Source: Clostridia bacterium (lineage in GTDB: Bacteria > Bacillota > Clostridia > Oscillospirales > Acutalibacteraceae). Taken from it: DNA of 64,000 bases. Position numbers and translations under genes: made by a program. How positions within the stretch are numbered: position 1 is the first letter of the stretch; each line of letters opens with the position of its first letter. The DNA lies in assembly GCA_024404145.1 (NCBI GenBank), contig JAKSQK010000001.1, positions 62,001 through 126,000 of the forward strand, given 5' to 3'. Below are positions 1 to 64,000 of the stretch, piece by piece. The notes beneath the pieces were generated by a model. It ran no database searches. It worked only from the letters and a program-made list of their open reading frames with translations, and had not been told where the DNA came from.

Positions 1-337
1 CGTCAAACCCTCGGAAAAGTATTTTTTGACCCGTAGGCAGATAGGTCATTTCCATAGGTGAAACGGTGTTTCTCCAAAGATTTTCGACATGCAGTTTTTT
101 CTGAGCCCAAACGAGTTGGGCAAAGGTACTGTCTCGGTGGGTGTTCATAACTTGGCGCACAACAAGAAGATTTGTATTTTTATATTTCATTAGGCGGAAG
201 ATAAAATTGAGCGCCGTTGTGGTGCTCTTTTTTGATGCCTTTCCGCCTTTGAGCACCCGATACCGTTTTTCGGAATTCCAAAAATCGTTATAGCCCTTTC
301 CGACTATTTCGGATATTCGAAGTTCACATGTCTTCAA
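1..337 (-). CDS. phage terminase large subunit, N-terminal part (cut by window edge)
   Basis: Motor ATPase that cuts and packages phage DNA into proheads. About 112 codons are visible; the rest lies left of the window. A Walker-A-like stretch (GGKASKKSTTTA) lies near residue 31, followed by LVVRQVMNTHRDSTFAQL and SPMEMTYLPTGQKILFRG, the arrangement of PBSX-type large terminases. I choose a TTG start at 335-337 because GAGGTGG lies about 9 bases upstream; no ATG keeps this frame open. It overlaps the end of the preceding small gene by 14 bases, which fits a coupled small/large terminase pair. Whether the prophage is intact cannot be judged here. Confidence 0.85.
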   Translation of the reverse strand, partial: MKTCELRISEIVGKGYNDFWNSEKRYRVLKGGKASKKSTTTALNFIFRLMKYKNTNLLVVRQVMNTHRDSTFAQLVWAQKKLHVENLWRNTVSPMEMTYLPTGQKILFRGFD

Positions 338-581
338 TGATTTTTACCACCTCTTTGCTTTTTTCGGAGTTTTCGCCCGAAATAATACTGCGCAGTTCTT
401 TGATGGCAGAAAGGTCGCCGTTTTTCGCTTTTTTGTAGAGCGCTATCAAAACCGCCGTCTTTCTTGTCGGTTTTTTGAAAACAAACCCTTCATCTGTAAG
501 TGATGTAACCTCGGCGTTTGGTAGCTTCTCATTCAAAAGTCTTAACATTTCCGATTTTAACTGGTCGGATTTTTCTGTCAT
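324..581 (-). CDS. probable phage terminase small subunit or terminase-adjacent protein
   Basis: An 85-residue, highly charged, helical protein directly upstream of and overlapping the large terminase gene. Small terminase subunits recognise phage DNA and load the large subunit; position is the main argument. The stretch ALYKKAKNGDLSAIKEL resembles the helical repeat seen in several small terminases (alanine-rich, then GD.sAi.eL). The start has AAAGGAAA upstream. It is shorter than most small terminases (about 120-180 residues), so it may be a divergent or trimmed version, or another packaging accessory protein. Function is inferred from context. Confidence 0.5.
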   Translation of the reverse strand: MTEKSDQLKSEMLRLLNEKLPNAEVTSLTDEGFVFKKPTRKTAVLIALYKKAKNGDLSAIKELRSIISGENSEKSKEVVKIIEDM

Positions 582-664
582 ATCGGTTTCCTTTCTGCTT
601 TATTCGGCGGATTTTTACCCGCCGCATTTATAATATCCCGATAATTTGCGACATTCACCGACAT
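578..664 (-). CDS. tiny ORF coupled to the small terminase gene
   Basis: A 28-codon ORF (begins MSVNVANYRD, ends AERKPI) whose stop overlaps the start of the next gene as ATGA. The frame stays open upstream to about position 722, so it could also be the tail of a longer decayed gene that the plus-strand promoter now overlaps. No ribosome-binding site is evident before the ATG. I do not recognise it. It is listed because of the tight coupling to the phage genes. Confidence 0.25.
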   Translation of the reverse strand: MSVNVANYRDIINAAGKNPPNKAERKPI

Positions 665-706
665 ATATTTTTTAACTTTTATCAAGGCAAAAAAATCAGA
701 TAATTC

Positions 707-735
707 TTGACATGGTGTTGACTATTTTATATAAT
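707..735 (+). promoter_or_regulatory. SigA promoter for the ATP-grasp gene at 783
   Basis: TTGACA at 707-712 and TATAAT at 730-735 with exactly 17 bases between them, both perfect consensus boxes. A second TATAAT lies at 744-749. The promoter reads away from the phage genes and marks where chromosomal genes begin. Confidence 0.8.
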
Positions 736-782
736 TATGTTAGTATAATATTTTCATTTTTTCGAAAGGTTATGGAAAAATA

Positions 783-1829
783 ATGAAAAATGCAATAGGT
801 ATTATCATAAGCAGCAGCGGAGTTTTAGGAGAACGGGCAACTTCTTCTTTACAGGCAAACTATCTTTACGGTGTTGAAAGTTATGCCGTTCCGTTTTTAG
901 AGGTTGAAAATTACATAAAAAACGGTTACATAAATGCCTATAAATGGGAAAACGGAAAAATAGTTGAATGCCAAATTGATTTTCCGAAATACATAGATAT
1001 ATCATGGAGTGTTTCGAGAATTAAAAGAAACAATGAGGATATATATAATTGGATTCGTGAGAATACCGTTCTTTTAGACGAACAGGCAACCGACAAGTTT
1101 TTTCTGCAAAACAGAATGATGCGGAGCGAACTTTCGCCATATGCCATTCCTACTTTTGCTTTTAACGATTATGGTACGCTTCTTAATATGACCTTGGCTA
1201 TCCCAAAAGCCATAGTTAAGCCGAGGGGCGGAACAAAGGGAGCCGGTATTATGGCTGTTGACCTAAAAGACGACGGTGTTTATTTTTCAACCAAAGAGAA
1301 AAGCGGACTGTTAACCGAGGAAGCTTTTTTGGAATATGTTGGCGGTGTCGGAAGAGAATGCGACTTTTTGTTTGAGCCGCGGCTTAATTTGTTAAATGCT
1401 GAGGGAAAGGCCGTAGATTTCAGATGCCTTGTTGCCCGAAACGGAACAGGCGATTGGCAAAATGTTTTAACCTATGCGAGAATAGGCGGTTCAAATGTCG
1501 TTTCTAATTTCTCATACGGCGGCGGTTCGCTAAATTTCGCCATTAAGGTTTTAGAGCAGATGGTAGGCGATAAGGCCGAAGAAAAATTAGCCGAAATAAA
1601 CGAAGTTGCCTTAAAAACAGCCGCTTTTGTTCAAAGTCATGCAACGGTAAATTCCTGCCGTTTGGGTATTGATATTTGTGTTGACCGAGATACAAATCGG
1701 GTTTATGTTATAGAAGCCAACGCAAAGCCGGGTGTAAAATTCGTAGGGCCTTGGCCTCTTGCGTTAGTTCTTGCTCAGTACTATAAATATGTGCTTGAAA
1801 ACGGCGCATTTAGTGATTATAAAAAATAA
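783..1829 (+). CDS. YheC/YheD-like ATP-grasp protein
   Basis: A 348-residue ATP-grasp-fold protein of the YheC/YheD type; members in Bacillus are linked to the endospore coat, but the substrate is unknown. The ATP-binding loop KPRGGTKGAG lies at residues 146-155. The stretches VDFRCLVARNGTGDW and YARIGGSNVVSNFSYGG are typical of this family, and the C-terminal metal-binding segment YVIEANAKPG lies near residue 320. Such enzymes usually join a carboxylate to an amine via an acyl phosphate. The next gene starts 12 bases later, so the two are probably co-transcribed. A spore-related role is inference from the family and from cotJ elsewhere in the window. Confidence 0.75.
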   Translation: MKNAIGIIISSSGVLGERATSSLQANYLYGVESYAVPFLEVENYIKNGYINAYKWENGKIVECQIDFPKYIDISWSVSRIKRNNEDIYNWIRENTVLLDEQATDKFFLQNRMMRSELSPYAIPTFAFNDYGTLLNMTLAIPKAIVKPRGGTKGAGIMAVDLKDDGVYFSTKEKSGLLTEEAFLEYVGGVGRECDFLFEPRLNLLNAEGKAVDFRCLVARNGTGDWQNVLTYARIGGSNVVSNFSYGGGSLNFAIKVLEQMVGDKAEEKLAEINEVALKTAAFVQSHATVNSCRLGIDICVDRDTNRVYVIEANAKPGVKFVGPWPLALVLAQYYKYVLENGAFSDYKK

Positions 1830-1841
1830 GGAGTTGTTTTT

Positions 1842-3068
1842 TTGAAAAAGGTAAAGGTTTCATTAGGTTTGGCAATTCTCATTTCGCTTGTTTTAGGTAT
1901 TGTTGCAGGTATTATCCTGCAAAACAACGGTGATTTCACAACGGCATATCTTAAACCGTTCGGAACGATTTATATCAATTTACTTAAATTGCTTGTAGTT
2001 CCCATTGTTTTGTTTTCAATTATCGATGGCGTAGTATCGCTCGGCAGTGTGAAAAAGGTTGGCTCTATCGGTTGGAAAACCGTTGTTTTCTTTGTTCCGA
2101 CAACCATTATCGCTAGTATTATAGGTATTTTCTCTGCAAAAATTTTCTCTCCCAGTTTCCCCATGCTCGTAAAGCAAACCCTCGAAACTGCCTATGAACC
2201 CAGAACATTTATGGAAGAACTGGTGGCTATATTCCCGTCGAACTGGTTGCAGCCGCTTATTGATACCGATATGTTGCCGACAATAGTTATCGCTTTGCTT
2301 ACCGGTTTTGGCATTTTGCTTACCGGCGAAGAAGGAAAGAAAGTTGCAAACGGCTTCCATTCGTTTTATACCGTTATAATGAAAATGATGGGAATAATCC
2401 TTTGGCTTACTCCTATCGGTGTTTTTTGCCTTATAACCGATACTATTGCGGTTAACGGAGTTCAAATTCTCTCAAAACTCGGAATAGTATTACTTGCGGT
2501 TTATGTTGGATATATTATCCATGCCGTTGTAGTTTACGGATTTACTTTAATTGCTTTTGCAAAAATAAGTCCCGCAAGATTTATAAAAGAAATGTTCCCT
2601 GCAATGGTAACCGCATTTACAACTACAAGTTCAAGCGCTGCACTTCCGCTTAATATGGAATGTACCAACCGCCTTGGCGCAAAGAAGGAAACAACTTCCT
2701 TTATTTTGACTCTCGGTTGTACCGTAAATAAGGACGGCGCTGCAATTTATATGTGCATAATTGCCGTATTTATCGCAAAATGTTACGGCATAAACCTTTC
2801 GGTTGCAGAACTTGTTACAATTGCCGCTACGGCAACTGTTGCATCTATCGGAAGCGCAGCTGGTATGCCGGGCGCTGCAATGATTATGATGACGGTTGTT
2901 TTAAGCAGCGTAGGTTTACCGCTTGAAGGCGTTGCGCTTGTTGCAGGTATAGATAAACTGTTTGATATGGGCAGAACCTGTCTTAATATGACCGGCGATT
3001 CGATTTGTGCTCTTGCGATAGACCGCATCGAAAAGAGAAAAGCCGAGCGCAAGGCAAAGCAAAACTAA
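1842..3068 (+). CDS. dicarboxylate/amino acid:cation symporter (DAACS family)
   Basis: A 408-residue integral membrane symporter of the GltP/SdcS/glutamate-transporter fold, importing C4-dicarboxylates or acidic amino acids with Na+ or H+. Hallmarks seen are the serine-rich re-entrant loop TTTSSSAALPL (around residue 265), the NKDGAAIYM segment of TM7 (usually NMDGTA), a second re-entrant loop with GSAAGMPGA, and the TM8 motif DRxxD-like DKLFDMGRTCLNMTGD that binds the substrate amino and carboxyl groups. The start is TTG, with TAAGGAG overlapping the stop of the gene before it. The exact substrate cannot be read. Confidence 0.88.
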   Translation: MKKVKVSLGLAILISLVLGIVAGIILQNNGDFTTAYLKPFGTIYINLLKLLVVPIVLFSIIDGVVSLGSVKKVGSIGWKTVVFFVPTTIIASIIGIFSAKIFSPSFPMLVKQTLETAYEPRTFMEELVAIFPSNWLQPLIDTDMLPTIVIALLTGFGILLTGEEGKKVANGFHSFYTVIMKMMGIILWLTPIGVFCLITDTIAVNGVQILSKLGIVLLAVYVGYIIHAVVVYGFTLIAFAKISPARFIKEMFPAMVTAFTTTSSSAALPLNMECTNRLGAKKETTSFILTLGCTVNKDGAAIYMCIIAVFIAKCYGINLSVAELVTIAATATVASIGSAAGMPGAAMIMMTVVLSSVGLPLEGVALVAGIDKLFDMGRTCLNMTGDSICALAIDRIEKRKAERKAKQN

Positions 3069-3093
3069 ATAAAAAATAATAAATATCATTTTC

Positions 3094-3134
3094 AAAAAAT
3101 CGTTTTCTTAAATCCCGAGAAAACGATTTTTTTA
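3094..3134 (+). terminator. intrinsic terminator after the symporter gene
   Basis: Hairpin with arms AATCGTTTTCT and AGAAAACGATT, followed by a run of seven T. Confidence 0.8.
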
Positions 3135-3215
3135 TTGTAACGGTTAAATGAAGGAAAAAATTATAGAAAACTTAGAAAATTCTTTACGGGGCAGACAATA
3201 TATTGCTTATATTTC

Positions 3216-3243
3216 TTGCTTTTTTCCGAAAATATGGTATAAT
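3216..3243 (+). promoter_or_regulatory. SigA promoter with extended -10 for the gene at 3266
   Basis: TTGCTT at 3216-3221 and TATAAT at 3238-3243 with 16 bases between them; TGG directly before the -10 makes it an extended -10. It fixes the downstream start at 3266, because transcription begins after any earlier in-frame start. Confidence 0.7.
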
Positions 3244-3265
3244 AAATCGGTTAGGAGGCAGTTTT

Positions 3266-3700
3266 ATGAAGGACTATAAAAAAAGCGTTAAACTAACGCT
3301 CGGTTTAACATATTTTCTTATGATAGCTCTTGCGGTTTTCGTTATAACATTGCCGTATATTGCAACATGGTATGTTGAAAAAATGTCAAGACCTGCAAGA
3401 CTTGCAACGGTAACTATGCTTTCTTGTTATCCTTGTTTTCCGTTTGCCGTTGTTGCATTGCTGTCGCTTAGGAAACTGCTCAAAAATGTTTTGCAGGATA
3501 AAGTTATTTGCAAAGCAAATCTAACCTATCTTAAAAGAATGGCATATTGCTGTTTTTTTGCAGGTACAATTATGATTATTACGGGATTTTTTTATAAGCC
3601 GTTTTTTATTTCGGGCGGCTCGGCAATTTTCATATCGGTAATAATTAAAATGTTTTATGATATTTTAAGGTACTTTTCAGAAAAGCAGAAAGAGGAGTGA
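3266..3700 (+). CDS. DUF2975-like small membrane protein
   Basis: A 144-residue membrane protein with about four hydrophobic segments (around residues 10-33, 50-68, 90-108 and 115-133). The layout, with a charged loop before the third helix (VICKANLTYLKRMAYCC), resembles DUF2975 proteins, which often pair with a small HTH regulator; none is adjacent here. An upstream in-frame start at 3203 is rejected because TTAGGAGG lies just before the ATG at 3266 and the promoter overlaps the earlier codons. Function unknown. Confidence 0.6.
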   Translation: MKDYKKSVKLTLGLTYFLMIALAVFVITLPYIATWYVEKMSRPARLATVTMLSCYPCFPFAVVALLSLRKLLKNVLQDKVICKANLTYLKRMAYCCFFAGTIMIITGFFYKPFFISGGSAIFISVIIKMFYDILRYFSEKQKEE

Positions 3701-3706
3701 TTTAGT

Positions 3707-3976
3707 ATGAAAACCGTAATTACGGTTATCGGTAAAGATGCTGTGGGAATAACCGCAAAAGTGAGCGCAATATGCGCTCAAAGGGATGCGAATATAATTG
3801 ATATAACCCAGTCGGTATTAAAGGACATTTTCGTTATGGTAATGCTAACTGAAATGGCGGATAAGGATAATTCTCTTAAAGAATTGACAAACGATTTGAA
3901 AACTCTTTCGGAAAAAAGCGGACTTGATATCCGAGTTATGAGAGAAGAAGTTTTTAATTCAATGCATAGAATTTAA
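3707..3976 (+). CDS. ACT domain protein, UPF0237 family
   Basis: An 89-residue protein made of a single ACT domain, starting with the family pattern ITVIGKDAVGITAKVSA, then a helix and DIFVMVMLTEM. ACT domains bind small ligands, often amino acids, and dimerise. UPF0237 proteins commonly sit directly upstream of UPF0210 proteins, as here, suggesting the ACT protein senses a ligand for its neighbour. It starts 6 bases after the preceding gene, so transcription is shared with it. No ligand can be assigned. Confidence 0.8.
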   Translation: MKTVITVIGKDAVGITAKVSAICAQRDANIIDITQSVLKDIFVMVMLTEMADKDNSLKELTNDLKTLSEKSGLDIRVMREEVFNSMHRI

Positions 3977-4075
3977 GAGGTATTGCGCGAGAATTAGCGC
4001 AAACCTGATAATAAATGCGCCCGTTTGGTGAGTTTTCATCGCATTTTGTGTCTTATAAAAGAAATGGTGATTAGT

Positions 4076-5434
4076 ATGCTTAACCTTAATGATATAATCG
4101 AAACCGTTAATATGATTGAGCAGGATAATCTCGATATCAGAACCGTTACAATGGGAATTTCTCTTCTCGACTGTGCCGATGCGGATATTGATAAATCCTG
4201 CAAAAAAATCTATGATAAAATAATAAATAAAGCGGGAAACCTCGTAAAAACGGTTTGTGAAATCGAAACGGAATACGGTATCCCGATAATAAATAAAAGA
4301 ATAAGCGTAACCCCTATATCAATGCTTGTAGGTGTTTCGGGGGGCGACCCCGTAAAATATGCAAAAACTTTGCAAAAGGCAGCCGACGATACGGGAGTAA
4401 ACTTTATAGGCGGATTTTCCGCTCTTGTTCATAAAGGATTTTCGGCAGGAGATACCGAACTTATAAAGGCAATACCGAGGGCTTTGGCAGAAACTTCAAA
4501 CATCTGCGCTTCGGTAAATATAGGTTCAACAAAGTCCGGAATAAATATGGATGCCGTAAAACTTATGGGTGAGATAGTTAAAGAATCTGCCGAACTGACA
4601 AAGGATAAAAACTGCATAGGCCCTGCAAAACTTGTTGTGCTTTGCAATGCCCCCGAGGATAATCCGTTTATGGCAGGAGCTTTCCACGGTGTCGGTGAGC
4701 CGGACTGCGTTATTAATGTCGGTGTATCGGGTCCCGGTGTTGTCCAGTCGGCGATAAAGAAATGTCCTGACGGCGATATGGGCGAAATTGCCGAGATAAT
4801 AAAGAAAACTGCATTTAAGATAACCCGTATGGGACAACTTGTCGGAAATGTTGCTTCAAAACGGTTAGGTGTTCCTTTTGGCATAGTTGACCTGTCTTTG
4901 GCACCTACTCCTGCGGTAGGCGATTCGGTTGCGAGAATACTCGAAGAAATGGGACTTGAACAATGCGGTATTCACGGAACTACCGCCGCTCTTGCAATGC
5001 TTAACGATGCCGTTAAAAAAGGCGGAGTTATGGCTTCGTCTTCGGTAGGAGGACTTTCGGGTGCATTTATTCCCGTTTCGGAAGATGCGGGAATGATAGA
5101 AGCCGCAAGAGAAGGAACGCTGACAATTCAAAAGTTAGAGGCAATGACCGCCGTTTGCTCGGTTGGTCTTGATATGATAGTTTTGCCGGGAGCAACGCCT
5201 ACCGAGGTTATATCGGCAGTAATTGCCGATGAGGCCGCTATCGGTATGGTAAACAGTAAAACAACCGCCGTAAGAGTAATCCCCGCTATCGGAAAAGAGG
5301 TAGGCGAAGAACTCAATTTCGGAGGTCTTTTGGGTTCGGGACCGGTTATGGAAATAAATATCCGAAAAAGTCCCAAAAAGTTTATTGACCGAGGCGGAAG
5401 AATACCCGCCCCGATGCAAAGTCTTAAAAACTGA
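4076..5434 (+). CDS. UPF0210 (PFL-family/DUF711) protein
   Basis: A 452-residue UPF0210 protein, related to the DUF711 group loosely linked to the pyruvate formate-lyase superfamily; its reaction is unknown. Seen are [10 protein letters not shown] at the start, [15 protein letters not shown], and a glycine-rich C-terminal half with [10 protein letters not shown] and [20 protein letters not shown] take the ATG at 4076, preceded by AATGGTGATT, over an upstream in-frame GTG at 4025 that would add an unrelated 17-residue lead. The 99-base gap after the ACT gene holds only a weak inverted repeat (AAATGCG/CGCATTT at 4013-4046). Confidence 0.8.
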
Positions 5435-5450
5435 TTTTTAAGAGGTGATA

Positions 5451-5777
5451 ATGATTTTGAAACTGAAAAAAGGGGATATAATCGTTATCATCGTTGCCGT
5501 TTGTTTGTTTGTTTTTTCGGTAAGTCTTTGTTTTCTCCTTAAAAAAAGCGGAAAGCAAGTAAGGGTTTACGAAAACAATAAACTGATTTTTGAGGGAAGT
5601 TTGTTTTCTGATACCGAAATTAAACTTTCGCATAATTTGGTTGCGATAAAAAACGGCAAAGTTTATATGAAAAAATCCGACTGTAAAAATCAGATTTGTG
5701 TTAAAACGGGTATGATAGAAAATTCTCGGGAGTGCATAGTATGTTTGCCGAACAAGGTGATAATAGAAGTAGAATAA
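5451..5777 (+). CDS. NusG domain II-like protein with N-terminal membrane segment
   Basis: A 108-residue protein with one N-terminal transmembrane helix (about residues 8-28), then a small beta domain like NusG domain II: VRVYENNKLIFEGSL, then SDCKNQICVKTG and CIVCLPNKVIIEV. The paired cysteines in CKNQIC and CIVC are typical of the bacterial NusG-II family that accompanies ApbE-like and Gx-transporter genes. It is not the transcription factor NusG. A GTG at 5445 lies inside the ribosome-binding site (AGAGGTG), so ATG at 5451 is used. It overlaps the next gene by 37 bases. Confidence 0.75.
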   Translation: MILKLKKGDIIVIIVAVCLFVFSVSLCFLLKKSGKQVRVYENNKLIFEGSLFSDTEIKLSHNLVAIKNGKVYMKKSDCKNQICVKTGMIENSRECIVCLPNKVIIEVE

Positions 5778-6262
5778 AATCTATATGCATTTATTCGGTT
5801 TTAACCGTTTGCTGTATTGTTTTCGGGTATATTGAAACCCTTATTCCAACAGCTTTAATAGCCCCCGGAATAAAACTCGGACTTGCAAATTCGGTAGCGC
5901 TTATGCTCATTATTTTCGGCGATATAAAGGGTGCGGTTTTAGTAAATACGGCAAGAATACTCTTATCTGCCGTTTTATTCGGCTCTTTGTTTTCGTTATT
6001 GTTCTCTCTCTGTGCGGGAACGGCTTCGGTTGCCGTTTGCATTTTAGTTGCAAAAAGCAAAAGTGTTTCTGCTGTCGGAATAAGTATTGCAGGGGCGGTA
6101 ACGCATAATACGGTACAAACTGCGATTGCTTTTTTTGTCCTTAACAAAGGAGTGCTTTTCTATTTGCCGATTTTGATAATTTCAGCCATAATAAGCGGTT
6201 TTGTAATTGCCGTAATATCAATACTTGTTTCAAAAAAATTAAAGTCGATTTTATCTTTTTAA
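5741..6262 (+). CDS. Gx transporter family protein (HepI-like membrane protein)
   Basis: A 173-residue protein with about five transmembrane helices, of the family called heptaprenyl diphosphate synthase component I in older annotations and Gx transporter in newer ones. Hallmarks are IETLIPTALIAPGIKLGLANSV at the start and AGAVTHNTVQTAIAF. It is an S-component-like membrane protein, probably for small-molecule uptake, with unknown substrate. The ATG at 5741 has GGGAG 8 bases upstream. It overlaps the NusG-II-like gene, a pairing frequent in Clostridia. Confidence 0.75.
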   Translation: MFAEQGDNRSRIKSICIYSVLTVCCIVFGYIETLIPTALIAPGIKLGLANSVALMLIIFGDIKGAVLVNTARILLSAVLFGSLFSLLFSLCAGTASVAVCILVAKSKSVSAVGISIAGAVTHNTVQTAIAFFVLNKGVLFYLPILIISAIISGFVIAVISILVSKKLKSILSF

Positions 6263-6291
6263 TTAAATGAATTTTAGAAGGAGTTTAATAT

Positions 6292-8133
6292 ATGTGCGGT
6301 TTTGTAGGTTTTACAAACAACATAAAGGATAACGGTACGGTTCTTGAAAAAATGATGAACCGTATTGTTCACAGAGGCCCCGATTCTGACGGAAAGTATT
6401 TAGATGAGAATATTGCTCTCGGATTCAGAAGACTCAGTATCATAGACCTTGCCGAGGGCGACCAACCGATGTTTAATGAAGATAAATCGTTGGTACTTGT
6501 TTTTAACGGCGAGATATATAATCATTTGGAACTGAGAGAAGAACTTTTGAAACTCGGCCATAAGTTCAAAAACAAAGCCGATAGCGAAGTTTTACTCCAT
6601 GGCTTTGAGGAATGGGGCGAAAAGCTTGTTCAAAAACTCAGAGGAATGTTCGCTTTTGTAATATATAACAGAGAAGACAAAACTCTTTTCGGCGCCAGAG
6701 ATATGTTCGGAATAAAGCCGTTTTACTATACGGTTATGAACGGCAACTTTATTTTCGGCTCAGAAATCAAAGCGTTTCTTGACCACCCCGAGTTTACTAA
6801 AGAACTTAACGAAGATGCGCTGGGCCATTATCTTTCTTTTCAGTATTCTCCTACTGAGGAAACATTCTTTAAGGGTGTTTTCAAACTCCCACCTGCTCAT
6901 TATTTCACCTATAAAAACGGCATAATCGAAAGGCAGCGCTATTTTAAGCCGAATTTTAACGAAACCGAGGGTGTTCTCGATTATTTTGCCGATAAGGTTG
7001 ACGAAACGGTAAGAGAATCTGTAAAAGCGCATAAAATCGCCGATGTTGATGTCGGCTCTTTCCTTTCGAGCGGTATAGATTCTAGTTATATAGCCGAAGC
7101 CGCAAATGTCGATAAAACATTTACAGTCGGCTTTGAGAGTAACGACGGCAACCGTTATAACGAAATCGGCTATGCAAAGGATTTTGCCGAAGTTATAGGT
7201 GTTAAGCATTATTCAAAAGTAATAACCCCTTCGGAATATTGGGATACATTCCCGCTTATTCAGTATCATATGGACGAGCCGTTGGCAGACCCTGCCGCCA
7301 TTGCTCTTTATTTTGTAAGCAAACTTGCAAGTGAGCATGTAAAGGTTGTAATGTCGGGAGAGGGAGCCGATGAACTTTTCGGCGGATACAGAATTTATGA
7401 GGAACCGATAACCTTAACCGCCTATGATAAACTTCCCTTTGCAATAAGGAGAGTAATTTCAAAAATTTGCGAAAAACTTCCGCAAAAGCATGGCATAAAT
7501 TATCTTGTAAGACGGGGAAAAACCATCGAAGAAAGATTTATCGGAAATGCAAATATATTCTCTAAAAAAGAGCGGGATAAGATTTTGAAATCCCAAAGGG
7601 CAAAATCGGCAGCGGCTCCTAGTGTTGTTTGCGCTAAATTTTACAGCGAAGTCGAAGGGAAAGACGATATTACAAAAATGCAATATCTCGATATAAATAT
7701 GTGGCTTATAGGCGATATTCTTCTCAAAGCCGATAAAACGAGTATGGCAAACTCGCTTGAACTCAGAGTGCCGTTCCTCGATAAAAATGTTATGGCTCTT
7801 GCCGAGACAATTCCGCTTGATTGCAGAGTAAATACCGTTTCAACTAAACTTGCGCTCAGAAAAGCCGCCGAGAAAACACTTCCTAAGAGAACGGCAACAA
7901 AGGACAAGCTCGGTTTCCCCGTTCCGATAAGAGAGTGGCTTAAACAAGAAGAATACTACGAAAGGGTTAAGACGGCATTTACCGGCGATACGGCAAACAA
8001 GTATTTTAATACCGATGAATTAGTCGCCTTGCTTGACCGCCATAAAAACGGCAAAGAAGATGTCAGCCGTAAGATTTGGACAGTTTATACATTTCTTGTT
8101 TGGTATAACGAATTTTTCATAAAGGAAAATTGA
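6292..8133 (+). CDS. asnB: asparagine synthase (glutamine-hydrolysing)
   Basis: Makes asparagine from aspartate, glutamine and ATP. At 613 residues it has both usual domains: an N-terminal class II glutaminase with catalytic Cys2 (MCGFVGF), RIVHRGPDS and FNGEIYN; and a C-terminal synthetase with the pyrophosphate loop SSGIDSS near residue 258 and SGEGADELFGGY. The start has AGAAGGAG upstream. The preceding gene ends 29 bases earlier, so asnB may be co-transcribed. The thrS promoter overlaps its stop codon. Confidence 0.95.
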   Translation: MCGFVGFTNNIKDNGTVLEKMMNRIVHRGPDSDGKYLDENIALGFRRLSIIDLAEGDQPMFNEDKSLVLVFNGEIYNHLELREELLKLGHKFKNKADSEVLLHGFEEWGEKLVQKLRGMFAFVIYNREDKTLFGARDMFGIKPFYYTVMNGNFIFGSEIKAFLDHPEFTKELNEDALGHYLSFQYSPTEETFFKGVFKLPPAHYFTYKNGIIERQRYFKPNFNETEGVLDYFADKVDETVRESVKAHKIADVDVGSFLSSGIDSSYIAEAANVDKTFTVGFESNDGNRYNEIGYAKDFAEVIGVKHYSKVITPSEYWDTFPLIQYHMDEPLADPAAIALYFVSKLASEHVKVVMSGEGADELFGGYRIYEEPITLTAYDKLPFAIRRVISKICEKLPQKHGINYLVRRGKTIEERFIGNANIFSKKERDKILKSQRAKSAAAPSVVCAKFYSEVEGKDDITKMQYLDINMWLIGDILLKADKTSMANSLELRVPFLDKNVMALAETIPLDCRVNTVSTKLALRKAAEKTLPKRTATKDKLGFPVPIREWLKQEEYYERVKTAFTGDTANKYFNTDELVALLDRHKNGKEDVSRKIWTVYTFLVWYNEFFIKEN

Positions 8134-8158
8134 CAAATAACAACAAAAGTTTTATACT
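8130..8158 (+). promoter_or_regulatory. SigA promoter for thrS
   Basis: TTGACA at 8130-8135 overlaps the asnB stop; TATACT at 8153-8158, 17-base spacer. The leader would be only about 33 bases, too short for a T-box. Confidence 0.75.
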
Positions 8159-8197
8159 ATTAGTTAGGTTTTTCCAAAAGAGAGGGAATGAAGCAAT

Positions 8198-9961
8198 ATG
8201 AAGATTATTTATAAGGACGGAACAGTTACAGAATGTCCCGCCGATTTAGAGTTGGAGGTTATCCGCCATAGCGCAGCGCATATTATGGCACAGGCGATAA
8301 AGCGCCTTTATCCCGAAGCCGATTTCGGTTACGGCCCCGCAACCGAAAAGGGATTTTATTATGATGTTGATTTGGGCGATATAAAACTTACCGACGAAGA
8401 TTTGCTTAATATTGAAGCCGAGATGAAGAAAATCGTCAAGGAAAACCTTCCCATTAAGCCCTTCATTTTGGATAGAGAAGAAGCTATCAAATTGATGACC
8501 GAGCGAAATGCCAAATATAAGGTTGAACATATAGGCGATTTGCCCGAAGATGCCGAAATCAGTTTTTATCAGCAGGGCGAATACATAGATATGTGTACCG
8601 GACCGCATCTTTGTTATACAAAGGCGCTTAAAGCATTTAAGGTTACAAAGCAGTCGGGCGCATATTGGAAAAACGATAAAGATAATAAAATGCTTACCCG
8701 CATAAACGGTATTGCTTTCAGAACTCAGGACGAACTTGATGAATATATCAAACTTATGGAAGAAGCAGAGCGCCGAGACCATAGAAAAATCGGAAAAGAG
8801 ATGGAACTCTTTATGCTTTGCGACGAGGGTCCGGGATTCCCGTTCTTCCTTCCAAACGGTATGCTTCTTAAAAATGCGCTTATTGATTATTGGCGTGAAA
8901 TCCATACAAAAGCGAATTATGTTGAGGTTTCAACCCCGCTTATTATGAATCGTCATTTATGGGAAACTTCGGGGCATTGGGACCATTATAAGGACAATAT
9001 GTATTCAACAAAAATTGATGACGAAGACTATTGTATTAAGCCGATGAACTGTCCGGGCGGTGTTATGGTATACCGTTCAAAACCGCATAGTTACCGTGAA
9101 TTGCCTTTAAGAGTCGGCGAATTGGGTCTTGTTCATCGTCATGAATTAAAAGGCGCTTTGCACGGTCTTTTCCGTGTTCGCTGTTTTACTCAGGATGATG
9201 CCCATATCTTTATGACAAGAGAGCAGATAACCGATGAAATAATAAGCGTTGTTGACCTTATAAATCAGGTTTATTCAAAGTTCGGCTTTGAATATTTTGT
9301 TGAACTTTCAACAAGACCTGAGGACAGTATGGGAAGCGACGAGGACTGGGAGGCAGCAACAAACGGTCTTAAATCCGCCCTTGAAAAAATCGGTCTTCCG
9401 TATATCATAAACGAAGGCGACGGCGCTTTCTACGGTCCTAAAATCGACTTCCATTTAAGAGATTCAATAGGCAGAACATGGCAATGCGGAACAATTCAGC
9501 TTGATTTCCAGATGCCCATAAACTTCGGCCTTGAATATGCTTGTGAAGACGGTACGAAGAAACGCCCGATAATGATTCACCGTGTTTGCTACGGCTCAAT
9601 AGAGAGATTTATAGGTATTTTAACCGAGCATTTTGCAGGAAAATTCCCCGTATGGCTTTCGCCCATGCAGGTTAAGGTTTTAACTTTGCCGGGTCTTGAT
9701 GAGAGTTATGCTGCCGATGTTTTCGAAAAACTCAGAGCGAACGGAATAAGAGCAGAATTTGATAACCGTAACGAAAAGATAGGTTATAAAGTTCGTGAAG
9801 CCCGTCAGGTTAATCGTGTTCCGTATATGATTATTATCGGCAAAAAGGAAATGGAAGAGGGAACTGTTTCGGTAAGAGACCGTGATACCGACCAAACAAC
9901 AACAATGAAATTTGAAGAATTCCTTAGTAAGATAACCGAGGAAATAAAGGACAGAGCATAA
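8198..9961 (+). CDS. thrS: threonyl-tRNA synthetase lacking the TGS domain
   Basis: Charges tRNA-Thr. The protein is 587 residues against about 640 in E. coli, because the N-terminal TGS domain is replaced by about 20 residues. The N2 editing domain is intact: HxxxH as HSAAH at residues 24-28, and DMCTGPH. The class II core shows MNCPGG with the zinc cysteine, VRCFTQDDAHIF of motif 2, and MIHRVCYGSIERF of motif 3; the C-terminal anticodon domain follows (NEKIGYKVREA). AGAGGGA lies before the ATG, and no earlier in-frame start exists between promoter and gene. The TGS-less form appears to be a natural subfamily. Confidence 0.93.
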   Translation: MKIIYKDGTVTECPADLELEVIRHSAAHIMAQAIKRLYPEADFGYGPATEKGFYYDVDLGDIKLTDEDLLNIEAEMKKIVKENLPIKPFILDREEAIKLMTERNAKYKVEHIGDLPEDAEISFYQQGEYIDMCTGPHLCYTKALKAFKVTKQSGAYWKNDKDNKMLTRINGIAFRTQDELDEYIKLMEEAERRDHRKIGKEMELFMLCDEGPGFPFFLPNGMLLKNALIDYWREIHTKANYVEVSTPLIMNRHLWETSGHWDHYKDNMYSTKIDDEDYCIKPMNCPGGVMVYRSKPHSYRELPLRVGELGLVHRHELKGALHGLFRVRCFTQDDAHIFMTREQITDEIISVVDLINQVYSKFGFEYFVELSTRPEDSMGSDEDWEAATNGLKSALEKIGLPYIINEGDGAFYGPKIDFHLRDSIGRTWQCGTIQLDFQMPINFGLEYACEDGTKKRPIMIHRVCYGSIERFIGILTEHFAGKFPVWLSPMQVKVLTLPGLDESYAADVFEKLRANGIRAEFDNRNEKIGYKVREARQVNRVPYMIIIGKKEMEEGTVSVRDRDTDQTTTMKFEEFLSKITEEIKDRA

Positions 9962-9964
9962 TTA

Positions 9965-9992
9965 AAAGGGCGGTTTTCCGCCCTTTAATTTT
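9965..9992 (+). terminator. hairpin after thrS
   Basis: Perfect 9-bp stem (AAAGGGCGG/CCGCCCTTT) with a TTTT loop, followed by AATTTT. The T-tract is short, so termination may be partial and the methyltransferase gene may be read through. Confidence 0.65.
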
Positions 9993-10003
9993 AGGTGTGT
10001 TTT

Positions 10004-10744
10004 ATGTACGAAAACTTCTTTGATATTTATGATAAACTTATGTTTGATGCCGACTATGAAAAAAGAGCGGAATATGTTTTGTCGCTTTTTTGTAAATACG
10101 ATAAAAAGCCGTCTTTAATGCTTGATTTATGTTGCGGAACGGGTAATTTTTCGTCGCTTTTCGCTAAGAACGGCATTGAAATTATCGGTGTTGATGTTTC
10201 GCAAGAGATGTTATCTGTAGCAAAACAAAAGGCGAGTAAACAAGGCGAGGACATATTATATCTTTGCCAAAATGCAACCGAGCTCGACCTATACGGAACG
10301 GTTGACGGCGCCGTCTGCCTTATGGACAGTCTTAATCATATTACCGATTATGAAGACTTTTGCAAAGCGGTTGCCAATGTTTCGCTTTTCCTCGAAAAAG
10401 ACAGACTTTTTATTTTTGATTTGAATACAGTTTATAAAGCCGAAAAAATTCTCGGAAACAATACTTTTGTTTCGGAAGAAGAGGGGATTTTCCTTTCTTG
10501 GGTAAATGAGTACGATAATACGGCAAAAACCAACAATATTTACCTCGATATTTTTTCCGAAAACAGCGACGGAACTTATACGAGAACAAGCGAGAATATA
10601 ACCGAGAGAGCGTATGATGAAATGCAGATAGAACAGGCGCTCAGTAAGGCAGGTCTTAAAATTCTGGCAGTTCTTGATGATATGAAAAAAACACCCCCGA
10701 CCAAAGATAGCCAAAGGGTGTTTTACATAACCAAAAAATTATAA
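10004..10744 (+). CDS. class I SAM-dependent methyltransferase
   Basis: A 246-residue Rossmann-fold methyltransferase. The SAM site is LMLDLCCGTGNFSSLF (motif I, about residues 39-54), followed by IIGVDVSQEML with the acidic ribose-binding residue and CLMDSLNHI of the later motif. The substrate cannot be read; such proteins often sit near tRNA synthetase genes with unclear roles. ATG at 10004 is preferred over a GTG at 9995, which falls in the ribosome-binding site AGGTG. Its last six bases overlap the end of the convergent aroB. Confidence 0.8.
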   Translation: MYENFFDIYDKLMFDADYEKRAEYVLSLFCKYDKKPSLMLDLCCGTGNFSSLFAKNGIEIIGVDVSQEMLSVAKQKASKQGEDILYLCQNATELDLYGTVDGAVCLMDSLNHITDYEDFCKAVANVSLFLEKDRLFIFDLNTVYKAEKILGNNTFVSEEEGIFLSWVNEYDNTAKTNNIYLDIFSENSDGTYTRTSENITERAYDEMQIEQALSKAGLKILAVLDDMKKTPPTKDSQRVFYITKKL

Positions 10745-11782
10745 TAGGTCAATAAGACTTGAAGCATCGAGTTTAACCTCTTTGCAATTTCCCAACCTTT
10801 CGGGCAGTAAGAAAACTATCTTGCTGTCCTTATTTTTTTTGTCTTTAAGACAGGCGTTTGCAAAGTCTTTTTTATCATAATCAACAAAAAAGAAGTTGTT
10901 GCATTTTTTAACCGAGTTTTCGATAGTTTCTGCCGTTTTTTCATCGCAAATTCCGAGTTTGAGGGCGATTTTCGATTCAATAACAAGCCCCATTGAAACG
11001 GCTTTTCCGTGCGGTACGGTATAATGGCTTAAAATTTCTATGGCATGAGCCGCAGTATGACCGGCATTTAATGTATTTCTTATACCGTCTTTATCAAATT
11101 CATCTTGCTTAACTATATCGTTTTTAAGAAAAAGACAGTCGCTGATGATTTCTTCAAGATTTTCTTTAACCGTGCCGTTTAATATAAAATCGGTTGCTTT
11201 AAGTTTTTTGATAACCGAATATTTTATTACCTCGCCCATACCTTCCGAGAAAATATCCTCGGGAAGATTTGCTATTATATCGGTATCTATGATAACGAGA
11301 GAAGGTTGCTTAAATACACCAACCGAATTTTTCCCGTTTTTAAGGTTAACGGCGGTTTTTCCGCCAACCGAAGAATCAACCGCCGAAAGAAGAGTTGTAG
11401 GAATTTGAATGACATTTACACCACGCATAAAAAGGGCTGCCGCAAGACCGGTTATATCGCCTACAACCCCACCGCCCAGCGCCAAAAACAAATCATTTCG
11501 GCGAAAACCGTTTTCGAGAGCAAACTCCAAAATATCAGACAGAGTTTTAATATTTTTTGATTTTTCGCCGTTTTCGAAAGCAAATTTTTTGGCAAAAAAT
11601 CCGTTATCTTCCAAATTTTTAATCAGAGATTTGCCATAGAGAGAATTTACCGTATCGTCGGTTATAACTAAAACCCGTTTTGTTTCGCAAAAGGGCATAA
11701 TAAGACGGGGAACATCTTTTATTATTCCTTTTTCGATTAGTATTTCATATTTTTCTTTTGTTTGTACAGATATTTTTCTCAT
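10739..11782 (-). CDS. aroB: 3-dehydroquinate synthase
   Basis: Second step of the shikimate pathway: DAHP to 3-dehydroquinate, using NAD and a divalent metal. The 347-residue protein shows GGGVVGDITGLAAALFMRG, IPTTLLSAVDSSVGGKT and the metal-site stretch EVIKYS, plus NAGHTAAHAIE with metal-binding His. The start at 11782 has AAAAGGAG 8 bases upstream and lies downstream of its own promoter, so a longer reading from 11833 is rejected. It stands alone rather than in an aro operon, and no other shikimate gene is in this window. Confidence 0.95.
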   Translation of the reverse strand: MRKISVQTKEKYEILIEKGIIKDVPRLIMPFCETKRVLVITDDTVNSLYGKSLIKNLEDNGFFAKKFAFENGEKSKNIKTLSDILEFALENGFRRNDLFLALGGGVVGDITGLAAALFMRGVNVIQIPTTLLSAVDSSVGGKTAVNLKNGKNSVGVFKQPSLVIIDTDIIANLPEDIFSEGMGEVIKYSVIKKLKATDFILNGTVKENLEEIISDCLFLKNDIVKQDEFDKDGIRNTLNAGHTAAHAIEILSHYTVPHGKAVSMGLVIESKIALKLGICDEKTAETIENSVKKCNNFFFVDYDKKDFANACLKDKKNKDSKIVFLLPERLGNCKEVKLDASSLIDLL

Positions 11783-11804
11783 TTGCTTTTCTCCTTTTAA
11801 TGTA

Positions 11805-11833
11805 ATTATAGTTAAATATGCGCTTTCCGTCAA
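11805..11833 (-). promoter_or_regulatory. SigA promoter for aroB
   Basis: On the minus strand TTGACG (11828-11833) and TATAAT (11805-11810) with a 17-base spacer. It is back to back with the plus-strand promoter at 11842. Confidence 0.75.
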
Positions 11834-11841
11834 TAAAAAAC

Positions 11842-11870
11842 TTGAAATAAGGGTAGTTTTGATGTATAAT
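11842..11870 (+). promoter_or_regulatory. SigA promoter for the NlpC/P60-like gene
   Basis: TTGAAA at 11842-11847 and TATAAT at 11865-11870 with a 17-base spacer. Confidence 0.75.
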
Positions 11871-11906
11871 GAATTTAATATAATTTAAGTTTTTGGAGGT
11901 ATGATT

Positions 11907-12962
11907 TTGGATAGATTTTCTGATATTGTTCGTCTTGTTTTAAGATGGATTTTTGAGTTTGCAGAGAATAGGAAAAAAATAATTGTCGGCAGCGTTAGTT
12001 TATTACTTGCTTTCGTGCTTTCGCTAACCTTTATCCCGTATAATAATGTGCGCAAGGCAGACAATGCTCAACAAAAAAATTCCGAGTCGAATTTTGTCGG
12101 CGCCGCCGATAAAGATGATTCGGGCGAGGTTCTTAATTTAGCAACAAAAACCACAACCAAGAAAACCACAACCAAGAAAACTACAACCAAGAAAACTACA
12201 ACTAAGAAAACTACAACTAAGAAAACTACAAAACCTAAAACAAAAACGATTAAAATATCGAGCAGTAAAAATACGATTAAGGTTGTTGTAGGCGGTAAAA
12301 AGAACAAAAGCATTGAAGATAACGATTTTCTTGATGCGCTTACCTATACGGGATATAATCTTAAAAAGCACCGTAAAGACGGCATGATGTGGAAATATGT
12401 TTTATGTGCCGATAAGCCGAGAAGGAAATGGCTTTCAAAGATAACCTACGGCGGCGGTTGCTCAGGTTATGAAAAAACATCGAGCGGAAAGCCGAATATC
12501 GCAAGATTTCAAAAAGGCGGACTCGTTTGCGCTTCTTATGCAACCTATGTTTACTTCAATTATCTACCTAATGTTGTAGGTATAAAAACTTCTTATCTGC
12601 CTAAACCTGCAAAGTCTTACGATGCAAACTCATGGTATATTGCGGGACAAAAGTGGGTTAAAAAAGGTTATTCGAGATATATAAAATTTACTGCAAAATC
12701 AAAAGGAACCAGAACGGTTTTCAAGCCGAAAGAATCCATTCCGATAGGTTCGCTTATGCTTTTAACCGACTTTAAGAAGAGAAACAACCATTGTACGCAT
12801 ATATGCCTTTATGCCGGATATAAAAACGGATACCACTGGGTAACTCATGTCGGCAATTCCAACGGACCGGAGTTTTGTGCGATGGAAAGAATGAGCTGCG
12901 GTCCCGACCCGCAGTGGCCGTTAAAGATTATCACAACGCCTAAGGGCATTGTAAAGAAATAG
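11907..12962 (+). CDS. membrane-anchored NlpC/P60-like cell-wall protein with TTKK linker
   Basis: A 351-residue secreted or anchored protein. It has an N-terminal membrane helix (about residues 28-46), a Thr/Lys linker of five tandem TTTKK units (near residues 81-108), and a C-terminal domain resembling NlpC/P60 or CHAP cysteine peptidases: LVCASYATYVYFNYLP with the likely nucleophile Cys, and HICLYAGYKNGYHWVTHVGN with the likely His. It probably cleaves peptidoglycan stem peptides outside the membrane. TTG at 11907 is preferred because GGAGG abuts the ATG at 11901 with only one base between. The fold assignment is moderate; the positive linker may bind the wall. Confidence 0.6.
   Translation: MDRFSDIVRLVLRWIFEFAENRKKIIVGSVSLLLAFVLSLTFIPYNNVRKADNAQQKNSESNFVGAADKDDSGEVLNLATKTTTKKTTTKKTTTKKTTTKKTTTKKTTKPKTKTIKISSSKNTIKVVVGGKKNKSIEDNDFLDALTYTGYNLKKHRKDGMMWKYVLCADKPRRKWLSKITYGGGCSGYEKTSSGKPNIARFQKGGLVCASYATYVYFNYLPNVVGIKTSYLPKPAKSYDANSWYIAGQKWVKKGYSRYIKFTAKSKGTRTVFKPKESIPIGSLMLLTDFKKRNNHCTHICLYAGYKNGYHWVTHVGNSNGPEFCAMERMSCGPDPQWPLKIITTPKGIVKK
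12147..12231 (+). repeat. tandem 15-bp repeat coding for the TTTKK linker
   Basis: Five full copies and one partial copy of a 15-base unit (AAAACCACAACCAAG with C/T changes), each coding KTTTK in frame. The unit length keeps the frame, so copy number can change without breaking the protein. Confidence 0.9.
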
Positions 12963-12981
12963 TATTTAAGGAGATAATTCT

Positions 12982-13464
12982 ATGGATACTCAATTGCTTA
13001 AACTTTTAGCAAAAAATGCCCGTTATTCAAACAAGGATTTGGCAACTATGCTTAATGTCAGCGAAGAGGAAATCAAAGCGAAGATTAAAGATTATGAGAA
13101 AAAAGGAATAATCTGCGGATATAAAGCGGTTATCGACTGGGATAAACTTGATGGCTCTATGGTTTCGGCAATAATTGAACTTAAAGTTGTTCCGAAGGCA
13201 GGTCTCGGTTTTGAAGATGTCGCACAGCAGATTTCGTATTTTAAGCAGGTTGAGTCGGTTTATCTCATGTCTGGTGCTTATGACCTTATCGTTATCGTAA
13301 AGGGCAAAACTCTTCAAGATGTTGCCCGATTTGTCGCAAGAGAACTTGCAACAATGGATTCTGTTACTTCTACGGCAACGCATTTTGTTATGAGGCGCTA
13401 TAAAGAACTTGATGTTGAATTTGTTATCGGTGAAAAAGACGGTAGGGGGCAGTTATTTATATGA
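12982..13464 (+). CDS. Lrp/AsnC-family transcriptional regulator
   Basis: A 160-residue feast/famine regulator. The N-terminal winged HTH (residues 1-50, NARYSNKDLATMLNVSEEEI) binds DNA; the C-terminal RAM domain (from about 60, MVSAIIELKVVP, then YLMSGAYDLIVIVKG) binds an amino acid and drives oligomerisation. Its stop overlaps the start of the aminotransferase gene by four bases (ATGA), so the two are translationally coupled. It likely controls this pair in response to the aminotransferase's amino acid; that link is inferred. TAAGGAG precedes the start. Confidence 0.9.
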   Translation: MDTQLLKLLAKNARYSNKDLATMLNVSEEEIKAKIKDYEKKGIICGYKAVIDWDKLDGSMVSAIIELKVVPKAGLGFEDVAQQISYFKQVESVYLMSGAYDLIVIVKGKTLQDVARFVARELATMDSVTSTATHFVMRRYKELDVEFVIGEKDGRGQLFI

Positions 13465-14636
13465 TGGATTATTCCAAAATATTAAATAAAACCGTTACCG
13501 AAATGAAGCCCTCGGGTATAAGAAAGTTTTTTGATATTGCCGCAACGATGGAAGATGTTATATCGTTAGGTGTTGGTGAGCCCGATTTTCAGACTCCATG
13601 GGAGGTCAGAAAAGCCGGAATAACATCTCTCGAAAGGGGAAAAACTAAATATACTTCCAACCGAGGTCTTGATGAACTTCGAAACGAAATTTCGAAGTAT
13701 ATGAAGAGAAAATGTAACATAAGTTATAATCCTTCGAGTGAAGTATTGGTAACGGTCGGCGGAAGCGAAGCGATAGATGCTGCAATTCGTGCTATTGTAT
13801 CTTACGGCGATGAAGTTATTATTCCTCAACCTTCCTATGTTTGTTATGAGCCGATAACCGAACTTGCCGGAGGCAAACCGGTTATTATCGAAACAAAGGC
13901 AGAAGATGATTTTAAGCTGACTAAAAAGCAACTTGCAGATGCCATAACCGATAAAACCAAGGTGTTGATTTTGCCATATCCCTGTAATCCTACGGGTGCA
14001 GTTATGGAAAGAAAAGACCTTGAAGATATCGCCGAAGTGCTCGACGGTACAAATATTATGGTAATTTCCGATGAGATTTATTCCGAACTCACCTTTACGG
14101 AAAGCGGTCATATTTCTCCTGCAAGTATTGACGGAATGTTTGAAAGAACTATTACCGTAAACGGTTTTTCCAAGGCATTTTCAATGACCGGTTGGCGGCT
14201 TGGTTATGCTTGTGGCCCCGAAGAAATAATGAGCCAAATCACTAAAATTCATCAGTATGCAATAATGTGCGCTCCAACAACTTCGCAATATGCGGCAACA
14301 TGGGCGCTTAAACATTGCGACGGTGATGTTTCGCATATGAGAAACGAATATAACCGCCGAAGAAGACTTATTACAAAGGGATTTAACGATATCGGCCTTA
14401 CCTGCCGTGAACCTCTTGGTGCGTTCTATGCATTTCCTTCAATAGAGTGTACGGGAATGTCGTCAGATGAGTTTTGCGAGAAGCTTTTAAGCGAATACCG
14501 TGTAGCAGTAGTTCCGGGAAATGCTTTCGGAAAAGGCGGAGAAGGTTTTTTCCGTGCTTCATATTGTTACAGTACCGAGCATATTTTAGAAGCGATAGAC
14601 CGTATAGATAGGTTTATAAAAAAGCATAAAGAGTAA
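13461..14636 (+). CDS. class I/II PLP-dependent aminotransferase
   Basis: A 391-residue fold-type I aminotransferase of the aspartate/aromatic group. Seen are SLGVGEPDFQTPWEVR, GGSEAIDAAIRAIV, PCNPTGAV, ISDEIYSELTF, and the PLP lysine in GFSKAFSMTGWRLGY. The C-terminal arginine that binds the substrate carboxylate lies in GEGFFRASYCYS. Its coupling to an Lrp-type regulator suggests a role in amino acid breakdown or balance. The exact substrate cannot be told by reading; the aro gene and indolepyruvate oxidoreductase nearby make aromatic amino acids one option. Confidence 0.88.
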   Translation: MMDYSKILNKTVTEMKPSGIRKFFDIAATMEDVISLGVGEPDFQTPWEVRKAGITSLERGKTKYTSNRGLDELRNEISKYMKRKCNISYNPSSEVLVTVGGSEAIDAAIRAIVSYGDEVIIPQPSYVCYEPITELAGGKPVIIETKAEDDFKLTKKQLADAITDKTKVLILPYPCNPTGAVMERKDLEDIAEVLDGTNIMVISDEIYSELTFTESGHISPASIDGMFERTITVNGFSKAFSMTGWRLGYACGPEEIMSQITKIHQYAIMCAPTTSQYAATWALKHCDGDVSHMRNEYNRRRRLITKGFNDIGLTCREPLGAFYAFPSIECTGMSSDEFCEKLLSEYRVAVVPGNAFGKGGEGFFRASYCYSTEHILEAIDRIDRFIKKHKE

Positions 14637-14675
14637 AGAGAGTTTAGCATTTTTAAGAAAGAAATGGTGATTTTT

Positions 14676-15245
14676 ATGAAAAAAGGTTTAATAGCTGTAA
14701 TCGCCGTTGTGGCGGTTATCATCGTTTTGATTATTTCGGTAATCGGCGGATACAACGGTATAGTTGAAAGTCAAGAAAATGTTGAAACGGCAAAATCCAA
14801 TATTTCAACTCAACTTCAAAGAAGAGCCGATTTAATTCCGAATTTCGTTGAAACGGTAAAGAGTTATAAAGACTATGAAAGCCAAACTTATAAAGATGTA
14901 ACGGCGGCTCGTTCGGCAGTTGCCGCCGCCAATACAACAAAGGAACAGCAACAAGCATCTGAGCAACTCGATAAAGCCATTTCGGTTTGGGTAAATGCCG
15001 TAACCGAAAATTATCCCGACCTTAAAGCAAGTGAACAGTACAGAGCTTTGCAAGACGAACTTTCGGGCACCGAAAATCGTGTTTTAGTTGCAAGAAAAGA
15101 TTATAATGAATCCGCAAAAAAATATAATACAATGATAAGAAAATTTCCGAAAAATATTTTAAGCGGAATTTTCGGCTTCGAAAAATATGATTATTTTGAA
15201 AATGATGCCTCGGCAGAATCGGTGCCAAAGGTTTCGTTTGATTGA
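14676..15245 (+). CDS. LemA family protein
   Basis: A 189-residue LemA protein with one N-terminal transmembrane helix (residues 4-24) and a helical bundle outside the membrane. The family pattern is clear: QLQRRADLIPNFVETVKSY, then SGTENRVLVARKDYNE and a conserved FPKNILSGIFGF near the end. Function is unknown; LemA genes very often sit beside TPM-domain genes, as here. ATG at 14676 follows AATGGTGA at a proper distance; an earlier ATG at 14664 lies in that site and is rejected. The next gene overlaps its stop. Confidence 0.9.
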   Translation: MKKGLIAVIAVVAVIIVLIISVIGGYNGIVESQENVETAKSNISTQLQRRADLIPNFVETVKSYKDYESQTYKDVTAARSAVAAANTTKEQQQASEQLDKAISVWVNAVTENYPDLKASEQYRALQDELSGTENRVLVARKDYNESAKKYNTMIRKFPKNILSGIFGFEKYDYFENDASAESVPKVSFD

Positions 15246-16042
15246 TTTATATGAGTAGGATAAAAAGACTTTTATCGCTTGTTTTAGCCGTTTTAACTGT
15301 TTTTTCGCTTATTTGCCTTACGGGTTGCGAAGCGCAGAAAAAGTTAGAGCCAACAAAAAAACTTTTCGTAAACGACTTTGCCGATGTTATTGATGAAGCC
15401 GATGAAAATACTATCTGCGAACTCGGTGCGGCTCTCAAAGAAAAAACAACGGCAGAAGCCGTTATTGTTGCGATAGAATCTACCGACGGCGAAGAAATTT
15501 CCGATTATGCGCTTAACCTCGGAAGAGAATGGGGCATAGGCGATAAGGATAAAAACAACGGTGTTTTAATTCTTCTTGCAAGTGAAGACAGAAATGTTTA
15601 TATAGCTGTAGGCGATGGATTAGGCGGTGCGCTGCCCGACAGTAAAACCGGAAGAATACTTGATTATTATGCCCTGCCGTATTTTGAGGACGACAGTTTT
15701 TCTTTGGGACTTCTCGAAACATATAAGGCAGTAGCAAACGAAATTTATGTTGAATACGGTTTGGAGCCGGGCGAGGGCTATATCCCCGCCGACCAATTAA
15801 AAGAAAAAAGCGAAGAAACAACCGATGTTAAAACGGTTGTTGTTTCTTGGATAATTCTTTTGGCCATAGTAATCGTTTATATGCTTATTTTCAGAAGAAG
15901 AGGAATTATGTTTGTGCCGTTTGGCGGTGGATTCAGAGGCGGCGGTTTCGGCGGCTTCGGAGGAGGTTCCTCGGGCGGTTTCGGCGGCGGAAGTTTCGGC
16001 GGCGGAAGTTTCGGCGGCGGCGGAGCCGGAAGAAGTTTTTAA
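15242..16042 (+). CDS. TPM domain protein (YgcG-type) with Gly-rich tail
   Basis: A 266-residue envelope protein. A signal peptide ends in a lipobox-like LTGC (near residue 28), so it may be a lipoprotein. The TPM domain (about 40-185) shows FVNDFADVIDE, LGREWGIGDKDKNNGVLIL and YIAVGDGLGGALPD. A transmembrane helix at about 200-218 is followed by a tail of FGGG repeats ending RSF. Partnered with LemA; some TPM proteins have phosphatase activity, but the role here is unknown. TTG at 15242 overlaps the lemA stop and has AAAGG at proper spacing; ATG at 15251 is the alternative. Confidence 0.85.
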   Translation: MIYMSRIKRLLSLVLAVLTVFSLICLTGCEAQKKLEPTKKLFVNDFADVIDEADENTICELGAALKEKTTAEAVIVAIESTDGEEISDYALNLGREWGIGDKDKNNGVLILLASEDRNVYIAVGDGLGGALPDSKTGRILDYYALPYFEDDSFSLGLLETYKAVANEIYVEYGLEPGEGYIPADQLKEKSEETTDVKTVVVSWIILLAIVIVYMLIFRRRGIMFVPFGGGFRGGGFGGFGGGSSGGFGGGSFGGGSFGGGGAGRSF

Positions 16043-16059
16043 GATAAAGGATATTTTTA

Positions 16060-17175
16060 ATGCAAGAAAACAAAAAAGATTATGAAGACTATTTTCGTGC
16101 GATAGAAAAAGATATCTCAAAAGAATTTGATAAAAATTATTCTCAAAAAACAAATTCAAACCTTGAAAAAAGTATTCCAAAAGGAAAAGAACGAAGAAAG
16201 ATAAATGTTAAAGCAGTTTTGATTTTTGCTCTGGCAATTTTCTTTACTGTCCTTATAATTATCAGCATTGTTAAATTGATATCCGCTTTTCAAGCCAAAG
16301 AGCCAACGGTTAAAAAAGAAACAAAAATTGTAAAAACCGAAGAGCAGGAACAGAAAGAAACAATAGAAGATTTTTTGCTTTCGTTTTCGGGAAAGGAAGA
16401 AACTGTTGACAGTTCGGTCAACAGCAAATCCGTTATTTTTGTTGATGACGAAAGCGGAAATGTTATCGCTTCAAGAAACCCGCAAAAGAGAATGTTTCCT
16501 GCCTCAACAACTAAGATTATGACACTTTTGGTGGCGGTAGAAAATATAACGGATTTTGACAATACTTTTACCATGACATATACTATTACCGACCCGTTGT
16601 ACCGTGCCGGTGCAACGGTTGCCGGTTTTTCGTCGGGCGAAGTTCTTAATATGTACGACCTGATTTACGGTACGATACTTCCTTCGGGTGGCGATGCGGC
16701 AATAGCTCTTGCCGAAAAGATAGCCGGAAGCGAAAAAAATTTCGTTAATCTTATGAATGAAAAGGTAAAGGAACTCGGCCTTAAAGATACGCATTTTTCA
16801 AACTGTACGGGTCTTTATGATATAAATAATTATACAACTTGCGAAGATTTGGCTGTTATTTTGAGGGCGGCTATGAGGAATAATCTTTGTAAAACCGTTT
16901 TGGCAAAGCAGGAATATACTACTTCCAAAACAAAACAACACCCCGATGGTATCTTACTTCAAAATACTTTATTCAAGTATATGTACGGAACGGAGCCGAA
17001 AGGCGCAACCATCGTGGGCGGAAAAACGGGATTTATAAACGAATCTGGTTATTGCATTGCATCGTTTGGAGAAAACAATTACGGAAAAACTTTCGTTTGT
17101 ATAACTTTAAGCGGCGATTCGAGATGGCCTGCCGTTTATGATCAAATAAATTTATATACAAAATATGCAAAGTGA
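16060..17175 (+). CDS. serine-type D-Ala-D-Ala carboxypeptidase (DacF-like, S11)
   Basis: A 371-residue penicillin-binding protein that trims the last D-Ala from peptidoglycan stem peptides. It has a 50-residue cytoplasmic head, a membrane helix (51-72), then the S11 domain. Catalytic motifs are seen: SxxK as STTK (149-152), SGG (about 212, in place of the usual SGN), and KTG (about 324, GGKTGFINESG). The unusual membrane anchor at the N-terminus, instead of a cleaved signal peptide and C-terminal helix, suggests it stays bound. It follows the LemA/TPM pair by 17 bases and may share their transcript. Confidence 0.88.
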   Translation: MQENKKDYEDYFRAIEKDISKEFDKNYSQKTNSNLEKSIPKGKERRKINVKAVLIFALAIFFTVLIIISIVKLISAFQAKEPTVKKETKIVKTEEQEQKETIEDFLLSFSGKEETVDSSVNSKSVIFVDDESGNVIASRNPQKRMFPASTTKIMTLLVAVENITDFDNTFTMTYTITDPLYRAGATVAGFSSGEVLNMYDLIYGTILPSGGDAAIALAEKIAGSEKNFVNLMNEKVKELGLKDTHFSNCTGLYDINNYTTCEDLAVILRAAMRNNLCKTVLAKQEYTTSKTKQHPDGILLQNTLFKYMYGTEPKGATIVGGKTGFINESGYCIASFGENNYGKTFVCITLSGDSRWPAVYDQINLYTKYAK

Positions 17176-17187
17176 GGAAATTAAATT

Positions 17188-17787
17188 ATGACTATGGTAT
17201 GTCTTGATATGGAAGGCGTTTTGGTGCCTGAAATATGGATTGAAGTTGCAAAGGAGACGGGTATTGAGGAACTGAAAAAAACAACTCGTGATGAGCCCGA
17301 TTATGATAAACTTATGAAATATCGTATTGATATTCTCAATAAGCATAATTTGAGTATCGAAAAGATACAGAGTATAATTGCAAAAATCGAACTTATGGAC
17401 GGTGCAAAAGAATTTCTTGATAAACTGAGAGAAATTACAAATGTTGTTATTATAAGCGATACATTTGAGCAGTTTCTAAAGCCAATTGCGAAAAAACTTA
17501 ATTGGCCTACTATTATTTGCAATAATTTGGTAATAGATGAAAACGGCAAGGTTATCGATTATAAAATGCGTTGCGACCAAACAAAACTTACAACGGTTAA
17601 TGCTTTCCATACCATCGGAATTGAAACAATAGCTTCGGGTGATAGTTATAACGATATCGGTATGATAAAGAACAGCAAAGCCGGTTTCTTGTTTAAGTCA
17701 ACCGAGAAGATTAAAAGCGAATATCCAGAGATTAAAGCGCTCGAAACTTATGATGAGTTGTTTAGCGAAATAAAGAAGGCGCTTTAA
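17188..17787 (+). CDS. thrH: phosphoserine phosphatase / homoserine phosphotransferase (ThrH type)
   Basis: A 199-residue HAD-superfamily enzyme matching ThrH. ThrH of Pseudomonas removes phosphate from phosphoserine and can pass it to homoserine. HAD motifs: CLDMEGVLVPE (D-x-D-like DME, motif I), VIISDTF (motif II Ser/Thr), and SGDSYNDIGM (motif IV), with a cap between. The DMEGVLVPEIW signature separates ThrH from SerB, which has DxDxT. It starts 12 bases after the dac gene. Whether it supplies serine, threonine or both is not decided by the sequence. Confidence 0.85.
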   Translation: MTMVCLDMEGVLVPEIWIEVAKETGIEELKKTTRDEPDYDKLMKYRIDILNKHNLSIEKIQSIIAKIELMDGAKEFLDKLREITNVVIISDTFEQFLKPIAKKLNWPTIICNNLVIDENGKVIDYKMRCDQTKLTTVNAFHTIGIETIASGDSYNDIGMIKNSKAGFLFKSTEKIKSEYPEIKALETYDELFSEIKKAL

Positions 17788-17805
17788 TACATATTTAGGA
17801 ATAAA

Positions 17806-17847
17806 CCTCCCGTTCTTTGAGATAATAAGAGCGGGAGGAATTTTTTT
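17806..17847 (+). terminator. terminator hairpin that contains the ldhA ribosome-binding site
   Basis: A 12-bp stem (17806-17817 with 17827-17838, one G-T pair) and 9-base loop, followed by AATTTTTTT. The 3' arm holds GGGAGG, the Shine-Dalgarno of the TTG start at 17846. It can end thrH transcription and hide the ldhA site at once. Confidence 0.75.
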
Positions 17848-18829
17848 GAAAACAATAGCTTTTTTTGATGCAAAACCCTATGATAAGTTGAGTTTTGCGA
17901 ATCATTTTGACGAGGATATAAACATTCGTTTTTTCGAGAATAAGCTCAATGAAGATACAGTTAGTATGGCGGCTTGTTGCGACGGAGTTTGCGCATTTGT
18001 CAACGATGATATAAACAAAACGGTAATAGATAAACTAAGCGATTACGGAGTCGGAATTATCGCAATGAGATGCGCGGGATACAATAATGTAGACCTTAAA
18101 TCGGCAAGAGGCAGAGTAAGTGTTGTAAGGGTACCTGCCTATTCGCCACATGCCATTGCGGAACATTCAATGGGTATGATTTTAACCCTTAACCGAAAAC
18201 TGCATAAGGCATATATCAGAACAAGAGACCATAATTTTTCCCTTGAAGGACTTTGCGGATATGATTTATTCGGCAAAACGGTCGGAATTATCGGAACCGG
18301 AAAAATAGGGTCTGTTTTTGCCGATATATGTAAAGGATTCGGAATGAATATAATAGGGTATGACCCGATAGAAAACGACGAATTTTGCGGAGAATATACC
18401 GAACTCCAAGAACTGTTTTCAAATAGTGATATTATATCTCTTCATTGTCCGTTAACAAAAGAAAACCGAAATATAATCTGTAAAAAAACGATAAATAAAA
18501 TGAAAAAAGGCGTTTGCATTATAAATACTTCAAGAGGTCAACTTGTAAACACCGATGATTTGATAGACGGAATAAAATCAGGGCAGATAGGCGCCGCAGG
18601 TCTTGATGTATATGAGGAAGAAACTGAGGTTTTTTTCGAAGATATGTCGCAAGAGGTCATAAAGGACGATACTCTCTTAACGCTTATTTCAATGCCAAAT
18701 GTTTTGGTAACATCTCATCAGGCATTTTTAACGGGCGAAGCGCTCGACGGCATTGCGAAAACCACAATGGCGAACCTTAAAGAGTATTTTGGCGGAGAAA
18801 AACTAACAAACGAAGTTGTTGCGAAATAG
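17846..18829 (+). CDS. ldhA: D-2-hydroxyacid dehydrogenase, likely D-lactate dehydrogenase
   Basis: A 327-residue NAD-dependent dehydrogenase of the fermentative LdhA group, reducing pyruvate to D-lactate. Family stretches: RCAGYNNVDLKSA with the substrate Arg region, VVRVPAYSPHAIAEHS, NRKLHKAYIRTRDHNFSLEG, and the NAD loop GIIGTGKIG. The catalytic Arg is in INTSRGQLVNT, Glu in LDVYEEET and His in VTSHQAFLT. TTG start with GGGAGGA inside the hairpin described separately. It probably regenerates NAD in fermentation. A different 2-hydroxyacid substrate cannot be excluded. Confidence 0.82.
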   Translation: MKTIAFFDAKPYDKLSFANHFDEDINIRFFENKLNEDTVSMAACCDGVCAFVNDDINKTVIDKLSDYGVGIIAMRCAGYNNVDLKSARGRVSVVRVPAYSPHAIAEHSMGMILTLNRKLHKAYIRTRDHNFSLEGLCGYDLFGKTVGIIGTGKIGSVFADICKGFGMNIIGYDPIENDEFCGEYTELQELFSNSDIISLHCPLTKENRNIICKKTINKMKKGVCIINTSRGQLVNTDDLIDGIKSGQIGAAGLDVYEEETEVFFEDMSQEVIKDDTLLTLISMPNVLVTSHQAFLTGEALDGIAKTTMANLKEYFGGEKLTNEVVAK

Positions 18830-18864
18830 GTGGAATTATGTTATAATTATGAACGGTGATAATT

Positions 18865-19527
18865 ATGACAAAGATTTATCTTGTTAGGCATTGCGAAGCC
18901 GAAGGAAATGCAAAAAGACTTTTTCAGGGCAGTATAAACTGCGATGTAACAGAACTTGGCGAAAAGCAGTTGTCTTTTTTAACCCAAAGATTTAAGAATA
19001 TTCGGTTAGATGCGATATATACAAGCCCTTTAATAAGAGCGCAGAAGACTGCTTTTGCCGTTAGAGGCGACCGTTTTATGGATGTTAAAATCGAAAATGA
19101 CCTTCGTGAAATAAATGCGGGAATTTTCGATGGAAAACCGTTTGCCGAATCTTTTACCACCAACGAAAAAATGGCGGATGTTTGGTATAATCATCCTGAG
19201 GATTTTGCCCCCGAAGGCGGAGAGCCGATGCGAGATGCTTATGAAAGAATTTATAATATTGTTATAAAAATTGCCGAAGAAAATCCAAATAAGGTAGTTG
19301 CACTGGCGCTTCACGGCGGAGTCATCCGCTGTCTGCTTACTCGGCTTCAATTCGGCGATATCAAACGGCTAAATGATATGATTTGGTCGGAGAATACTTC
19401 GGTTAGTCTTTTGACCTATGATAACGGCAAACTCACCATTGATTATATGAACGACCATAGCCATATTCCCGATGAATTTTTGCCGGTTAGAAATCGATTA
19501 TCTTCATTTGCAAAGGCGAGACCGTAA
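18865..19527 (+). CDS. histidine phosphatase (phosphoglycerate mutase-like)
   Basis: A 220-residue histidine phosphatase. The phospho-accepting His is in LVRHCEAEGN (the usual RHG is RHC here), the second arginine in IYTSPLIRAQKTA, the acidic residue in REINAGIFDGK, and the second catalytic His in LALHGGVIRCLL. Substrates in this superfamily range from phosphosugars to alpha-ribazole phosphate, so none is assigned. ATG at 18865 follows GGTGAT; a GTG at 18856 lies within that site. It touches ruvX by one base (TAATG). Confidence 0.85.
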   Translation: MTKIYLVRHCEAEGNAKRLFQGSINCDVTELGEKQLSFLTQRFKNIRLDAIYTSPLIRAQKTAFAVRGDRFMDVKIENDLREINAGIFDGKPFAESFTTNEKMADVWYNHPEDFAPEGGEPMRDAYERIYNIVIKIAEENPNKVVALALHGGVIRCLLTRLQFGDIKRLNDMIWSENTSVSLLTYDNGKLTIDYMNDHSHIPDEFLPVRNRLSSFAKARP

Positions 19528-20057
19528 TGATAATAATGGCAGTTGATTTAGGGGTTGCAAGAACGGGTATAGCCGTTTCCGATAAAGACGAAAAATTTGC
19601 TTTCCCGAAAAAAGTTATAACCGAATATAATACCGAAAAGCTTATTTCAAAAATAATTGAAGAAGCCAAAGAATACCAAGCCGAACTTATCGTAGTGGGC
19701 CTTCCTAAAAATATGGACGGGTCGTTAGGTGAGAGGGCGAAAATATGTACCGAAATTGCCGATAAAATAAGAGAACAGGGCTTAATAGAAACGGTAATGT
19801 ATGATGAGCGCTGTACAACTATGGAAGCATATAATCTTCTTGATATGAACGAAACTTTCGGTAAAAAGCGGAAGCAAACGGTTGATGCAGTTGCCGCAAC
19901 GGTAATTTTGGAAGGTTATCTTGCTTTTCTGAAAAACAAGCGCCTTTTTGATGCGCAAAAGGAAACGCTTGATACCTTTTTAAGTACAAAAGCAATAACC
20001 AAAGACCAGTATGATAAAAGTTTGAACGGTCTGAAAGAAAAGATGAATATTGAATAA
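19527..20057 (+). CDS. ruvX: RuvX/YqgF-family Holliday junction resolvase with C-terminal extension
   Basis: An RNase H-fold protein of the YqgF/RuvX family, linked to Holliday junction resolution and to pre-16S rRNA maturation. Seen are MAVDLGVARTGIAVSD (first catalytic Asp), LIVVGLPKNMDGSLGE, and YDERCTTMEA, then DAVAATVILEGYL. At 176 residues it is about 35 longer than typical: the tail has LDTFLSTKAITKDQYDKSL, resembling a SHOCT-like short helical motif. The start overlaps the stop of the phosphatase gene. Confidence 0.85.
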   Translation: MIIMAVDLGVARTGIAVSDKDEKFAFPKKVITEYNTEKLISKIIEEAKEYQAELIVVGLPKNMDGSLGERAKICTEIADKIREQGLIETVMYDERCTTMEAYNLLDMNETFGKKRKQTVDAVAATVILEGYLAFLKNKRLFDAQKETLDTFLSTKAITKDQYDKSLNGLKEKMNIE

Positions 20058-20093
20058 AAAAGCTCTCTAAGGATTATCCTTAGAGAGCTTTTT
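20057..20093. terminator. bidirectional terminator between ruvX and dapB
   Basis: A perfect 17-bp stem with a TTA loop, A-tract on one side and T-tract on the other, between convergent genes; it can serve both. Confidence 0.85.
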
Positions 20094-20101
20094 AATATAA
20101 A

Positions 20102-20854
20102 TCAGAGCGATAAAACATCGTTCATATCATAAAGACCTGTCGGTTGCTTAATAAGAAAATCGGCGGCTTTAAGCGCTCCGCTGACAAAAACTTCTTTTGA
20201 AAAAGCGCTGTGAGAAAGGGTTAAAACCTCATCTTTTCCGGCAAAAATAACATCGTGTTCGCCGACTATCGTTCCGCCTCTAACCGAATGTATACCGATT
20301 TCATTTTTTGAACGCTTTGCCCTTTTGGAATGGCGGTCATATTCATAAACATATTTATCGCTGTTAACTTCGTTTATGGAATTTCCAAGCATAATTGCCG
20401 TTCCCGAAGGAGCATCAATTTTTTGATTATGATGCTTTTCGATAATCTCAACATCAAAAGCATCGCCTAAAACGGTTGAAGCTTTTTTTGCAAGAGAGCA
20501 AAGCAAATTTATCCCGAGCGACATATTTGCGGTAAAAAAAACGGGAATTTCTTTTGAGGCGTTCTTTATTTTTTCGATTTGTTCTGCCGAATATCCGGTA
20601 GTTGCGATAACCGTTGGGATTTTGTTTTTAATTGCAAACTTCAAAAGTCCGTCTAAAACGGAAGGGTTTGAAAAATCAATGATAATATCCGGAATAACGG
20701 TAACATCATTAAAATCGGTAAAAATCGGGAAGTTACCGCAGTCGGTAAAGCGGTCAACTCCGCAAACAACCGAATAGTTGTCGTTAGTTTTAGAATATTC
20801 GGCAATTCTCCTGCCAACCTGACCGAGAGCGCCGGAAATAAGTAATTTTAACAT
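20102..20854 (-). CDS. dapB: 4-hydroxy-tetrahydrodipicolinate reductase
   Basis: Reduces the DapA product with NAD(P)H in lysine and diaminopimelate synthesis. The 250-residue protein shows the N-terminal nucleotide loop ISGALGQVGRRI, DFSNPSV, ATTGYSAEQI, FTANMSLGINLL, and the catalytic stretch EKHHNQKIDAPSGTA, then SVRGGTIVGEHDV. The substrate lysine is in HNQKIDAPSGTA. Last gene of asd-dapA-dapB; 13 bases separate it from dapA. In a spore former the pathway also feeds dipicolinate. Confidence 0.95.
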   Translation of the reverse strand: MLKLLISGALGQVGRRIAEYSKTNDNYSVVCGVDRFTDCGNFPIFTDFNDVTVIPDIIIDFSNPSVLDGLLKFAIKNKIPTVIATTGYSAEQIEKIKNASKEIPVFFTANMSLGINLLCSLAKKASTVLGDAFDVEIIEKHHNQKIDAPSGTAIMLGNSINEVNSDKYVYEYDRHSKRAKRSKNEIGIHSVRGGTIVGEHDVIFAGKDEVLTLSHSAFSKEVFVSGALKAADFLIKQPTGLYDMNDVLSL

Positions 20855-20867
20855 CTTTATTTTTCCT

Positions 20868-21761
20868 TTATTTTTTAATTAAACCCATTTCTATAAGTTT
20901 TGATTTTATGAGTTCTCTGTTATTTTCGGTTACGGGGAAGAGCGGAAGTCTTGTAGGTCCTGCTTCTAAACCGAGTAGATTCATTGCTTCCTTAACCGGA
21001 ACAGGGTTTACATCGCAAAACATAGCATTCATAATGCCGGTCGCTTTAACCTGCATTTCGGTAGCTTTCAATTTATCTCCCGAAAGGTAATTATGGGTTA
21101 AATCGTGCATATAACGGGGCATAATGTTCGATAAAACCGAAATAACACCGATACCGCCGAGCGACATTATGGGAACTGTCTGGTCGTCGTTACCGGAATA
21201 TATATCGAGGTTATCGCCGCAAAGATATTTCGTTTCGGCAACGCTTGATAAATCGCCGTTTGCTTCCTTTACGGCAACTATGTTTTCGTGTTTTGAAAGT
21301 TCTTTGTAGGTAGATGGCTTCATCTGAACACCGGTACGGGAGGGAACATTATAGAGAATAATCGGTTTTCCAACTCTGTCGGCAATATAATTATAATGAG
21401 CCACAAGACCGTTTTGAGAAGTTTTGTTGTAGTAGGGAGTTACCATCAAAAAGGCATCGGCACCGACTTTTTCGGCATCGTTGCAAAGCTCAACCGAATA
21501 AACCGTATCATTACTTCCGGTTCCTGCTATAATCGGAACTCTTCCTGCGGCAGTTTTCGCCGCAATTTCGATAACCTTAACATGTTCGTCATATCGAAGG
21601 GTTGATTTTTCGCCGGTTGTTCCGCAAATAACGAGTCCGTCAACTCCGCCTTCTATCTGTTCGTTTACAAGCGAAGAAAGGCGCTCGAAATTTACTGTTT
21701 TATCATCTTTCATAGGGGTAATCAGCGCCGTTGCGACACCTTCGAAAATTCTTTTTTTCAT
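20868..21761 (-). CDS. dapA: 4-hydroxy-tetrahydrodipicolinate synthase
   Basis: Condenses pyruvate with aspartate semialdehyde, the first step committed to lysine. The 297-residue TIM barrel shows FEGVATALITPM, GTTGEKSTL (Thr-Thr motif), YYNKTSQNGLVAHY, YNVPSRTGVQM (Tyr and Arg), and the Schiff-base lysine in IVAVKEANGD. It sits 22 bases after asd. No lysine-feedback residues were assessed. Confidence 0.96.
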   Translation of the reverse strand: MKKRIFEGVATALITPMKDDKTVNFERLSSLVNEQIEGGVDGLVICGTTGEKSTLRYDEHVKVIEIAAKTAAGRVPIIAGTGSNDTVYSVELCNDAEKVGADAFLMVTPYYNKTSQNGLVAHYNYIADRVGKPIILYNVPSRTGVQMKPSTYKELSKHENIVAVKEANGDLSSVAETKYLCGDNLDIYSGNDDQTVPIMSLGGIGVISVLSNIMPRYMHDLTHNYLSGDKLKATEMQVKATGIMNAMFCDVNPVPVKEAMNLLGLEAGPTRLPLFPVTENNRELIKSKLIEMGLIKK

Positions 21762-21783
21762 AAAGATTTCTCCCTTAAAAAAA

Positions 21784-22866
21784 TTAGTCCATATAACCCT
21801 TTGCAGCTAAAAGTTCAGCGAGAAGAACGGCACCTCCGGCAGCACCTCTTAAAGTATTATGAGAAAGACAAACAAACTTATAGTCATACTGACTGTCTTC
21901 ACGGAGTCTTCCGCAGGAAATAGCCATACCGCCCTCAAGATCACGGTTGAGTTTTGTTTGGGGCATATTGTCTTCCTCAAAATAATTAAGGAACTGCTTC
22001 GGAGCGTGGGGGAGTTCGAGAACTTGCGGTTCACCGCTAAACTCCTTCCAAACTTTAAGAATTTCTTCTTTTGATGGTTTATTCTTAAATGTTACGAAAA
22101 CAGCGGCCATATGTCCGTCAGAAACGGGAACACGCAGACACTGAGCTGTAAATTTAGGACTTTTGGCATTTACGATTTTTCCGTCCTCTATTTTACCCCA
22201 GATTTTAAGCGGTTCAACTTCGCTTTTTTCTTCTTCTCCGCCAATATACGGAATAACATTGTCAATCATTTCAGGCCAACGCTCAAAGGTTTTTCCGGCG
22301 CCGGAAATTGCCTGATATGTACAAACCAAAACCTTATCAACACCGAATTTTTTGTCCAGCGGATAAAGGGCGGGAACATAACTTTGAAGAGAACAGTTTG
22401 ATTTAACTGCGATAAAGCCCTTCTTAGTTCCAAGACGCTTTCTTTGAGCTTCTATAACCTTAATATGTTCGGAGTTGAGTTCGGGAATTACCATCGGAAC
22501 ATCGGCTGTTTTTCTGTTTGCGCTGTTGTTTGAAACAACCGGACATTCACGCTTGGCATACATTTCTTCAAGCGCTAAAATTTCTTCTTTTTTCATATCG
22601 ACTGCGCAGAAAACAAAATCAACTTTTGAAACAACGGTATCAATATCGGCAGTAGCATCGTAAACTGTCATATTTTTTAAGTTTTCGGGTATTTCGCTAG
22701 TCATCGCCCATCTGCCCGAAACGGCTTCGCCGTAAGTTTTACCTGCGCTTCGGCTACTTGCCGCAAGGGCGGTAACGGTAAACTGCGGGTGGTCTGCCAA
22801 AAGGAGGGCAAAGCGCTGACCTACCATACCGGTAACTCCGATAATTCCAACATTGAACTTTTTCAT
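21784..22866 (-). CDS. asd: aspartate-semialdehyde dehydrogenase, archaeal/fungal type
   Basis: Reduces aspartyl phosphate to aspartate semialdehyde with NADPH, ahead of DapA. At 360 residues with VGIIGVTGMVGQRFALLL, VVSNNSANRKTADVPM, IAVKSNCSLQSYVPAL (catalytic Cys in SNCSLQ), and AISGAGKTFERWPE, it matches the archaeal/fungal subgroup used by many Clostridia rather than the E. coli type. ATG at 22866 follows AAATGGTG; an earlier GTG-like reading to 22878 lies in that site. First gene of the operon, with a leader near 198 bases long and structured. Confidence 0.94.
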   Translation of the reverse strand: MKKFNVGIIGVTGMVGQRFALLLADHPQFTVTALAASSRSAGKTYGEAVSGRWAMTSEIPENLKNMTVYDATADIDTVVSKVDFVFCAVDMKKEEILALEEMYAKRECPVVSNNSANRKTADVPMVIPELNSEHIKVIEAQRKRLGTKKGFIAVKSNCSLQSYVPALYPLDKKFGVDKVLVCTYQAISGAGKTFERWPEMIDNVIPYIGGEEEKSEVEPLKIWGKIEDGKIVNAKSPKFTAQCLRVPVSDGHMAAVFVTFKNKPSKEEILKVWKEFSGEPQVLELPHAPKQFLNYFEEDNMPQTKLNRDLEGGMAISCGRLREDSQYDYKFVCLSHNTLRGAAGGAVLLAELLAAKGYMD

Positions 22867-23064
22867 AAAAAACACCATTTCTTTCTTAAAGACACAAACT
22901 GCGATGGAAATTTACCAAAATAATGATTTTTAATCGCATCTGTTTCGGTTGCCGTATAAACGGCGGGATACAGGTGTCTTTATTATTTGTCAGCGTGAAT
23001 TATCACGCCGATTACCTTCGTTTTCTATGTCTCAAAATAACAATTGAAAACTCTTAGTAAATAA
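22867..23064 (-). promoter_or_regulatory. structured 5' leader RNA of the asd-dapA-dapB operon
   Basis: Predicted leader from the promoter at 23071-23099 to asd. Read on minus it folds into a 9-bp hairpin (23003-23011 with 22990-22998) and a three-way junction: closing stem 22974-22981 with 22888-22895 (8 bp perfect), a hairpin arm 22970-22973/22940-22943 capped by GCCGT/ACGGC (22951-22964), and a second arm 22933-22938/22900-22905. No T-tract follows, so control would act on translation. Conserved lysine-riboswitch and T-box words are not seen. A ligand-binding role is inference. Confidence 0.5.
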
Positions 23065-23072
23065 TATATAAT
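23044..23072 (+). promoter_or_regulatory. SigA promoter for queA-tgt
   Basis: TTGAAA at 23044-23049 and TATAAT at 23067-23072, 17-base spacer; overlaps the asd promoter on the other strand. Confidence 0.8.
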
Positions 23073-23099
23073 AATACCATCATATGTAACTTTTGTCAA
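23071..23099 (-). promoter_or_regulatory. SigA promoter for asd-dapA-dapB
   Basis: On minus TTGACA (23094-23099) and TATTAT (23071-23076), 17-base spacer, TGG before the -10. Its -10 overlaps that of the opposite-facing queA promoter by two bases. Confidence 0.8.
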
Positions 23100-23130
23100 A
23101 TTTAATGTTTAGGAAGTACAGTTAAATTAT

Positions 23131-24153
23131 ATGAAAACGAGCGATTTTTATTACGATTTACCCGAAAAGCTGATAGCTCAAACTCCGATAGAGCCGAGAA
23201 ATGCTTCAAGACTTATGCTTTTTAATAAAGCAAATGGAGAAATAAATCACAAGATTTTCAAGGATTTACCCGAATATCTGAAAGAGGGCGACTGCCTTGT
23301 ACTTAACGATACGAGGGTTTTACCGGCTCGGCTATACGGTACGAGAATTGATACCGGCGCCGTAGTTGAATTTGTTTTGTTAAAACAAAAAGACCTTTTA
23401 ACATGGGAAGTTTTGGCAGGTCCGGGCAAGAAAGCAAAAACGGGATATAAATTCAAATTCAGCGATAAACTTTCGTGCGAGGTTACCGATGTTTTGGAGG
23501 ACGGCAACAGAATAATCAAATTTTCCTGTGAGGGAGAGTTTTTCAGTGTTCTTGATGAAGTCGGCCAGATGCCTCTTCCGCCATATATAAAAGCAAAACT
23601 CGAAAATAAAGAGCGCTACCAAACCGTATATTCTAAGGAACTCGGTTCTGCCGCTGCGCCGACGGCAGGGTTGCATTTTACAAAAGAAATGCTTAAAGAC
23701 CTTAAAGAAAAAGGTATAAAAATCGCCTATGTTACCCTTCATGTCGGGCTTGGAACATTTAGGCCCGTAAAGGTTGAAGATATCAAAGAACATCATATGC
23801 ATACCGAACATTATTCGATTTCCGCCGAAACCGCAGAGATTATTAACAATACAAAGAAAAACGGCGGAAGAGTTATCTGCGTTGGTACAACCTCTTGCAG
23901 AACGGTTGAAAGCGCAATGCAGAAATTCGGGGAGATTAAAGAATGTTCTGATGATACGGGAATATTTATTTATCCCGGATATAAATTCAAATGTATGGAT
24001 GCACTGATAACCAATTTTCATCTTCCGGAGAGCACGCTTATTATGCTTGTCAGCGCTTTTGCAGGGTATGAAAATACAATGAATGCATATAAAATTGCCG
24101 TCAAAGAAAAATACAGATTTTTCAGTTTCGGCGATGCGATGTTTATTTCATAG
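23131..24153 (+). CDS. queA: tRNA preQ1(34) S-adenosylmethionine ribosyltransferase-isomerase
   Basis: Transfers and isomerises the ribosyl part of SAM onto preQ1 in tRNA, giving epoxyqueuosine. The 340-residue protein has the family start [36 protein letters not shown], the [10 protein letters not shown] motif, THVGLGTF-like [11 protein letters not shown], and NFHLPEST near the end. The AGGAAG before the start is 15 bases away, longer than ideal, but no nearer site or other start is apparent. Paired with tgt 13 bases downstream. metK downstream supplies SAM. Confidence 0.95.
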
Positions 24154-24166
24154 AGCAGGAGAAATT

Positions 24167-25297
24167 ATGTATAAATTACAAAAAGAAGAAAATAATGCCA
24201 GAAGAGGAGAATTCCATACCAATAAAGGTATAGTTCAAACACCGGCATTTATGAATGTTGCAACAGCAGGTGCCATAAAGGGTGCCCTTTCGGCAGAAGA
24301 CCTTAAAAACATCGGTTGTCAGGTTATGCTTTCAAATACCTATCATCTTCATATAAGACCGGGCGACCAAGTTGTAAAAGACTGTGGCGGTCTTCATAAG
24401 TTTTCAACATGGAACGGCCCCATTTTAACCGATAGCGGCGGTTTTCAGGTTTTTTCTCTTGCAAAGCTGCGCCATATTGAAGAGGAGGGCGTAACCTTTC
24501 AAAGCCATATCGACGGCAAGAAAATTTTTATGGGACCGGAAGAAAGTATGCAGATACAGTCTAATCTCGGCTCAACCGTTGCGATGGCATTTGATGAATG
24601 CGTTGAAAACCCTGCGCCGTATTCCTATGCAAAATCTTCGTGCGAGAGAACAACGAGATGGCTTAAACGCTGTAAAGACAAAATGAGAGAACTTAATTCT
24701 CTTGAAACAACCGTGAATAAAGAGCAGATGCTTTTCGGTATAAATCAGGGTTGTACATATAATGACCTTCGTATAGACCATATGAAAGAAATCGCCGAAC
24801 TTGACCTTGACGGTTATGCCGTCGGCGGACTTGCCGTAGGGGAAGAAACCGAAGTTATGTATGATGTTTTAGAGCATGTAACTCCCGTTATGCCGAAAGA
24901 TAAAATCAGATATTTGATGGGTGTCGGAACACCTGCAAATATACTTAACGGAGTAGAGCGAGGCATTGATTTGTTTGATTGCGTTATGCCGAGCCGAAAT
25001 GCAAGGCACGGCCATTTGTTTACATCTGTCGGAATTATAAATATAAACAACGAAAAATATAAATATGATATGACCCCCATTGACGAAAACTGTGGCTGTC
25101 CGGTATGCAAACGGTACAGTAAGGCGTATATAAGGCACCTTCTGAAAAGCGGTGAAATGCTTTCTCAGCGCCTTCTTGTTATGCATAATTTATGGTTTTA
25201 TAATCACCTTATGGAAGATATCAGAAATGCTCTCGATAACGGAACCTTTGCCGAGTTCAAAAAGGAAAAGGAAGAAATCTATGCGAAGCGCATTTAA
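24167..25297 (+). CDS. tgt: tRNA-guanine transglycosylase
   Basis: Exchanges guanine-34 for preQ1 in tRNAs with GUN anticodons; one likely substrate, tRNA-Tyr(GUA), is in this window. At 376 residues it shows TPAFMNVATAGAIKG, SNTYHLHIRPG, LTDSGGFQVFSL with the catalytic Asp region, FDCVMPSRNARHG with the nucleophile Asp, and the zinc site CGCPVCKRYSKAY. ATG at 24167 with AGGAGAA upstream; an in-frame start at 24083 would run into queA and is rejected. Confidence 0.95.
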   Translation: MYKLQKEENNARRGEFHTNKGIVQTPAFMNVATAGAIKGALSAEDLKNIGCQVMLSNTYHLHIRPGDQVVKDCGGLHKFSTWNGPILTDSGGFQVFSLAKLRHIEEEGVTFQSHIDGKKIFMGPEESMQIQSNLGSTVAMAFDECVENPAPYSYAKSSCERTTRWLKRCKDKMRELNSLETTVNKEQMLFGINQGCTYNDLRIDHMKEIAELDLDGYAVGGLAVGEETEVMYDVLEHVTPVMPKDKIRYLMGVGTPANILNGVERGIDLFDCVMPSRNARHGHLFTSVGIININNEKYKYDMTPIDENCGCPVCKRYSKAYIRHLLKSGEMLSQRLLVMHNLWFYNHLMEDIRNALDNGTFAEFKKEKEEIYAKRI

Positions 25298-25314
25298 TCT
25301 GCTCTAATTGAGGG

Positions 25315-25343
25315 TTGACAAATCTTTTATTTGTGATAATATA
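25315..25343 (+). promoter_or_regulatory. promoter for metK
   Basis: TTGACA at 25315-25320, followed by an AT-rich -10 region (TAATAT at 25337-25342, 16-base spacer; other registers possible). It precedes the SAM-I aptamer. Confidence 0.6.
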
Positions 25344-25366
25344 TATTAAGAAAAGTTAATAAATTT

Positions 25367-25516
25367 CCTTATCAAGAGTGGTGGAGGGTACAGGCCCGTT
25401 GAAACCCGACAACCTGATTTTTCATTAAATCAAGGTGCCAAATCCTGCGGTAAAATCCGAAAGATGAGGTCTCTAAAAGTTTGAGCCGTCTTTTTGGAGA
25501 CGGCTTTTAGTTTTAT
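25367..25516 (+). promoter_or_regulatory. SAM-I (S-box) riboswitch with terminator, upstream of metK
   Basis: The P1 stem pairs CCTTATC (25367-25373) with GATGAGG (25463-25469). Between lie the S-box words AAGAGTGGTGGAGGG, GAAACCCGACAACC, AAGGTGCCAAATCCTGC and CCGAAAGATGAGG. An expression platform follows: terminator stem AGCCGTCT (25484-25491)/AGACGGCT (25498-25505) then TTTAGTTTT, and a competing antiterminator from GTCTCTAAAAG (25469-25479) with 25490-25501. SAM binding should favour termination, lowering MetK when SAM is plentiful. Known family, read directly. Confidence 0.93.
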
Positions 25517-25536
25517 TATGAAAAAGGAGAATAAAA

Positions 25537-26721
25537 ATGTCTAAAATGTTATTTACATCAGAGTCCGTAACCGAAGGTCATCCCGATAAAGTTTCAGACC
25601 AAATAAGCGATGCTATTCTCGATGCGATTATAGGCGAAGATAAAAATGCCAGAGTCGCCTGTGAAACATTTTGTACAACCGGCGTTATAACCGTAATGGG
25701 CGAAATTACAACCTCTTGCTATGCCGATATACCTCAAATTGTAAGAAATGTCCTTAACGATATAGGTTATAATAACCCTGATGCCGGATTTGACGGTAAT
25801 ACCTGCGCTGTTTTAACATCTATTGATAAACAGTCGCCGGATATTGCAATGGGCGTTGATAAAGGTCTTGAATATAAGGGCGGAGAAGAGGATAAGTATA
25901 ATCTTCACGGTGCCGGAGATCAGGGTATGATGTTCGGATATGCCTGTGATGAAACAGAAGAGTATATGCCTCTTACGATATCTCTTGCGCATAAAATGAG
26001 TGCAAAACTGACCGAAGTCAGAAAGTCGGGTGTTTTGCCGTATCTTTGCCCCGATGGCAAAACGCAGGTAACGGTTGAGTATAACGACGGTGTGCCTACC
26101 CGTGTTGATGCAGTTGTTGTATCAAGTCAGCATAAGGCAAGTGTTGAACTTGAAACTCTCAGAAAAGATATTCTCGAAAAGGTAATAAAACCCATTGTGC
26201 CGAGCAAGTTATTCGATGAAAAAACTAAAATTTATATAAACCCTACCGGCAGATTTGTTGTCGGCGGTCCGCAGGGAGATACTGGTCTTACGGGCAGAAA
26301 ATTAATCGTTGATACTTATGGCGGTGTTGCCCGTCATGGCGGCGGTGCATTTTCCGGTAAAGACCCGACAAAGGTAGACAGAAGCGCCGCTTATGCTGCA
26401 AGATATGTTGCGAAGAATATTGTTGCCGCAGGTATTGCAAAAAGATGCGAGGTTCAACTTGCTTATGCGATAGGCGTTGCCCGTCCCGTATCAGTAATGG
26501 TTCAAACATTCGGAACCGGAAAGGTTGACGATGAAAAAATCGCCAATGCCGTAAATAATGTTTTTGACCTTCGCCCCGCTGCAATAATTGATAAATTAAA
26601 TCTCCGCCGTCCGATTTATCGAAAGACCTCTAATTACGGTCATTTCGGCAGAAACGATGTTGATTTTACATGGGAAAAAACCGATAAAACCGAAGAACTC
26701 AAAAAGGAATTAGGATTATAA
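25537..26721 (+). CDS. metK: S-adenosylmethionine synthetase
   Basis: Makes SAM from methionine and ATP. At 394 residues it carries [20 protein letters not shown] (with the ATP-binding His), [30 protein letters not shown] and the phosphate loop [18 protein letters not shown]. Controlled by the SAM-I riboswitch just upstream. AAAGGAG precedes the ATG. The next gene begins at the base after its stop, so nfnA and nfnB likely share the SAM-responsive transcript. Confidence 0.97.
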
Positions 26722-27549
26722 ATGTATAAAATAACCGATAAAAAGCAATTAAACGGCAGTGTAACTTGTTTAACCTTTGATGCACCGCTTATTTCGAAAA
26801 AGGTTAAACCCGGTCAGTTTGTAATTATTCGAATTGACGAAGTAGGCGAAAGAATACCGCTTACCGTTTCAGATTTTGATGCTCAAAAGGGAACTTTGAC
26901 AGTCGTTGTTCAGGCAATAGGTTTTACAACAAAAAAACTAACAGCTCTTAATATCGGCGACGGCGTTTTAGACCTTGTAGGTCCGCTCGGACTTCCAACC
27001 GAGTTCGGAAATCCCAAAAGGGCCATTATAATAGGCGGCGGTGTTGGTTGCGCTATCGCATATCCACAGGCAAAATATCTTTATAATATGGGTGTTGATG
27101 TAACGGTTATAGCCGGATTCAGAAACCGAGATATTGTTATTTTGGAAGAAGAAATGAAAGCCGTTTCCAATTCATATTTTGTTACAACAGATGACGGAAC
27201 CTACGGCAGAAAAGGTCTTGTAACCGAGGTATTGAAGGAACTTCTCGAAAGCGGAAATTATGACCTCGTTATCGCCATCGGCCCCGTACCTATGATGAAA
27301 TTTGTATCCCTTACAACAAAACCTTTCGGTGTTAAAACGATAGTAAGTCTTAACCCGATTATGATTGACGGAACCGGAATGTGTGGCGGTTGTCGGGTAA
27401 ATGTTGGCGGCGAAACCAAGTTTGCCTGTGTTGACGGCCCCGATTTTGACGGCCATCTTGTAAATTTTGATGAACTTATCAGAAGAAACGGTTTTTATAA
27501 GGAAGAGGAATCGCATAAGTGCAGAATGGGGGAAGTTAACAATGGCTGA
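26722..27549 (+). CDS. NfnA-like FAD/NAD-binding ferredoxin-NADP reductase subunit
   Basis: A 275-residue sulfide dehydrogenase / NfnA-type subunit. In anaerobes it pairs with NfnB to bifurcate electrons between NADPH, NAD and ferredoxin. Seen are the flavin segment PGQFVIIRIDEVGERIPLTV, the nucleotide loop GGGVGCAIAYP, and the [2Fe-2S] cysteines in MCGGCRV and KFACVDGPDFDGH. It overlaps nfnB by eight bases, a strong sign of a complex. An alternative is a DHODH electron-transfer-like role, less likely given the partner. Confidence 0.85.
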   Translation: MYKITDKKQLNGSVTCLTFDAPLISKKVKPGQFVIIRIDEVGERIPLTVSDFDAQKGTLTVVVQAIGFTTKKLTALNIGDGVLDLVGPLGLPTEFGNPKRAIIIGGGVGCAIAYPQAKYLYNMGVDVTVIAGFRNRDIVILEEEMKAVSNSYFVTTDDGTYGRKGLVTEVLKELLESGNYDLVIAIGPVPMMKFVSLTTKPFGVKTIVSLNPIMIDGTGMCGGCRVNVGGETKFACVDGPDFDGHLVNFDELIRRNGFYKEEESHKCRMGEVNNG

Positions 27550-28933
27550 TATGTCGCCGACTAAAACCCCTATGCCAACGCTTAACCCAACCGAAAGAAA
27601 TAAAAATTTCGAGGAAGTATGCATAGGTTATAGCCCTGAAATGGCGGTTGCCGAGGCAAACCGATGCCTTAACTGTAAGAATAAACCCTGCGTTAGCGGG
27701 TGCCCTGTTAATGTTCAGATACCTGAATTTATCGAAAAGGTTAAGGAAGGCGATTTTTTAAGCGCCTATGAAATAATAAAGAAGACCAATGCTCTTCCTG
27801 CCGTTTGTGGCCGTGTTTGTCCTCAGGAATCGCAATGCGAAGGCAAATGCGTTCGTGGTATAAAGGGAGAAAGTGTTGCGATAGGCAGACTTGAACGCTT
27901 TGTTGCCGATTATTTTATTGCAAACGGGATAGAGAAAAACCCCGATATAAAGAAAAACGGAAAAAAAGTTGCCGTTATCGGCGCCGGTCCTTCGGGACTG
28001 ACCTGCGCGGGAGACCTTGCAAAACTCGGTTACGATGTAACGGTTTTCGAGGCATTTCACTCTGCCGGAGGAGTACTTATGTACGGTATCCCCGAGTTCA
28101 GACTCCCGAAAGATATAGTTAAAAAGGAAATAGAAAATCTCGAAAATTTAGGTGTTAAAATTATGACCGATATGGTTATCGGAAAAATTTTAACCGTTGA
28201 TGAGATAATGGATATGGGATTTGAAGCCGTATTTATCGGCTCGGGCGCTGGTCTTCCGATGTTTATGGGCATCGAAGGGGAAGGAAGCGTTGGTGTTTAT
28301 TCTGCTAATGAATTCTTAACGAGAATTAACCTTATGAAGGCATATAAGCAAGAGTATGATACACCTATAAAACATTCAAAATCCGTTGCGGTTGTCGGCG
28401 GCGGAAATGTTGCAATGGATGCGGCAAGATGCGCAAAGCGCCTTAACGCCGAGCATGTTTATATTATTTACCGCCGTGGCGAAGAGGAAATGCCGGCGAG
28501 AAAAGAAGAAATAGAACATGCAAAGGAAGAGGAAATTGAGTTCAAACTCCTTTGTAACCCCGTAAGAGTAATCGCCGATGAAAACGGAAAGGTAAAGGCA
28601 ATAGAATGCGTAAGAATGGAACTCGGAGAACCCGATGCATCAGGAAGAAGAAGACCCGTAGCCATCAAAGACAGCGAATTCATAATTGATGTTGATGCCG
28701 TAATAATGGCGCTCGGAACAACTCCTAATCCGCTTATTCGTTCAACAACCGAAGGCATACAAACAAATAAACGAGGTTGTCTTATCTGCGATGAAAATTT
28801 GAAAACAACAAAGGATAAAGTATATGCAGGTGGCGATGCGGTAACGGGCGCCGCAACGGTAATACTTGCAATGGGCGCCGGTAAAAATGCCGCAAAATCC
28901 ATCGACGAAATGCTTAAAAATAATTCTAAATAA
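27542..28933 (+). CDS. NfnB-like / NADPH-dependent glutamate synthase small-type subunit
   Basis: A 463-residue flavoprotein homologous to the glutamate synthase small subunit (gltD/gltA annotations). An N-terminal cluster domain binds [4Fe-4S] (CLNCKNKPCVSGCPV, VCGRVCPQESQCEGKCV), then two Rossmann regions: IGAGPSGLTCAGDLA (FAD) and VVGGGNVAMDAARCA (NADPH). With NfnA it likely forms the bifurcating transhydrogenase; no large glutamate synthase subunit is in the window. ATG at 27542 with GGGGGAAG upstream; an earlier in-frame start would lie deep in nfnA. Confidence 0.85.
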   Translation: MADMSPTKTPMPTLNPTERNKNFEEVCIGYSPEMAVAEANRCLNCKNKPCVSGCPVNVQIPEFIEKVKEGDFLSAYEIIKKTNALPAVCGRVCPQESQCEGKCVRGIKGESVAIGRLERFVADYFIANGIEKNPDIKKNGKKVAVIGAGPSGLTCAGDLAKLGYDVTVFEAFHSAGGVLMYGIPEFRLPKDIVKKEIENLENLGVKIMTDMVIGKILTVDEIMDMGFEAVFIGSGAGLPMFMGIEGEGSVGVYSANEFLTRINLMKAYKQEYDTPIKHSKSVAVVGGGNVAMDAARCAKRLNAEHVYIIYRRGEEEMPARKEEIEHAKEEEIEFKLLCNPVRVIADENGKVKAIECVRMELGEPDASGRRRPVAIKDSEFIIDVDAVIMALGTTPNPLIRSTTEGIQTNKRGCLICDENLKTTKDKVYAGGDAVTGAATVILAMGAGKNAAKSIDEMLKNNSK

Positions 28934-28942
28934 GTTTAGGTT

Positions 28943-28979
28943 AAAAGGACGGGAAAATTAAATTCCCCGTCCTTTTTTT
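28943..28979 (+). terminator. intrinsic terminator after nfnB
   Basis: Stem AAAGGACGGG/CCCGTCCTTT extended by AA/TT beyond one mismatch, followed by seven T. Confidence 0.85.
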
Positions 28980-28984
28980 GCCTT

Positions 28985-29287
28985 AAAAAATTCTCTTTTT
29001 TCAACAAAAATTATAGCGAAAAATCATTTATTTGCACATAATTTTTTTTGAATTTAGTTTACATAATTTTATTATTCATAGCTTTTTTGCATAAATTGTT
29101 TTTACACTTATTAACACAGTTATCCACCGCTTTTTTGTCGAAAAATGGCAAAATAAAGCAATTTCGTATCAAATCTTGTTAAATATACGGTTGATAATGT
29201 TGATAACTTTAATATGCATATAGTTTACATAATACCAAAAAATGCATATAAAAAAAGTTTAATTGTAACAAAATTGTAACTTGATTT
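28985..29287. other. non-coding AT-rich region with DnaA-box-like motifs and short repeats
   Basis: No credible gene lies between nfnB and the convergent small genes. It contains TTATCCACC (29120-29128), TTATTAACA (29108-29116), and on the other strand TTATCAACC (29189-29197) and TTATCAACA (29198-29206), all near the DnaA box TTATCCACA. Pairs of AGTTTACATAA (29056, 29222), ATGCATAT (29214, 29242) and TTGTAAC, and a TGTCGAA Spo0A-type word at 29136, are also present. Function unknown; listed as structure that is visible, not as an origin. Confidence 0.45.
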
Positions 29288-29557
29288 TCAAAGAAGTATG
29301 TAAAGAAGGGCAATAAGCAGGAGTTTATCGCTTTTTTCACAAAATAAAATCAAAACAAGCCCCAAGATAAGAGCGGTATCTTTATCGGATTTAAGTTTTT
29401 CGAGGAAAGGGATATTTAACCCTTCTAAACTAATTGGAAAATCAAATGCGCCGATATTTTTCGGTTTTTTTTCATTTTTTGCATTTGAGTTTTCCGCCAT
29501 TTTTTTCATTCTTTCAACGGCATTTTGCTGTCTGATAATAAATTCCTGCTCGGTCAA
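29288..29557 (-). CDS. uncharacterised small protein with hydrophobic C-terminus
   Basis: An 89-residue protein: a charged N-terminal helix (QQNAVERMKKMAE), a middle with DFPISLEGLNIPFLEKL, and a hydrophobic C-terminal hairpin (about residues 60-89) rich in L and I that ends LLLIALLYILL. This end resembles short membrane-associated proteins of unknown role in spore-forming Clostridia, from memory. Third gene of a minus-strand set, 11 bases after its neighbour. No function is assigned. Confidence 0.6.
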   Translation of the reverse strand: MTEQEFIIRQQNAVERMKKMAENSNAKNEKKPKNIGAFDFPISLEGLNIPFLEKLKSDKDTALILGLVLILFCEKSDKLLLIALLYILL

Positions 29558-29568
29558 TTATCTCACCC

Positions 29569-29898
29569 TCAAAAAATGTTCAATATACCGCTTTCTTTAA
29601 GAAGCGGAAGAACTTCAATAAGTCGCAACAGCTTAATGGCAACATCAACCTTATCCTGCTTTTCGGGCGAAAGATTAGGTTTAAGCGCCACAAGAAGCGC
29701 CGTTCTCTTGTCGTCTTTACCTGTTTTAAGTTTCCCCAAGATATTCATAACGGAACTTATTTCTTTCGGCGATAAACCGAAATCATCATTGTCGGTCGTT
29801 TCGTTCCCTGCCAAGAGATTTTCGGCAAGACTTCTGACCTTATTCATACTTTCCTCGTCGCTTAAAATTTCGGATAGTTTTTGGCTTAAATCATCCAT
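29569..29898 (-). CDS. uncharacterised small helical protein
   Basis: A 109-residue, mostly helical, acidic protein. Its N-terminal MDDLSQKLSEILSDEESM and C-terminal TALLVALKPNLSPEKQDKV followed by IKLLRLIEVLPLLK look like a conserved family in Clostridia, but I know no function. No membrane segment, cofactor site or catalytic motif is visible. Its start overlaps the previous gene by eight bases, so the pair is coupled. A reasonable guess is a small complex with its neighbours. Confidence 0.6.
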   Translation of the reverse strand: MDDLSQKLSEILSDEESMNKVRSLAENLLAGNETTDNDDFGLSPKEISSVMNILGKLKTGKDDKRTALLVALKPNLSPEKQDKVDVAIKLLRLIEVLPLLKESGILNIF

Positions 29899-30130
29899 TA
29901 TTGTTTCCGCCTAATAATTTGAGTAATTTTTGAGCCGCATCGCCCGATAAAACCTGCCTTAATTTATCTTTGTTCGAAAGGGCTTCGTTAACCTTTTTTC
30001 TGTCCTCGGCGGAAAGGGAACTGAAAAGGGAAGAAGTATCGCCTTTTTGCGCTTTCAAAATATCTTCTCGGCTTATTTTTCCGCCCCCTAAGTTAAGCGC
30101 ATTATCTAAAAAGTTTTTATTGTTTTTCAT
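29891..30130 (-). CDS. uncharacterised small polar protein
   Basis: A 79-residue polar protein, first of the three-gene set. It has KISREDILKAQKGDTSSL and LSAEDRKKVNEALSNKDKL followed by LSGDAAQKLLKLLGGNNNG, that is, repeated short amphipathic helices each opened by S/D. The start has AGGGGGAAAA upstream. No homologue with known role is recognised. The helix-opening pattern (LS.eD..k) recurs in the next gene, so the proteins may share a fold or interact. Confidence 0.55.
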   Translation of the reverse strand: MKNNKNFLDNALNLGGGKISREDILKAQKGDTSSLFSSLSAEDRKKVNEALSNKDKLRQVLSGDAAQKLLKLLGGNNNG

Positions 30131-30186
30131 TATTTTTCCCCCTATAATATCTATATGTAAAATATTATGACGAAAGAGGCAACCTT

Positions 30187-30663
30187 ATGCGACTACTTGT
30201 GATATCCGATTCTCATAAAAGAAGCAGTATTGTTGACAGAATAATAAGAAAAGAAGAAAATGCAAAGCATATTTTCTTTTTAGGCGATATAGTCGGCGAC
30301 ATAGAAGATTTGGTTTATGAATATACCGACAGAAATTTTTATATAGTTGCCGGTAACTGCGATTATTTTTCGGATATTAAAGCGTTTGATTTTGCCGAAA
30401 TTTCAGGAAAAAAGATACTGTTTTCCCACGGTCATACATTCGGAGTTAAAAGCGGAAATACAGGCACTCTCAAAAAAATTGCGAAGGAAAACGGTTGCGA
30501 TATTGCTCTTTACGGTCATACGCATATTGCTAATATAGAGTATGACGACGGGCTTTATCTTGTTAATCCCGGCTCTTGCAGTCATTCGAGGGAGGGTGCC
30601 GAAAGTTATGCTGTTATAGATATTTTGCCAAGCGGAATTTTACCGCAAATAATTAAAATTTAA
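30187..30663 (+). CDS. YfcE/MJ0936-type metallophosphodiesterase
   Basis: A 158-residue calcineurin-like phosphoesterase. The metal ligands are visible: SDSHKRSS (Asp, His), FFLGDIVGD (Asp), VAGNCDY (Asn, Asp), SHGHTFG (His) and LYGHTHI (His pair). YfcE acts on phosphodiesters in vitro, but the cellular substrate is unknown. Divergent from the three small genes; the 56-base gap contains TATAAT-like words for both directions. The gene is alone, ending 127 bases before the next. Confidence 0.88.
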   Translation: MRLLVISDSHKRSSIVDRIIRKEENAKHIFFLGDIVGDIEDLVYEYTDRNFYIVAGNCDYFSDIKAFDFAEISGKKILFSHGHTFGVKSGNTGTLKKIAKENGCDIALYGHTHIANIEYDDGLYLVNPGSCSHSREGAESYAVIDILPSGILPQIIKI

Positions 30664-30708
30664 TAAGTTTTTAAGGATTATCTTTACATTTTTGGATTAT
30701 GCTTCAAG

Positions 30709-30737
30709 TTGACAAAATATGTCGAAACATATATAAT
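30709..30737 (+). promoter_or_regulatory. SigA promoter with possible Spo0A box, for the dockerin gene
   Basis: TTGACA at 30709-30714 and TATAAT at 30732-30737, 17-base spacer. Inside the spacer lies TGTCGAA (30720-30726), the core of the Spo0A box; binding there would block RNA polymerase. The box is seen; repression is inferred. Confidence 0.65.
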
Positions 30738-30790
30738 AATGTTGATTATAATATATTATAATATTCATTTTGTTTCAGGTGATTAAGAGA

Positions 30791-32278
30791 ATGAAAAAGT
30801 TTTTGTCGATTATTTTAACGGTGTTAATAATTGTATCGACCTGTTTTTGTATGTCTGTCGGAGCGCTTAGCGTTGTTGCAACGGGTAAAACGATTTCCGA
30901 GACAAAAATGTATTCAAACGCAGGAACTGTCGGTCATCAGTTAAAGGGCGAAAAAACCGAAATAATTGCGACAATACCTGCCAATACCAAAGTCGATATT
31001 TACAGCAGTAAAGATGATGCCGACGGCGATAGATGGTATTATGTTAAAACTTCGAACGGAAAAGTAGGTTATATTGTAGGAACAAAGATATTAAGAGATT
31101 CTACAAGACTTTTTGATGCTGATTTTGATAAAAACCTTAAAAATTTCCCGAAGGAGTATCAGGCATCGCTTAAAGCATTGCATAAAGAATTTCCAAACTG
31201 GCGGTTCTATGCCGAGCCGACCGGCTCAACCTTTGAAGAGGCGCTTGATGCCGAATACCGTCCTAAAGAAAAAACCCCGCTTAAATTAGTTGAACTTACA
31301 TATATGGGCGAAGAATGGCGAGACGAAAGGGCAAAAATCGTAACCAAAGACGCTAAGGGCAACGAAATTGTAAGCTGGGCAAACGGAGAGGGCGTAAAAG
31401 TAGACGGGAAAGTTCGCTGGACCTATGCGAGTAGGTATGCCATTTCCTATTTTATGAACCCGACGAACTTTTTGAATTCAAAAGATATTTTTATGTTTTT
31501 AACGCTTTCGTATAATGAAAAAACCCAGACAAAAGATATCGTTAAATCGGTTGTAAAGAATACTTTTCTTGATACACCCGAATACATAGATATTATAATG
31601 AAAGCCGCCAAGGAATCGGGGCTAAGCCCTATTGCCATAGCATCGCTTATAATTATTGAGCAGGGAACAAGCGGCAGTTCTCAAATGATTTCGGGAACGG
31701 TTGAGAATTATAAGGGGTATTATAACTTCTTTAATATCGGCGCCTCTGATTCAAACCCCATAATCAACGGACTTAAAGAAGCGAAAAAAAAGGGTTGGAA
31801 TTCAAAGGAAAAGGCAATAATAGGCGGAGCAAAGGATTGCCAAAACGGTTATATTTCAGTCGGTCAGGACACATACTATTATATGGACTATAATGTTGTG
31901 ATTAAAAACTATTCAAAGCAGTATGCAACCGCTATCTACGATGCCTATAACAAGGGCAGAAAAATGGCGGCGGGTTGTACCGCAAACAAAAGTTCAACCC
32001 TCGATTTCGTAATACCCGTTTTTTCTTCCGAAATACCCGAAATTTCGAAGCCGACACCGGCTCCGAAAGTAATAAAATACGGCGATGTTAATAAGGATAA
32101 CAGTATTGATATAATCGATGCTGCAATGATAAGAAAACATATTCTTAAAATATCAAAGCTAACGGTAAGTAAAAATCCGGAAGCGGATATAAATAAGGAC
32201 GGCACAATAGATGTTATTGATGCCGCAAAAATGCGAAAACATTTGCTTAAAATTGAAATTATCGGAGGCAATAAATGA
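30791..32278 (+). CDS. secreted SH3b-glucosaminidase-like hydrolase with C-terminal dockerin
   Basis: A 495-residue secreted protein. Order: signal peptide (1-27), an SH3-type wall-binding domain (about 35-115, ending GYIVGTKIL), a glucosaminidase-like lysozyme domain (about 130-400, SGLSPIAIASLIIIEQG with a likely catalytic Glu, YYNFFNIG), and a type I dockerin (about 435-490). The dockerin has two Ca-binding repeats, DVNKDNSIDIIDAAMIRKH and DINKDGTIDVIDAAKMRKH. It should cut peptidoglycan glycans and dock to a cohesin; the next gene, overlapping as ATGA, codes one. ATG at 30791 with AGGTGAT upstream; an earlier TTG is rejected. Confidence 0.8.
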   Translation: MKKFLSIILTVLIIVSTCFCMSVGALSVVATGKTISETKMYSNAGTVGHQLKGEKTEIIATIPANTKVDIYSSKDDADGDRWYYVKTSNGKVGYIVGTKILRDSTRLFDADFDKNLKNFPKEYQASLKALHKEFPNWRFYAEPTGSTFEEALDAEYRPKEKTPLKLVELTYMGEEWRDERAKIVTKDAKGNEIVSWANGEGVKVDGKVRWTYASRYAISYFMNPTNFLNSKDIFMFLTLSYNEKTQTKDIVKSVVKNTFLDTPEYIDIIMKAAKESGLSPIAIASLIIIEQGTSGSSQMISGTVENYKGYYNFFNIGASDSNPIINGLKEAKKKGWNSKEKAIIGGAKDCQNGYISVGQDTYYYMDYNVVIKNYSKQYATAIYDAYNKGRKMAAGCTANKSSTLDFVIPVFSSEIPEISKPTPAPKVIKYGDVNKDNSIDIIDAAMIRKHILKISKLTVSKNPEADINKDGTIDVIDAAKMRKHLLKIEIIGGNK

Positions 32279-33681
32279 AAAAATCAATTTGTGTTATAAT
32301 AGCGGTTTTGATGCTTTTGCCGATATTATCGGTAACGGCTTTTGCCGATTCGGCAAGTATAACGGTAAGTGCGCTTAATGTTACATTGGGAAATACCGTT
32401 ACGGTCAATGTTAACTATTCTTCATCGTTATCGCTTTATTCTTCGACCGGAAGTTTAACCTTCAATTCTTCGGTACTTAAATATGTTTCGGGCGGTTCTT
32501 CCGTTTCGGGCTCAACGGTTTATCTTTATAAAGACCATAACGGAGAACGGAAAACAAGCTATACCGTTACATTTAAGGCGATTGACGAGGGAACGAGTTC
32601 GCTCAGCGCCTATGTTGAGGGCTCGGACGGCTCAAAAAAAGGAAAAGCGAGTGCCAGTAGGGTAATTACCGTTTCAAGACCTGCTCCGTCTTCCAATGCA
32701 AATCTATCATATTTGAGCATAAAGGGTGCTTCCATCAGTCCGTCATTTTCGCCCTATGTTACAACATATTCCGCATCGGTCGCAAACGATATAGATACCA
32801 TTTCGATAAGTGCCTCGGTTGCAAACGGCAAGGCAACTCTTATGGGAATAGGCGATAAACATCTTGATGAGGGCAATAACAGTTTTACAATAACCGTTAC
32901 GGCGGCTTCGGGCGCAAAAAAGAGTTATACATTAAATGTAAGACGGCGTCTTGTAGGTGAATTTACCGAAGCGGAAAAACTTACTGTTTCGGTTAACGGC
33001 GAAACAAAACATATAGTCAAGAATATCTCGAAAATGACAGAAATATCAGGTTTTACCAAAACCGAAACAACATATAAAGATATAAATGTCGGCGTTTTGT
33101 CAGATGTCGGCAACAAATATTTTATCTATTATCTAACCGATGCCGACGGCAAAAATCCCGAACTTTATGTTAAAAACGATAACGACGAATTTTCAAAACT
33201 CCCCTATATAAAAAAGGGCAAAAAGATTTATATTGTCGAAAATGCAGATGATATTTCCGAAATAAAGGAAGGATATTGCCAAAAAACATTTCCGTTTGAA
33301 AATAACGAGTTTTCGGCTTTCGGATTTAACGACCCTTCAATGAACGATTTTTATATTTTAAGTCTTTTTGATGGCGAAAAAAGTGAATATTTTACCTATG
33401 ACAGCATAAATAAAACCCTTCAAAGGTTTCCGCTTATTTCGTCTTTTGCCGACCCCGAAACCGAAACAGAGGAAACAGAAATTGTTTCTACTGATATTTT
33501 GGGTAGGGTTAAAAATTTTGTAATTTCTATGTCAATGTTGGAAAAGATATTATCAGTTTGGGCGGTTTTATCTATTATCGGAATTATAGTTTTAACCATT
33601 TTAGCTGCTAAAAAACCGAGAAAATCATTCGATTTTGATTTTGATGACGATACAGCCGATTTTGATGATTATTTGAGATGA
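32275..33681 (+). CDS. membrane-anchored cohesin-like / cadherin-like domain protein
   Basis: A 468-residue surface protein. Order: signal peptide (1-24), cohesin-like beta sandwich (about 27-135, GNTVTVNVNYSSSLSLYSS and GSLTFNSSVLKYVSGG), a cadherin-like domain of the PF12733 type (about 141-225, LSIKGASISPSFSPYVTTYSA, ending SYTLNV), an uncharacterised region, a membrane helix (about 425-447) and a short acidic cytoplasmic tail rich in Asp. It can hold dockerin proteins at the membrane. Coupled (ATGA) to a dockerin-bearing gene, so a partner pair is likely. Cohesin identity is by pattern, not by search. Confidence 0.7.
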   Translation: MKKSICVIIAVLMLLPILSVTAFADSASITVSALNVTLGNTVTVNVNYSSSLSLYSSTGSLTFNSSVLKYVSGGSSVSGSTVYLYKDHNGERKTSYTVTFKAIDEGTSSLSAYVEGSDGSKKGKASASRVITVSRPAPSSNANLSYLSIKGASISPSFSPYVTTYSASVANDIDTISISASVANGKATLMGIGDKHLDEGNNSFTITVTAASGAKKSYTLNVRRRLVGEFTEAEKLTVSVNGETKHIVKNISKMTEISGFTKTETTYKDINVGVLSDVGNKYFIYYLTDADGKNPELYVKNDNDEFSKLPYIKKGKKIYIVENADDISEIKEGYCQKTFPFENNEFSAFGFNDPSMNDFYILSLFDGEKSEYFTYDSINKTLQRFPLISSFADPETETEETEIVSTDILGRVKNFVISMSMLEKILSVWAVLSIIGIIVLTILAAKKPRKSFDFDFDDDTADFDDYLR

Positions 33682-33699
33682 AATTTGGAAGTACGCAAG

Positions 33700-34284
33700 A
33701 TGGATAAAAAAAGGAATTTGCTTTTAGAGTTGTTTTTTACTTTTCTGAAAATCGGGGCTTTTACATTCGGCGGCGGTTATGCTATGATAGCGCTGTTTCA
33801 AAACGATTTAGTTTCAAAAAAGAAATGGATAAGTGAAGACGAATTTTTGGAAATAATCGCTATTGCCGAGTCAACACCCGGTCCTATCGCCATAAACAGT
33901 GCAACCTATATCGGCTATAAAATGGCAGGTTTTTGGGGCTCCTTTTTTTCAACTCTTGCCATCTGTATTCCTTCTTTTACGGTTGTCTTTGCAATTTCGT
34001 TATTTTTCGATAAATTCCTTAAATTTACGCTTGTTGCCTATGCTTTTAAGGGCATACAAATTTGCGTTGTTTATCTTATTTTTTCTGCCGGTATAAAGAT
34101 GTTTAAGAACATAAAAAACGGCTGGTTTAATAGGTTGCTTTTTTGCTTTGTTTTAGTAATTTTTGTTTCATTTTCATTGTTCGCCGTTAAGTTTTCAACT
34201 ATTTATTATATTATTATTTGCGGTGGAATCGGCATTTTCGCCTATGCGCTCAAACTTTTTGCGAAAGGCGGAAATAAAAAATGA
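33700..34284 (+). CDS. chromate transporter-family protein, first half
   Basis: A 194-residue CHR-domain membrane protein with about six helices. The family signature is clear: GAFTFGGGYAMIALFQ, then AIAESTPGPIAINSATYIGY. Split CHR proteins, one domain per gene, form a heterodimer. The name comes from chromate efflux; the natural role in gut anaerobes is unclear. Start ATG at 33700 has GGAAG upstream; an earlier TTG at 33685 overlaps that site. It overlaps its partner by four bases (ATGA). Confidence 0.85.
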   Translation: MDKKRNLLLELFFTFLKIGAFTFGGGYAMIALFQNDLVSKKKWISEDEFLEIIAIAESTPGPIAINSATYIGYKMAGFWGSFFSTLAICIPSFTVVFAISLFFDKFLKFTLVAYAFKGIQICVVYLIFSAGIKMFKNIKNGWFNRLLFCFVLVIFVSFSLFAVKFSTIYYIIICGGIGIFAYALKLFAKGGNKK

Positions 34285-34853
34285 TTTATCTCAAACTATT
34301 TTTATCATTTTTGGAAATCGGCGCCGTTTCTTTCGGCGGCGGTTACGGTATGATATCTCTGATAAGAGAAACCGTTATAAAAAACGGTTGGCTGACCGAG
34401 GATAAACTTTTGAATTTCATAGCCGTTTCCGAATCAACGCCGGGACCTATCGCTATAAATATGGCAACTTTTATAGGGTCTGCGAAAGGCGGAGTACTCG
34501 GCGCATTTTTGGCAACGCTCGGAGTTGTGCTTCCTTCGTTTATAATAATTCTTATTATTGCAAGTTTGGCGTCAAAACTTCTTGAAAATACAGGCGTTAA
34601 GGCATTTCTTTTCGGAGTTAAACCATGCATTGTCGCCCTTATTATCGGAACGGCAGCAACAATGGGTTTAAGCAGTATTTTCGGAATAAGCGCCGTCGGA
34701 AAGCCGATAGATTTCGATTATAGGGCAGTAATTATTCTGGCGGTTTTGCTTATTAGTCATATCATTATTAAATATGTTTTGAAAAAACCGATAAAACCGA
34801 TTCTGATGATTATCATATCGGCGCTTCTCGGAATAGCGGTTTACGCAATATAA
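34281..34853 (+). CDS. chromate transporter-family protein, second half
   Basis: A 190-residue CHR-domain membrane protein, the partner of the gene before it. It repeats the signature: GAVSFGGGYGMISLI, VSESTPGPIAINMATFIG, with six predicted helices. Both halves are complete and have their own signals, so this is the two-gene short-chain CHR arrangement and not a frameshifted single gene. Ends in a strong terminator. Confidence 0.85.
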   Translation: MIYLKLFLSFLEIGAVSFGGGYGMISLIRETVIKNGWLTEDKLLNFIAVSESTPGPIAINMATFIGSAKGGVLGAFLATLGVVLPSFIIILIIASLASKLLENTGVKAFLFGVKPCIVALIIGTAATMGLSSIFGISAVGKPIDFDYRAVIILAVLLISHIIIKYVLKKPIKPILMIIISALLGIAVYAI

Positions 34854-34878
34854 AAAAGACCCATTCGGGTCTTTTTTT
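34853..34878 (+). terminator. intrinsic terminator after the chromate pair
   Basis: Stem AAAAAAGACCC/GGGTCTTTTTT with ATTC loop and T-tract. Confidence 0.85.
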
Positions 34879-34941
34879 GTGTCAATTTTCTTCTTTTTCA
34901 ATAGTATGGTAAAGGACAAACATTAAAAAGGAGATTTTGTT

Positions 34942-35139
34942 TTGAATAATAATTTTAATGAAAAGTCAAACTCGGCTTTTATTATCACAAAGCCGGATAT
35001 AAAAGAACCGATTTTAACTATGGCTTTTACAAATATGCAACCGATAACAGAAATATACTCGGTTGAAGAAGCCCTAAAAAACGGAACATTGTTTAAGAAT
35101 ATTGATAAACCTTTTGTTGGGAGGAATACACTTTGCTGA
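34942..35139 (+). CDS. cotJA: spore coat protein CotJA
   Basis: A 65-residue spore coat component. CotJ proteins build the inner spore coat and are made in the mother cell under SigE in Bacillus. The match is by the family pattern: LTMAFTNMQPITEIYSVEEALKNGTLF followed by DKPFVGR, where others have a Trp-rich version. It heads the cotJABC operon, starting with TTG/AAAGGAG spacing. No clear SigE promoter could be read in the 88 bases upstream, although a mother-cell promoter is expected. Confidence 0.85.
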   Translation: MNNNFNEKSNSAFIITKPDIKEPILTMAFTNMQPITEIYSVEEALKNGTLFKNIDKPFVGRNTLC

Positions 35140-35399
35140 CAGCAAAAGAAGAACTATATAACAAAATATCGGCAACCGATTTTGCCATTTACGATTTAGT
35201 TTTGTTTTTGGATTCGCATCCGCAAAATGTTAAGGCGACGGAACTTTTATCTGCTTACAGAAAGCAGCGAGAGTCGCTTATAAACGACTATGAGCAAAAA
35301 TACGGCGATTATATTACCCATGTTAAAGATGTTAAGGCGGATAATCCGTGGAGTTGGATAGACGGCCCGTGGCCGTGGGAAGGAACGAGTGATAAATAA
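35133..35399 (+). CDS. cotJB: spore coat protein CotJB
   Basis: An 88-residue spore coat protein. Family features: LYNKISATDFAIYDLVLFLDSHP, then an ending DNPWSWIDGPWPWEG where Trp and Gly-Pro repeat. TTG start at 35133 has GGGAGGA seven bases upstream and overlaps cotJA by seven bases; it also overlaps cotJC by one base. The three genes are thus one translation unit. Together they point to a spore-forming organism. Confidence 0.9.
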   Translation: MLTAKEELYNKISATDFAIYDLVLFLDSHPQNVKATELLSAYRKQRESLINDYEQKYGDYITHVKDVKADNPWSWIDGPWPWEGTSDK

Positions 35400-36007
35400 T
35401 GTGGCAATACGATAAAAGACTTCAATATCCGATAAAGATTAAAAATCCTAATCCAAAATATGCTCAAATAATAATAAGCCAATATGGCGGTCCCGACGGC
35501 GAACTCGGAGCATCAATGCGGTATTTAACCCAGCGTTACAGTATGCCGTATAATGAAGTTAAAGGAATGTTGACCGATATAGGTACAGAAGAACTGGCGC
35601 ATATGGAAATGGTATGTGCAATGGTGCATCAGCTTACGAGAAATTTATCGGAGGATGAGATAAAAGGTACACCGTTTGCAACCTATTTTGTTGACCATAC
35701 CGTAGGTGTTTATCCCGTTGCGGCATCGGGTACGCCGTGGACGGCAACCTATATTCAGTCAAAAGGCGATATTTTAGCCGACCTGCACGAAGATTTGGCG
35801 GCAGAGCAAAAAGCAAGAGTTACCTATGATAATCTTATTCGCCTTATCGACGACCCCGACATTTTAGACCCGCTTAAATTCCTTCGAGAGCGAGAGATAG
35901 TCCATTATCAGCGCTTCGGCGAGGCATTGCGTCTTACTACCGACCGTCTTGACAGTAAGAATTTCTATGCCTTTAACCCTAGTTTTGATAAATGTAAAAA
36001 ACAGTAA
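35399..36007 (+). CDS. cotJC: spore coat protein CotJC (manganese-catalase-like)
   Basis: A 202-residue ferritin-like protein similar to Mn-catalase and a component of the spore coat. Metal-ligand stretches are visible: GELGASMRYL (Glu), TEELAHMEMV (Glu, His), LHEDLAAEQKARVTYD (Glu) and REREIVHYQRFGEAL (Glu, His). It may remove peroxide during sporulation or germination. Last gene of cotJABC; a perfect 14-bp hairpin follows it. Confidence 0.95.
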   Translation: MWQYDKRLQYPIKIKNPNPKYAQIIISQYGGPDGELGASMRYLTQRYSMPYNEVKGMLTDIGTEELAHMEMVCAMVHQLTRNLSEDEIKGTPFATYFVDHTVGVYPVAASGTPWTATYIQSKGDILADLHEDLAAEQKARVTYDNLIRLIDDPDILDPLKFLREREIVHYQRFGEALRLTTDRLDSKNFYAFNPSFDKCKKQ

Positions 36008-36010
36008 AAT

Positions 36011-36044
36011 AAATTCCGACACCGTTTTTTCGGTGTCGGAATTT
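36011..36044 (+). terminator. hairpin after cotJC
   Basis: Perfect 14-bp stem (AAATTCCGACACCG) with TTTTTT loop; few T follow, so termination is possible but not assured. Confidence 0.6.
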
Positions 36045-36132
36045 ATATTAGCAAACAAAACAATGATTATATGCTTTTCATTTGGGAATTTTTGTATTTG
36101 TGGTAATTTGTCGACATTTTTGATATTTTTTG

Positions 36133-36161
36133 TTGCTTTTTGTGATAAAATGTGGTATTAT
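36133..36161 (+). promoter_or_regulatory. SigA promoter for the YitT-type gene
   Basis: TTGCTT at 36133-36138 and TATTAT at 36156-36161, 17-base spacer, with TGG before the -10. Confidence 0.7.
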
Positions 36162-36198
36162 TTCTATTGTCAGCTTTTACATAAAGAGGTTATCAAAA

Positions 36199-37056
36199 AT
36201 GAAAAAAGATATTAAAATCAAAGATTTGATTATTAAATATGCTTCCATTGTCTGCGGTGTTTCAATGGTTGCATTTGCGGTTGCGGTTTTTTATACTCCA
36301 AATAAAATCGTAAGTGGCGGCGTGTCGGGTATATCAACCATTTTGTACCATACACTTCATATATCGCAAGGTGTTTCATTTTTTACTATAAATACTTTGT
36401 TGCTTCTTATTTCTCTTAAACCGCTCGGCAAAGGTTTTGTTTTTAATACAATATGGGTTTCAACGCTCTTGTCGGTTTTGGTAGAGGCATTTTCATACAT
36501 TCCGCCGTTAACCGATGATATTTTTTTAGCAACCGTATTCGGCTCTATCCTTTATGGCGCCGGAATAGGGCTAACGCTCATAAACGGAGCATCAACCGGC
36601 GGTACCGATGTTCTTGCAAGACTTGTTCAAAAAGCATTTTCGCATGTAAAAATCGGAAGTTTATTGCTTTTTGTCGATTTAAGCGTAATATTATCATCTT
36701 TAATCGTTTTCAAGAAAATTAACCTTTCGTTATATGGCATTGTTGCCCTTTGTATCTGTTCTTTTTCGATAAACTTTTTAATAAGAAAACTCAATATTTC
36801 AAAACTTGCATTCATAATTACAACAAGAGGCGAAGAATTAGCAGCTTACCTTATAAAAAAGTCGCCGAGAGGAGTAACTCTCATCAATTCGAAAGGCGGA
36901 TATACGATGAAAAACAACAGTGTTCTCCTTTGCGCCTTAAAAGAGCAGGAAACAGTCGTATTCCAAAAAAGAGTTCTTAAAGTCGACCCCGATGCATTCA
37001 TTATTTTTTCGGAGTCTTCTCAAATCATCGGTAACGGATTCAGGGTTTATAAGTAA
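36199..37056 (+). CDS. YitT family membrane protein
   Basis: A 285-residue protein with about five to six N-terminal helices and a C-terminal soluble DUF2179 domain (about 210-285). Seen are the family marks KIVSGGVSGIS, GIGLTLINGASTGGTDVLARL, and GVTLINSKGGYTMKN, followed by QTIGEGF-like QIIGNGFRVYK. Function unknown; possibly a transporter or channel, found mostly in Firmicutes. ATG at 36199 with AAGAGGT upstream; earlier in-frame starts fall before the transcription start. Confidence 0.88.
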   Translation: MKKDIKIKDLIIKYASIVCGVSMVAFAVAVFYTPNKIVSGGVSGISTILYHTLHISQGVSFFTINTLLLLISLKPLGKGFVFNTIWVSTLLSVLVEAFSYIPPLTDDIFLATVFGSILYGAGIGLTLINGASTGGTDVLARLVQKAFSHVKIGSLLLFVDLSVILSSLIVFKKINLSLYGIVALCICSFSINFLIRKLNISKLAFIITTRGEELAAYLIKKSPRGVTLINSKGGYTMKNNSVLLCALKEQETVVFQKRVLKVDPDAFIIFSESSQIIGNGFRVYK

Positions 37057-37087
37057 AAAAAGGCAGGTCGAAAGACCTGCCTTTTTT
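37055..37087 (+). terminator. intrinsic terminator after the YitT-type gene
   Basis: Stem AAAAGGCAGGTC/GACCTGCCTTTT with a GAAA tetraloop and T-tract. Confidence 0.9.
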
Positions 37088-37192
37088 AAAGCTTTATATT
37101 GTAAACAGTCGCAAATTATTTTCGGGTATTTATATGTAAAATAACAGATAAAGATTTGATTTAACGAATAAACAAATAAAAAATAATACTAT

Positions 37193-37232
37193 AAAACAAA
37201 AACCTATCATAATAGTGATGGGTTTTTGTTTT
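37193..37232 (-). terminator. terminator of the hexapeptide acyltransferase gene
   Basis: On minus, stem with arms AAAACAAAAACC..ATCA and TGAT..GGTTTTTGTTTT, rich in T after the 3' arm. The 105 bases between this and the YitT terminator hold nothing recognisable. Confidence 0.65.
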
Positions 37233-37245
37233 TGTCGCTATTTAT

Positions 37246-37812
37246 CTAATTTTGATTCATATTGAAGTTTTGTTCTAAATCTAACAGTTTTTTTGAACGG
37301 TCTTTAATGCACCTTATTGGAATACCGGCATATATTTTCCAAGGTTCAGTTGATTCTTTGCAAAGACTCATAGCTCCGATCGCAGTGCCTTCTGCTAATG
37401 TTACTCCAGGTAGAACGGTGCATCCGGAACCTATAATTACATGTTTTTCAATATTTACAGATATACTTTCAATATTTTTATAAATATCAGGTATAGTGGG
37501 ATTTGTCATAGTATCTCCGCTGTAATCATCGGACAACGCATATATGCAAACCCTCGATGAAATGTTGGCAAAATCGCCTATGTAAATTCCTTTACTTCCG
37601 CCAAATAAGGCAGAATATGAAGCAAGATGTATATTATTTCCAAAATTTATCAAACCGCTCAGAATACAAAAATCATCAATTCGAACATTGTTTCCAATGC
37701 TGATTTTTGAAGCTTGATATATACTTGCTTTTCTGCTTATCAAAACATTTTTGCCAAAATGTTTCAATCCTAAACCTTTTAATTCTGTTTCTGTATAGAA
37801 ACTTGTTTTCAT
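37246..37812 (-). CDS. hexapeptide-repeat acyltransferase
   Basis: A 188-residue left-handed beta-helix acyltransferase, seen by IGNNVRIDDFCILSG, FGNNIHLASYSALFGG, KHVIIGSGCTVLPGVTLAEG and AEGTAIGAMSL repeats. The start (SFYTETELKGLGLKHFG) and the RKASIYQASK stretch resemble sugar O- or N-acetyltransferases of surface polysaccharide clusters; substrate unknown. It stands alone beside a small HTH regulator that reads the other way. AAAGGATAG upstream fits the ATG. Its lower GC and lone setting suggest recent arrival, but that is weak. Confidence 0.75.
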   Translation of the reverse strand: MKTSFYTETELKGLGLKHFGKNVLISRKASIYQASKISIGNNVRIDDFCILSGLINFGNNIHLASYSALFGGSKGIYIGDFANISSRVCIYALSDDYSGDTMTNPTIPDIYKNIESISVNIEKHVIIGSGCTVLPGVTLAEGTAIGAMSLCKESTEPWKIYAGIPIRCIKDRSKKLLDLEQNFNMNQN

Positions 37813-37843
37813 TCTCGCAACTATCCTTTGTTAAATTACATTC

Positions 37844-37872
37844 AGTATAGCCCGAATACGGGCAATTGTCAA
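37844..37872 (-). promoter_or_regulatory. SigA promoter with palindrome in the spacer, for the acyltransferase
   Basis: On minus TTGACA (37867-37872) and TATACT (37844-37849), 17-base spacer. The spacer holds the palindrome GCCCGAATACGGGC (37850-37863), a likely operator for the neighbour regulator. A TTGTCA/TAAAAT pair on plus (37866-37893) may serve the regulator gene. Confidence 0.65.
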
Positions 37873-37909
37873 TAAAAATATATGCGCTAAAATTAAAAAG
37901 GTGATAAAA

Positions 37910-38152
37910 TTGATAATATATCATAGACTGTGGGAAACGATGAAAGAAAAAAATATTTCACAATATGCTCTTATTCATCAATATAAAATCAGTACGGGAC
38001 AGTTGGATAGATTGAGAAAAAATGAAAATGTAAACACTCACACCCTTGATTTATTATGTAAAATTCTTGATTGCAAATTAGAAGATGTTGCTGAATATAA
38101 AAATTGCGATAGTAATATACAGAGTTTTGATGAAGAATGCGATACGGACTAA
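37910..38152 (+). CDS. small HTH (XRE-type) regulator
   Basis: An 80-residue DNA-binding protein that is little more than a Cro/C1-type helix-turn-helix: LWETMKEKNISQYALIHQYKISTGQLDRLRKNENVNTHTL splits into the recognition helices, then LLCKILDCKLEDVAEY (a family end). TTG at 37910 follows AAAAAGGTGAT; a GTG at 37901 is inside that site. Divergent from the acyltransferase, with a palindrome in the shared region, so it likely controls that gene, itself, or both. A strong terminator follows. Confidence 0.75.
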   Translation: MIIYHRLWETMKEKNISQYALIHQYKISTGQLDRLRKNENVNTHTLDLLCKILDCKLEDVAEYKNCDSNIQSFDEECDTD

Positions 38153-38194
38153 AAATAAAGCCTACCTTTTGAAAAAAAGGTAGGCTTTATTTTT
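38153..38194 (+). terminator. intrinsic terminator after the HTH gene
   Basis: Stem with arms AAATAAAGCCTACCTTTT and its complement, then TTTTT. Confidence 0.85.
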
Positions 38195-38228
38195 ACAAAA
38201 ATGATGTTATAACTTCGTATTGTTATAT

Positions 38229-38340
38229 TCCGTCGGCGAAGCCGACACCAAACTTCTTCACTATTCACTATTACTTATTACTTTCCAAAAATCGACATTT
38301 TACCTTTTAGTGAATAGTAAAAAGTGAATAGGTAAAAGTT
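38229..38340. repeat. short palindromic and inverted-repeat region
   Basis: GTCGGCGAAGCCGAC hairpin at 38231-38245, then TTCACTATTCACTATT near 38258 facing AGTGAATAGT and AAGTGAATAGG near 38310-38331. Two short CGACATTTT/ATCGACA words link it to the tRNA terminator. It resembles remnants of a dispersed miniature element; no gene is present. Confidence 0.4.
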
Positions 38341-38376
38341 AAAATCGACAACCCTCTTGCGAGAATTGTCGATTTT
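38337..38376 (-). terminator. terminator of the tRNA-Thr/tRNA-Tyr unit
   Basis: On minus, stem AAAATCGACAA/TTGTCGATTTT then AACTTTT, directly after tRNA-Tyr. Confidence 0.8.
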
Positions 38377-38461
38377 TGGTGGGAGAGGGTGGATTCGAAC
38401 CACCGAAGCTGAAAGCAGCAGATTTACAGTCTGTCCCCTTTGGCCACTCGGGAACTCTCCC
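38377..38461 (-). tRNA. tRNA-Tyr (anticodon GTA), CCA encoded
   Basis: A class II tRNA of 85 bases with acceptor stem GGGAGAG/CTCTCCC, anticodon loop CTGTAAA giving GTA, a long variable arm (CTGCTTTCAGC) and TTCGAATC T-loop. CCA is encoded. Substrate of TyrS (53913) and of the queuosine enzymes, as Q34 replaces its G34. Confidence 0.95.
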
Positions 38462-38483
38462 ATATTGAGTTGATAAAAATAAA

Positions 38484-38559
38484 TGGAGCTGGTGGACGGA
38501 CTTGAACCCCCGACCTGCTGATTACAAATCAGCTGCTCTACCAACTGAGCTACACCAGC
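38484..38559 (-). tRNA. tRNA-Thr (anticodon TGT), CCA encoded
   Basis: A 76-base tRNA with acceptor GCTGGTG/CACCAGC, anticodon arm GCTGA-TTTGTAA-TCAGC giving TGT, and GTTCAAGTC T-loop. CCA is encoded. It lies 22 bases upstream of tRNA-Tyr in transcription and shares its terminator. Charged by ThrS at 8198. Confidence 0.95.
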
Positions 38560-38734
38560 ATTTTTACAGCGCCCAATAAATATACCATAAATGAACATTA
38601 AAGTCAAGAAAAAAATACAAATTTTTCAAAAGATACTGTTAAAAAATTTTATTTGCGAAAAAATCAAATAAAGCGCCGGAAAAATTGAGGTTAAACGGCG
38701 CTTTTTATTTTAGGCAAATATTAAAAACTTTAAG

Positions 38735-39715
38735 TTAAATTTTCGAAAAGAAGCAAAGTATCGGTATTTTCCTTATAACAAACCCTATAAATACGGTTAT
38801 GGCGAATATAAAGAGAGAAATAATTACGGCAACCAAAAACTCCCGAGGCCAACCGAAAAGCGAATGAAAACAGTTTACTATAAGCATATGGAAAAGATAT
38901 GTTGAAAGAATACCGCCATTTATAAAATCGGGCACATTAAATTTAATATTTATGCTTTTAAGAAGTTCAAAAACGCCTAACGATAAAAGCAGAGCTCCGA
39001 GGGTAGGGAAAGCGCCGTTTACGCCGTCAAATATCTTTGAATAAAAGTTTGTTAAGACACAGCAGTCGAACAAGAGCAGCAAGATGCCGAAAAAAGCGAC
39101 CGCAATACTTTTCCAGCGCTTTATCGGTTCTTTTACGAAAAGGATATTTCCAAGCAAAAAATATACAATGGAATACGAAGTTTTTGCGCCCGTTATTTTC
39201 AAATCAACATCGCAAAAAAGCTTCAAAACAACGGTAAATTCGTTAAAGATAAATGGGAATATGCAAAAAGCGATTAAGATTAAATAATAGATTTTTCTTT
39301 TTTTATTCCAAAGATAATTAAAAAGCGGATATAGAAAATAAAGACCCGAAAGGGTAACAAAAAACCAAGCGGGGAAAGATAAAAACCTGAAAATGAAGGC
39401 GATTACCAAAAGTTTTACCGCCTTATAGTACATTGATTTTACCGACCTGTTTTTAGAAAGTATCAATGCGCCGTTGACCATAAAAAACAAAGGAACACTG
39501 CAAGCGGCAAACGACATAAAAATTCGGTTTGCGTTTGGCATATAAAACTCTGTTTCATGGAAACCATAGCGCAAAGAATAAAAAGAATAATGATAAAATA
39601 CAACGAAGAAAGCGGATATTACCTTGATAATATCAAGATATGCATATCTGCCGTTCTTTTTCAAGTCGTTTTTTTCGGGTTTAAGGTCATTGAGAAATGT
39701 TTTTAATAATTCCAA
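38735..39715 (-). CDS. acyltransferase 3-family integral membrane protein
   Basis: A 326-residue membrane protein with about ten helices of the acyltransferase_3 family, which O-acetylates sugars or wall polymers. The family start is clear: AYLDIIKVISAFFVVFYHYSFY with the catalytic His, then FFMVNGALILSKN. GTG at 39724 lies against GGAG, so the TTG at 39715, eight bases from GGAG, is preferred. It begins just after metH, so it may be co-transcribed, but nothing links it to methionine. Confidence 0.8.
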   Translation of the reverse strand: MELLKTFLNDLKPEKNDLKKNGRYAYLDIIKVISAFFVVFYHYSFYSLRYGFHETEFYMPNANRIFMSFAACSVPLFFMVNGALILSKNRSVKSMYYKAVKLLVIAFIFRFLSFPAWFFVTLSGLYFLYPLFNYLWNKKRKIYYLILIAFCIFPFIFNEFTVVLKLFCDVDLKITGAKTSYSIVYFLLGNILFVKEPIKRWKSIAVAFFGILLLLFDCCVLTNFYSKIFDGVNGAFPTLGALLLSLGVFELLKSINIKFNVPDFINGGILSTYLFHMLIVNCFHSLFGWPREFLVAVIISLFIFAITVFIGFVIRKIPILCFFSKI

Positions 39716-39728
39716 TAAAGACACTCCG

Positions 39729-42134
39729 TTATTTATTATTTTTGATTATTTCCTTGGCATACCTTACTGTTTCCATAGCGTCTTTTGCATATTTATCGGC
39801 GCCGATTTTTTCTGCATATTCCTCTGTTAAAACGGCTCCTCCGACAACGGTTTTACACCACGGTGTTTCTTTTTTAAGAAGTTCTAAGGTTTTTTCCATA
39901 GCAGGAACGGTTGTTGTCATTAAAGCGCTTAAACCGCAAAGGGGCGCTTTGAGTTCGGCAACCTTGCGGACAATTATTTCGGGCGGAACATCTTTCCCGA
40001 GGTCTACAACATTAAAACCGTAATTTTGAAGCAGGAGTTTTACTATGTTTTTTCCGATATCGTGGATATCACCTTTTACCGTTGCAATAACAAAATAGTC
40101 GTCGCTCGGCTTTGTTTTGCCGTCAGCCATAAAGCTTTTGATTTCTTCAAAAGCGCATTTGGCGGCTTCGGCGCTCATAAGTAACTGCGGAAGATAAACA
40201 GTTTTATTTTCAAAACCGATACCTACAACATCAAGAGCCGAAATAATATCTCCATTTACGATGTCGAGGGGATTTGAAGTTTTGAGAAGTTCCTTTGTAA
40301 GCTCGGCAGATTTTTCCTTAAATCCTTTTATTATTGCCTTTTGAAGTTCGGAAGAAAACTCTCGCGGTTGATTTGCTACGGCAGTTTGTTGATTTTGTAC
40401 TGCCGTAATAAATGAATCGGCATTTTCGATATAATCCTTACAGTTATCATCGAGCGCAGAGAGCGCCTTAAAAGAGTAATAGGTTTTCATAATATCGGCA
40501 GAGTAGGGGTTGATAATTGCCGCCGACAGTCCGCTTTGAAGCGCCAAAGCAAAAAAAGTACCGTTGATGGCATCTCTTTGAGGCAGTCCGAATGAAACAT
40601 TTGAAATACCGAGCGAGGTATGACAGCCGAGTTCGTTTTTTATCTTTGCAAGAGCCGAAATAGTGGTAAGAGCCGAAGTCTTTTCGGCACTTATTGTCAT
40701 AGCGAGGGTATCAAAAACAATATCTTTTTTATCAATGCCGTATTTTTTTGCGGTGTTAATTATTTTTTCGGCGATTTTAACCCTTTGTTCGGCAGAGTCG
40801 GGAATACCGTTTTCATCGAGAGTAAGAGCAACAACAACCCCGCCGTATTTTTTAACGAGAGGGAATATCTGCGCCATATTTTCTTCTTTTCCGTTAACCG
40901 AGTTTATCATCGGTTTTCCGTTATAATACCTTAATGCAGTTTCCATTGCAGGTATGCTTGAAGTGTCGATTTGAAGCGGAAGGTCTGATACTGCCTGTAA
41001 TTCCGTAACGGCGCTTTTAAGCAAATCGGTTTCGTTTATTTCCGGAAGTCCTACATTTACATCGAGAATATGAACGCCTTTTTCCTGTTGGGCAACACCT
41101 TCGGAGAGAATATAATCAATATCGTTTTCGATAAGCGCCTTTTTGAAGCGCTTTTTACCCGTAGGATTTATGCGTTCGCCTATTAAAACGGGGATATTGT
41201 TAAAATCGACAGTTTTAGTGTACGAAGTAACAACGGTACGGTCTTTTTTTGTTATTTCGGACAAAACCGAATTTTTTGTTTTTTTCGCTAAATTGCTTAT
41301 GAATTCAGGGGTTGTTCCGCAACAACCACCTAAAACTCTTGCGCCCATATCGGCAATTTCAAGCATTTCTTTTGCAAATTCTTCTGCCGAAATATCATAG
41401 ACCGTTTTGTTGTTAATAGATTTCGGCAAACCTGCATTTGGCTTAATTACAACGGGAACAGAGGCATTTTCGAGCAGTTCTTCGGCAACAGTTTTAAGTT
41501 GTTTTGGTCCCAACGAACAGTTGGCGCCTATCGCATCTGCGCCCATACCTTCAAGCATAGCAACCATTAAAGCAGGGGAAGCGCCGGTCATAAGTTTACC
41601 GTCGGAACCGTAGGCATTGGAAACAATAACAGGCAGGTTGCAGTTTTCCTTTGCCGCCAAAAGAGCGGCTTTCGTTTCGTAACTGTCGTTCATTGTTTCG
41701 ATGATAATAAGGTCAACACCGTATTCGGCACCGATTTTTATCGTTTTTGCGAAAATGTTTACCGCCTCTTCAAAATCGAGGTCGCCGAAAGGTTTTAACA
41801 GTCTTCCGGTAGGGCCGATATCAAGGGCGATAAACTTATCTTTATTTGAAGAAGATGTATTTTTTGCTTTATTTGCGTTATCTATCGCAGATTTGATTAT
41901 TTTTTCCAGTTCTTCATCTGAAAATTTGAGTGAATTTGCGCCAAAAGTATTAGTGCAAACAACATTACTTCCGGCATCAAAATAATCTTTGTGGATAGAT
42001 GTTACGATTTGCGGATTAGTGATGTTCCAAAGTTCTGGGAACTCTCCCGGTTTTAATCCTTTTGCTTGAAGGAGTGTTCCGAGTCCGCCGTCAAGAATAA
42101 CTAAATTGTTTCTTAAAAAATCGGAAAAATTCAT
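39729..42134 (-). CDS. metH: cobalamin-dependent methionine synthase, core domains
   Basis: Methylates homocysteine from methyl-THF through B12. At 801 residues it has the homocysteine domain (1-290, zinc Cys in GANCSLGP and GGCCGTTP), the pterin domain (about 310-570, IGERINPTGKKRF, DVNVG), and the cobalamin domain (about 590-800, VKGDIHDIGKNIV with the Co-ligand His). The fourth reactivation domain of E. coli MetH is missing and is supplied by the neighbour gene at 42131. It overlaps that gene by four bases. Confidence 0.93.
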   Translation of the reverse strand: MNFSDFLRNNLVILDGGLGTLLQAKGLKPGEFPELWNITNPQIVTSIHKDYFDAGSNVVCTNTFGANSLKFSDEELEKIIKSAIDNANKAKNTSSSNKDKFIALDIGPTGRLLKPFGDLDFEEAVNIFAKTIKIGAEYGVDLIIIETMNDSYETKAALLAAKENCNLPVIVSNAYGSDGKLMTGASPALMVAMLEGMGADAIGANCSLGPKQLKTVAEELLENASVPVVIKPNAGLPKSINNKTVYDISAEEFAKEMLEIADMGARVLGGCCGTTPEFISNLAKKTKNSVLSEITKKDRTVVTSYTKTVDFNNIPVLIGERINPTGKKRFKKALIENDIDYILSEGVAQQEKGVHILDVNVGLPEINETDLLKSAVTELQAVSDLPLQIDTSSIPAMETALRYYNGKPMINSVNGKEENMAQIFPLVKKYGGVVVALTLDENGIPDSAEQRVKIAEKIINTAKKYGIDKKDIVFDTLAMTISAEKTSALTTISALAKIKNELGCHTSLGISNVSFGLPQRDAINGTFFALALQSGLSAAIINPYSADIMKTYYSFKALSALDDNCKDYIENADSFITAVQNQQTAVANQPREFSSELQKAIIKGFKEKSAELTKELLKTSNPLDIVNGDIISALDVVGIGFENKTVYLPQLLMSAEAAKCAFEEIKSFMADGKTKPSDDYFVIATVKGDIHDIGKNIVKLLLQNYGFNVVDLGKDVPPEIIVRKVAELKAPLCGLSALMTTTVPAMEKTLELLKKETPWCKTVVGGAVLTEEYAEKIGADKYAKDAMETVRYAKEIIKNNK

Positions 42135-42796
42135 ACATTACCTCGAAATTCGCAGTTTGTTTTGTTGCATAAACTGCATTTTGAAAAATCGGCGCCCGTA
42201 TCGTTTTCGGAAATACCCGTAAATGCCGTAACCGATTTTGAGGGCGACATAATCAGACTGCCGTTAAGGGTCAGCCCTATTTTTCGGTTGCAGTCTAAAA
42301 CCGAAAAAATATTCTGTTGTATATCAAGCGGCAAATCGCCGTAACCGGGGCTGAATCTCGGTTTCAAATTTACTCCCGAATTATGCTTTATATCTTGGCA
42401 GAATTTATCGCAAAGGGATTCGATTCGCTCCGAGCCGAGCGCTTCAAACATAAGCGCTTTTGTCGGCGATATTTTACCGTATTTTGCTATATAACGGTCG
42501 ATTTCCATTCCTATTGTTGCGGCGAAAAGCACTGCTTTTTTGCAGTTTTTCAAATTGTTCGCAAGGTCCTTTGATGATACGCAAAACAGTTCGAAATCGC
42601 AAACATTATCCTTAATCTTAATCGGCAATTCCAAGTAGCAAACTTTATAGGATAAGTGATTTTCGATTTCGCTTAAACATTCATAGAGCAAAGATTTTGC
42701 ATAGTCGGGAACGGTTTTGTATCCTAAATACCGAAAGATTTCCTTTTCGCAAATCGGAATGGATTTGTATGTATGGGTTAAAACTGTTCTACTCAT
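42131..42796 (-). CDS. methionine synthase activation-domain-like protein
   Basis: A 221-residue protein matching the vitamin B12-dependent methionine synthase activation domain as a stand-alone gene. In E. coli this domain binds SAM to remethylate oxidised cobalamin. Seen are KALMFEALGSERIESL, LKPRFSPGYGDLPL (family RxSPGYGD), IGLTLNGSLIMSPSKS and a Cys pair in CSLCNKTNC near the end. Overlaps metF by eight bases and metH by four; ATG at 42796 is the start that fits. Wedged between metF and metH, so it likely repairs MetH. Confidence 0.85.
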   Translation of the reverse strand: MSRTVLTHTYKSIPICEKEIFRYLGYKTVPDYAKSLLYECLSEIENHLSYKVCYLELPIKIKDNVCDFELFCVSSKDLANNLKNCKKAVLFAATIGMEIDRYIAKYGKISPTKALMFEALGSERIESLCDKFCQDIKHNSGVNLKPRFSPGYGDLPLDIQQNIFSVLDCNRKIGLTLNGSLIMSPSKSVTAFTGISENDTGADFSKCSLCNKTNCEFRGNV

Positions 42797-43670
42797 TTTT
42801 AAGAATATCCGATAAATTACTTTGGATTTTGGCAGCAACATCGGGCTTATTCATCGAATAAACATGAACATTTGTAATTCCGTTTGCGTAAAGGTCTATA
42901 ATCTGGTCGGTAGCATAGATAATTCCCGCCTCTTTCATAGCGGCAGGGTTTGAGCCGAACTTATCTACAAGACTCTTAAACCTTTGCGGAATAAAAGAAC
43001 CCGAGAGTTTTAGCGCCCGTTCGAGCTGATTGGCGTTTGTTATGGGCATAATTCCCGGTATAATCGGAACAGTAATACCCGCTTCTCTTATTTTGTATAA
43101 AAAGTTGTAAAGCAGGTTGTTGTCAAAAAACATTTGGGTTGTAAGAAAATCGCAACCGGCATCAACCTTTTCTTTAAGCCTTTTTATATCCTCATTTTGA
43201 TTTATGCTTTCGGGGTGAATTTCCGGATAACAAGCACCGCCTATGCAAAAATCTGCATCTGAATTTTTAAGTTCTCTTACAAGTTCAACAGCATAGCGGT
43301 AGTCCCATTTTGAACGGTCGGATAACTCGAGCTCTTTCGGAATATCGCCTCTTAAAGCCATAACATTTTGTATGCCCGATGCCTTGATTTCTTCTATGCG
43401 CTCTTTAACGGTTTGCCTTGTTGATGAAACGCAGGTTAAATGCGCCAGAGAAGGTACACCGTATAAAGCCATAATGTTTTTTGCAATATCGAGGGTATAT
43501 TTACTTGTTCCGCCACCGGCGCCGTATGTAACGCTCATAAATGACGGATTAAGTTTCGCTATTTCTTCCGTAGAGGTTTTAACGCTTTCAAAACCCGTTT
43601 CGGTTTTGGGCGGAAAAACTTCAAAGGAAAGCGACATTTTACCGTTTGTAAGCAAATCAATTATTTTCAT
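42789..43670 (-). CDS. metF: methylenetetrahydrofolate reductase
   Basis: Reduces methylene-THF to methyl-THF, the donor for MetH. The 293-residue TIM barrel shows LSFEVFPPKTETGFE (catalytic Glu), SVTYGAGGGTSKYTLD, LAHLTCVSST, ALRGDIPKE, IGGACYPEIHPES, and DFLTTQMFFDN. First gene of metF-activator-metH. No S-box lies before it, unlike metK; a plain SigA promoter does (43712-43740). In acetogenic pathways MetF has another role, but the metH partner points to methionine. Confidence 0.95.
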   Translation of the reverse strand: MKIIDLLTNGKMSLSFEVFPPKTETGFESVKTSTEEIAKLNPSFMSVTYGAGGGTSKYTLDIAKNIMALYGVPSLAHLTCVSSTRQTVKERIEEIKASGIQNVMALRGDIPKELELSDRSKWDYRYAVELVRELKNSDADFCIGGACYPEIHPESINQNEDIKRLKEKVDAGCDFLTTQMFFDNNLLYNFLYKIREAGITVPIIPGIMPITNANQLERALKLSGSFIPQRFKSLVDKFGSNPAAMKEAGIIYATDQIIDLYANGITNVHVYSMNKPDVAAKIQSNLSDILKNE

Positions 43671-43711
43671 AAATTCGCCCTCGCTGTTCGTAATTTGGAT
43701 ATATTTAATTT

Positions 43712-43740
43712 ATTATATAACTTAATTGACCGATATTCAA
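43712..43740 (-). promoter_or_regulatory. SigA promoter for metF-metH
   Basis: On minus TTGAAT (43735-43740) and TATAAT (43712-43717), 17-base spacer. Confidence 0.7.
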
Positions 43741-43782
43741 GAATTATTTGGCTGCTTCGGTATGAAAAAAGGTTTTAACCGT

Positions 43783-43829
43783 AAAAAAAGAAGAACCCCC
43801 ACTACGCATTTTGCACAGAGGGGGGTTCT
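43783..43829 (-). terminator. second terminator downstream of tRNA-Leu
   Basis: On minus, stem AGAACCCCC/GGGGGTTCT then TCTTTTTTT. It follows a 47-base segment after the first terminator. Confidence 0.8.
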
Positions 43830-43876
43830 CAATATGGTGTGAGTATTCATAAGGGACTTTACCATCGGGGTATAGT

Positions 43877-43922
43877 CAAAAAATAAAGAAGAGGCCCCAC
43901 CCGAAATGGGTGTCGAGCCTCT
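43877..43922 (-). terminator. first terminator downstream of tRNA-Leu
   Basis: On minus, stem AGAGGC/GCCTCT with an inner CACCC/GGGTG stem, followed by TCTTTATTTTTT. Confidence 0.8.
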
Positions 43923-43926
43923 CGAC

Positions 43927-44011
43927 TGGTGCGGGTAACAGGATTTGAACCTGCAAGTCTTGCGACATATGCGCCTGAAGCATACGTGTCTGCCAATTCC
44001 ACCATACCCGC
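43927..44011 (-). tRNA. tRNA-Leu (anticodon CAG), CCA encoded
   Basis: A class II tRNA of 85 bases with acceptor GCGGGTA/TACCCGC, anticodon arm TATGC-TTCAGGC-GCATA giving CAG, a long variable arm and GTTCAAATC T-loop. CCA is encoded. It stands alone and is followed by two terminators. Confidence 0.95.
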
Positions 44012-44108
44012 ATTTGAGGATAATTATACAGTCTTTTGTCATCTTTGTCAAATGAAAAAACAATAATCAATAAGTTTTTGTCTCCAAGTTTTGGAATCTA
44101 TCCTTTTG

Positions 44109-44137
44109 TTGACATTTTCAGGGACAAACGGTATAAT
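44109..44137 (+). promoter_or_regulatory. SigA promoter for the cohesin-like gene at 44163
   Basis: TTGACA at 44109-44114 and TATAAT at 44132-44137, both perfect, 17-base spacer. Confidence 0.8.
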
Positions 44138-44162
44138 TGGATTATAATGAGAGGTGAGCGCT

Positions 44163-45464
44163 ATGGCAAACCGTATAAATAAGATTATTGCGGTATTTCT
44201 TGCGGTTATTTTTATGTTTTCGGCTGTGCCGACGGTATTTTGTTCGGCAAAAACGATAAACGGCCCTAAGGTTTCTTTAACGGTTTCCGAAATAGAGGAT
44301 AACGGTGTTAAAGTAACTATCGGATTTACCGAAAATCCCGGAATCGGCGCAATGACCTTTTCGGTGATGTACGATAAAAATTGTTACAGTGTCGCCAAAA
44401 ATATGTTCGGTTATTCCGAATATTATACATATACGCTTAGGGGAAGTATGATTTCCGACCATAGTGAAAGCGGGTATGTCAGCTTTCTTTATGTAACTAA
44501 CGGCGGAGAGATTTATAATTCTACCGGAACATTTCTCGAACTGCGTTTTTATGCGAGAAATAAAGAACCCGGTAAGCATTGGTTTAAGATAGGCAACATA
44601 AACCCGATATCAAAAGGCGAAAATTTAGAGGGATGTTTTGCAAATTTCCAACACGATAAATTTGAAGCAACCGCCGAAAAGAAATATTGCTATTATCCGC
44701 CTACTGCCGATAATCCGTGTGTCCGCCATGATTACGAACTTGTCGACACCGTAAACCCGACCTGCATTACCAATGGATATTCGGTTTATAAATGTTCGAT
44801 TTGCGGAAAAACTATTTCGGATAAAGAAGTTCCTGCGTTAGGCCATGATTTTGAAAATGAGTGGACGGTTGACCGCCCCGCTTCAAAAGGTGTTGCAAAA
44901 ATAATCTCCCGCCACTGTAAAAGATGTAACGAAAAAACCGATATAAAATATGTTTCCGAGGATGAGGATGATACTTCGGGCGAGAGCAAAACCTCTTCAA
45001 AGAGCAATACAGTTTCAAAAACAAGCGAAACCTCTTCAAAACCCGAAAAATCCCCCTCTGATAATACCTCGAAAAACAAAAATACTTCAACCGCCGTTTC
45101 TGATACATCTAAGCCGAGTTATCCGACCGACAGCAAAGAAAACTCCAGCGAGGATAATAAGGAAAACGGCTCTGAAATATCTAGTGTTATCAGCAATATT
45201 TTTGATATAATCAGTTCTAAAAATAAGGACAAAAACGAGAGTTCAAATAAAGATGCGAATGACGGCAAAGACATTCTTTCCGCTCAAGAGATAGTAGATA
45301 AAATAGACAGCGGAGAATCGGTATTTTTCGGAGATTTTGAACTGCCGAAACGGGCAAAAACTTTGGGCGATATTGTCGCCAAAATTTCTGTTTATCTTTT
45401 CGGAATTGACGGAAAATCCGGAATTATAAAACTGATTTTCGATGCTCTTAAAAAACTTTTTTAG
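44163..45464 (+). CDS. secreted cohesin-like protein with Cys-pair motif and Ser/Lys linker
   Basis: A 433-residue exported protein. Signal peptide (1-30); a beta-rich domain (about 35-170) with KVSLTVSEIEDNGVKVTIG, GIGAMTFSVMYDKN and GTFLELRFYARN, similar to cohesins; a zinc-ribbon-like segment with CSICG and HCKRC pairs next to ALGHDFENEWTVD; a long low-complexity linker of S, T, K, N and P; and a short helical C-terminus. No membrane anchor or sortase motif is evident. It is alone, with its own promoter and terminator. A wall-related or dockerin-binding role is inferred, as for the pair at 30791-33681. Confidence 0.6.
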   Translation: MANRINKIIAVFLAVIFMFSAVPTVFCSAKTINGPKVSLTVSEIEDNGVKVTIGFTENPGIGAMTFSVMYDKNCYSVAKNMFGYSEYYTYTLRGSMISDHSESGYVSFLYVTNGGEIYNSTGTFLELRFYARNKEPGKHWFKIGNINPISKGENLEGCFANFQHDKFEATAEKKYCYYPPTADNPCVRHDYELVDTVNPTCITNGYSVYKCSICGKTISDKEVPALGHDFENEWTVDRPASKGVAKIISRHCKRCNEKTDIKYVSEDEDDTSGESKTSSKSNTVSKTSETSSKPEKSPSDNTSKNKNTSTAVSDTSKPSYPTDSKENSSEDNKENGSEISSVISNIFDIISSKNKDKNESSNKDANDGKDILSAQEIVDKIDSGESVFFGDFELPKRAKTLGDIVAKISVYLFGIDGKSGIIKLIFDALKKLF

Positions 45465-45489
45465 CCCTGAAAAAACAATAAATGTAATA

Positions 45490-45519
45490 AAAAAGCGATG
45501 GAACAGTCCATCGCTTTTT
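45490..45519 (+). terminator. intrinsic terminator before nusB
   Basis: Perfect 13-bp stem AAAAAGCGATGGA with ACAG loop and T-tract. Confidence 0.85.
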
Positions 45520-45550
45520 CGCATATTATTCATATTTTTTGCATATTTTC

Positions 45551-45579
45551 TTGAAAAACCGAAATTGATGGTGTATAAT
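45551..45579 (+). promoter_or_regulatory. SigA promoter for the nusB-ttcA operon
   Basis: TTGAAA at 45551-45556 and TATAAT at 45574-45579, 17-base spacer. No other clear promoter or terminator was seen until after the ttcA-like gene. Confidence 0.75.
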
Positions 45580-45618
45580 ACTATTTAATAATTATATTAT
45601 ATATTAGGTTGGTGCGGT

Positions 45619-46017
45619 ATGACAAGAAAAGAAGCGCGGGAAGAGGCATTTATTCTTGTGTTTGAAAAAGAGTTTTCTGATACAAGTCTTGAAGAAATTC
45701 TTGAAATCGACCAAGAGGTCAGGGATATAGAGCCCGACGAATATATGAAAACCGCTTTTTTCGGTGTATTTGATAACCTTTCCATAATCGATAAAACCAT
45801 TTCGGATAATGCGGTAGGCTGGAGTATATCAAGGATATCGAAAACAGCTCTTGCCATTCTCCGTTTGGCGATTTTCGAAATAAAGTTTATGGAAGATATT
45901 CCCGTTTCTGTTTCGATTAACGAAGCGGTTGAACTTGCAAAGAAATACGCAACAAAGGAAGACTCTTCGTTTGTTAACGGTATTCTTGCAACAGTGGCAA
46001 AACAAGATGCAAAATAG
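45619..46017 (+). CDS. nusB: transcription antitermination factor NusB
   Basis: Binds boxA RNA with NusE/S10 to prevent early stops in rRNA transcription. The 132-residue helical protein has REEAFILVFEKEF at the start and the family end SVSINEAVELAKKYATKEDSSFVNGILA. First gene of a long operon. Overlaps xseA by 11 bases. Confidence 0.93.
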   Translation: MTRKEAREEAFILVFEKEFSDTSLEEILEIDQEVRDIEPDEYMKTAFFGVFDNLSIIDKTISDNAVGWSISRISKTALAILRLAIFEIKFMEDIPVSVSINEAVELAKKYATKEDSSFVNGILATVAKQDAK

Positions 46018-47218
46018 TGCTATATCGGTTAAGCAACTAAATATGTATGTCAAGTCGCTTGTCGAAAGCGATAAACGGCTTAACTATGTTTCGGTTGTTG
46101 GCGAGATATCTAACTTTAAGAGCCATTATTCGAGCGGTCATTGGTACTTCACGGTGAAGGACAGCGATGCGTCGGTAAGATGCGTTATGTTTAAGGGCTC
46201 GAATTCGAGGGTAACCTTTTTGCCGAAGGACGGCGAACGAGTTATCATTTCGGGCAGAGTTTCTATCTACGAGAAGGACGGGCAATATCAGTTCTATGCC
46301 GAAAGTATGGTGCCTTACGGCGAGGGCGATTTGGCATTTGCCTTCAAACTTTGCAAAGAAAAACTTGAAAAAGAGGGACTGTTTGACGAGTCCTCAAAAA
46401 GACCGATAAACAGAATGCCCAAAAGAATAGCCGTTGTAACATCGGATACCGGAGCGGCGGTTCATGATATTTGTTCAACGCTTGAAAACCGTATGCCTTC
46501 TTGCGAGATAGTATTATGTCCCGTTGCGGTACAAGGCGAAAATGCGGTTTCAAGCATAATCAAAACGCTCGATAGGGTATATGCTTTAAGCGGTATTGAT
46601 ACCGTAATAATCGGCAGAGGCGGCGGTTCTAATGAAGATTTGGCGCCGTTTAACAACGAAATGTTGGCAAGAAAGGTTTTCGAGTCGCCGTTTCCCGTAA
46701 TTTCGGCGGTAGGCCATGAAACCGACTTTACAATTTGCGATTTTGTAGCCGACATAAGGGCGGCAACACCTACTGCTGCGGCAATTACAGCAACATTTGA
46801 TGCTTCGGAAACAGCGCAAAAAATAACCGAAAACAAAAACAAATTGCAGTCTGCAATTTCGGTTGTTTTTGAAAAATATAAATACCGTCTTCAAGTTTTA
46901 ATGCTTTCGGCGGCACTTAAAAAACCAACCGAGATTATTGACCGAAAACTTCAAACGGTTGACAGTTTAACGGCGGAACTCAAAGAGGCATTTTCAAAAC
47001 CTTTAAGAGAGGCCGAAACGAAACTTTATAAAACTATTTCAAAACTTGATGCGTTAAGTCCGCTTAAAACCCTTAACAGAGGTTATGCTTTTGCCCAAAA
47101 GGGCGAAAAACCGATTACCGGAACGGGTGATGTCGGTATAGGCGACGAAATATCTTTAAGATTTACCGACGGCAGTTTACGATGCTTAGTCAAGGAGAAA
47201 AGTAATGGAAAAATTTGA
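46007..47218 (+). CDS. xseA: exodeoxyribonuclease VII large subunit
   Basis: Catalytic subunit of exonuclease VII, which trims single-stranded DNA. The 403-residue protein has an N-terminal OB fold (VVGEISNFKSHYSSGHWYFTVKD), then the nuclease core with RIAVVTSDTGAAVHDI, IGRGGGSNEDLAPFNNE and SAVGHETDFTICDFVADIRA, and a C-terminal coiled coil. ATG at 46007 lies inside the nusB end; a much earlier in-frame start is not needed. Confidence 0.95.
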   Translation: MQNSAISVKQLNMYVKSLVESDKRLNYVSVVGEISNFKSHYSSGHWYFTVKDSDASVRCVMFKGSNSRVTFLPKDGERVIISGRVSIYEKDGQYQFYAESMVPYGEGDLAFAFKLCKEKLEKEGLFDESSKRPINRMPKRIAVVTSDTGAAVHDICSTLENRMPSCEIVLCPVAVQGENAVSSIIKTLDRVYALSGIDTVIIGRGGGSNEDLAPFNNEMLARKVFESPFPVISAVGHETDFTICDFVADIRAATPTAAAITATFDASETAQKITENKNKLQSAISVVFEKYKYRLQVLMLSAALKKPTEIIDRKLQTVDSLTAELKEAFSKPLREAETKLYKTISKLDALSPLKTLNRGYAFAQKGEKPITGTGDVGIGDEISLRFTDGSLRCLVKEKSNGKI

Positions 47219-47405
47219 TTTTGAAAAATCCTTAAAAGAACTCGAAAAAACGGTTGAAGACCTTCAAAAAGGCGAAATGCCGCTTGAAGATTCCATTAAG
47301 GCATTTGAAAACGGCATAAAACTTTCAAGAGAATGTACAGAATATCTCGAAAATGCAAAACAGAAGATAATAACTTTGACCGATGCAGAAAATGAGGAAA
47401 AATAA
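47205..47405 (+). CDS. xseB: exodeoxyribonuclease VII small subunit
   Basis: A 66-residue helical hairpin that binds XseA. The family pattern is clear: FEKSLKELEKTVEDLQKGE, LEDSIKAFENGIKLSRECTEYL. Its start overlaps xseA by 14 bases, with AAGGAG upstream, and it touches ispA. Confidence 0.93.
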   Translation: MEKFDFEKSLKELEKTVEDLQKGEMPLEDSIKAFENGIKLSRECTEYLENAKQKIITLTDAENEEK

Positions 47406-48281
47406 ATGATTGATATGACACTGAAAAACTATAAAGACAAAATAGATATGCGTCTTGACATTCTGCTCGGCGAAACGGAAAGTAACTATAAAACCGTTGT
47501 AGAATCGGCAAGATACAGTCTTTTTGCCGGTGGCAAAAGGATAAGACCTGTTTTACTGCTTGAATTTTATAAACTTTTCGGCGGTGAGGATGACTGCGCA
47601 TATAATTTTGCCTGTGCAGTTGAAATGATACATACCTATTCTCTTATTCACGACGATTTGCCCTGTATGGATAATGACGATATGCGAAGAGGAAAACCGT
47701 CAAATCATAAAAAATACGGCGAAACTACGGCGCTTCTTGCCGGAGATGCGCTTTTAACCGAAAGTTTCGGTGTTGCAGCGAGAACCATCGGTATAAAGAG
47801 TGATTATTTAGTCAAAGCGATGGCATATTTATCTGCAAACGCCGGAATATCGGGAATGATAGGCGGCCAGGTAATAGATACTTTGGGCGAATACGAAACA
47901 ACCGAAGAACTGTTATATGAAATATATAACCTTAAAACCGCCGCTTTGATAAAAACCGCCTGTGTTTGCGGAGCGATTCTTGGCGGTGCTTCGGAAGAAG
48001 AACAAAAAAAGGTTGCTCTTTTTGCTCAAAAACTCGGAATTGCCTTTCAGATTATTGATGATATCCTCGATAGAGAAGGAACCGAAGAAAAACTCGGAAA
48101 GCCAATCGGAAGCGACCTTAAAAATCAAAAGATAACAATAGTTGATATTTTAGGCATCGAAGAATGTCGAAAAAGGGCAAAAGATTTAACCGATGAAGCG
48201 ATGCTTATCCTCGATTCTTTTGAAAAAGATTCAACTGTTATTAAAGAAATAACCGAATATTTACTTGTTCGTGATTATTAA
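47406..48281 (+). CDS. ispA: polyprenyl (farnesyl/geranyl) diphosphate synthase
   Basis: Condenses IPP with allylic diphosphates to geranyl/farnesyl diphosphate. The 291-residue enzyme shows GGKRIRPVLLL, the first Asp-rich motif as HDDLPCMDNDDMRRG, GQVIDTLG, and the second as IIDDILD. A short-chain product is suggested by the FPP-synthase DDLPCMDND form. Lies next to dxs, the entry enzyme of the pathway, as in many Firmicutes. Confidence 0.93.
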   Translation: MIDMTLKNYKDKIDMRLDILLGETESNYKTVVESARYSLFAGGKRIRPVLLLEFYKLFGGEDDCAYNFACAVEMIHTYSLIHDDLPCMDNDDMRRGKPSNHKKYGETTALLAGDALLTESFGVAARTIGIKSDYLVKAMAYLSANAGISGMIGGQVIDTLGEYETTEELLYEIYNLKTAALIKTACVCGAILGGASEEEQKKVALFAQKLGIAFQIIDDILDREGTEEKLGKPIGSDLKNQKITIVDILGIEECRKRAKDLTDEAMLILDSFEKDSTVIKEITEYLLVRDY

Positions 48282-48295
48282 AAGGAAGTAGTTTT

Positions 48296-50122
48296 TTGGA
48301 ATATAAAATTTTAAGTAAAATTAAAGGCCCCGCCGATGTTAAGAAATTAAATAACGAAGAACTTAACTGCCTTTGCGAAGAAATAAGAGGCAAAATAATG
48401 GAAACCGTTTCAAAAAACGGCGGACATTTGGCCTCAAATCTCGGAGCGGTAGAACTTACTGTTGCGCTTCACCGTGCTTTTGAGTCGCCCAAAGATTCTA
48501 TAATATTCGATGTCGGTCATCAGTGTTATGCCCATAAACTTATAACCGGCAGATTTGATAGGTTTGATACTTTGAGAACCGAGGGCGGTATAACGGGATT
48601 TATGCGCCCGAGCGAGAGTGAGTATGACCCTGTTGTAACGGGCCATAGCAGTACCTCTGTTTCACTTGCATACGGAATATATAAAGCAAAGCGGTTAAAT
48701 GATGAAGAGGGCACTGCCGTTGCCGTTATAGGCGACGGTGCTTTAACTGGCGGAATGGCATTTGAAGGTTTTAATAATGTCGGACGAAACAGAAGCAAAT
48801 TTATTATAGTACTTAACGACAATAAAATGTCGATATCAAGGAATGTCGGTGCTCTTGCGAGGATTACAACGAAACTTAGAAACCGAAAGCGCTATCATTA
48901 TTTCAAATTTGCTCTGAAAAAGTTTTTAGTTTCCATTCCGTTTATAGGCAGAGCACTTTCTTCGTTTGCCTTTGCGGTTAAGCAGGGCCTTAAAAGGCGC
49001 ATTTATAAGAACAATATTTTTGAGTCATTTGGTTTTAACTATTTAGGTCCCGTTGACGGTCATGATATCAAGAAAATGGAGCAACTTTTTAAGATAGCCC
49101 AAAAATATACAAGACCGTCGGTAGTCCATGTTATAACAACAAAAGGAAAAGGTTATGCCTTTGCCGAGAACAGCCCTAAGAATTATCATGGCGTATCGCC
49201 GTTTGATGTTGAAAAGGGTTGCGACAGCGCCGAAAACAAATCTTTTTCTGATGTTGCGGGAAATACACTTAGCAAACTTGCGGAAAATAATAAAAAAATT
49301 TGCGCCATAACGGCGGCAATGACCAACGGTACCGGACTTGGAGATTTCGCAAGTAAATACAAAAGCCGATTTTTCGATGTCGGAATTGCGGAGCAACATG
49401 CGGTCGGTTTTGCTTCCGGACTTGCAACAGGTGGAATGATACCGTTTTTTGCCGTATATTCGAGTTTTCTGCAAAGGGGATTTGACCAGATAGTTCACGA
49501 CTGCGCAATAGCAAATGTTCCGGTTAAATTTTTAATTGACAGAGCAGGAATTGTCGGAGAAGACGGCGAAAGCCATCAGGGAATTTTCGATGTTTCATAT
49601 CTTTCGCTTATTCCGAATATGAATATCTATTCTCCATCGTTTTACGGCGAACTTGAAAGTGTAATCGAGAGGGTTTCTGAAAATGACGAATTATGCGCCG
49701 TAAGATATCCGAGAGGATGCGAACTAAACCCTATCGACAGAGATTTTTCGGAAGATTATACAGTTTTTGACGGTAAGAGCGATGTTTGCGCCGTTACATA
49801 CGGCAGAATTTTTTCAAATGTTTATGCGGCAACGGAAAATTCTTCTGTTACCGCCGTAAAACTCAACAAAATATATCCGATTAAAGACGAACTAATCGAA
49901 AAATTATCAAATTTCAAGAAAATCGTATTTTTTGAAGAAAGCATAAAAAGCGGCGGAATTGCCGAGCATATTGCTTCAAGACTTGGCGAGTCGGGATATA
50001 AGGGAGAATACAAAATATGTGCGATAAACGGAGAGTTTGTACCTTGTGCCAGTGTTTCATCTTCTCTTAAAAAATACGGTTTTGATATTGTTTCCATTAA
50101 AAAAACACTCGGGGTTTTGTAA
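48296..50122 (+). CDS. dxs: 1-deoxy-D-xylulose-5-phosphate synthase
   Basis: Makes DXP from pyruvate and glyceraldehyde 3-phosphate, thiamin-dependent. At 608 residues it has GGHLASNLGAVELTVALH, DVGHQCYAHKLITGR, the ThDP motif GDGALTGGMAFEGFNN, and the catalytic Glu and His in GIAEQHAVGFASG, plus DRAGIVGEDGESHQG. TTG start with AAAGGAAG upstream. It is one codon from tlyA. First step of the MEP isoprenoid route. Confidence 0.96.
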   Translation: MEYKILSKIKGPADVKKLNNEELNCLCEEIRGKIMETVSKNGGHLASNLGAVELTVALHRAFESPKDSIIFDVGHQCYAHKLITGRFDRFDTLRTEGGITGFMRPSESEYDPVVTGHSSTSVSLAYGIYKAKRLNDEEGTAVAVIGDGALTGGMAFEGFNNVGRNRSKFIIVLNDNKMSISRNVGALARITTKLRNRKRYHYFKFALKKFLVSIPFIGRALSSFAFAVKQGLKRRIYKNNIFESFGFNYLGPVDGHDIKKMEQLFKIAQKYTRPSVVHVITTKGKGYAFAENSPKNYHGVSPFDVEKGCDSAENKSFSDVAGNTLSKLAENNKKICAITAAMTNGTGLGDFASKYKSRFFDVGIAEQHAVGFASGLATGGMIPFFAVYSSFLQRGFDQIVHDCAIANVPVKFLIDRAGIVGEDGESHQGIFDVSYLSLIPNMNIYSPSFYGELESVIERVSENDELCAVRYPRGCELNPIDRDFSEDYTVFDGKSDVCAVTYGRIFSNVYAATENSSVTAVKLNKIYPIKDELIEKLSNFKKIVFFEESIKSGGIAEHIASRLGESGYKGEYKICAINGEFVPCASVSSSLKKYGFDIVSIKKTLGVL

Positions 50123-50938
50123 ATGCAGGAGAAAAAAAGACTTGATGTTGCCCTTTTTGAGAAGGGGTATGCCGAAAGCCGAGAAAAAGCCAAAGCGCTT
50201 ATTATGGCGGGTATTGTATATGTAAATAATCAAAAATGCGATAAAGCGGGGGACACCGTAAAACTCGACGATATAATCGAAGTTCGGGGCAATTCGCTTA
50301 AATATGTCAGCCGTGGCGGACTTAAACTTGAAAAGGCCATAAAAGTTTTTTCGCCTGTGCTCAAAGATAAAATTTGCGCAGATATAGGCGCTTCAACGGG
50401 CGGATTTACCGACTGTATGCTTCAAAACGGCGCAAAAAAAGTTTATGCCGTTGATGTAGGGTACGGTCAACTTGCATGGAAACTGAGAACCGATGATAGA
50501 GTAATAAACCTTGAAAGGACAAATTTCAGGTATGTAACAAAAGAGCAAATCCCCGATGAGCTTGATTTTGCGAGTATTGATGTTTCTTTTATTTCCCTTT
50601 CGCATATATTTCCTGTTCTTAAAACTCTGCTTAAATACGAGGGCAGGGCGGTTGCGCTTATAAAACCGCAGTTTGAAGCGGGAAAAGAAAATGTCGGTAA
50701 AAAGGGCGTTGTAAGAGATAAAAATGTTCATATTTCGGTTATAGAAAAAATAACCGAAACGGCAAAAGAAAACGGGTTTGTCGTTTTAGGACTTGACTTT
50801 TCCCCCGTTAAGGGTCCCGAAGGCAATATAGAATACTTATGCTATCTTGAAAATTCGGATAATAAAGATAAACAAATAAATGTTGATGCCGAAAAAATTG
50901 TAGGGCTATCATATAAAGAATTGAACGGAAGTGAATGA
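50123..50938 (+). CDS. tlyA: TlyA-family rRNA 2'-O-methyltransferase
   Basis: A 271-residue protein that, in relatives, methylates cytidines of 16S and 23S rRNA. An N-terminal S4 RNA-binding domain (RLDVALFEKGYAESREKAK; KYVSRGGLKLEKAI) is followed by an FtsJ-like methyltransferase with DIGASTGGFTDCMLQNGA (SAM), YAVDVGYGQLAWKLR and ALIKPQFEAG. Next to dxs and nadK, the usual Firmicutes order. Overlaps nothing before it, and the nadK start falls just after its stop. Confidence 0.92.
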   Translation: MQEKKRLDVALFEKGYAESREKAKALIMAGIVYVNNQKCDKAGDTVKLDDIIEVRGNSLKYVSRGGLKLEKAIKVFSPVLKDKICADIGASTGGFTDCMLQNGAKKVYAVDVGYGQLAWKLRTDDRVINLERTNFRYVTKEQIPDELDFASIDVSFISLSHIFPVLKTLLKYEGRAVALIKPQFEAGKENVGKKGVVRDKNVHISVIEKITETAKENGFVVLGLDFSPVKGPEGNIEYLCYLENSDNKDKQINVDAEKIVGLSYKELNGSE

Positions 50939-50939
50939 T

Positions 50940-51782
50940 ATGACTATTTCAGTACTGCCAAATACCGATAAAAGAGGTTGCACTGAAACACTTGAAAAAA
51001 TAGGTGTTTTTTTAAGAGAGAACGGTATTAAAGGATATATTCCCGAAAGCATATGCTGTTCAAATTTCGAATCGGTTTCGGAAGAAGAAATTTTTAATAA
51101 AGGCGATGTTATCGTAACAATAGGCGGCGACGGAACGATAATAAGATATTCCAAAAAAGCCGCCGAGCATAAAAAACCGATTATCGGAATAAATGCAGGA
51201 AGAGTAGGATATCTCGCAAATATTGAGCAAAGCGAATATAAACTACTGGCAAAACTCTTTTCGGGCGACTATAAAACCGAAAAAAGAATGATGCTTGATG
51301 TTAAAATAATAGACGAAAGCGGAAATGAAGCGGTTTACAGAGCGCTTAACGACGCTGTCATAACAAGCGGTTTTATATCGAGGATAATTGATGTTTATGC
51401 CGGAGTGGAAAATGACAGTGTTCATTACAGAGCAGACGGAATAATAATATCAACCCCAACCGGCTCTACCGCCTATTCGATGTCGGCAGGAGGACCGATA
51501 GTTGACCCGAGCGCAGAATGTTACTGCATAACCCCCATCTGTTCTCATTCGCTCTCGGCAAAGCCAATAATAATGGGTGCCGATAAAACGCTTAGTATAA
51601 ATGCTTTTTCAAAGAAAAAAACCGATATTTTCCTATCGGTAGACGGCAGAAAAGTTGCCAATATCAAACCAAAAACCAAAATAATGATAACAAAATCGGA
51701 AGATTATGTTGAACTTATAAGACTAAACGAGCGAAATTTCTATAAAACTCTTTCGATGAAGTTTTCGGATTTAATAAAATAG
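50940..51782 (+). CDS. nadK: NAD kinase
   Basis: Phosphorylates NAD to NADP. At 280 residues it shows the catalytic TIGGDGTIIRYSKKA, GINAGRVGYLANIE, NDAVITSGFISRI and the NAD-site PTGSTAYSMSAGGPIVDP. ATG at 50940 with CGGAAG at a fitting distance; a GTG at 50931 overlaps it and is rejected. With nadE in the same operon it forms a short NAD/NADP set. Confidence 0.95.
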   Translation: MTISVLPNTDKRGCTETLEKIGVFLRENGIKGYIPESICCSNFESVSEEEIFNKGDVIVTIGGDGTIIRYSKKAAEHKKPIIGINAGRVGYLANIEQSEYKLLAKLFSGDYKTEKRMMLDVKIIDESGNEAVYRALNDAVITSGFISRIIDVYAGVENDSVHYRADGIIISTPTGSTAYSMSAGGPIVDPSAECYCITPICSHSLSAKPIIMGADKTLSINAFSKKKTDIFLSVDGRKVANIKPKTKIMITKSEDYVELIRLNERNFYKTLSMKFSDLIK

Positions 51783-51794
51783 GGAGGGATTTTT

Positions 51795-52241
51795 TTGAAG
51801 AATACAAGACAGGAAAAAATACTTGAAATAATTAAATCGCAACCCATTTTTACTCAGGATGATTTGCAAAATGCCTTAAAAAAATTCGGATTTGAGATTA
51901 CGCAGTCAACCATTTCGAGGGATATAAGAGAATTAAAACTTGTTAAGGCGCATGATGAAAACGGCAACTACTGTTATGCTGCTCCCGAGAAGAATAAAAA
52001 CCGCAACATATCAAACTATAAGCAGATAATTTTCGGTGCGGTCGATACGGTGCAGTATGCCCAAAATAATGTTGTTATAAAATGTCATACCGGAATGGCG
52101 CAGAGCGTTTGCGTCGCCATTGACGGCGCATTTTCCGAAATGATGATAGGAACTATTGCCGGTGATGATACAATTCTCGCAATAACGAGGAATGAAAATG
52201 ATTCTGTTTTTCTTGTTGAGAAAATAAAGGAAATGATGTAA
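51795..52241 (+). CDS. argR: arginine repressor ArgR
   Basis: Arginine-dependent regulator of arginine genes. The 148-residue protein has an N-terminal winged HTH (ILEIIKSQPIFTQDDLQNAL, FEITQSTISRDIRELKLV) and a C-terminal hexamer/arginine-binding domain (GMAQSVCVAIDGAF, IGTIAGDDTILAI). TTG start with AGGGAGG upstream. Directly before recN, as in most Firmicutes. Confidence 0.95.
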   Translation: MKNTRQEKILEIIKSQPIFTQDDLQNALKKFGFEITQSTISRDIRELKLVKAHDENGNYCYAAPEKNKNRNISNYKQIIFGAVDTVQYAQNNVVIKCHTGMAQSVCVAIDGAFSEMMIGTIAGDDTILAITRNENDSVFLVEKIKEMM

Positions 52242-52252
52242 GCGGAGTAGTT

Positions 52253-53908
52253 ATGCTGAAATATTTAAGCATTGAAAATATTGCCGTTATTGAAAGTACC
52301 GAAATAGACTTTTCAGATGGCTTTAATGTTTTAACAGGTGAAACCGGTGCCGGTAAATCAATAATAATAGATTCTATAAATGCGGTTTTAGGTGAGCGGA
52401 CAAGCAAAGAACTTATACGCAAAGGTGCCGAAAAAGCATCTGTCAGCGCTGTTTTTTCAAATCTTTCAAGCGATGCCGTATCGGCTCTTGAAAGCTTTGG
52501 CTTTTTTCCCGATGAAGACGGAAACCTGCTAATAAATAGAACTTTTACGGCAACGAGCGGAAGCGTTAAAATAAACGGAAAACCGGCAACGGTAGGCATT
52601 CTTAAAGATATCGCAGGGCATCTTGTCAATATTCACGGTCAACATGACAGTCAGGGACTTCTGAACCCCGATAATCATTGCGGTTATATAGACAGAGTAG
52701 CCGAAAACGGCGATGAAATTGAAGAATATTATGCCGAATTCAAAAATCTTAATGCTATAAGACGGCAACTTTCAAGTATTAAAACAAGCGAAGAAGAAAA
52801 GGCAAGAAAAATTGACCTTTTGGAATACCAAATTAAAGAACTTGAAAGCGCAAATATTACTGTCGGCGAAAAAGCAAAACTCAAAGAACAGCTTGAAATT
52901 GCCGAAAGTTTTGAGAAAACCGTAAACTCGGTAAATAATGCCCATATTTTGCTTTCGGGTGCCGATGAAACCGATGGCGGAATAACAAAAATAAATAATG
53001 CGGTAAGATGTATTTCTTCGATAAAAAGCGGCGAGATAAAGGATATAACAGAAACTTTAAGGCGAATAAGCGCCGAGCTTGAAACGGCTTCTGATAATCT
53101 TAACGAATATCTGCGCTCGATAAAAGACGGAGAGTTTAATAAAGAGAGCATTGCCGACAGACTTGACCTTATTAACCGTTTGATGCGTAAGTACGGAAAC
53201 AGTGAACAGGAAATGCTTTCGTTTTTGGAAAATGCCAAAAAGGAACTTGAAGCGATAACGCTTTCGGGCGAACTCGAAGAAAAACTTTCAAAGGAACTTG
53301 ATAATTCTACCGAGCGCCTTATAGAACTCGGCGAAAAACTTACCAAAACGAGAGTTGCCGCCGCAAAAACTTTTTCATCAGAGGTAACGAATGTCCTTAA
53401 ATATCTTGATATGGTAAATGTTGAATTTGATGTCAAGAGCGAAAAGGGCAGATATACAAAATCAGGTTGCGATGTTATTGAGTTTTATGTTAAAACAAAT
53501 GTCGGAGAAGATTTTAAGCCGTTAAGCCGAATAGCATCGGGCGGAGAACTTTCGAGAATTATGCTTGCAATAAAAAGTGTTCTTGCCGAAAAAGACGATG
53601 TTGATACGCTTATTTTTGATGAAATAGATACGGGTATAAGCGGTTTTGCTGCCGACAAGGTCGGAAAACAACTTTCGGTTGTTGCCGATACAAGGCAGGT
53701 TATCTGCGTAACTCATTTGGCGCAGATAGCATGTTGCGGAGATAATCATCTTAAAATAGAAAAAACCGCCCAAAACGGCAGAACATATACAAAGGTTAAT
53801 CCGCTTGACTATGAAGACCGAATAGTTGAAATAGCCCGAATAATGTCGGGAACAGAGATAACCGAAAATTTATATAATTCAGCGAAAGAGCTGTTAGATA
53901 GGAGATAA
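52253..53908 (+). CDS. recN: DNA repair protein RecN
   Basis: An SMC-like ATPase for double-strand break repair. At 551 residues it carries Walker A GETGAGKS (about residue 30), INIHGQHDSQGLL (RecN signature), long coiled coils, SGGELSRIMLAIKS (ABC signature), and Walker B LIFDEIDTGISG. It is followed by tyrS after four bases; in many spore formers spoIVB and spo0A stand here. Confidence 0.95.
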   Translation: MLKYLSIENIAVIESTEIDFSDGFNVLTGETGAGKSIIIDSINAVLGERTSKELIRKGAEKASVSAVFSNLSSDAVSALESFGFFPDEDGNLLINRTFTATSGSVKINGKPATVGILKDIAGHLVNIHGQHDSQGLLNPDNHCGYIDRVAENGDEIEEYYAEFKNLNAIRRQLSSIKTSEEEKARKIDLLEYQIKELESANITVGEKAKLKEQLEIAESFEKTVNSVNNAHILLSGADETDGGITKINNAVRCISSIKSGEIKDITETLRRISAELETASDNLNEYLRSIKDGEFNKESIADRLDLINRLMRKYGNSEQEMLSFLENAKKELEAITLSGELEEKLSKELDNSTERLIELGEKLTKTRVAAAKTFSSEVTNVLKYLDMVNVEFDVKSEKGRYTKSGCDVIEFYVKTNVGEDFKPLSRIASGGELSRIMLAIKSVLAEKDDVDTLIFDEIDTGISGFAADKVGKQLSVVADTRQVICVTHLAQIACCGDNHLKIEKTAQNGRTYTKVNPLDYEDRIVEIARIMSGTEITENLYNSAKELLDRR

Positions 53909-53912
53909 ATAA

Positions 53913-55136
53913 ATGGGAATTTACGAAGAATTAGTTGCAAGAGGGCTTATAGCTCAGGTAACTGATGAAAAGGAAATCAGAGAACTTATCAATAACGGTA
54001 AAGCAACATTTTATATCGGCTTTGACCCTACTGCCGATAGTTTGCATGTTGGTCATTTTATGGCGCTTTGCCTTATGAAAAGACTTCAAATGGCAGGTAA
54101 TAAACCCGTTGCATTGATAGGCGGCGGCACCGGTTATATCGGCGACCCCTCAGGAAGAACCGATATGCGTTCGATGATGACACCGGAGATTATTCAGCAT
54201 AACTGCGACTGTTTCAAAAAACAAATGAGCCGTTTTATCGAATTCGGAGAGGGTAAAGCTCAGATGGTAAATAATGCCGACTGGCTTCTTAAACTCAATT
54301 ATATTGATGTTTTGCGGGAAGTAGGCCCGTGTTTTTCGGTAAACAATATGCTCCGAGCCGAATGTTACAAGCAGAGAATGGAAAAGGGACTTTCTTTTCT
54401 CGAATTTAACTATATGATTATGCAAAGCTACGACTTCTATCATCTCTATAAAGAATACGGCTGTAATATGCAGTTCGGTGGAGATGACCAGTGGTCGAAT
54501 ATGCTCGGCGGAACCGAACTTATAAGGAAAAAACTCGGTAAAGATGCCTATGCTATGACAATTACTCTGCTTCTTAATTCAGAGGGCAAAAAGATGGGTA
54601 AAACGGTAGGCGGAGCAGTATGGCTCGACCCCAAAAAGACCTCGCCTTATGAATTTTATCAGTATTGGAGAAATGTTGCCGATGCCGATGTTCTTAAATG
54701 TATAAGAATGTTGACATTTTTGCCTCTCGAAGAAATCGACGAGATGGATAAATGGGAAGGAAGCAAACTTAATACCGCAAAAGAAATATTGGCTTTTGAA
54801 CTTACAAAACTTGTCCATGGCGAAGAAGAGGCAACAAAAGCGCAGGAAACTTCAAGAGCGGTTTTCTCTGGTAGCGGAAGTCATGAAAATATGCCGACAG
54901 TATCGTTAAGCACCGACTGTTTAACAGATGGGAAAATCGGTATTTTATCGCTTATGGTAAAGGGCGGTCTTGTTTCTTCAAACGGTGAAGCAAGGCGTCT
55001 TGTTCAGCAGGGCGGTGTTTCGGTTGATGATAATAAGGTTACAGACCCCTCTTATCAGTTTACAGAAGATATGCTTAAAGACGGAGTTATTATCAAAAAG
55101 GGCAAAAAGAGTATAACCAAGTTTTTGTTAGCATAA
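53913..55136 (+). CDS. tyrS: tyrosyl-tRNA synthetase
   Basis: Charges tRNA-Tyr, whose gene lies at 38377-38461. The 407-residue class I enzyme has the HIGH motif as HVGH in GFDPTADSLHVGHF, GGGTGYIGDPSGR, GGDDQWSNMLGG, the KMSKS motif as KMGKT, and a C-terminal S4 domain (LVSSNGEARRLVQQGGVSVD). No T-box: the gap after recN is four bases, so it depends on the operon promoter. Confidence 0.96.
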   Translation: MGIYEELVARGLIAQVTDEKEIRELINNGKATFYIGFDPTADSLHVGHFMALCLMKRLQMAGNKPVALIGGGTGYIGDPSGRTDMRSMMTPEIIQHNCDCFKKQMSRFIEFGEGKAQMVNNADWLLKLNYIDVLREVGPCFSVNNMLRAECYKQRMEKGLSFLEFNYMIMQSYDFYHLYKEYGCNMQFGGDDQWSNMLGGTELIRKKLGKDAYAMTITLLLNSEGKKMGKTVGGAVWLDPKKTSPYEFYQYWRNVADADVLKCIRMLTFLPLEEIDEMDKWEGSKLNTAKEILAFELTKLVHGEEEATKAQETSRAVFSGSGSHENMPTVSLSTDCLTDGKIGILSLMVKGGLVSSNGEARRLVQQGGVSVDDNKVTDPSYQFTEDMLKDGVIIKKGKKSITKFLLA

Positions 55137-55139
55137 AAA

Positions 55140-55460
55140 ATGAGTATTTTCAAAAAGAAAAATAAAAACGATTCGCTTTTGCGTACCTTTGACGGCCGAC
55201 AGGTGAAGTATGTTACGAAAAAGGTTTCAAATGCGGACGGGTCGCCCTGTTATGTGATAGTAGGAAAATCGGGCAGAATAGCGGTTATAGATAATCAAAT
55301 CAGGGTTATTTGCGGTGAAACCGATGTTTTTAACTGCTGTGTTGATACGGCAAAATACTATTTGCTTTTAAGCGGCGATGGAGTAACGGTTGAAGGCAAT
55401 AATACTGTAAGCGGAAAATATGAAACCATTACGGCTTATTATTCATATTATAGAAAATAG
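55140..55460 (+). CDS. uncharacterised small protein between tyrS and nadE
   Basis: A 106-residue protein with a basic start (FKKKNKND), then a beta-rich body (VIVGKSGRIAVIDNQIRVIC, YYLLLSGDGVTVEG) and an aromatic end (TAYYSYYRK). No signal, membrane helix, metal site or catalytic motif is visible. The ribosome-binding site is weak; it follows the tyrS stop by three bases, so it may be expressed by coupling. I do not recognise a family. Confidence 0.6.
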   Translation: MSIFKKKNKNDSLLRTFDGRQVKYVTKKVSNADGSPCYVIVGKSGRIAVIDNQIRVICGETDVFNCCVDTAKYYLLLSGDGVTVEGNNTVSGKYETITAYYSYYRK

Positions 55461-55475
55461 ATAGAAAGTGAAATT

Positions 55476-56216
55476 ATGTTTAATGCATTAAAAGTTAAAA
55501 ACGACTGTGTTGAATGGATACGGGAGTTTTTCAAAGAAAACGGACCCGACTGTAATGCCGTTATCGGAATTTCGGGCGGAAAGGACAGTTCTGTTGCGGC
55601 AACCTTATGCGTTGAAGCGCTCGGAAAAGAGCGGGTTATCGGCGTTTTGATGCCGGCGGGTAATCAAATTGATATCGACAGCGCTTATAAGATAGTAAAT
55701 CTTCTCGGAATTAAGCATTTAGAAATAAATGTCAAGGATATAATAGATGCTCTTAAAAACTCGATAGAAGAAAAAGTTGAGTTATCAGAACAGTGCAAAA
55801 TAAATATTCCGCCGAGAATAAGAATGACAACATTATATGCTGTTGCGCAGTGTTTTAACGGCAGGGTTGTAAATACCTGTAATTTATCGGAGGATTGGGT
55901 AGGATATTCAACGAGATACGGCGATGCCGCAGGGGATTTCAGCCCTCTTTCAAAACTAACCGTAAACGAAATAAAAATAATAGGAAAGTTGTTGGGCCTT
56001 CCGAGCGAAATCGTTGATAAAGTTCCTTCCGACGGACTTTGCGGAAAAACCGATGAGGAAAACCTCGGATTCAGTTATGATGTTTTAGACCGATACATAA
56101 GAAGCGGCGAAATAGACGACGCCACGGCAAAAGAAAGAATTGATAAACTCAATAAGAAAAATCAATTTAAGCTCAAAATGATGCCGTCGTTTATGCCGGA
56201 CGAGAAAGATATATGA
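55476..56216 (+). CDS. nadE: NH3-dependent NAD+ synthetase
   Basis: Amidates nicotinate adenine dinucleotide to NAD. The 246-residue PP-loop enzyme has IGISGGKDSSVAATL, NTCNLSEDWVGYSTRYGD and the family KVPSDGLCGKTDEENLGFSY. It lacks a glutaminase domain, so it uses ammonia. Overlaps the following PP-loop gene by four bases. Confidence 0.95.
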   Translation: MFNALKVKNDCVEWIREFFKENGPDCNAVIGISGGKDSSVAATLCVEALGKERVIGVLMPAGNQIDIDSAYKIVNLLGIKHLEINVKDIIDALKNSIEEKVELSEQCKINIPPRIRMTTLYAVAQCFNGRVVNTCNLSEDWVGYSTRYGDAAGDFSPLSKLTVNEIKIIGKLLGLPSEIVDKVPSDGLCGKTDEENLGFSYDVLDRYIRSGEIDDATAKERIDKLNKKNQFKLKMMPSFMPDEKDI

Positions 56217-57046
56217 AAAGAGAACTCGCAAGGCATACTTTAATCGAGCGCAGTATAATAAAAAAATATCGAAAAACGATATGGAATAATTTTATTAGAG
56301 CGGTAAAAGAGTATGACCTTATAAGCGAAAATGACTGCATCGCCGTTTGTGTTTCCGGCGGAAAAGACAGTATGCTTCTCGCAAAATGTATGGAACAGCT
56401 TAAAAGGCATAGCGAGGTTCCGTTTTCGCTTAAATATTTGGTTATGGACCCCGGTTATGCCAAGGAAAACCGAAAACTTTTAGAAGAGAATGCAAAAATC
56501 CTCAATATTGATATTGAGGTTTTTAACAGCAATATTTTCGATGTTGCATATAATGCCGGAGGTTCGCCATGTTACCTTTGCGCCCGAATGAGAAGAGGCG
56601 CATTGTATGATAAGGCAAAGTCTATGGGCTGCAACAAGATAGCGCTCGGCCATCATTTCGATGATGTTATCGAAACGGCTCTTATGAGTATGATGTATTC
56701 TTCAGAAATAAAAACGATGCTTCCTAAACTTCACAGTACTAATTTTGAGGGAATGGAACTTATTCGGCCGCTATACTGCGTTAAAGAACGGGATATAATT
56801 TCATGGTGCAATTATAACGACCTTCATTTTCTTCGCTGTGCTTGTAGGTTTACTAAGGACAGCGCATTTGACGAGTCCCTTTCAAAACGCAAAGAGACCA
56901 AGGAGATTATAAAAGAACTTCGAAAACTTAATCCCGATGCCGATGACAATATTTTCAGAAGTCTACATAATGTAAATTTATCAACAATTCCGGGTTGGCG
57001 GGATTCTGATTCAGGCCAAACTCATTCTTTTTTAGATAATTATTGA
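56213..57046 (+). CDS. TtcA-like PP-loop tRNA-thiolation ATPase
   Basis: A 277-residue PP-loop ATPase most like TtcA, which makes 2-thiocytidine in tRNA with an Fe-S cluster. Seen are VCVSGGKDSMLLAK, the Cys pair in SPCYLCARMRRGALY, IALGHHFDDVIETALM and a further Cys pair in LRCACRFTKD. The substrate is not certain: the family also holds other tRNA sulfur enzymes. Coupled to nadE, and last in the long operon. A SigA promoter for the next gene follows. Confidence 0.75.
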   Translation: MKRELARHTLIERSIIKKYRKTIWNNFIRAVKEYDLISENDCIAVCVSGGKDSMLLAKCMEQLKRHSEVPFSLKYLVMDPGYAKENRKLLEENAKILNIDIEVFNSNIFDVAYNAGGSPCYLCARMRRGALYDKAKSMGCNKIALGHHFDDVIETALMSMMYSSEIKTMLPKLHSTNFEGMELIRPLYCVKERDIISWCNYNDLHFLRCACRFTKDSAFDESLSKRKETKEIIKELRKLNPDADDNIFRSLHNVNLSTIPGWRDSDSGQTHSFLDNY

Positions 57047-57048
57047 GG

Positions 57049-57077
57049 TTGACTTTTAAATTTTATAATACTATAAT
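57049..57077 (+). promoter_or_regulatory. SigA promoter for the CDP-alcohol transferase gene
   Basis: TTGACT at 57049-57054 overlapping the previous stop area, and TATAAT at 57072-57077, 17-base spacer. Confidence 0.75.
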
Positions 57078-57108
57078 ATTCTTATTGATTATTTGATGGG
57101 GGTAAAAA

Positions 57109-57630
57109 ATGGATATAAAGAAAAATATTGCTAATTTCGTAACGAGTATAAGAATTCTCGGCGCGATAGCAATTATATTTCTTAAACCTCTTGAATCTGC
57201 TTTTTTCATAGTATATTTATTCTGCGGTTTGAGTGATGCGGTAGATGGCTTTATCGCCAGAAAACTTAAAATAACGAGTGAGTTTGGAACAAAACTTGAC
57301 AGCATTGCCGATTTAACTTTTTATTCGGTTATGATGATAAAACTTTTGCCAACGCTTTGCGAGAAACTTTGGAGATTTAACTGGGCGTTTTTGTTTATCA
57401 TTCTCGCCATAAGAATATCGGCTTATGCCGTTTCTGCTATCAAATTTCATAAGTTTTCTACTTTGCATACAATTCTTAATAAAATATCCGGCGGCGGAGT
57501 TTTCTTAATACCTTTCTTTATTCTGCTCGAAAGAACTCCTTTTAATATTTACGGTGTAATAGTTTGTCTGATAACATATACCGCTTCGTTACAAGAATTA
57601 GTTTATTATATAAAACGCAAAAAACAATAA
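57109..57630 (+). CDS. CDP-alcohol phosphatidyltransferase family protein
   Basis: A 173-residue membrane enzyme for phospholipid head groups. The motif D(x)2DG(x)2AR(x)8G(x)3D(x)3D is seen in SDAVDGFIARKL and EFGTKLDSIAD (about residues 43-69), with four or more helices. Such proteins make phosphatidylglycerol phosphate, phosphatidylserine or related lipids; which one cannot be read. Own promoter and a strong terminator. Confidence 0.85.
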   Translation: MDIKKNIANFVTSIRILGAIAIIFLKPLESAFFIVYLFCGLSDAVDGFIARKLKITSEFGTKLDSIADLTFYSVMMIKLLPTLCEKLWRFNWAFLFIILAIRISAYAVSAIKFHKFSTLHTILNKISGGGVFLIPFFILLERTPFNIYGVIVCLITYTASLQELVYYIKRKKQ

Positions 57631-57631
57631 C

Positions 57632-57666
57632 AAAAAAGCGCTTGACTTATTGTCAAGCGCTTTTTT
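57632..57666. terminator. bidirectional terminator at 57.6 kb
   Basis: Perfect 15-bp stem AAAAAAGCGCTTGAC with TTATT loop, with A-tract and T-tract, between convergent genes. Confidence 0.9.
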
Positions 57667-57672
57667 TATTAT

Positions 57673-58257
57673 TTATTGCTTTTTGAATTTGATAAAAGAC
57701 CATAGAATTATTATTGCTTCTCCCGCAACACCCAAGAGATAAATCGGATAGACCTTAATTCCGAAGTAAAGGAATGTCAGTTGAACCGAAATTAAAACCG
57801 ACCAAAGAATCCCCGATATGAAATAATAATTTTTCCGCTTATTAAACCAAATGGTGTTGAATATAAGCATAGTAATTAGGGTTAACGGCATTGCATAAAC
57901 GAAATAAAGCCAGGAATAATCTATAATTCCTTTAATCAAGAATGTCAGAACGAAGCAAAACAAAGCAGCAGTCCAGAGAAAACCTATCGAAATATAGGTT
58001 ATGATTTTGTAATTATATTTTGCGCTTTTGTTTATCTTCTTTATATCAACATTTTTTACGAGAGCGTCAAGCGGAACGCCGAAAAGGTCGGCGATACTGC
58101 AAAGAACTGTAATATCGGGCAGAGATTCGCCCCGTTCCCATTTGGAAATTGCTTTATCGGAATAATTTAACTTGTTTGCAAGGTCAAGTTGAGTCATATT
58201 ATTCAGTATCCTGAGTTCGGAAATATTCTTTGCTATAATTTCCTTTATCTCTTTCAT
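57673..58257 (-). CDS. XRE-type HTH regulator with membrane domain
   Basis: A 194-residue protein: an N-terminal helix-turn-helix (about residues 9-65, LNNMTQLDLANKLNYSDKAISKWERGESLPD) followed by four hydrophobic helices (about 85-190). Such membrane-bound Xre regulators occur in Firmicutes; the signal they read is unknown. GAGG precedes the start. It follows the ACT-domain gene by 51 bases on the same strand and could be the last gene of the aryl-acid module, or be independent. Confidence 0.85.
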   Translation of the reverse strand: MKEIKEIIAKNISELRILNNMTQLDLANKLNYSDKAISKWERGESLPDITVLCSIADLFGVPLDALVKNVDIKKINKSAKYNYKIITYISIGFLWTAALFCFVLTFLIKGIIDYSWLYFVYAMPLTLITMLIFNTIWFNKRKNYYFISGILWSVLISVQLTFLYFGIKVYPIYLLGVAGEAIIILWSFIKFKKQ

Positions 58258-58308
58258 AACTTAAACCTCGTTGAAAAAATTTAGATTTTTGATTTGCAGG
58301 TTTGCTCC

Positions 58309-58728
58309 TTAAAATAAATCCTCGTGATTAAGGGGCGAAATACCCATCTTTTTAAGCGCCGATATAGAATTTTCGGTATCGTTTGTTTTGGTAACCAAAA
58401 CGGCGCCGTCGTTTTTCTTGCTGACAAAAGCATACATATATTCTACCGAAATCATGCTGTCGGTAAAGATTTTAAGCAGTTTTGAAAGTTCTCCCGGAGT
58501 ATTCCCCATAGGTATAGCCAAAACATCGGTTATTTTAACCATAATTCCGTTTTCTTTAAGAATAGCTTTGGCTTTTTCGCAGTCGTCAACAATAAGGCGC
58601 ATAATACCGTATTCCGAAGTATCGGCTATTGAAAGAGCGCTTATGTTTATATTGTTTGCCGATAGGGTATCAATAATAGAATATGCTCTGCCGAACTTGT
58701 TTTCAACAAAAATTGAAAGTTGTTTCAT
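58309..58728 (-). CDS. tandem ACT-domain protein
   Basis: A 139-residue protein built of two ACT domains (about residues 1-70 and 72-139), beginning QLSIFVENKFGRAYSIIDTL and repeating at ITDVLAIPMGNTPGELSKLL. Proteins like this often lie beside phenylacetate-CoA ligase and indolepyruvate oxidoreductase genes, as here. Probably senses an aromatic amino or keto acid; not proven. ATG at 58728 with AAAGGTGATTAGC upstream. Confidence 0.82.
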   Translation of the reverse strand: MKQLSIFVENKFGRAYSIIDTLSANNINISALSIADTSEYGIMRLIVDDCEKAKAILKENGIMVKITDVLAIPMGNTPGELSKLLKIFTDSMISVEYMYAFVSKKNDGAVLVTKTNDTENSISALKKMGISPLNHEDLF

Positions 58729-58769
58729 GCTAATCACCTTTCCTTAAAGTTATTTGTTTCTTGCGGTCC

Positions 58770-60068
58770 CTATATTTTCCTTTTGTCGATAACCCTTTTT
58801 GCTTTGCCTTCGCTTCGCTCTATCGACTTGGGGTTTACAAGATGAACCTTAGCGCCGATTCCAAGCGTTGACCTTAGCATAGCGGTTATCTGTTTTTCGG
58901 TTTTTTCAATAGAAATAATCTCATTTTCGAACATTGCTTCGCTCATCTCAACATTAACATCAAGCGTATCGTTATTATTAACTCGGTCAACGATGATTTG
59001 GTAATTCGGGGTAATGTTTTCTCCCGAAACTTTGAGCAAAACTTCCTCTATTTGCGATGGGAAAACATTAACACCTCTGATAATCAGCATATCATCACTC
59101 CTGCCGGAAGGTTTATTCATTCGAACATGAGTTCTTCCGCAGGAACATTTTTCATAATTAAGTGAGCAAATATCTCTTGTTCTGTAACGAATAAGCGGGA
59201 AACCCTCTTTTGTAAGAGTTGTAAATACAAGTTCGCCAGTAGCTCCCTCAGGCAAAACTTCGCCCGTTTCGGGGTCAATTATTTCGGGGATAAAATTATC
59301 CTCCCAAATATGCATACCGTCTTGCGCTTTGCATTCACAGGCAACTCCCGGCCCCATAATTTCCGAAAGACCGTATATATCGTATGCTTTGATATTAAGT
59401 TTATTTTCAATGGTTTTTCGCATATCATCTGTCCATGGCTCTGCGCCGAAAATACCGATTTTGAGTTTTAATTTATCCTTAACACCCATCGCTTCAATTT
59501 CTTCGGCAAGATAAAGCGCATAAGACGGAGTTGAGCAAAGAACGGTAGTACCGAAATCTATCATTGTTTGGATTTGTCTTTTCGTATTACCGGTAGAGGT
59601 CGGAATGACGGTTGCTCCTATTTTTTGGGCTCCGCCGTGAGCGCCGAGACCTCCCGTAAACAAACCGTACCCGAATGAAATCTGAACAAATGAGTTTTTG
59701 TCGGCGCCGAGTTCGGTAAACATTCTCGCAACACAGTCCTGCCATACTTCAAGGTCATTTTCCGTATATCCTACAACGATTTGCTTTCCGGTTGTTCCGC
59801 TTGAAGCATGAACTCGTACAATTTCGCTCATATCAGTCGCAAAAAGGCCGTAAGGATAATTATCCCTTAAATCGCTTTTGTAAGAAAACGGCAGTTTATG
59901 TAGGTCGTCAACACCGTTTATATCTTCGGGTTTAAGACCTAAATTGTCCATTCTTTCCTTAAAGCAGGGAACTTTCTCATACATTCTTTTAACTTGTTTT
60001 ACAAGGCGTTCGCTTTGAAGTTTTTTAAGCTCGGCCCTCGGCATCGTTTCAATTTTTTCGTTCCACAT
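58770..60068 (-). CDS. paaK: phenylacetate-CoA ligase
   Basis: Activates phenylacetate or related aryl acids to CoA esters. The 432-residue protein has the AMP-binding HASSGTTGKQIVVGY, KIGATVIPTSTGNTKRQI, YGLSEIMGPGVACEC, and the end KAKRVIDKR. With IorAB it can run the reaction either way: arylacetyl-CoA to acid plus ATP, or the reverse. Second last in the minus cluster and 14 bases after iorB. Substrate preference (phenyl, indole or hydroxyphenyl) is not read. Confidence 0.92.
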   Translation of the reverse strand: MWNEKIETMPRAELKKLQSERLVKQVKRMYEKVPCFKERMDNLGLKPEDINGVDDLHKLPFSYKSDLRDNYPYGLFATDMSEIVRVHASSGTTGKQIVVGYTENDLEVWQDCVARMFTELGADKNSFVQISFGYGLFTGGLGAHGGAQKIGATVIPTSTGNTKRQIQTMIDFGTTVLCSTPSYALYLAEEIEAMGVKDKLKLKIGIFGAEPWTDDMRKTIENKLNIKAYDIYGLSEIMGPGVACECKAQDGMHIWEDNFIPEIIDPETGEVLPEGATGELVFTTLTKEGFPLIRYRTRDICSLNYEKCSCGRTHVRMNKPSGRSDDMLIIRGVNVFPSQIEEVLLKVSGENITPNYQIIVDRVNNNDTLDVNVEMSEAMFENEIISIEKTEKQITAMLRSTLGIGAKVHLVNPKSIERSEGKAKRVIDKRKI

Positions 60069-60082
60069 AAACTTAAATATCC

Positions 60083-60649
60083 TTATAAATTATATCCTAA
60101 ATCAAATGCTTTTAGGTTAACTTCAAGCAATTTTTCGGGGACTGTTTCTTTAAGACTTTCAACCCATTTTTCATAGGGGATTTCACTGTTTTTAGCCAAA
60201 ACACCGATTAAAACAACATTTACGGTTTTTATGTTTCCGGCATTCATTGCAACCGATAAGGCATCAAGTTTTATAAGTTTTGCTTTTTGTTCTATCTTTT
60301 TGTCGAGGTCGGCAGGATACTCTTGTTCTCCTGTAATAACGGGCATAGGATTTATTCTGCTTGTATTTGCGATAATTGTTCCGCCTTTTTTAAGGAAGGG
60401 AAGGGCTCGGGCGGCTTCAAGCATCTCAAAAGCAAGAATTAAATCTGCTTCACCTTTATCAATGGTAGGGGAATAAACTTTCTCGCCGTATTTAACATAG
60501 GTTACAACGCTTCCTCCTCGTTGGCTCATTCCGTGAACCTCCGAAACCTTAACATCGTAACCTTCCCGAATAACGGTGTTTCCTAAAATTCGACTGGCAA
60601 GAAGGGTTCCCTGTCCGCCTACGCCGACTATCATAATACTTTTAGTCAT
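60083..60649 (-). CDS. iorB: indolepyruvate ferredoxin oxidoreductase, beta subunit
   Basis: The gamma/beta-like small subunit of an aryl-pyruvate:ferredoxin oxidoreductase. The 188-residue protein has IMIVGVGGQGTLLASRI and VSEVHGMSQRGGSVVTYVK, the family hallmarks, and a C-terminal helical part. ATG at 60649 has TAAGGAGGAATAAGG upstream; a longer in-frame reading is rejected because it would overlap iorA. Four bases separate it from iorA, so the subunits are made together. Confidence 0.93.
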   Translation of the reverse strand: MTKSIMIVGVGGQGTLLASRILGNTVIREGYDVKVSEVHGMSQRGGSVVTYVKYGEKVYSPTIDKGEADLILAFEMLEAARALPFLKKGGTIIANTSRINPMPVITGEQEYPADLDKKIEQKAKLIKLDALSVAMNAGNIKTVNVVLIGVLAKNSEIPYEKWVESLKETVPEKLLEVNLKAFDLGYNL

Positions 60650-60653
60650 AACC

Positions 60654-62390
60654 TTATTCCTCCTTAGAAATTGCGCCGAAAGGACAAACATTAACGCAAA
60701 GTCCGCAACCGTTGCACTGCGTAGTATCAATTTTAACCTTGTTGTCTTCAATGCTTATTGCCGGGCAACCGAGTTTCATACACATCTTGCAGTTTTTACA
60801 TTTATCTGTTATAACGCAGTGGCCTTTGTATTTTACCCTTTTAAGAAGAGCGCAGGGCCTTTGAGCGATGATAACCGACGGTTCTTCACGCTCGGTTTCT
60901 TCCTTTACAACCCTCTCGAATTCTTTAACATCAAACGGGTCGGCAACAACAACATGTTCAACCCCGAGCGCTTTTGAGAGCATAACGAGGTTAACCTGCT
61001 TAGTTTCTTCTCCCCTTATTGTATAACCGGTTGTCGGGTTATCTTGATGGCCGGTCATACCGGTAATTGAGTTATCAAGAATAATAACCGTGCTTATGCC
61101 TTTGTTATAAACGATATCTGAAAGTCCGGTAATTCCCGAATGCATAAAGGTTGAGTCGCCGATAACCGAAACTAACTTTTTGGTAAATTCGGGACCTCTT
61201 GCTTTGGACATACCGTGGGCGGCGGAAATCGAGGCACCCATACAAATAGTTGAGTCAACACTTGAAAGCGGAGCCATAGCACCGAGCGTATAACAGCCGA
61301 TATCACCCGAAACGGTAAGACCTAATTTTTTAAGCACATAGAATGTTCCCCTATGCGGACAACCGGCGCACATAACGGGCGGACGGCCGGGTAAAACCTC
61401 GCCAACCGTTACATCTTCATTAGGTTTAATGCCCAAAACGGCTTTCTTTATCATAGAGGGCGTGTATTCGTAAAGCAGGGTAAATACTTCCTTGCCGATA
61501 ACATCAAGTCCCAATGCTTTGCAATGCGTTTCGATAATCGGGTCAAGTTCTTCGATAACATAAACCTTTTTGAACTTTTGAGCAAAATCGGTTATTTTCT
61601 TTGAGGGCAGGGGGTGAATCATTCCGATTTTAAGATAACTAACCTTATCGCCGAGCGCTTCATGGGCATAAAGATATGTAGTTCCCGAACAAATAACGCC
61701 GATTTCCGTATTATCATTTATTTCGGCGATATTAAGCGGAGAATTTTCGGAATATTCGGTTAAATCGAGCATTCTCTTTTCAACATCAACATGGCGCTTG
61801 ATGGCGTTTGCCGGAGCCATAACATATTTTGCCGGATTTTTCTCATAGGGCTTTAACTCATCGTTTTCACGGTCGTTTAATTCAACTAAACTTTGTGAAT
61901 GGGAAATTCGGGTAGAAAGTCTTAAAAATACGGGGGTATCAAATTCTTCGCTGATGCTGAATGCAAGTTTTGTAAATTCCTTGCATTCGCCCGAGTCAGA
62001 TGGTTCGAGCATAGGCAATTTTGCCGCTATGGCATAATGGCGGGAATCCTGCTCATTTTGAGAAGAATGCATACCGGGGTCGTCTGCAACGCAGAAAACG
62101 AGGCCGCCGTTAACTCCGGTATAAGAAGCCGTAAAAACAGGGTCTGCCATAACATTAAGGCCAACATGTTTCATACAAGCCATACTGCGCGCACCGGCAA
62201 TGGAAGCGCCAATGGCGACTTCGGCAGCAACCTTTTCATTAGGAGCCCATTCGGCATATATTTCTTCATAATTTACAATGTTTTCGGTAATTTCGGTGCT
62301 TGGAGTTCCGGGGTAGGAAGATACAACTCTTACACCCGCTTCATAAGCGCCACGGGCAACTGCGGCATTACCTAATAATAGTTTTTTCAT
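60654..62390 (-). CDS. iorA: indolepyruvate ferredoxin oxidoreductase, alpha subunit
   Basis: Oxidatively decarboxylates aryl pyruvates to aryl-acetyl-CoA with reduced ferredoxin, thiamin-dependent. At 578 residues it has an N-terminal pyrimidine domain (VVSSYPGTPSTEIT), a ThDP-binding domain (GDIGCYTLG and IGDSTFMHSGITGL), and a C-terminal 2[4Fe-4S] domain (CKNCKMCMKLGCPAI and CNGCGLCVNVCPFGAI). Starts 14 bases after the CoA-ligase-like gene ends. Common in amino acid-fermenting anaerobes. Confidence 0.95.
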   Translation of the reverse strand: MKKLLLGNAAVARGAYEAGVRVVSSYPGTPSTEITENIVNYEEIYAEWAPNEKVAAEVAIGASIAGARSMACMKHVGLNVMADPVFTASYTGVNGGLVFCVADDPGMHSSQNEQDSRHYAIAAKLPMLEPSDSGECKEFTKLAFSISEEFDTPVFLRLSTRISHSQSLVELNDRENDELKPYEKNPAKYVMAPANAIKRHVDVEKRMLDLTEYSENSPLNIAEINDNTEIGVICSGTTYLYAHEALGDKVSYLKIGMIHPLPSKKITDFAQKFKKVYVIEELDPIIETHCKALGLDVIGKEVFTLLYEYTPSMIKKAVLGIKPNEDVTVGEVLPGRPPVMCAGCPHRGTFYVLKKLGLTVSGDIGCYTLGAMAPLSSVDSTICMGASISAAHGMSKARGPEFTKKLVSVIGDSTFMHSGITGLSDIVYNKGISTVIILDNSITGMTGHQDNPTTGYTIRGEETKQVNLVMLSKALGVEHVVVADPFDVKEFERVVKEETEREEPSVIIAQRPCALLKRVKYKGHCVITDKCKNCKMCMKLGCPAISIEDNKVKIDTTQCNGCGLCVNVCPFGAISKEE

Positions 62391-62404
62391 ATATTTTTCC
62401 TTCT

Positions 62405-64000
62405 TTATTTTTCTATTTGCTTAGCTACTAAACTATCTCCGCAATATTTTTCACGAAGCTTTGGTTTTTCGATTTTTCCGGTTGGATTTCTCGGTATATC
62501 ATCAAAGATATATTGCCTCGGCCTTTTGTATTTCGGAAGACCCATACAAAATTCTTTAATCTCATCTTCGGTTAAAGAAAAGCCCTCTTTAATTTCTATA
62601 ATTGCAGCGGCGGTTTCGCCGAGTCTTAAATCGGGAACACCGATAACAGCAACATCTTTAATTGCGTTATGTTTTCTGATAAAGTTTTCAATTTCAACGG
62701 GATAAAGATTTTCGCCGCCCGAAATAACAACATCTTTTTTGCGGTCAACGAGGAAGATAAATCCGTCTTCATCTTCCATAGCCATATCGCCTGTAAAGAG
62801 CCAACCGTCGGCCAAAACTTCGTCGGTAGATTTTTTGTCATTGTAATAGCAGTTCATAACTCCCGGACCGCTAACGGCAAGTTCGCCGACATCGCCCCGT
62901 TTAACTTCATTTCGGTTTTCATCAACAATTTTTGTTTTCCAGCCGAAACCTGCTTTACCGATAGCGCCGACTTTATGTATGTTTTCAACACCCAAATGAA
63001 CACAGCCGGGGCCGATAGATTCGCTGAGCCCGTAGTTAGTATCGTATTCATGGTGGGGGAAAACCGCCTTCCAACGCTTGATAAGAGAGGGCGGAACAGG
63101 TTGAGCGCCGATATGCATTAAGCGCCACTGCGAAAGATTATAATCATCGAGTTTTATATCGCCTCTGTCAATGGCATCAAGAATATCCTGAGCCCAGGGG
63201 ACTAAAAGCCAAACGATAGTACATTTTTCTTCCGAAACGGTTTTAATAATCCATTCGGGTTTAACACCTTTAAGAAGAACCGATTTGGCGCCGACAAGAA
63301 AACTGCCGAACCAATGCATTTTTGCGCCGGTATGGTATAGGGGCGGAATGCATAGAAAAACATCGTCTTTTGTTTGACCGTGGTGATTTTGCTCAACCTT
63401 GCAAGAATGCATCAAACTTCTGTGGGCATGAATTATTGCCTTTGGAAAACCGGTTGTTCCCGACGAAAAATAAATAACGGCTTCGTCTTCATCGGTCAGC
63501 TTGATTTTTGGCGTACCCGAAGAGCAATATGTCGTCAAATTATCGTAACTTTCTGCAAAAGTCGGACAGTCCTCTCCAACATAGAGAAGATGCTTGATAA
63601 AATCAATTCTATCGGCAATATCTTCCATACGGCCTACAAATTCAGGGCCGAAAAGAAGACCGCAACAGTCGGCTTTGTTAAGGCAGTATTTGATTTCATC
63701 GGCTGTATATCGGTAATTAAGCGGAACGGCTAATGCACCGGTTTTAAGTATTCCGAAATAAATCGGCAACCATTCAAGACAGTTCATCAAAAGTATGGCG
63801 ATTTTATCACCCTTGTTTATGCCCCTTGATAAAAGCAAATTTGCAATTCGGTTTGATTTTTCGTTAAATTCTTTCCAGGTTATCTCGGTTCTGAAAGAAT
63901 CAACACTACTGGCTTCAATGAGAGAATATTCCTTCCAAGTAAGTTTCTTTTTTTCTTCTGACTGCGGGTTGATTTCAACCAACGCTACATCGTTTGGATA
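62405..64000 (-). CDS. AMP-dependent acyl-CoA synthetase, N-terminus cut by window edge
   Basis: A fatty-acid-CoA ligase-type enzyme of at least 530 residues. AMP-binding motif VIYFSSGTTGFPKAIIHAH, the YGLSESIGPG motif, and DGWLFTGDMAMEDEDGFIFLVDRKKD with KDVVISGGENLYPVEIE, plus PRNPTGKIEKPKLREK with the catalytic lysine. The reading frame stays open to the right edge, so the TTG at 63982 is probably not the start and the first part lies outside. First gene of the aryl-acid module; it may load aryl or short acyl acids onto CoA. Confidence 0.9.
   Translation of the reverse strand, partial: YPNDVALVEINPQSEEKKKLTWKEYSLIEASSVDSFRTEITWKEFNEKSNRIANLLLSRGINKGDKIAILLMNCLEWLPIYFGILKTGALAVPLNYRYTADEIKYCLNKADCCGLLFGPEFVGRMEDIADRIDFIKHLLYVGEDCPTFAESYDNLTTYCSSGTPKIKLTDEDEAVIYFSSGTTGFPKAIIHAHRSLMHSCKVEQNHHGQTKDDVFLCIPPLYHTGAKMHWFGSFLVGAKSVLLKGVKPEWIIKTVSEEKCTIVWLLVPWAQDILDAIDRGDIKLDDYNLSQWRLMHIGAQPVPPSLIKRWKAVFPHHEYDTNYGLSESIGPGCVHLGVENIHKVGAIGKAGFGWKTKIVDENRNEVKRGDVGELAVSGPGVMNCYYNDKKSTDEVLADGWLFTGDMAMEDEDGFIFLVDRKKDVVISGGENLYPVEIENFIRKHNAIKDVAVIGVPDLRLGETAAAIIEIKEGFSLTEDEIKEFCMGLPKYKRPRQYIFDDIPRNPTGKIEKPKLREKYCGDSLVAKQIEK

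Follow-up and report, generated by a model that had tools for sequence, protein, structure and literature searches.

Two adjoining genes in the 64,000-nucleotide stretch of gut-bacterial DNA analysed here (hereafter, the window) appear to code for the two halves of a private plug-and-socket, which would depend on calcium and keep a peptidoglycan glucosaminidase attached to the cytoplasmic membrane on its outer side; we give this reading a probability of roughly 70%. The product of gene 1 would be secreted and carry a dockerin plug at its C terminus, and that of gene 2 would cross the membrane once and hold out a cohesin socket, with two more beta domains serving as its stalk. With a single promoter and coupled translation, both proteins could be made in matched amounts; they would bind one another in a calcium-dependent manner, which would fix the spacing between the SH3b-glucosaminidase and the membrane. 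The docked enzyme would then shorten glycan strands as the wall grows, a task comparable to that of SagB-SpdC in S. aureus. This docking reading draws on domain content, the folds of the models, conserved adjacency, exclusivity in some relatives and outlier dockerins. The features concerned are, in the order of their positions in the window:

30709..30737, + strand: putative sigma-70 promoter, TTGACA-17-TATAAT (12/12 consensus positions; a consensus match only)
30791..32278, + strand: gene 1, predicted secreted glucosaminidase with C-terminal dockerin, 495 aa (domain matches, AlphaFold model)
30791..30874, + strand: gene 1 signal peptide, approximate (sequence MKKFLSIILTVLIIVSTCFCMSVGALS; model helix 2-18)
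30878..31096, + strand: gene 1 SH3b domain (SH3_3, 25.4 bits; PDB SH3b family-profile matches, E 4e-10; beta fold in the model)
31109..32026, + strand: gene 1 SagB/Atl-like glucosaminidase region (PDB SagB/AtlE matches; Foldseek; invariant E290 at 31658-31660)
32078..32248, + strand: gene 1 type I dockerin with two calcium-loop repeats (Pfam PF00404; structure match to 2ccl)
32275..33681, + strand: gene 2, cohesin protein with membrane anchor, 468 aa (ATGA overlap with gene 1)
32275..32349, + strand: gene 2 signal peptide, approximate (sequence MKKSICVIIAVLMLLPILSVTAFAD; model helix 2-14)
32350..32676, + strand: gene 2 divergent cohesin domain, aa 26-134 (orthologues, PDB profile search, Foldseek; pLDDT mostly >95)
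32707..32949, + strand: gene 2 cadherin-like beta-sandwich domain, PF12733 (E 3e-10, aa 145-225; 30/30 orthologues)
32965..33453, + strand: gene 2 conserved all-beta juxtamembrane domain, without Pfam family (alignment; model pLDDT ~95)
33535..33603, + strand: gene 2 single transmembrane helix, aa ~421-443 (hydrophobic ILSVWAVLSIIGIIVLTILAA, then KKPRK; model helix 421-446)
33613..33678, + strand: gene 2 short acidic tail, presumably cytoplasmic (alignment consensus)

The start of gene 2 (32275) falls inside the end of gene 1 (32278), ATG and TGA overlapping as ATGA with both genes on the + strand, just as the initial annotation had noted. The putative promoter lies 53 bases upstream of gene 1, and AGGTGA directly precedes the first ATG of that gene. 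The same annotation had placed no carbohydrase genes near the pair, and none was seen among the window ORFs that we read; by Pfam the pair has no carbohydrate-binding module (CBM), and it has no scaffoldin, gene 2 carrying one cohesin. What defines a cellulosome component, namely a multi-cohesin or CBM scaffoldin and plant-polymer enzymes, was not found in the pair. Elsewhere in the window (44154-45464), a secreted 436-aa protein carries a Cys-containing motif; a cohesin match at 44304-44570 is sub-threshold, with 21.6 bits in the genome search, and is absent in the protein scan of this 436-aa protein.

Gene 1 does end, as first described, in a full two-repeat type I dockerin that follows SH3b and glucosaminidase-like domains. 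PF00404 (Dockerin_1) covers aa 430-486 with its model complete from 1 to 57 (E 9e-15, 55.1 bits against a cut-off of 22.9; E 7e-16 in the profile search of the genome), both repeats are intact (DVNKDNSIDIIDAAMIRKHILKI, DINKDGTIDVIDAAKMRKHLLKI), and the modelled dockerin matches the C. thermocellum Xyn10B dockerin 2ccl with a TM of 0.91 and an rmsd of 1.6 A. All of the scored repeats (92/92) retain the calcium ligands at positions 3, 5 and 12, and 89/92 retain the one at position 1, in a favourably selected set, the scoring having left out repeats that do not match the search pattern. The SH3_3 match at aa 56-95 lies slightly below the 27-bit Pfam cut-off. The SagB-like glucosaminidase occupies aa 177-386 (PDB SagB match, E 5e-19), and the AlphaFold model of the protein (pLDDT 88.9) resembles S. 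aureus Atl, SagB and AtlE as well as the C. perfringens autolysin; ranks 1-11 in Foldseek are glucosaminidases without exception, which gives a glucosaminidase fold. The conserved catalytic Glu, E290, is invariant across the 50 sequences compared. By Pfam there is no match to PF01832 in the gene 1 protein, which also scores far below the SagB equivalog cut-off (90 bits against 425 bits for NCBIfam NF052642). Going by its homology to SagB/Atl, the enzyme would act on the cell's own wall.

The membrane helix first ascribed to gene 2 is borne out by the hydrophobic stretch and the KKPRK behind it. The tail beyond is presumed cytoplasmic because of the signal peptide and these positive residues, from which the orientation is deduced; in the alignment consensus of gene 2 relatives it carries an FDxV-like motif. 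The cohesin-like domain of the initial annotation requires more care. The window protein's own Pfam scan does not return it: PF00963 Cohesin gives no match at its curated cut-off, and the only Pfam offer for aa ~26-134 is a weak Big_5 (E 0.005). However, PF00963 is matched by 18/30 gene 2 orthologues at E <=0.01 (best 1.7e-8), and the family profile, when compared with PDB sequences, retrieves nearly exclusively cohesins (best E 6e-8). In Foldseek, the AlphaFold model (pLDDT 89.5) has a C. perfringens cohesin-FN3 construct at rank 1 and a cohesin-like module at rank 3 (2w1n, E 4e-8; 2jh2, E 6e-6; TM to target 0.65); many other Ig-like folds match this model likewise, and the cohesin claim therefore rests on the sequence evidence. 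Orthologues, PDB profile search and AlphaFold model taken together, the N-terminal domain of the window protein is a cohesin too divergent for Pfam.

The two genes adjoin on one strand in most genomes of the sampled genus, and this conserved adjacency excludes chance for the gene pair. A scan of named genomes, covering the best 80 of at least 553 relatives, gave loci labelled Clostridia, Oscillospiraceae, Lachnospiraceae, Pseudoflavonifractor, Erysipelotrichaceae and Bacilli. When a dockerin-bearing enzyme had sufficient downstream sequence, a gene 2 homologue almost always followed immediately on the same strand (46/49), and the family model found the cohesin part in 40 of those 46. Because the flanking genes vary between lineages, it is the two genes that form the unit. 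The enzyme family is patchily distributed, being present in 33/297 genomes of an order-wide sample. In two otherwise distant species (G033 and G009), the enzyme body is 97% identical in DNA and was therefore recently shared; the dockerins are 50% identical and so are the cohesins (50%). Dockerin and gene 2 remain those of each species, diverged to the background level, as would be expected if a dockerin must fit the resident cohesin; this is a single event, and its breakpoint lies in a repetitive linker. The idea that close sisters had swapped dockerin and cohesin together was considered for these genomes and rejected, since a sliding window points to the recent sharing of an enzyme body by distant species. 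The glucosaminidase domain of both loci (L161 4038-5600 in G033, L162 5954-7531 in G009) is circularly permuted: the part from ~W336 on precedes the N-terminal part, the catalytic-Glu region being kept. Tree-like co-divergence of dockerin and cohesin was dropped as support, the signal being weak (partial correlation 0.19) and no stronger than with the third gene 2 domain (0.27).

We searched 61 genomes of the genus for dockerins and cohesins, and eleven candidates again with loose limits. Eight genomes (G001, G003, G010, G013, G015, G022, G184, G350) have one dockerin above cut-off and one cohesin even at E 0.5, adjoining in 8/8; the single cohesin match is over cut-off in seven, and weak sub-threshold dockerin matches are present in some. 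Completeness is 99% for G184 (about 10 contigs), 98% for G350, 96% for G001 and 95% for G013, and lower for the other four. These genomes are related and therefore do not represent eight independent events; what they show is that the pair remains once other dockerins and cohesins are absent. In four dockerin-rich genomes (G019, G034, G011, G076), no sampled dockerin diverges more than the paired one, whose mean similarity is 0.20-0.33 against 0.55-0.80 for the next lowest, a gap that is an upper estimate because the best-scoring dockerins were sampled, which favours typical ones. Unpaired copies of the enzyme in G019, G034, G011 and G020 (the latter by inspection) carry the common-type dockerin of their genome. 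Separately, G019, G034, G076 and G007 have about 28-32 dockerins each and fewer cohesins, with recognition residues that are nearly uniform in the dockerins of the three read; these are likely cellulosome-like systems in small gut genomes.

The source genome (1.28 Mb, 98.8% complete), which was searched by family only, contains two dockerins besides that of gene 1, and its cohesin-like domains outside gene 2 number at least five; one of these belongs to a gene 2 paralogue, and the weak match at 44304 in the window is also among the other cohesins. We therefore infer the exclusivity of the pair from its relatives. The first of the two additional dockerins is at the end of a 2400-aa leucine-rich-repeat protein, which also has a cohesin and adjoins another cohesin gene, and the second is in a 691-aa protein. 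A search for more dockerins had been proposed at the outset, and in the two that it yielded the positions usually involved in recognition are not occupied as in gene 1, a difference that speaks for separate specificities as far as residues can tell. It could still be that the gene 1 dockerin mainly docks another cohesin, such as the membrane-anchored 213-aa mini-cohesin (contig C11) or the surface proteins of contig C9, the pair being part of a larger surface network. The other cohesins and dockerins of the genome, and a gene 2 paralogue that has no neighbouring dockerin, are in keeping with such a network, but we consider it unlikely given the eight related genomes that have no other cohesin or other dockerin over cut-off, the differing recognition positions in the source genome itself and the outlier position of paired dockerins in dockerin-rich genomes. 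The C9 proteins form a second possible dockerin-cohesin neighbour pair of the source genome (L009, G000 C9, 1894-10878), in which the 2400-aa protein, ending in cohesin and dockerin, has a CotH-kinase gene upstream of it and, behind it, a cohesin protein that contains Cys-rich repeats. The 213-aa protein (L011, G000 C11, 3956-4597) combines one cohesin with a membrane helix at its N terminus and is a second possible membrane socket. The gene 2 paralogue without a nearby dockerin enzyme occurs in two genomes (L012 3826-5271 in G000 C1, L155 6949-8388 in G008) and has a neighbourhood common to both.

Some dockerin-less enzymes of the family bear, by Pfam, SLH (one), GW repeats, choline-binding repeats or CWB2. 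All of these are surface-anchoring modules, and their presence in dockerin-less relatives suggests that the dockerin could likewise be the anchoring device of the enzyme. In one genome (G035), the enzyme ends in choline-binding-type repeats and gene 2 was not detected. Yet 16 dockerin-less enzymes, a Lachnospiraceae-rich group, still adjoin a gene 2 homologue, so that the partnership is broader than dockerin-cohesin and involves another contact or a looser functional link. The idea that dockerin loss is always accompanied by cohesin loss was rejected: in G002 the enzyme bears SLH, but a cohesin-like domain is still present in gene 2. One may envisage that the partners cooperate via the cadherin-like or the juxtamembrane domain; gene 2 would then regulate the hydrolase or act as its sensor, and the dockerin would be a dispensable addition in some lineages. 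Consistent with this, dockerin-less pairs exist, mostly in Lachnospiraceae, their gene 2 homologues keep a related N-terminal domain, and gene 2 possesses an acidic tail as well as a third domain that is conserved. However, PF00963 is found in 1/17 partners of dockerin-less enzymes (G002 included) against 19/46 partners of dockerin enzymes, counts that ignore kinship and leave out the window protein, the top entry of both scans but without a PF00963 match in either; contact through the other domains therefore strikes us as improbable. The third gene 2 domain (32965-33453), a confident all-beta fold, is kept with the pair even at many dockerin-less loci. The self-contained membrane-docking complex of the initial annotation is largely supported: the two-gene unit, the exclusivity in eight genomes and the outlier dockerins uphold it, and the other dockerins and cohesins of the source genome and the dockerin-less, Lachnospiraceae-rich pairs qualify it.

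That the complex instead digests foreign polymers (mucin, chitin or the wall of other bacteria) as a minimal cellulosome-like feeding device seems to us very improbable: cohesin-dockerin complexes mostly serve digestion, Limousia has one that degrades mucin (PMC12997984) and other genomes of the genus are dockerin-rich, but here one enzyme faces one cohesin with neither carbohydrate-binding module nor scaffoldin, the catalytic domain is of the SagB/Atl class, the pair is kept in small genomes without other confident dockerins, and the perfect sigma-70 consensus upstream suggests steady expression.

The preferred reading, a glucosaminidase docked at the membrane, invites a wider proposal, which we advance tentatively and would not bet on: a widespread envelope system, spanning Clostridia and part of the Bacilli, would hold a peptidoglycan hydrolase by means of a cohesin receptor dedicated to it in the membrane, and its specificity would be insulated from the digestive cohesin-dockerin network of the same cell; wall upkeep would be an older or parallel use of this coupling and a possible source of cellulosomes. 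Cohesin-dockerin has been studied as cellulosome glue and as an engineering tool, and to our knowledge the coupling is known almost only from plant-fibre-digesting complexes. Our search found no description of a wall-hydrolase/membrane-cohesin pair in the open-access literature, subscription papers lying outside its scope. If docking is true, (i), cohesin-dockerin coupling also serves the cell's own envelope; (ii), orthogonal natural cohesin-dockerin pairs become available for engineering; and (iii), gut anaerobes have a calcium-controlled counterpart to SagB-SpdC. Genomes with this pair alone make the docking prediction directly testable.

Several known systems resemble the pair in part. The type I complexes of cellulosomes (C. 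thermocellum, C. cellulolyticum, A. cellulolyticus) share a dockerin with nearly identical fold and calcium loops and a partner with the cohesin fold; unlike them, the window pair is without scaffoldin, carbohydrate-binding module or plant-fibre enzyme and consists of one plug and one socket, the latter in the membrane. The non-cellulosomal cohesins of C. perfringens (2jh2, 2w1n) are the best cohesin matches of the gene 2 model and also occur outside cellulosomes, but they are carried by glycoside hydrolases (GH84C/NagJ), whereas in the window it is a membrane protein that bears the cohesin and a wall hydrolase that bears the dockerin. The Limousia mucinolysome (PMC12997984) is likewise a cohesin-dockerin system of gut Clostridia and includes a cell-wall-anchored cohesin protein; in contrast to the window pair, it combines numerous enzymes that degrade mucin with sortase-anchored scaffoldins bearing several cohesins, and a wall-hydrolase pair was not found in the accessible part of that report. 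In S. aureus, SpdC binds SagB directly and sets glycan length, a membrane protein thereby modulating glycan cleavage (PMC12272431). As in the peptidoglycan release complex SagB-SpdC (PDB 6u0o), a SagB-class glucosaminidase is here associated with a dedicated membrane protein, gene 1 aligning to SagB by sequence and structure. However, SpdC belongs to the CAAX protease family and is integral to the membrane; Pfam finds no match to that family in gene 2, a single-pass beta-domain protein and hence not an SpdC-type partner, and the contact in the window pair would be dockerin-cohesin. Most likely, the pair works like SagB-SpdC using unrelated parts.
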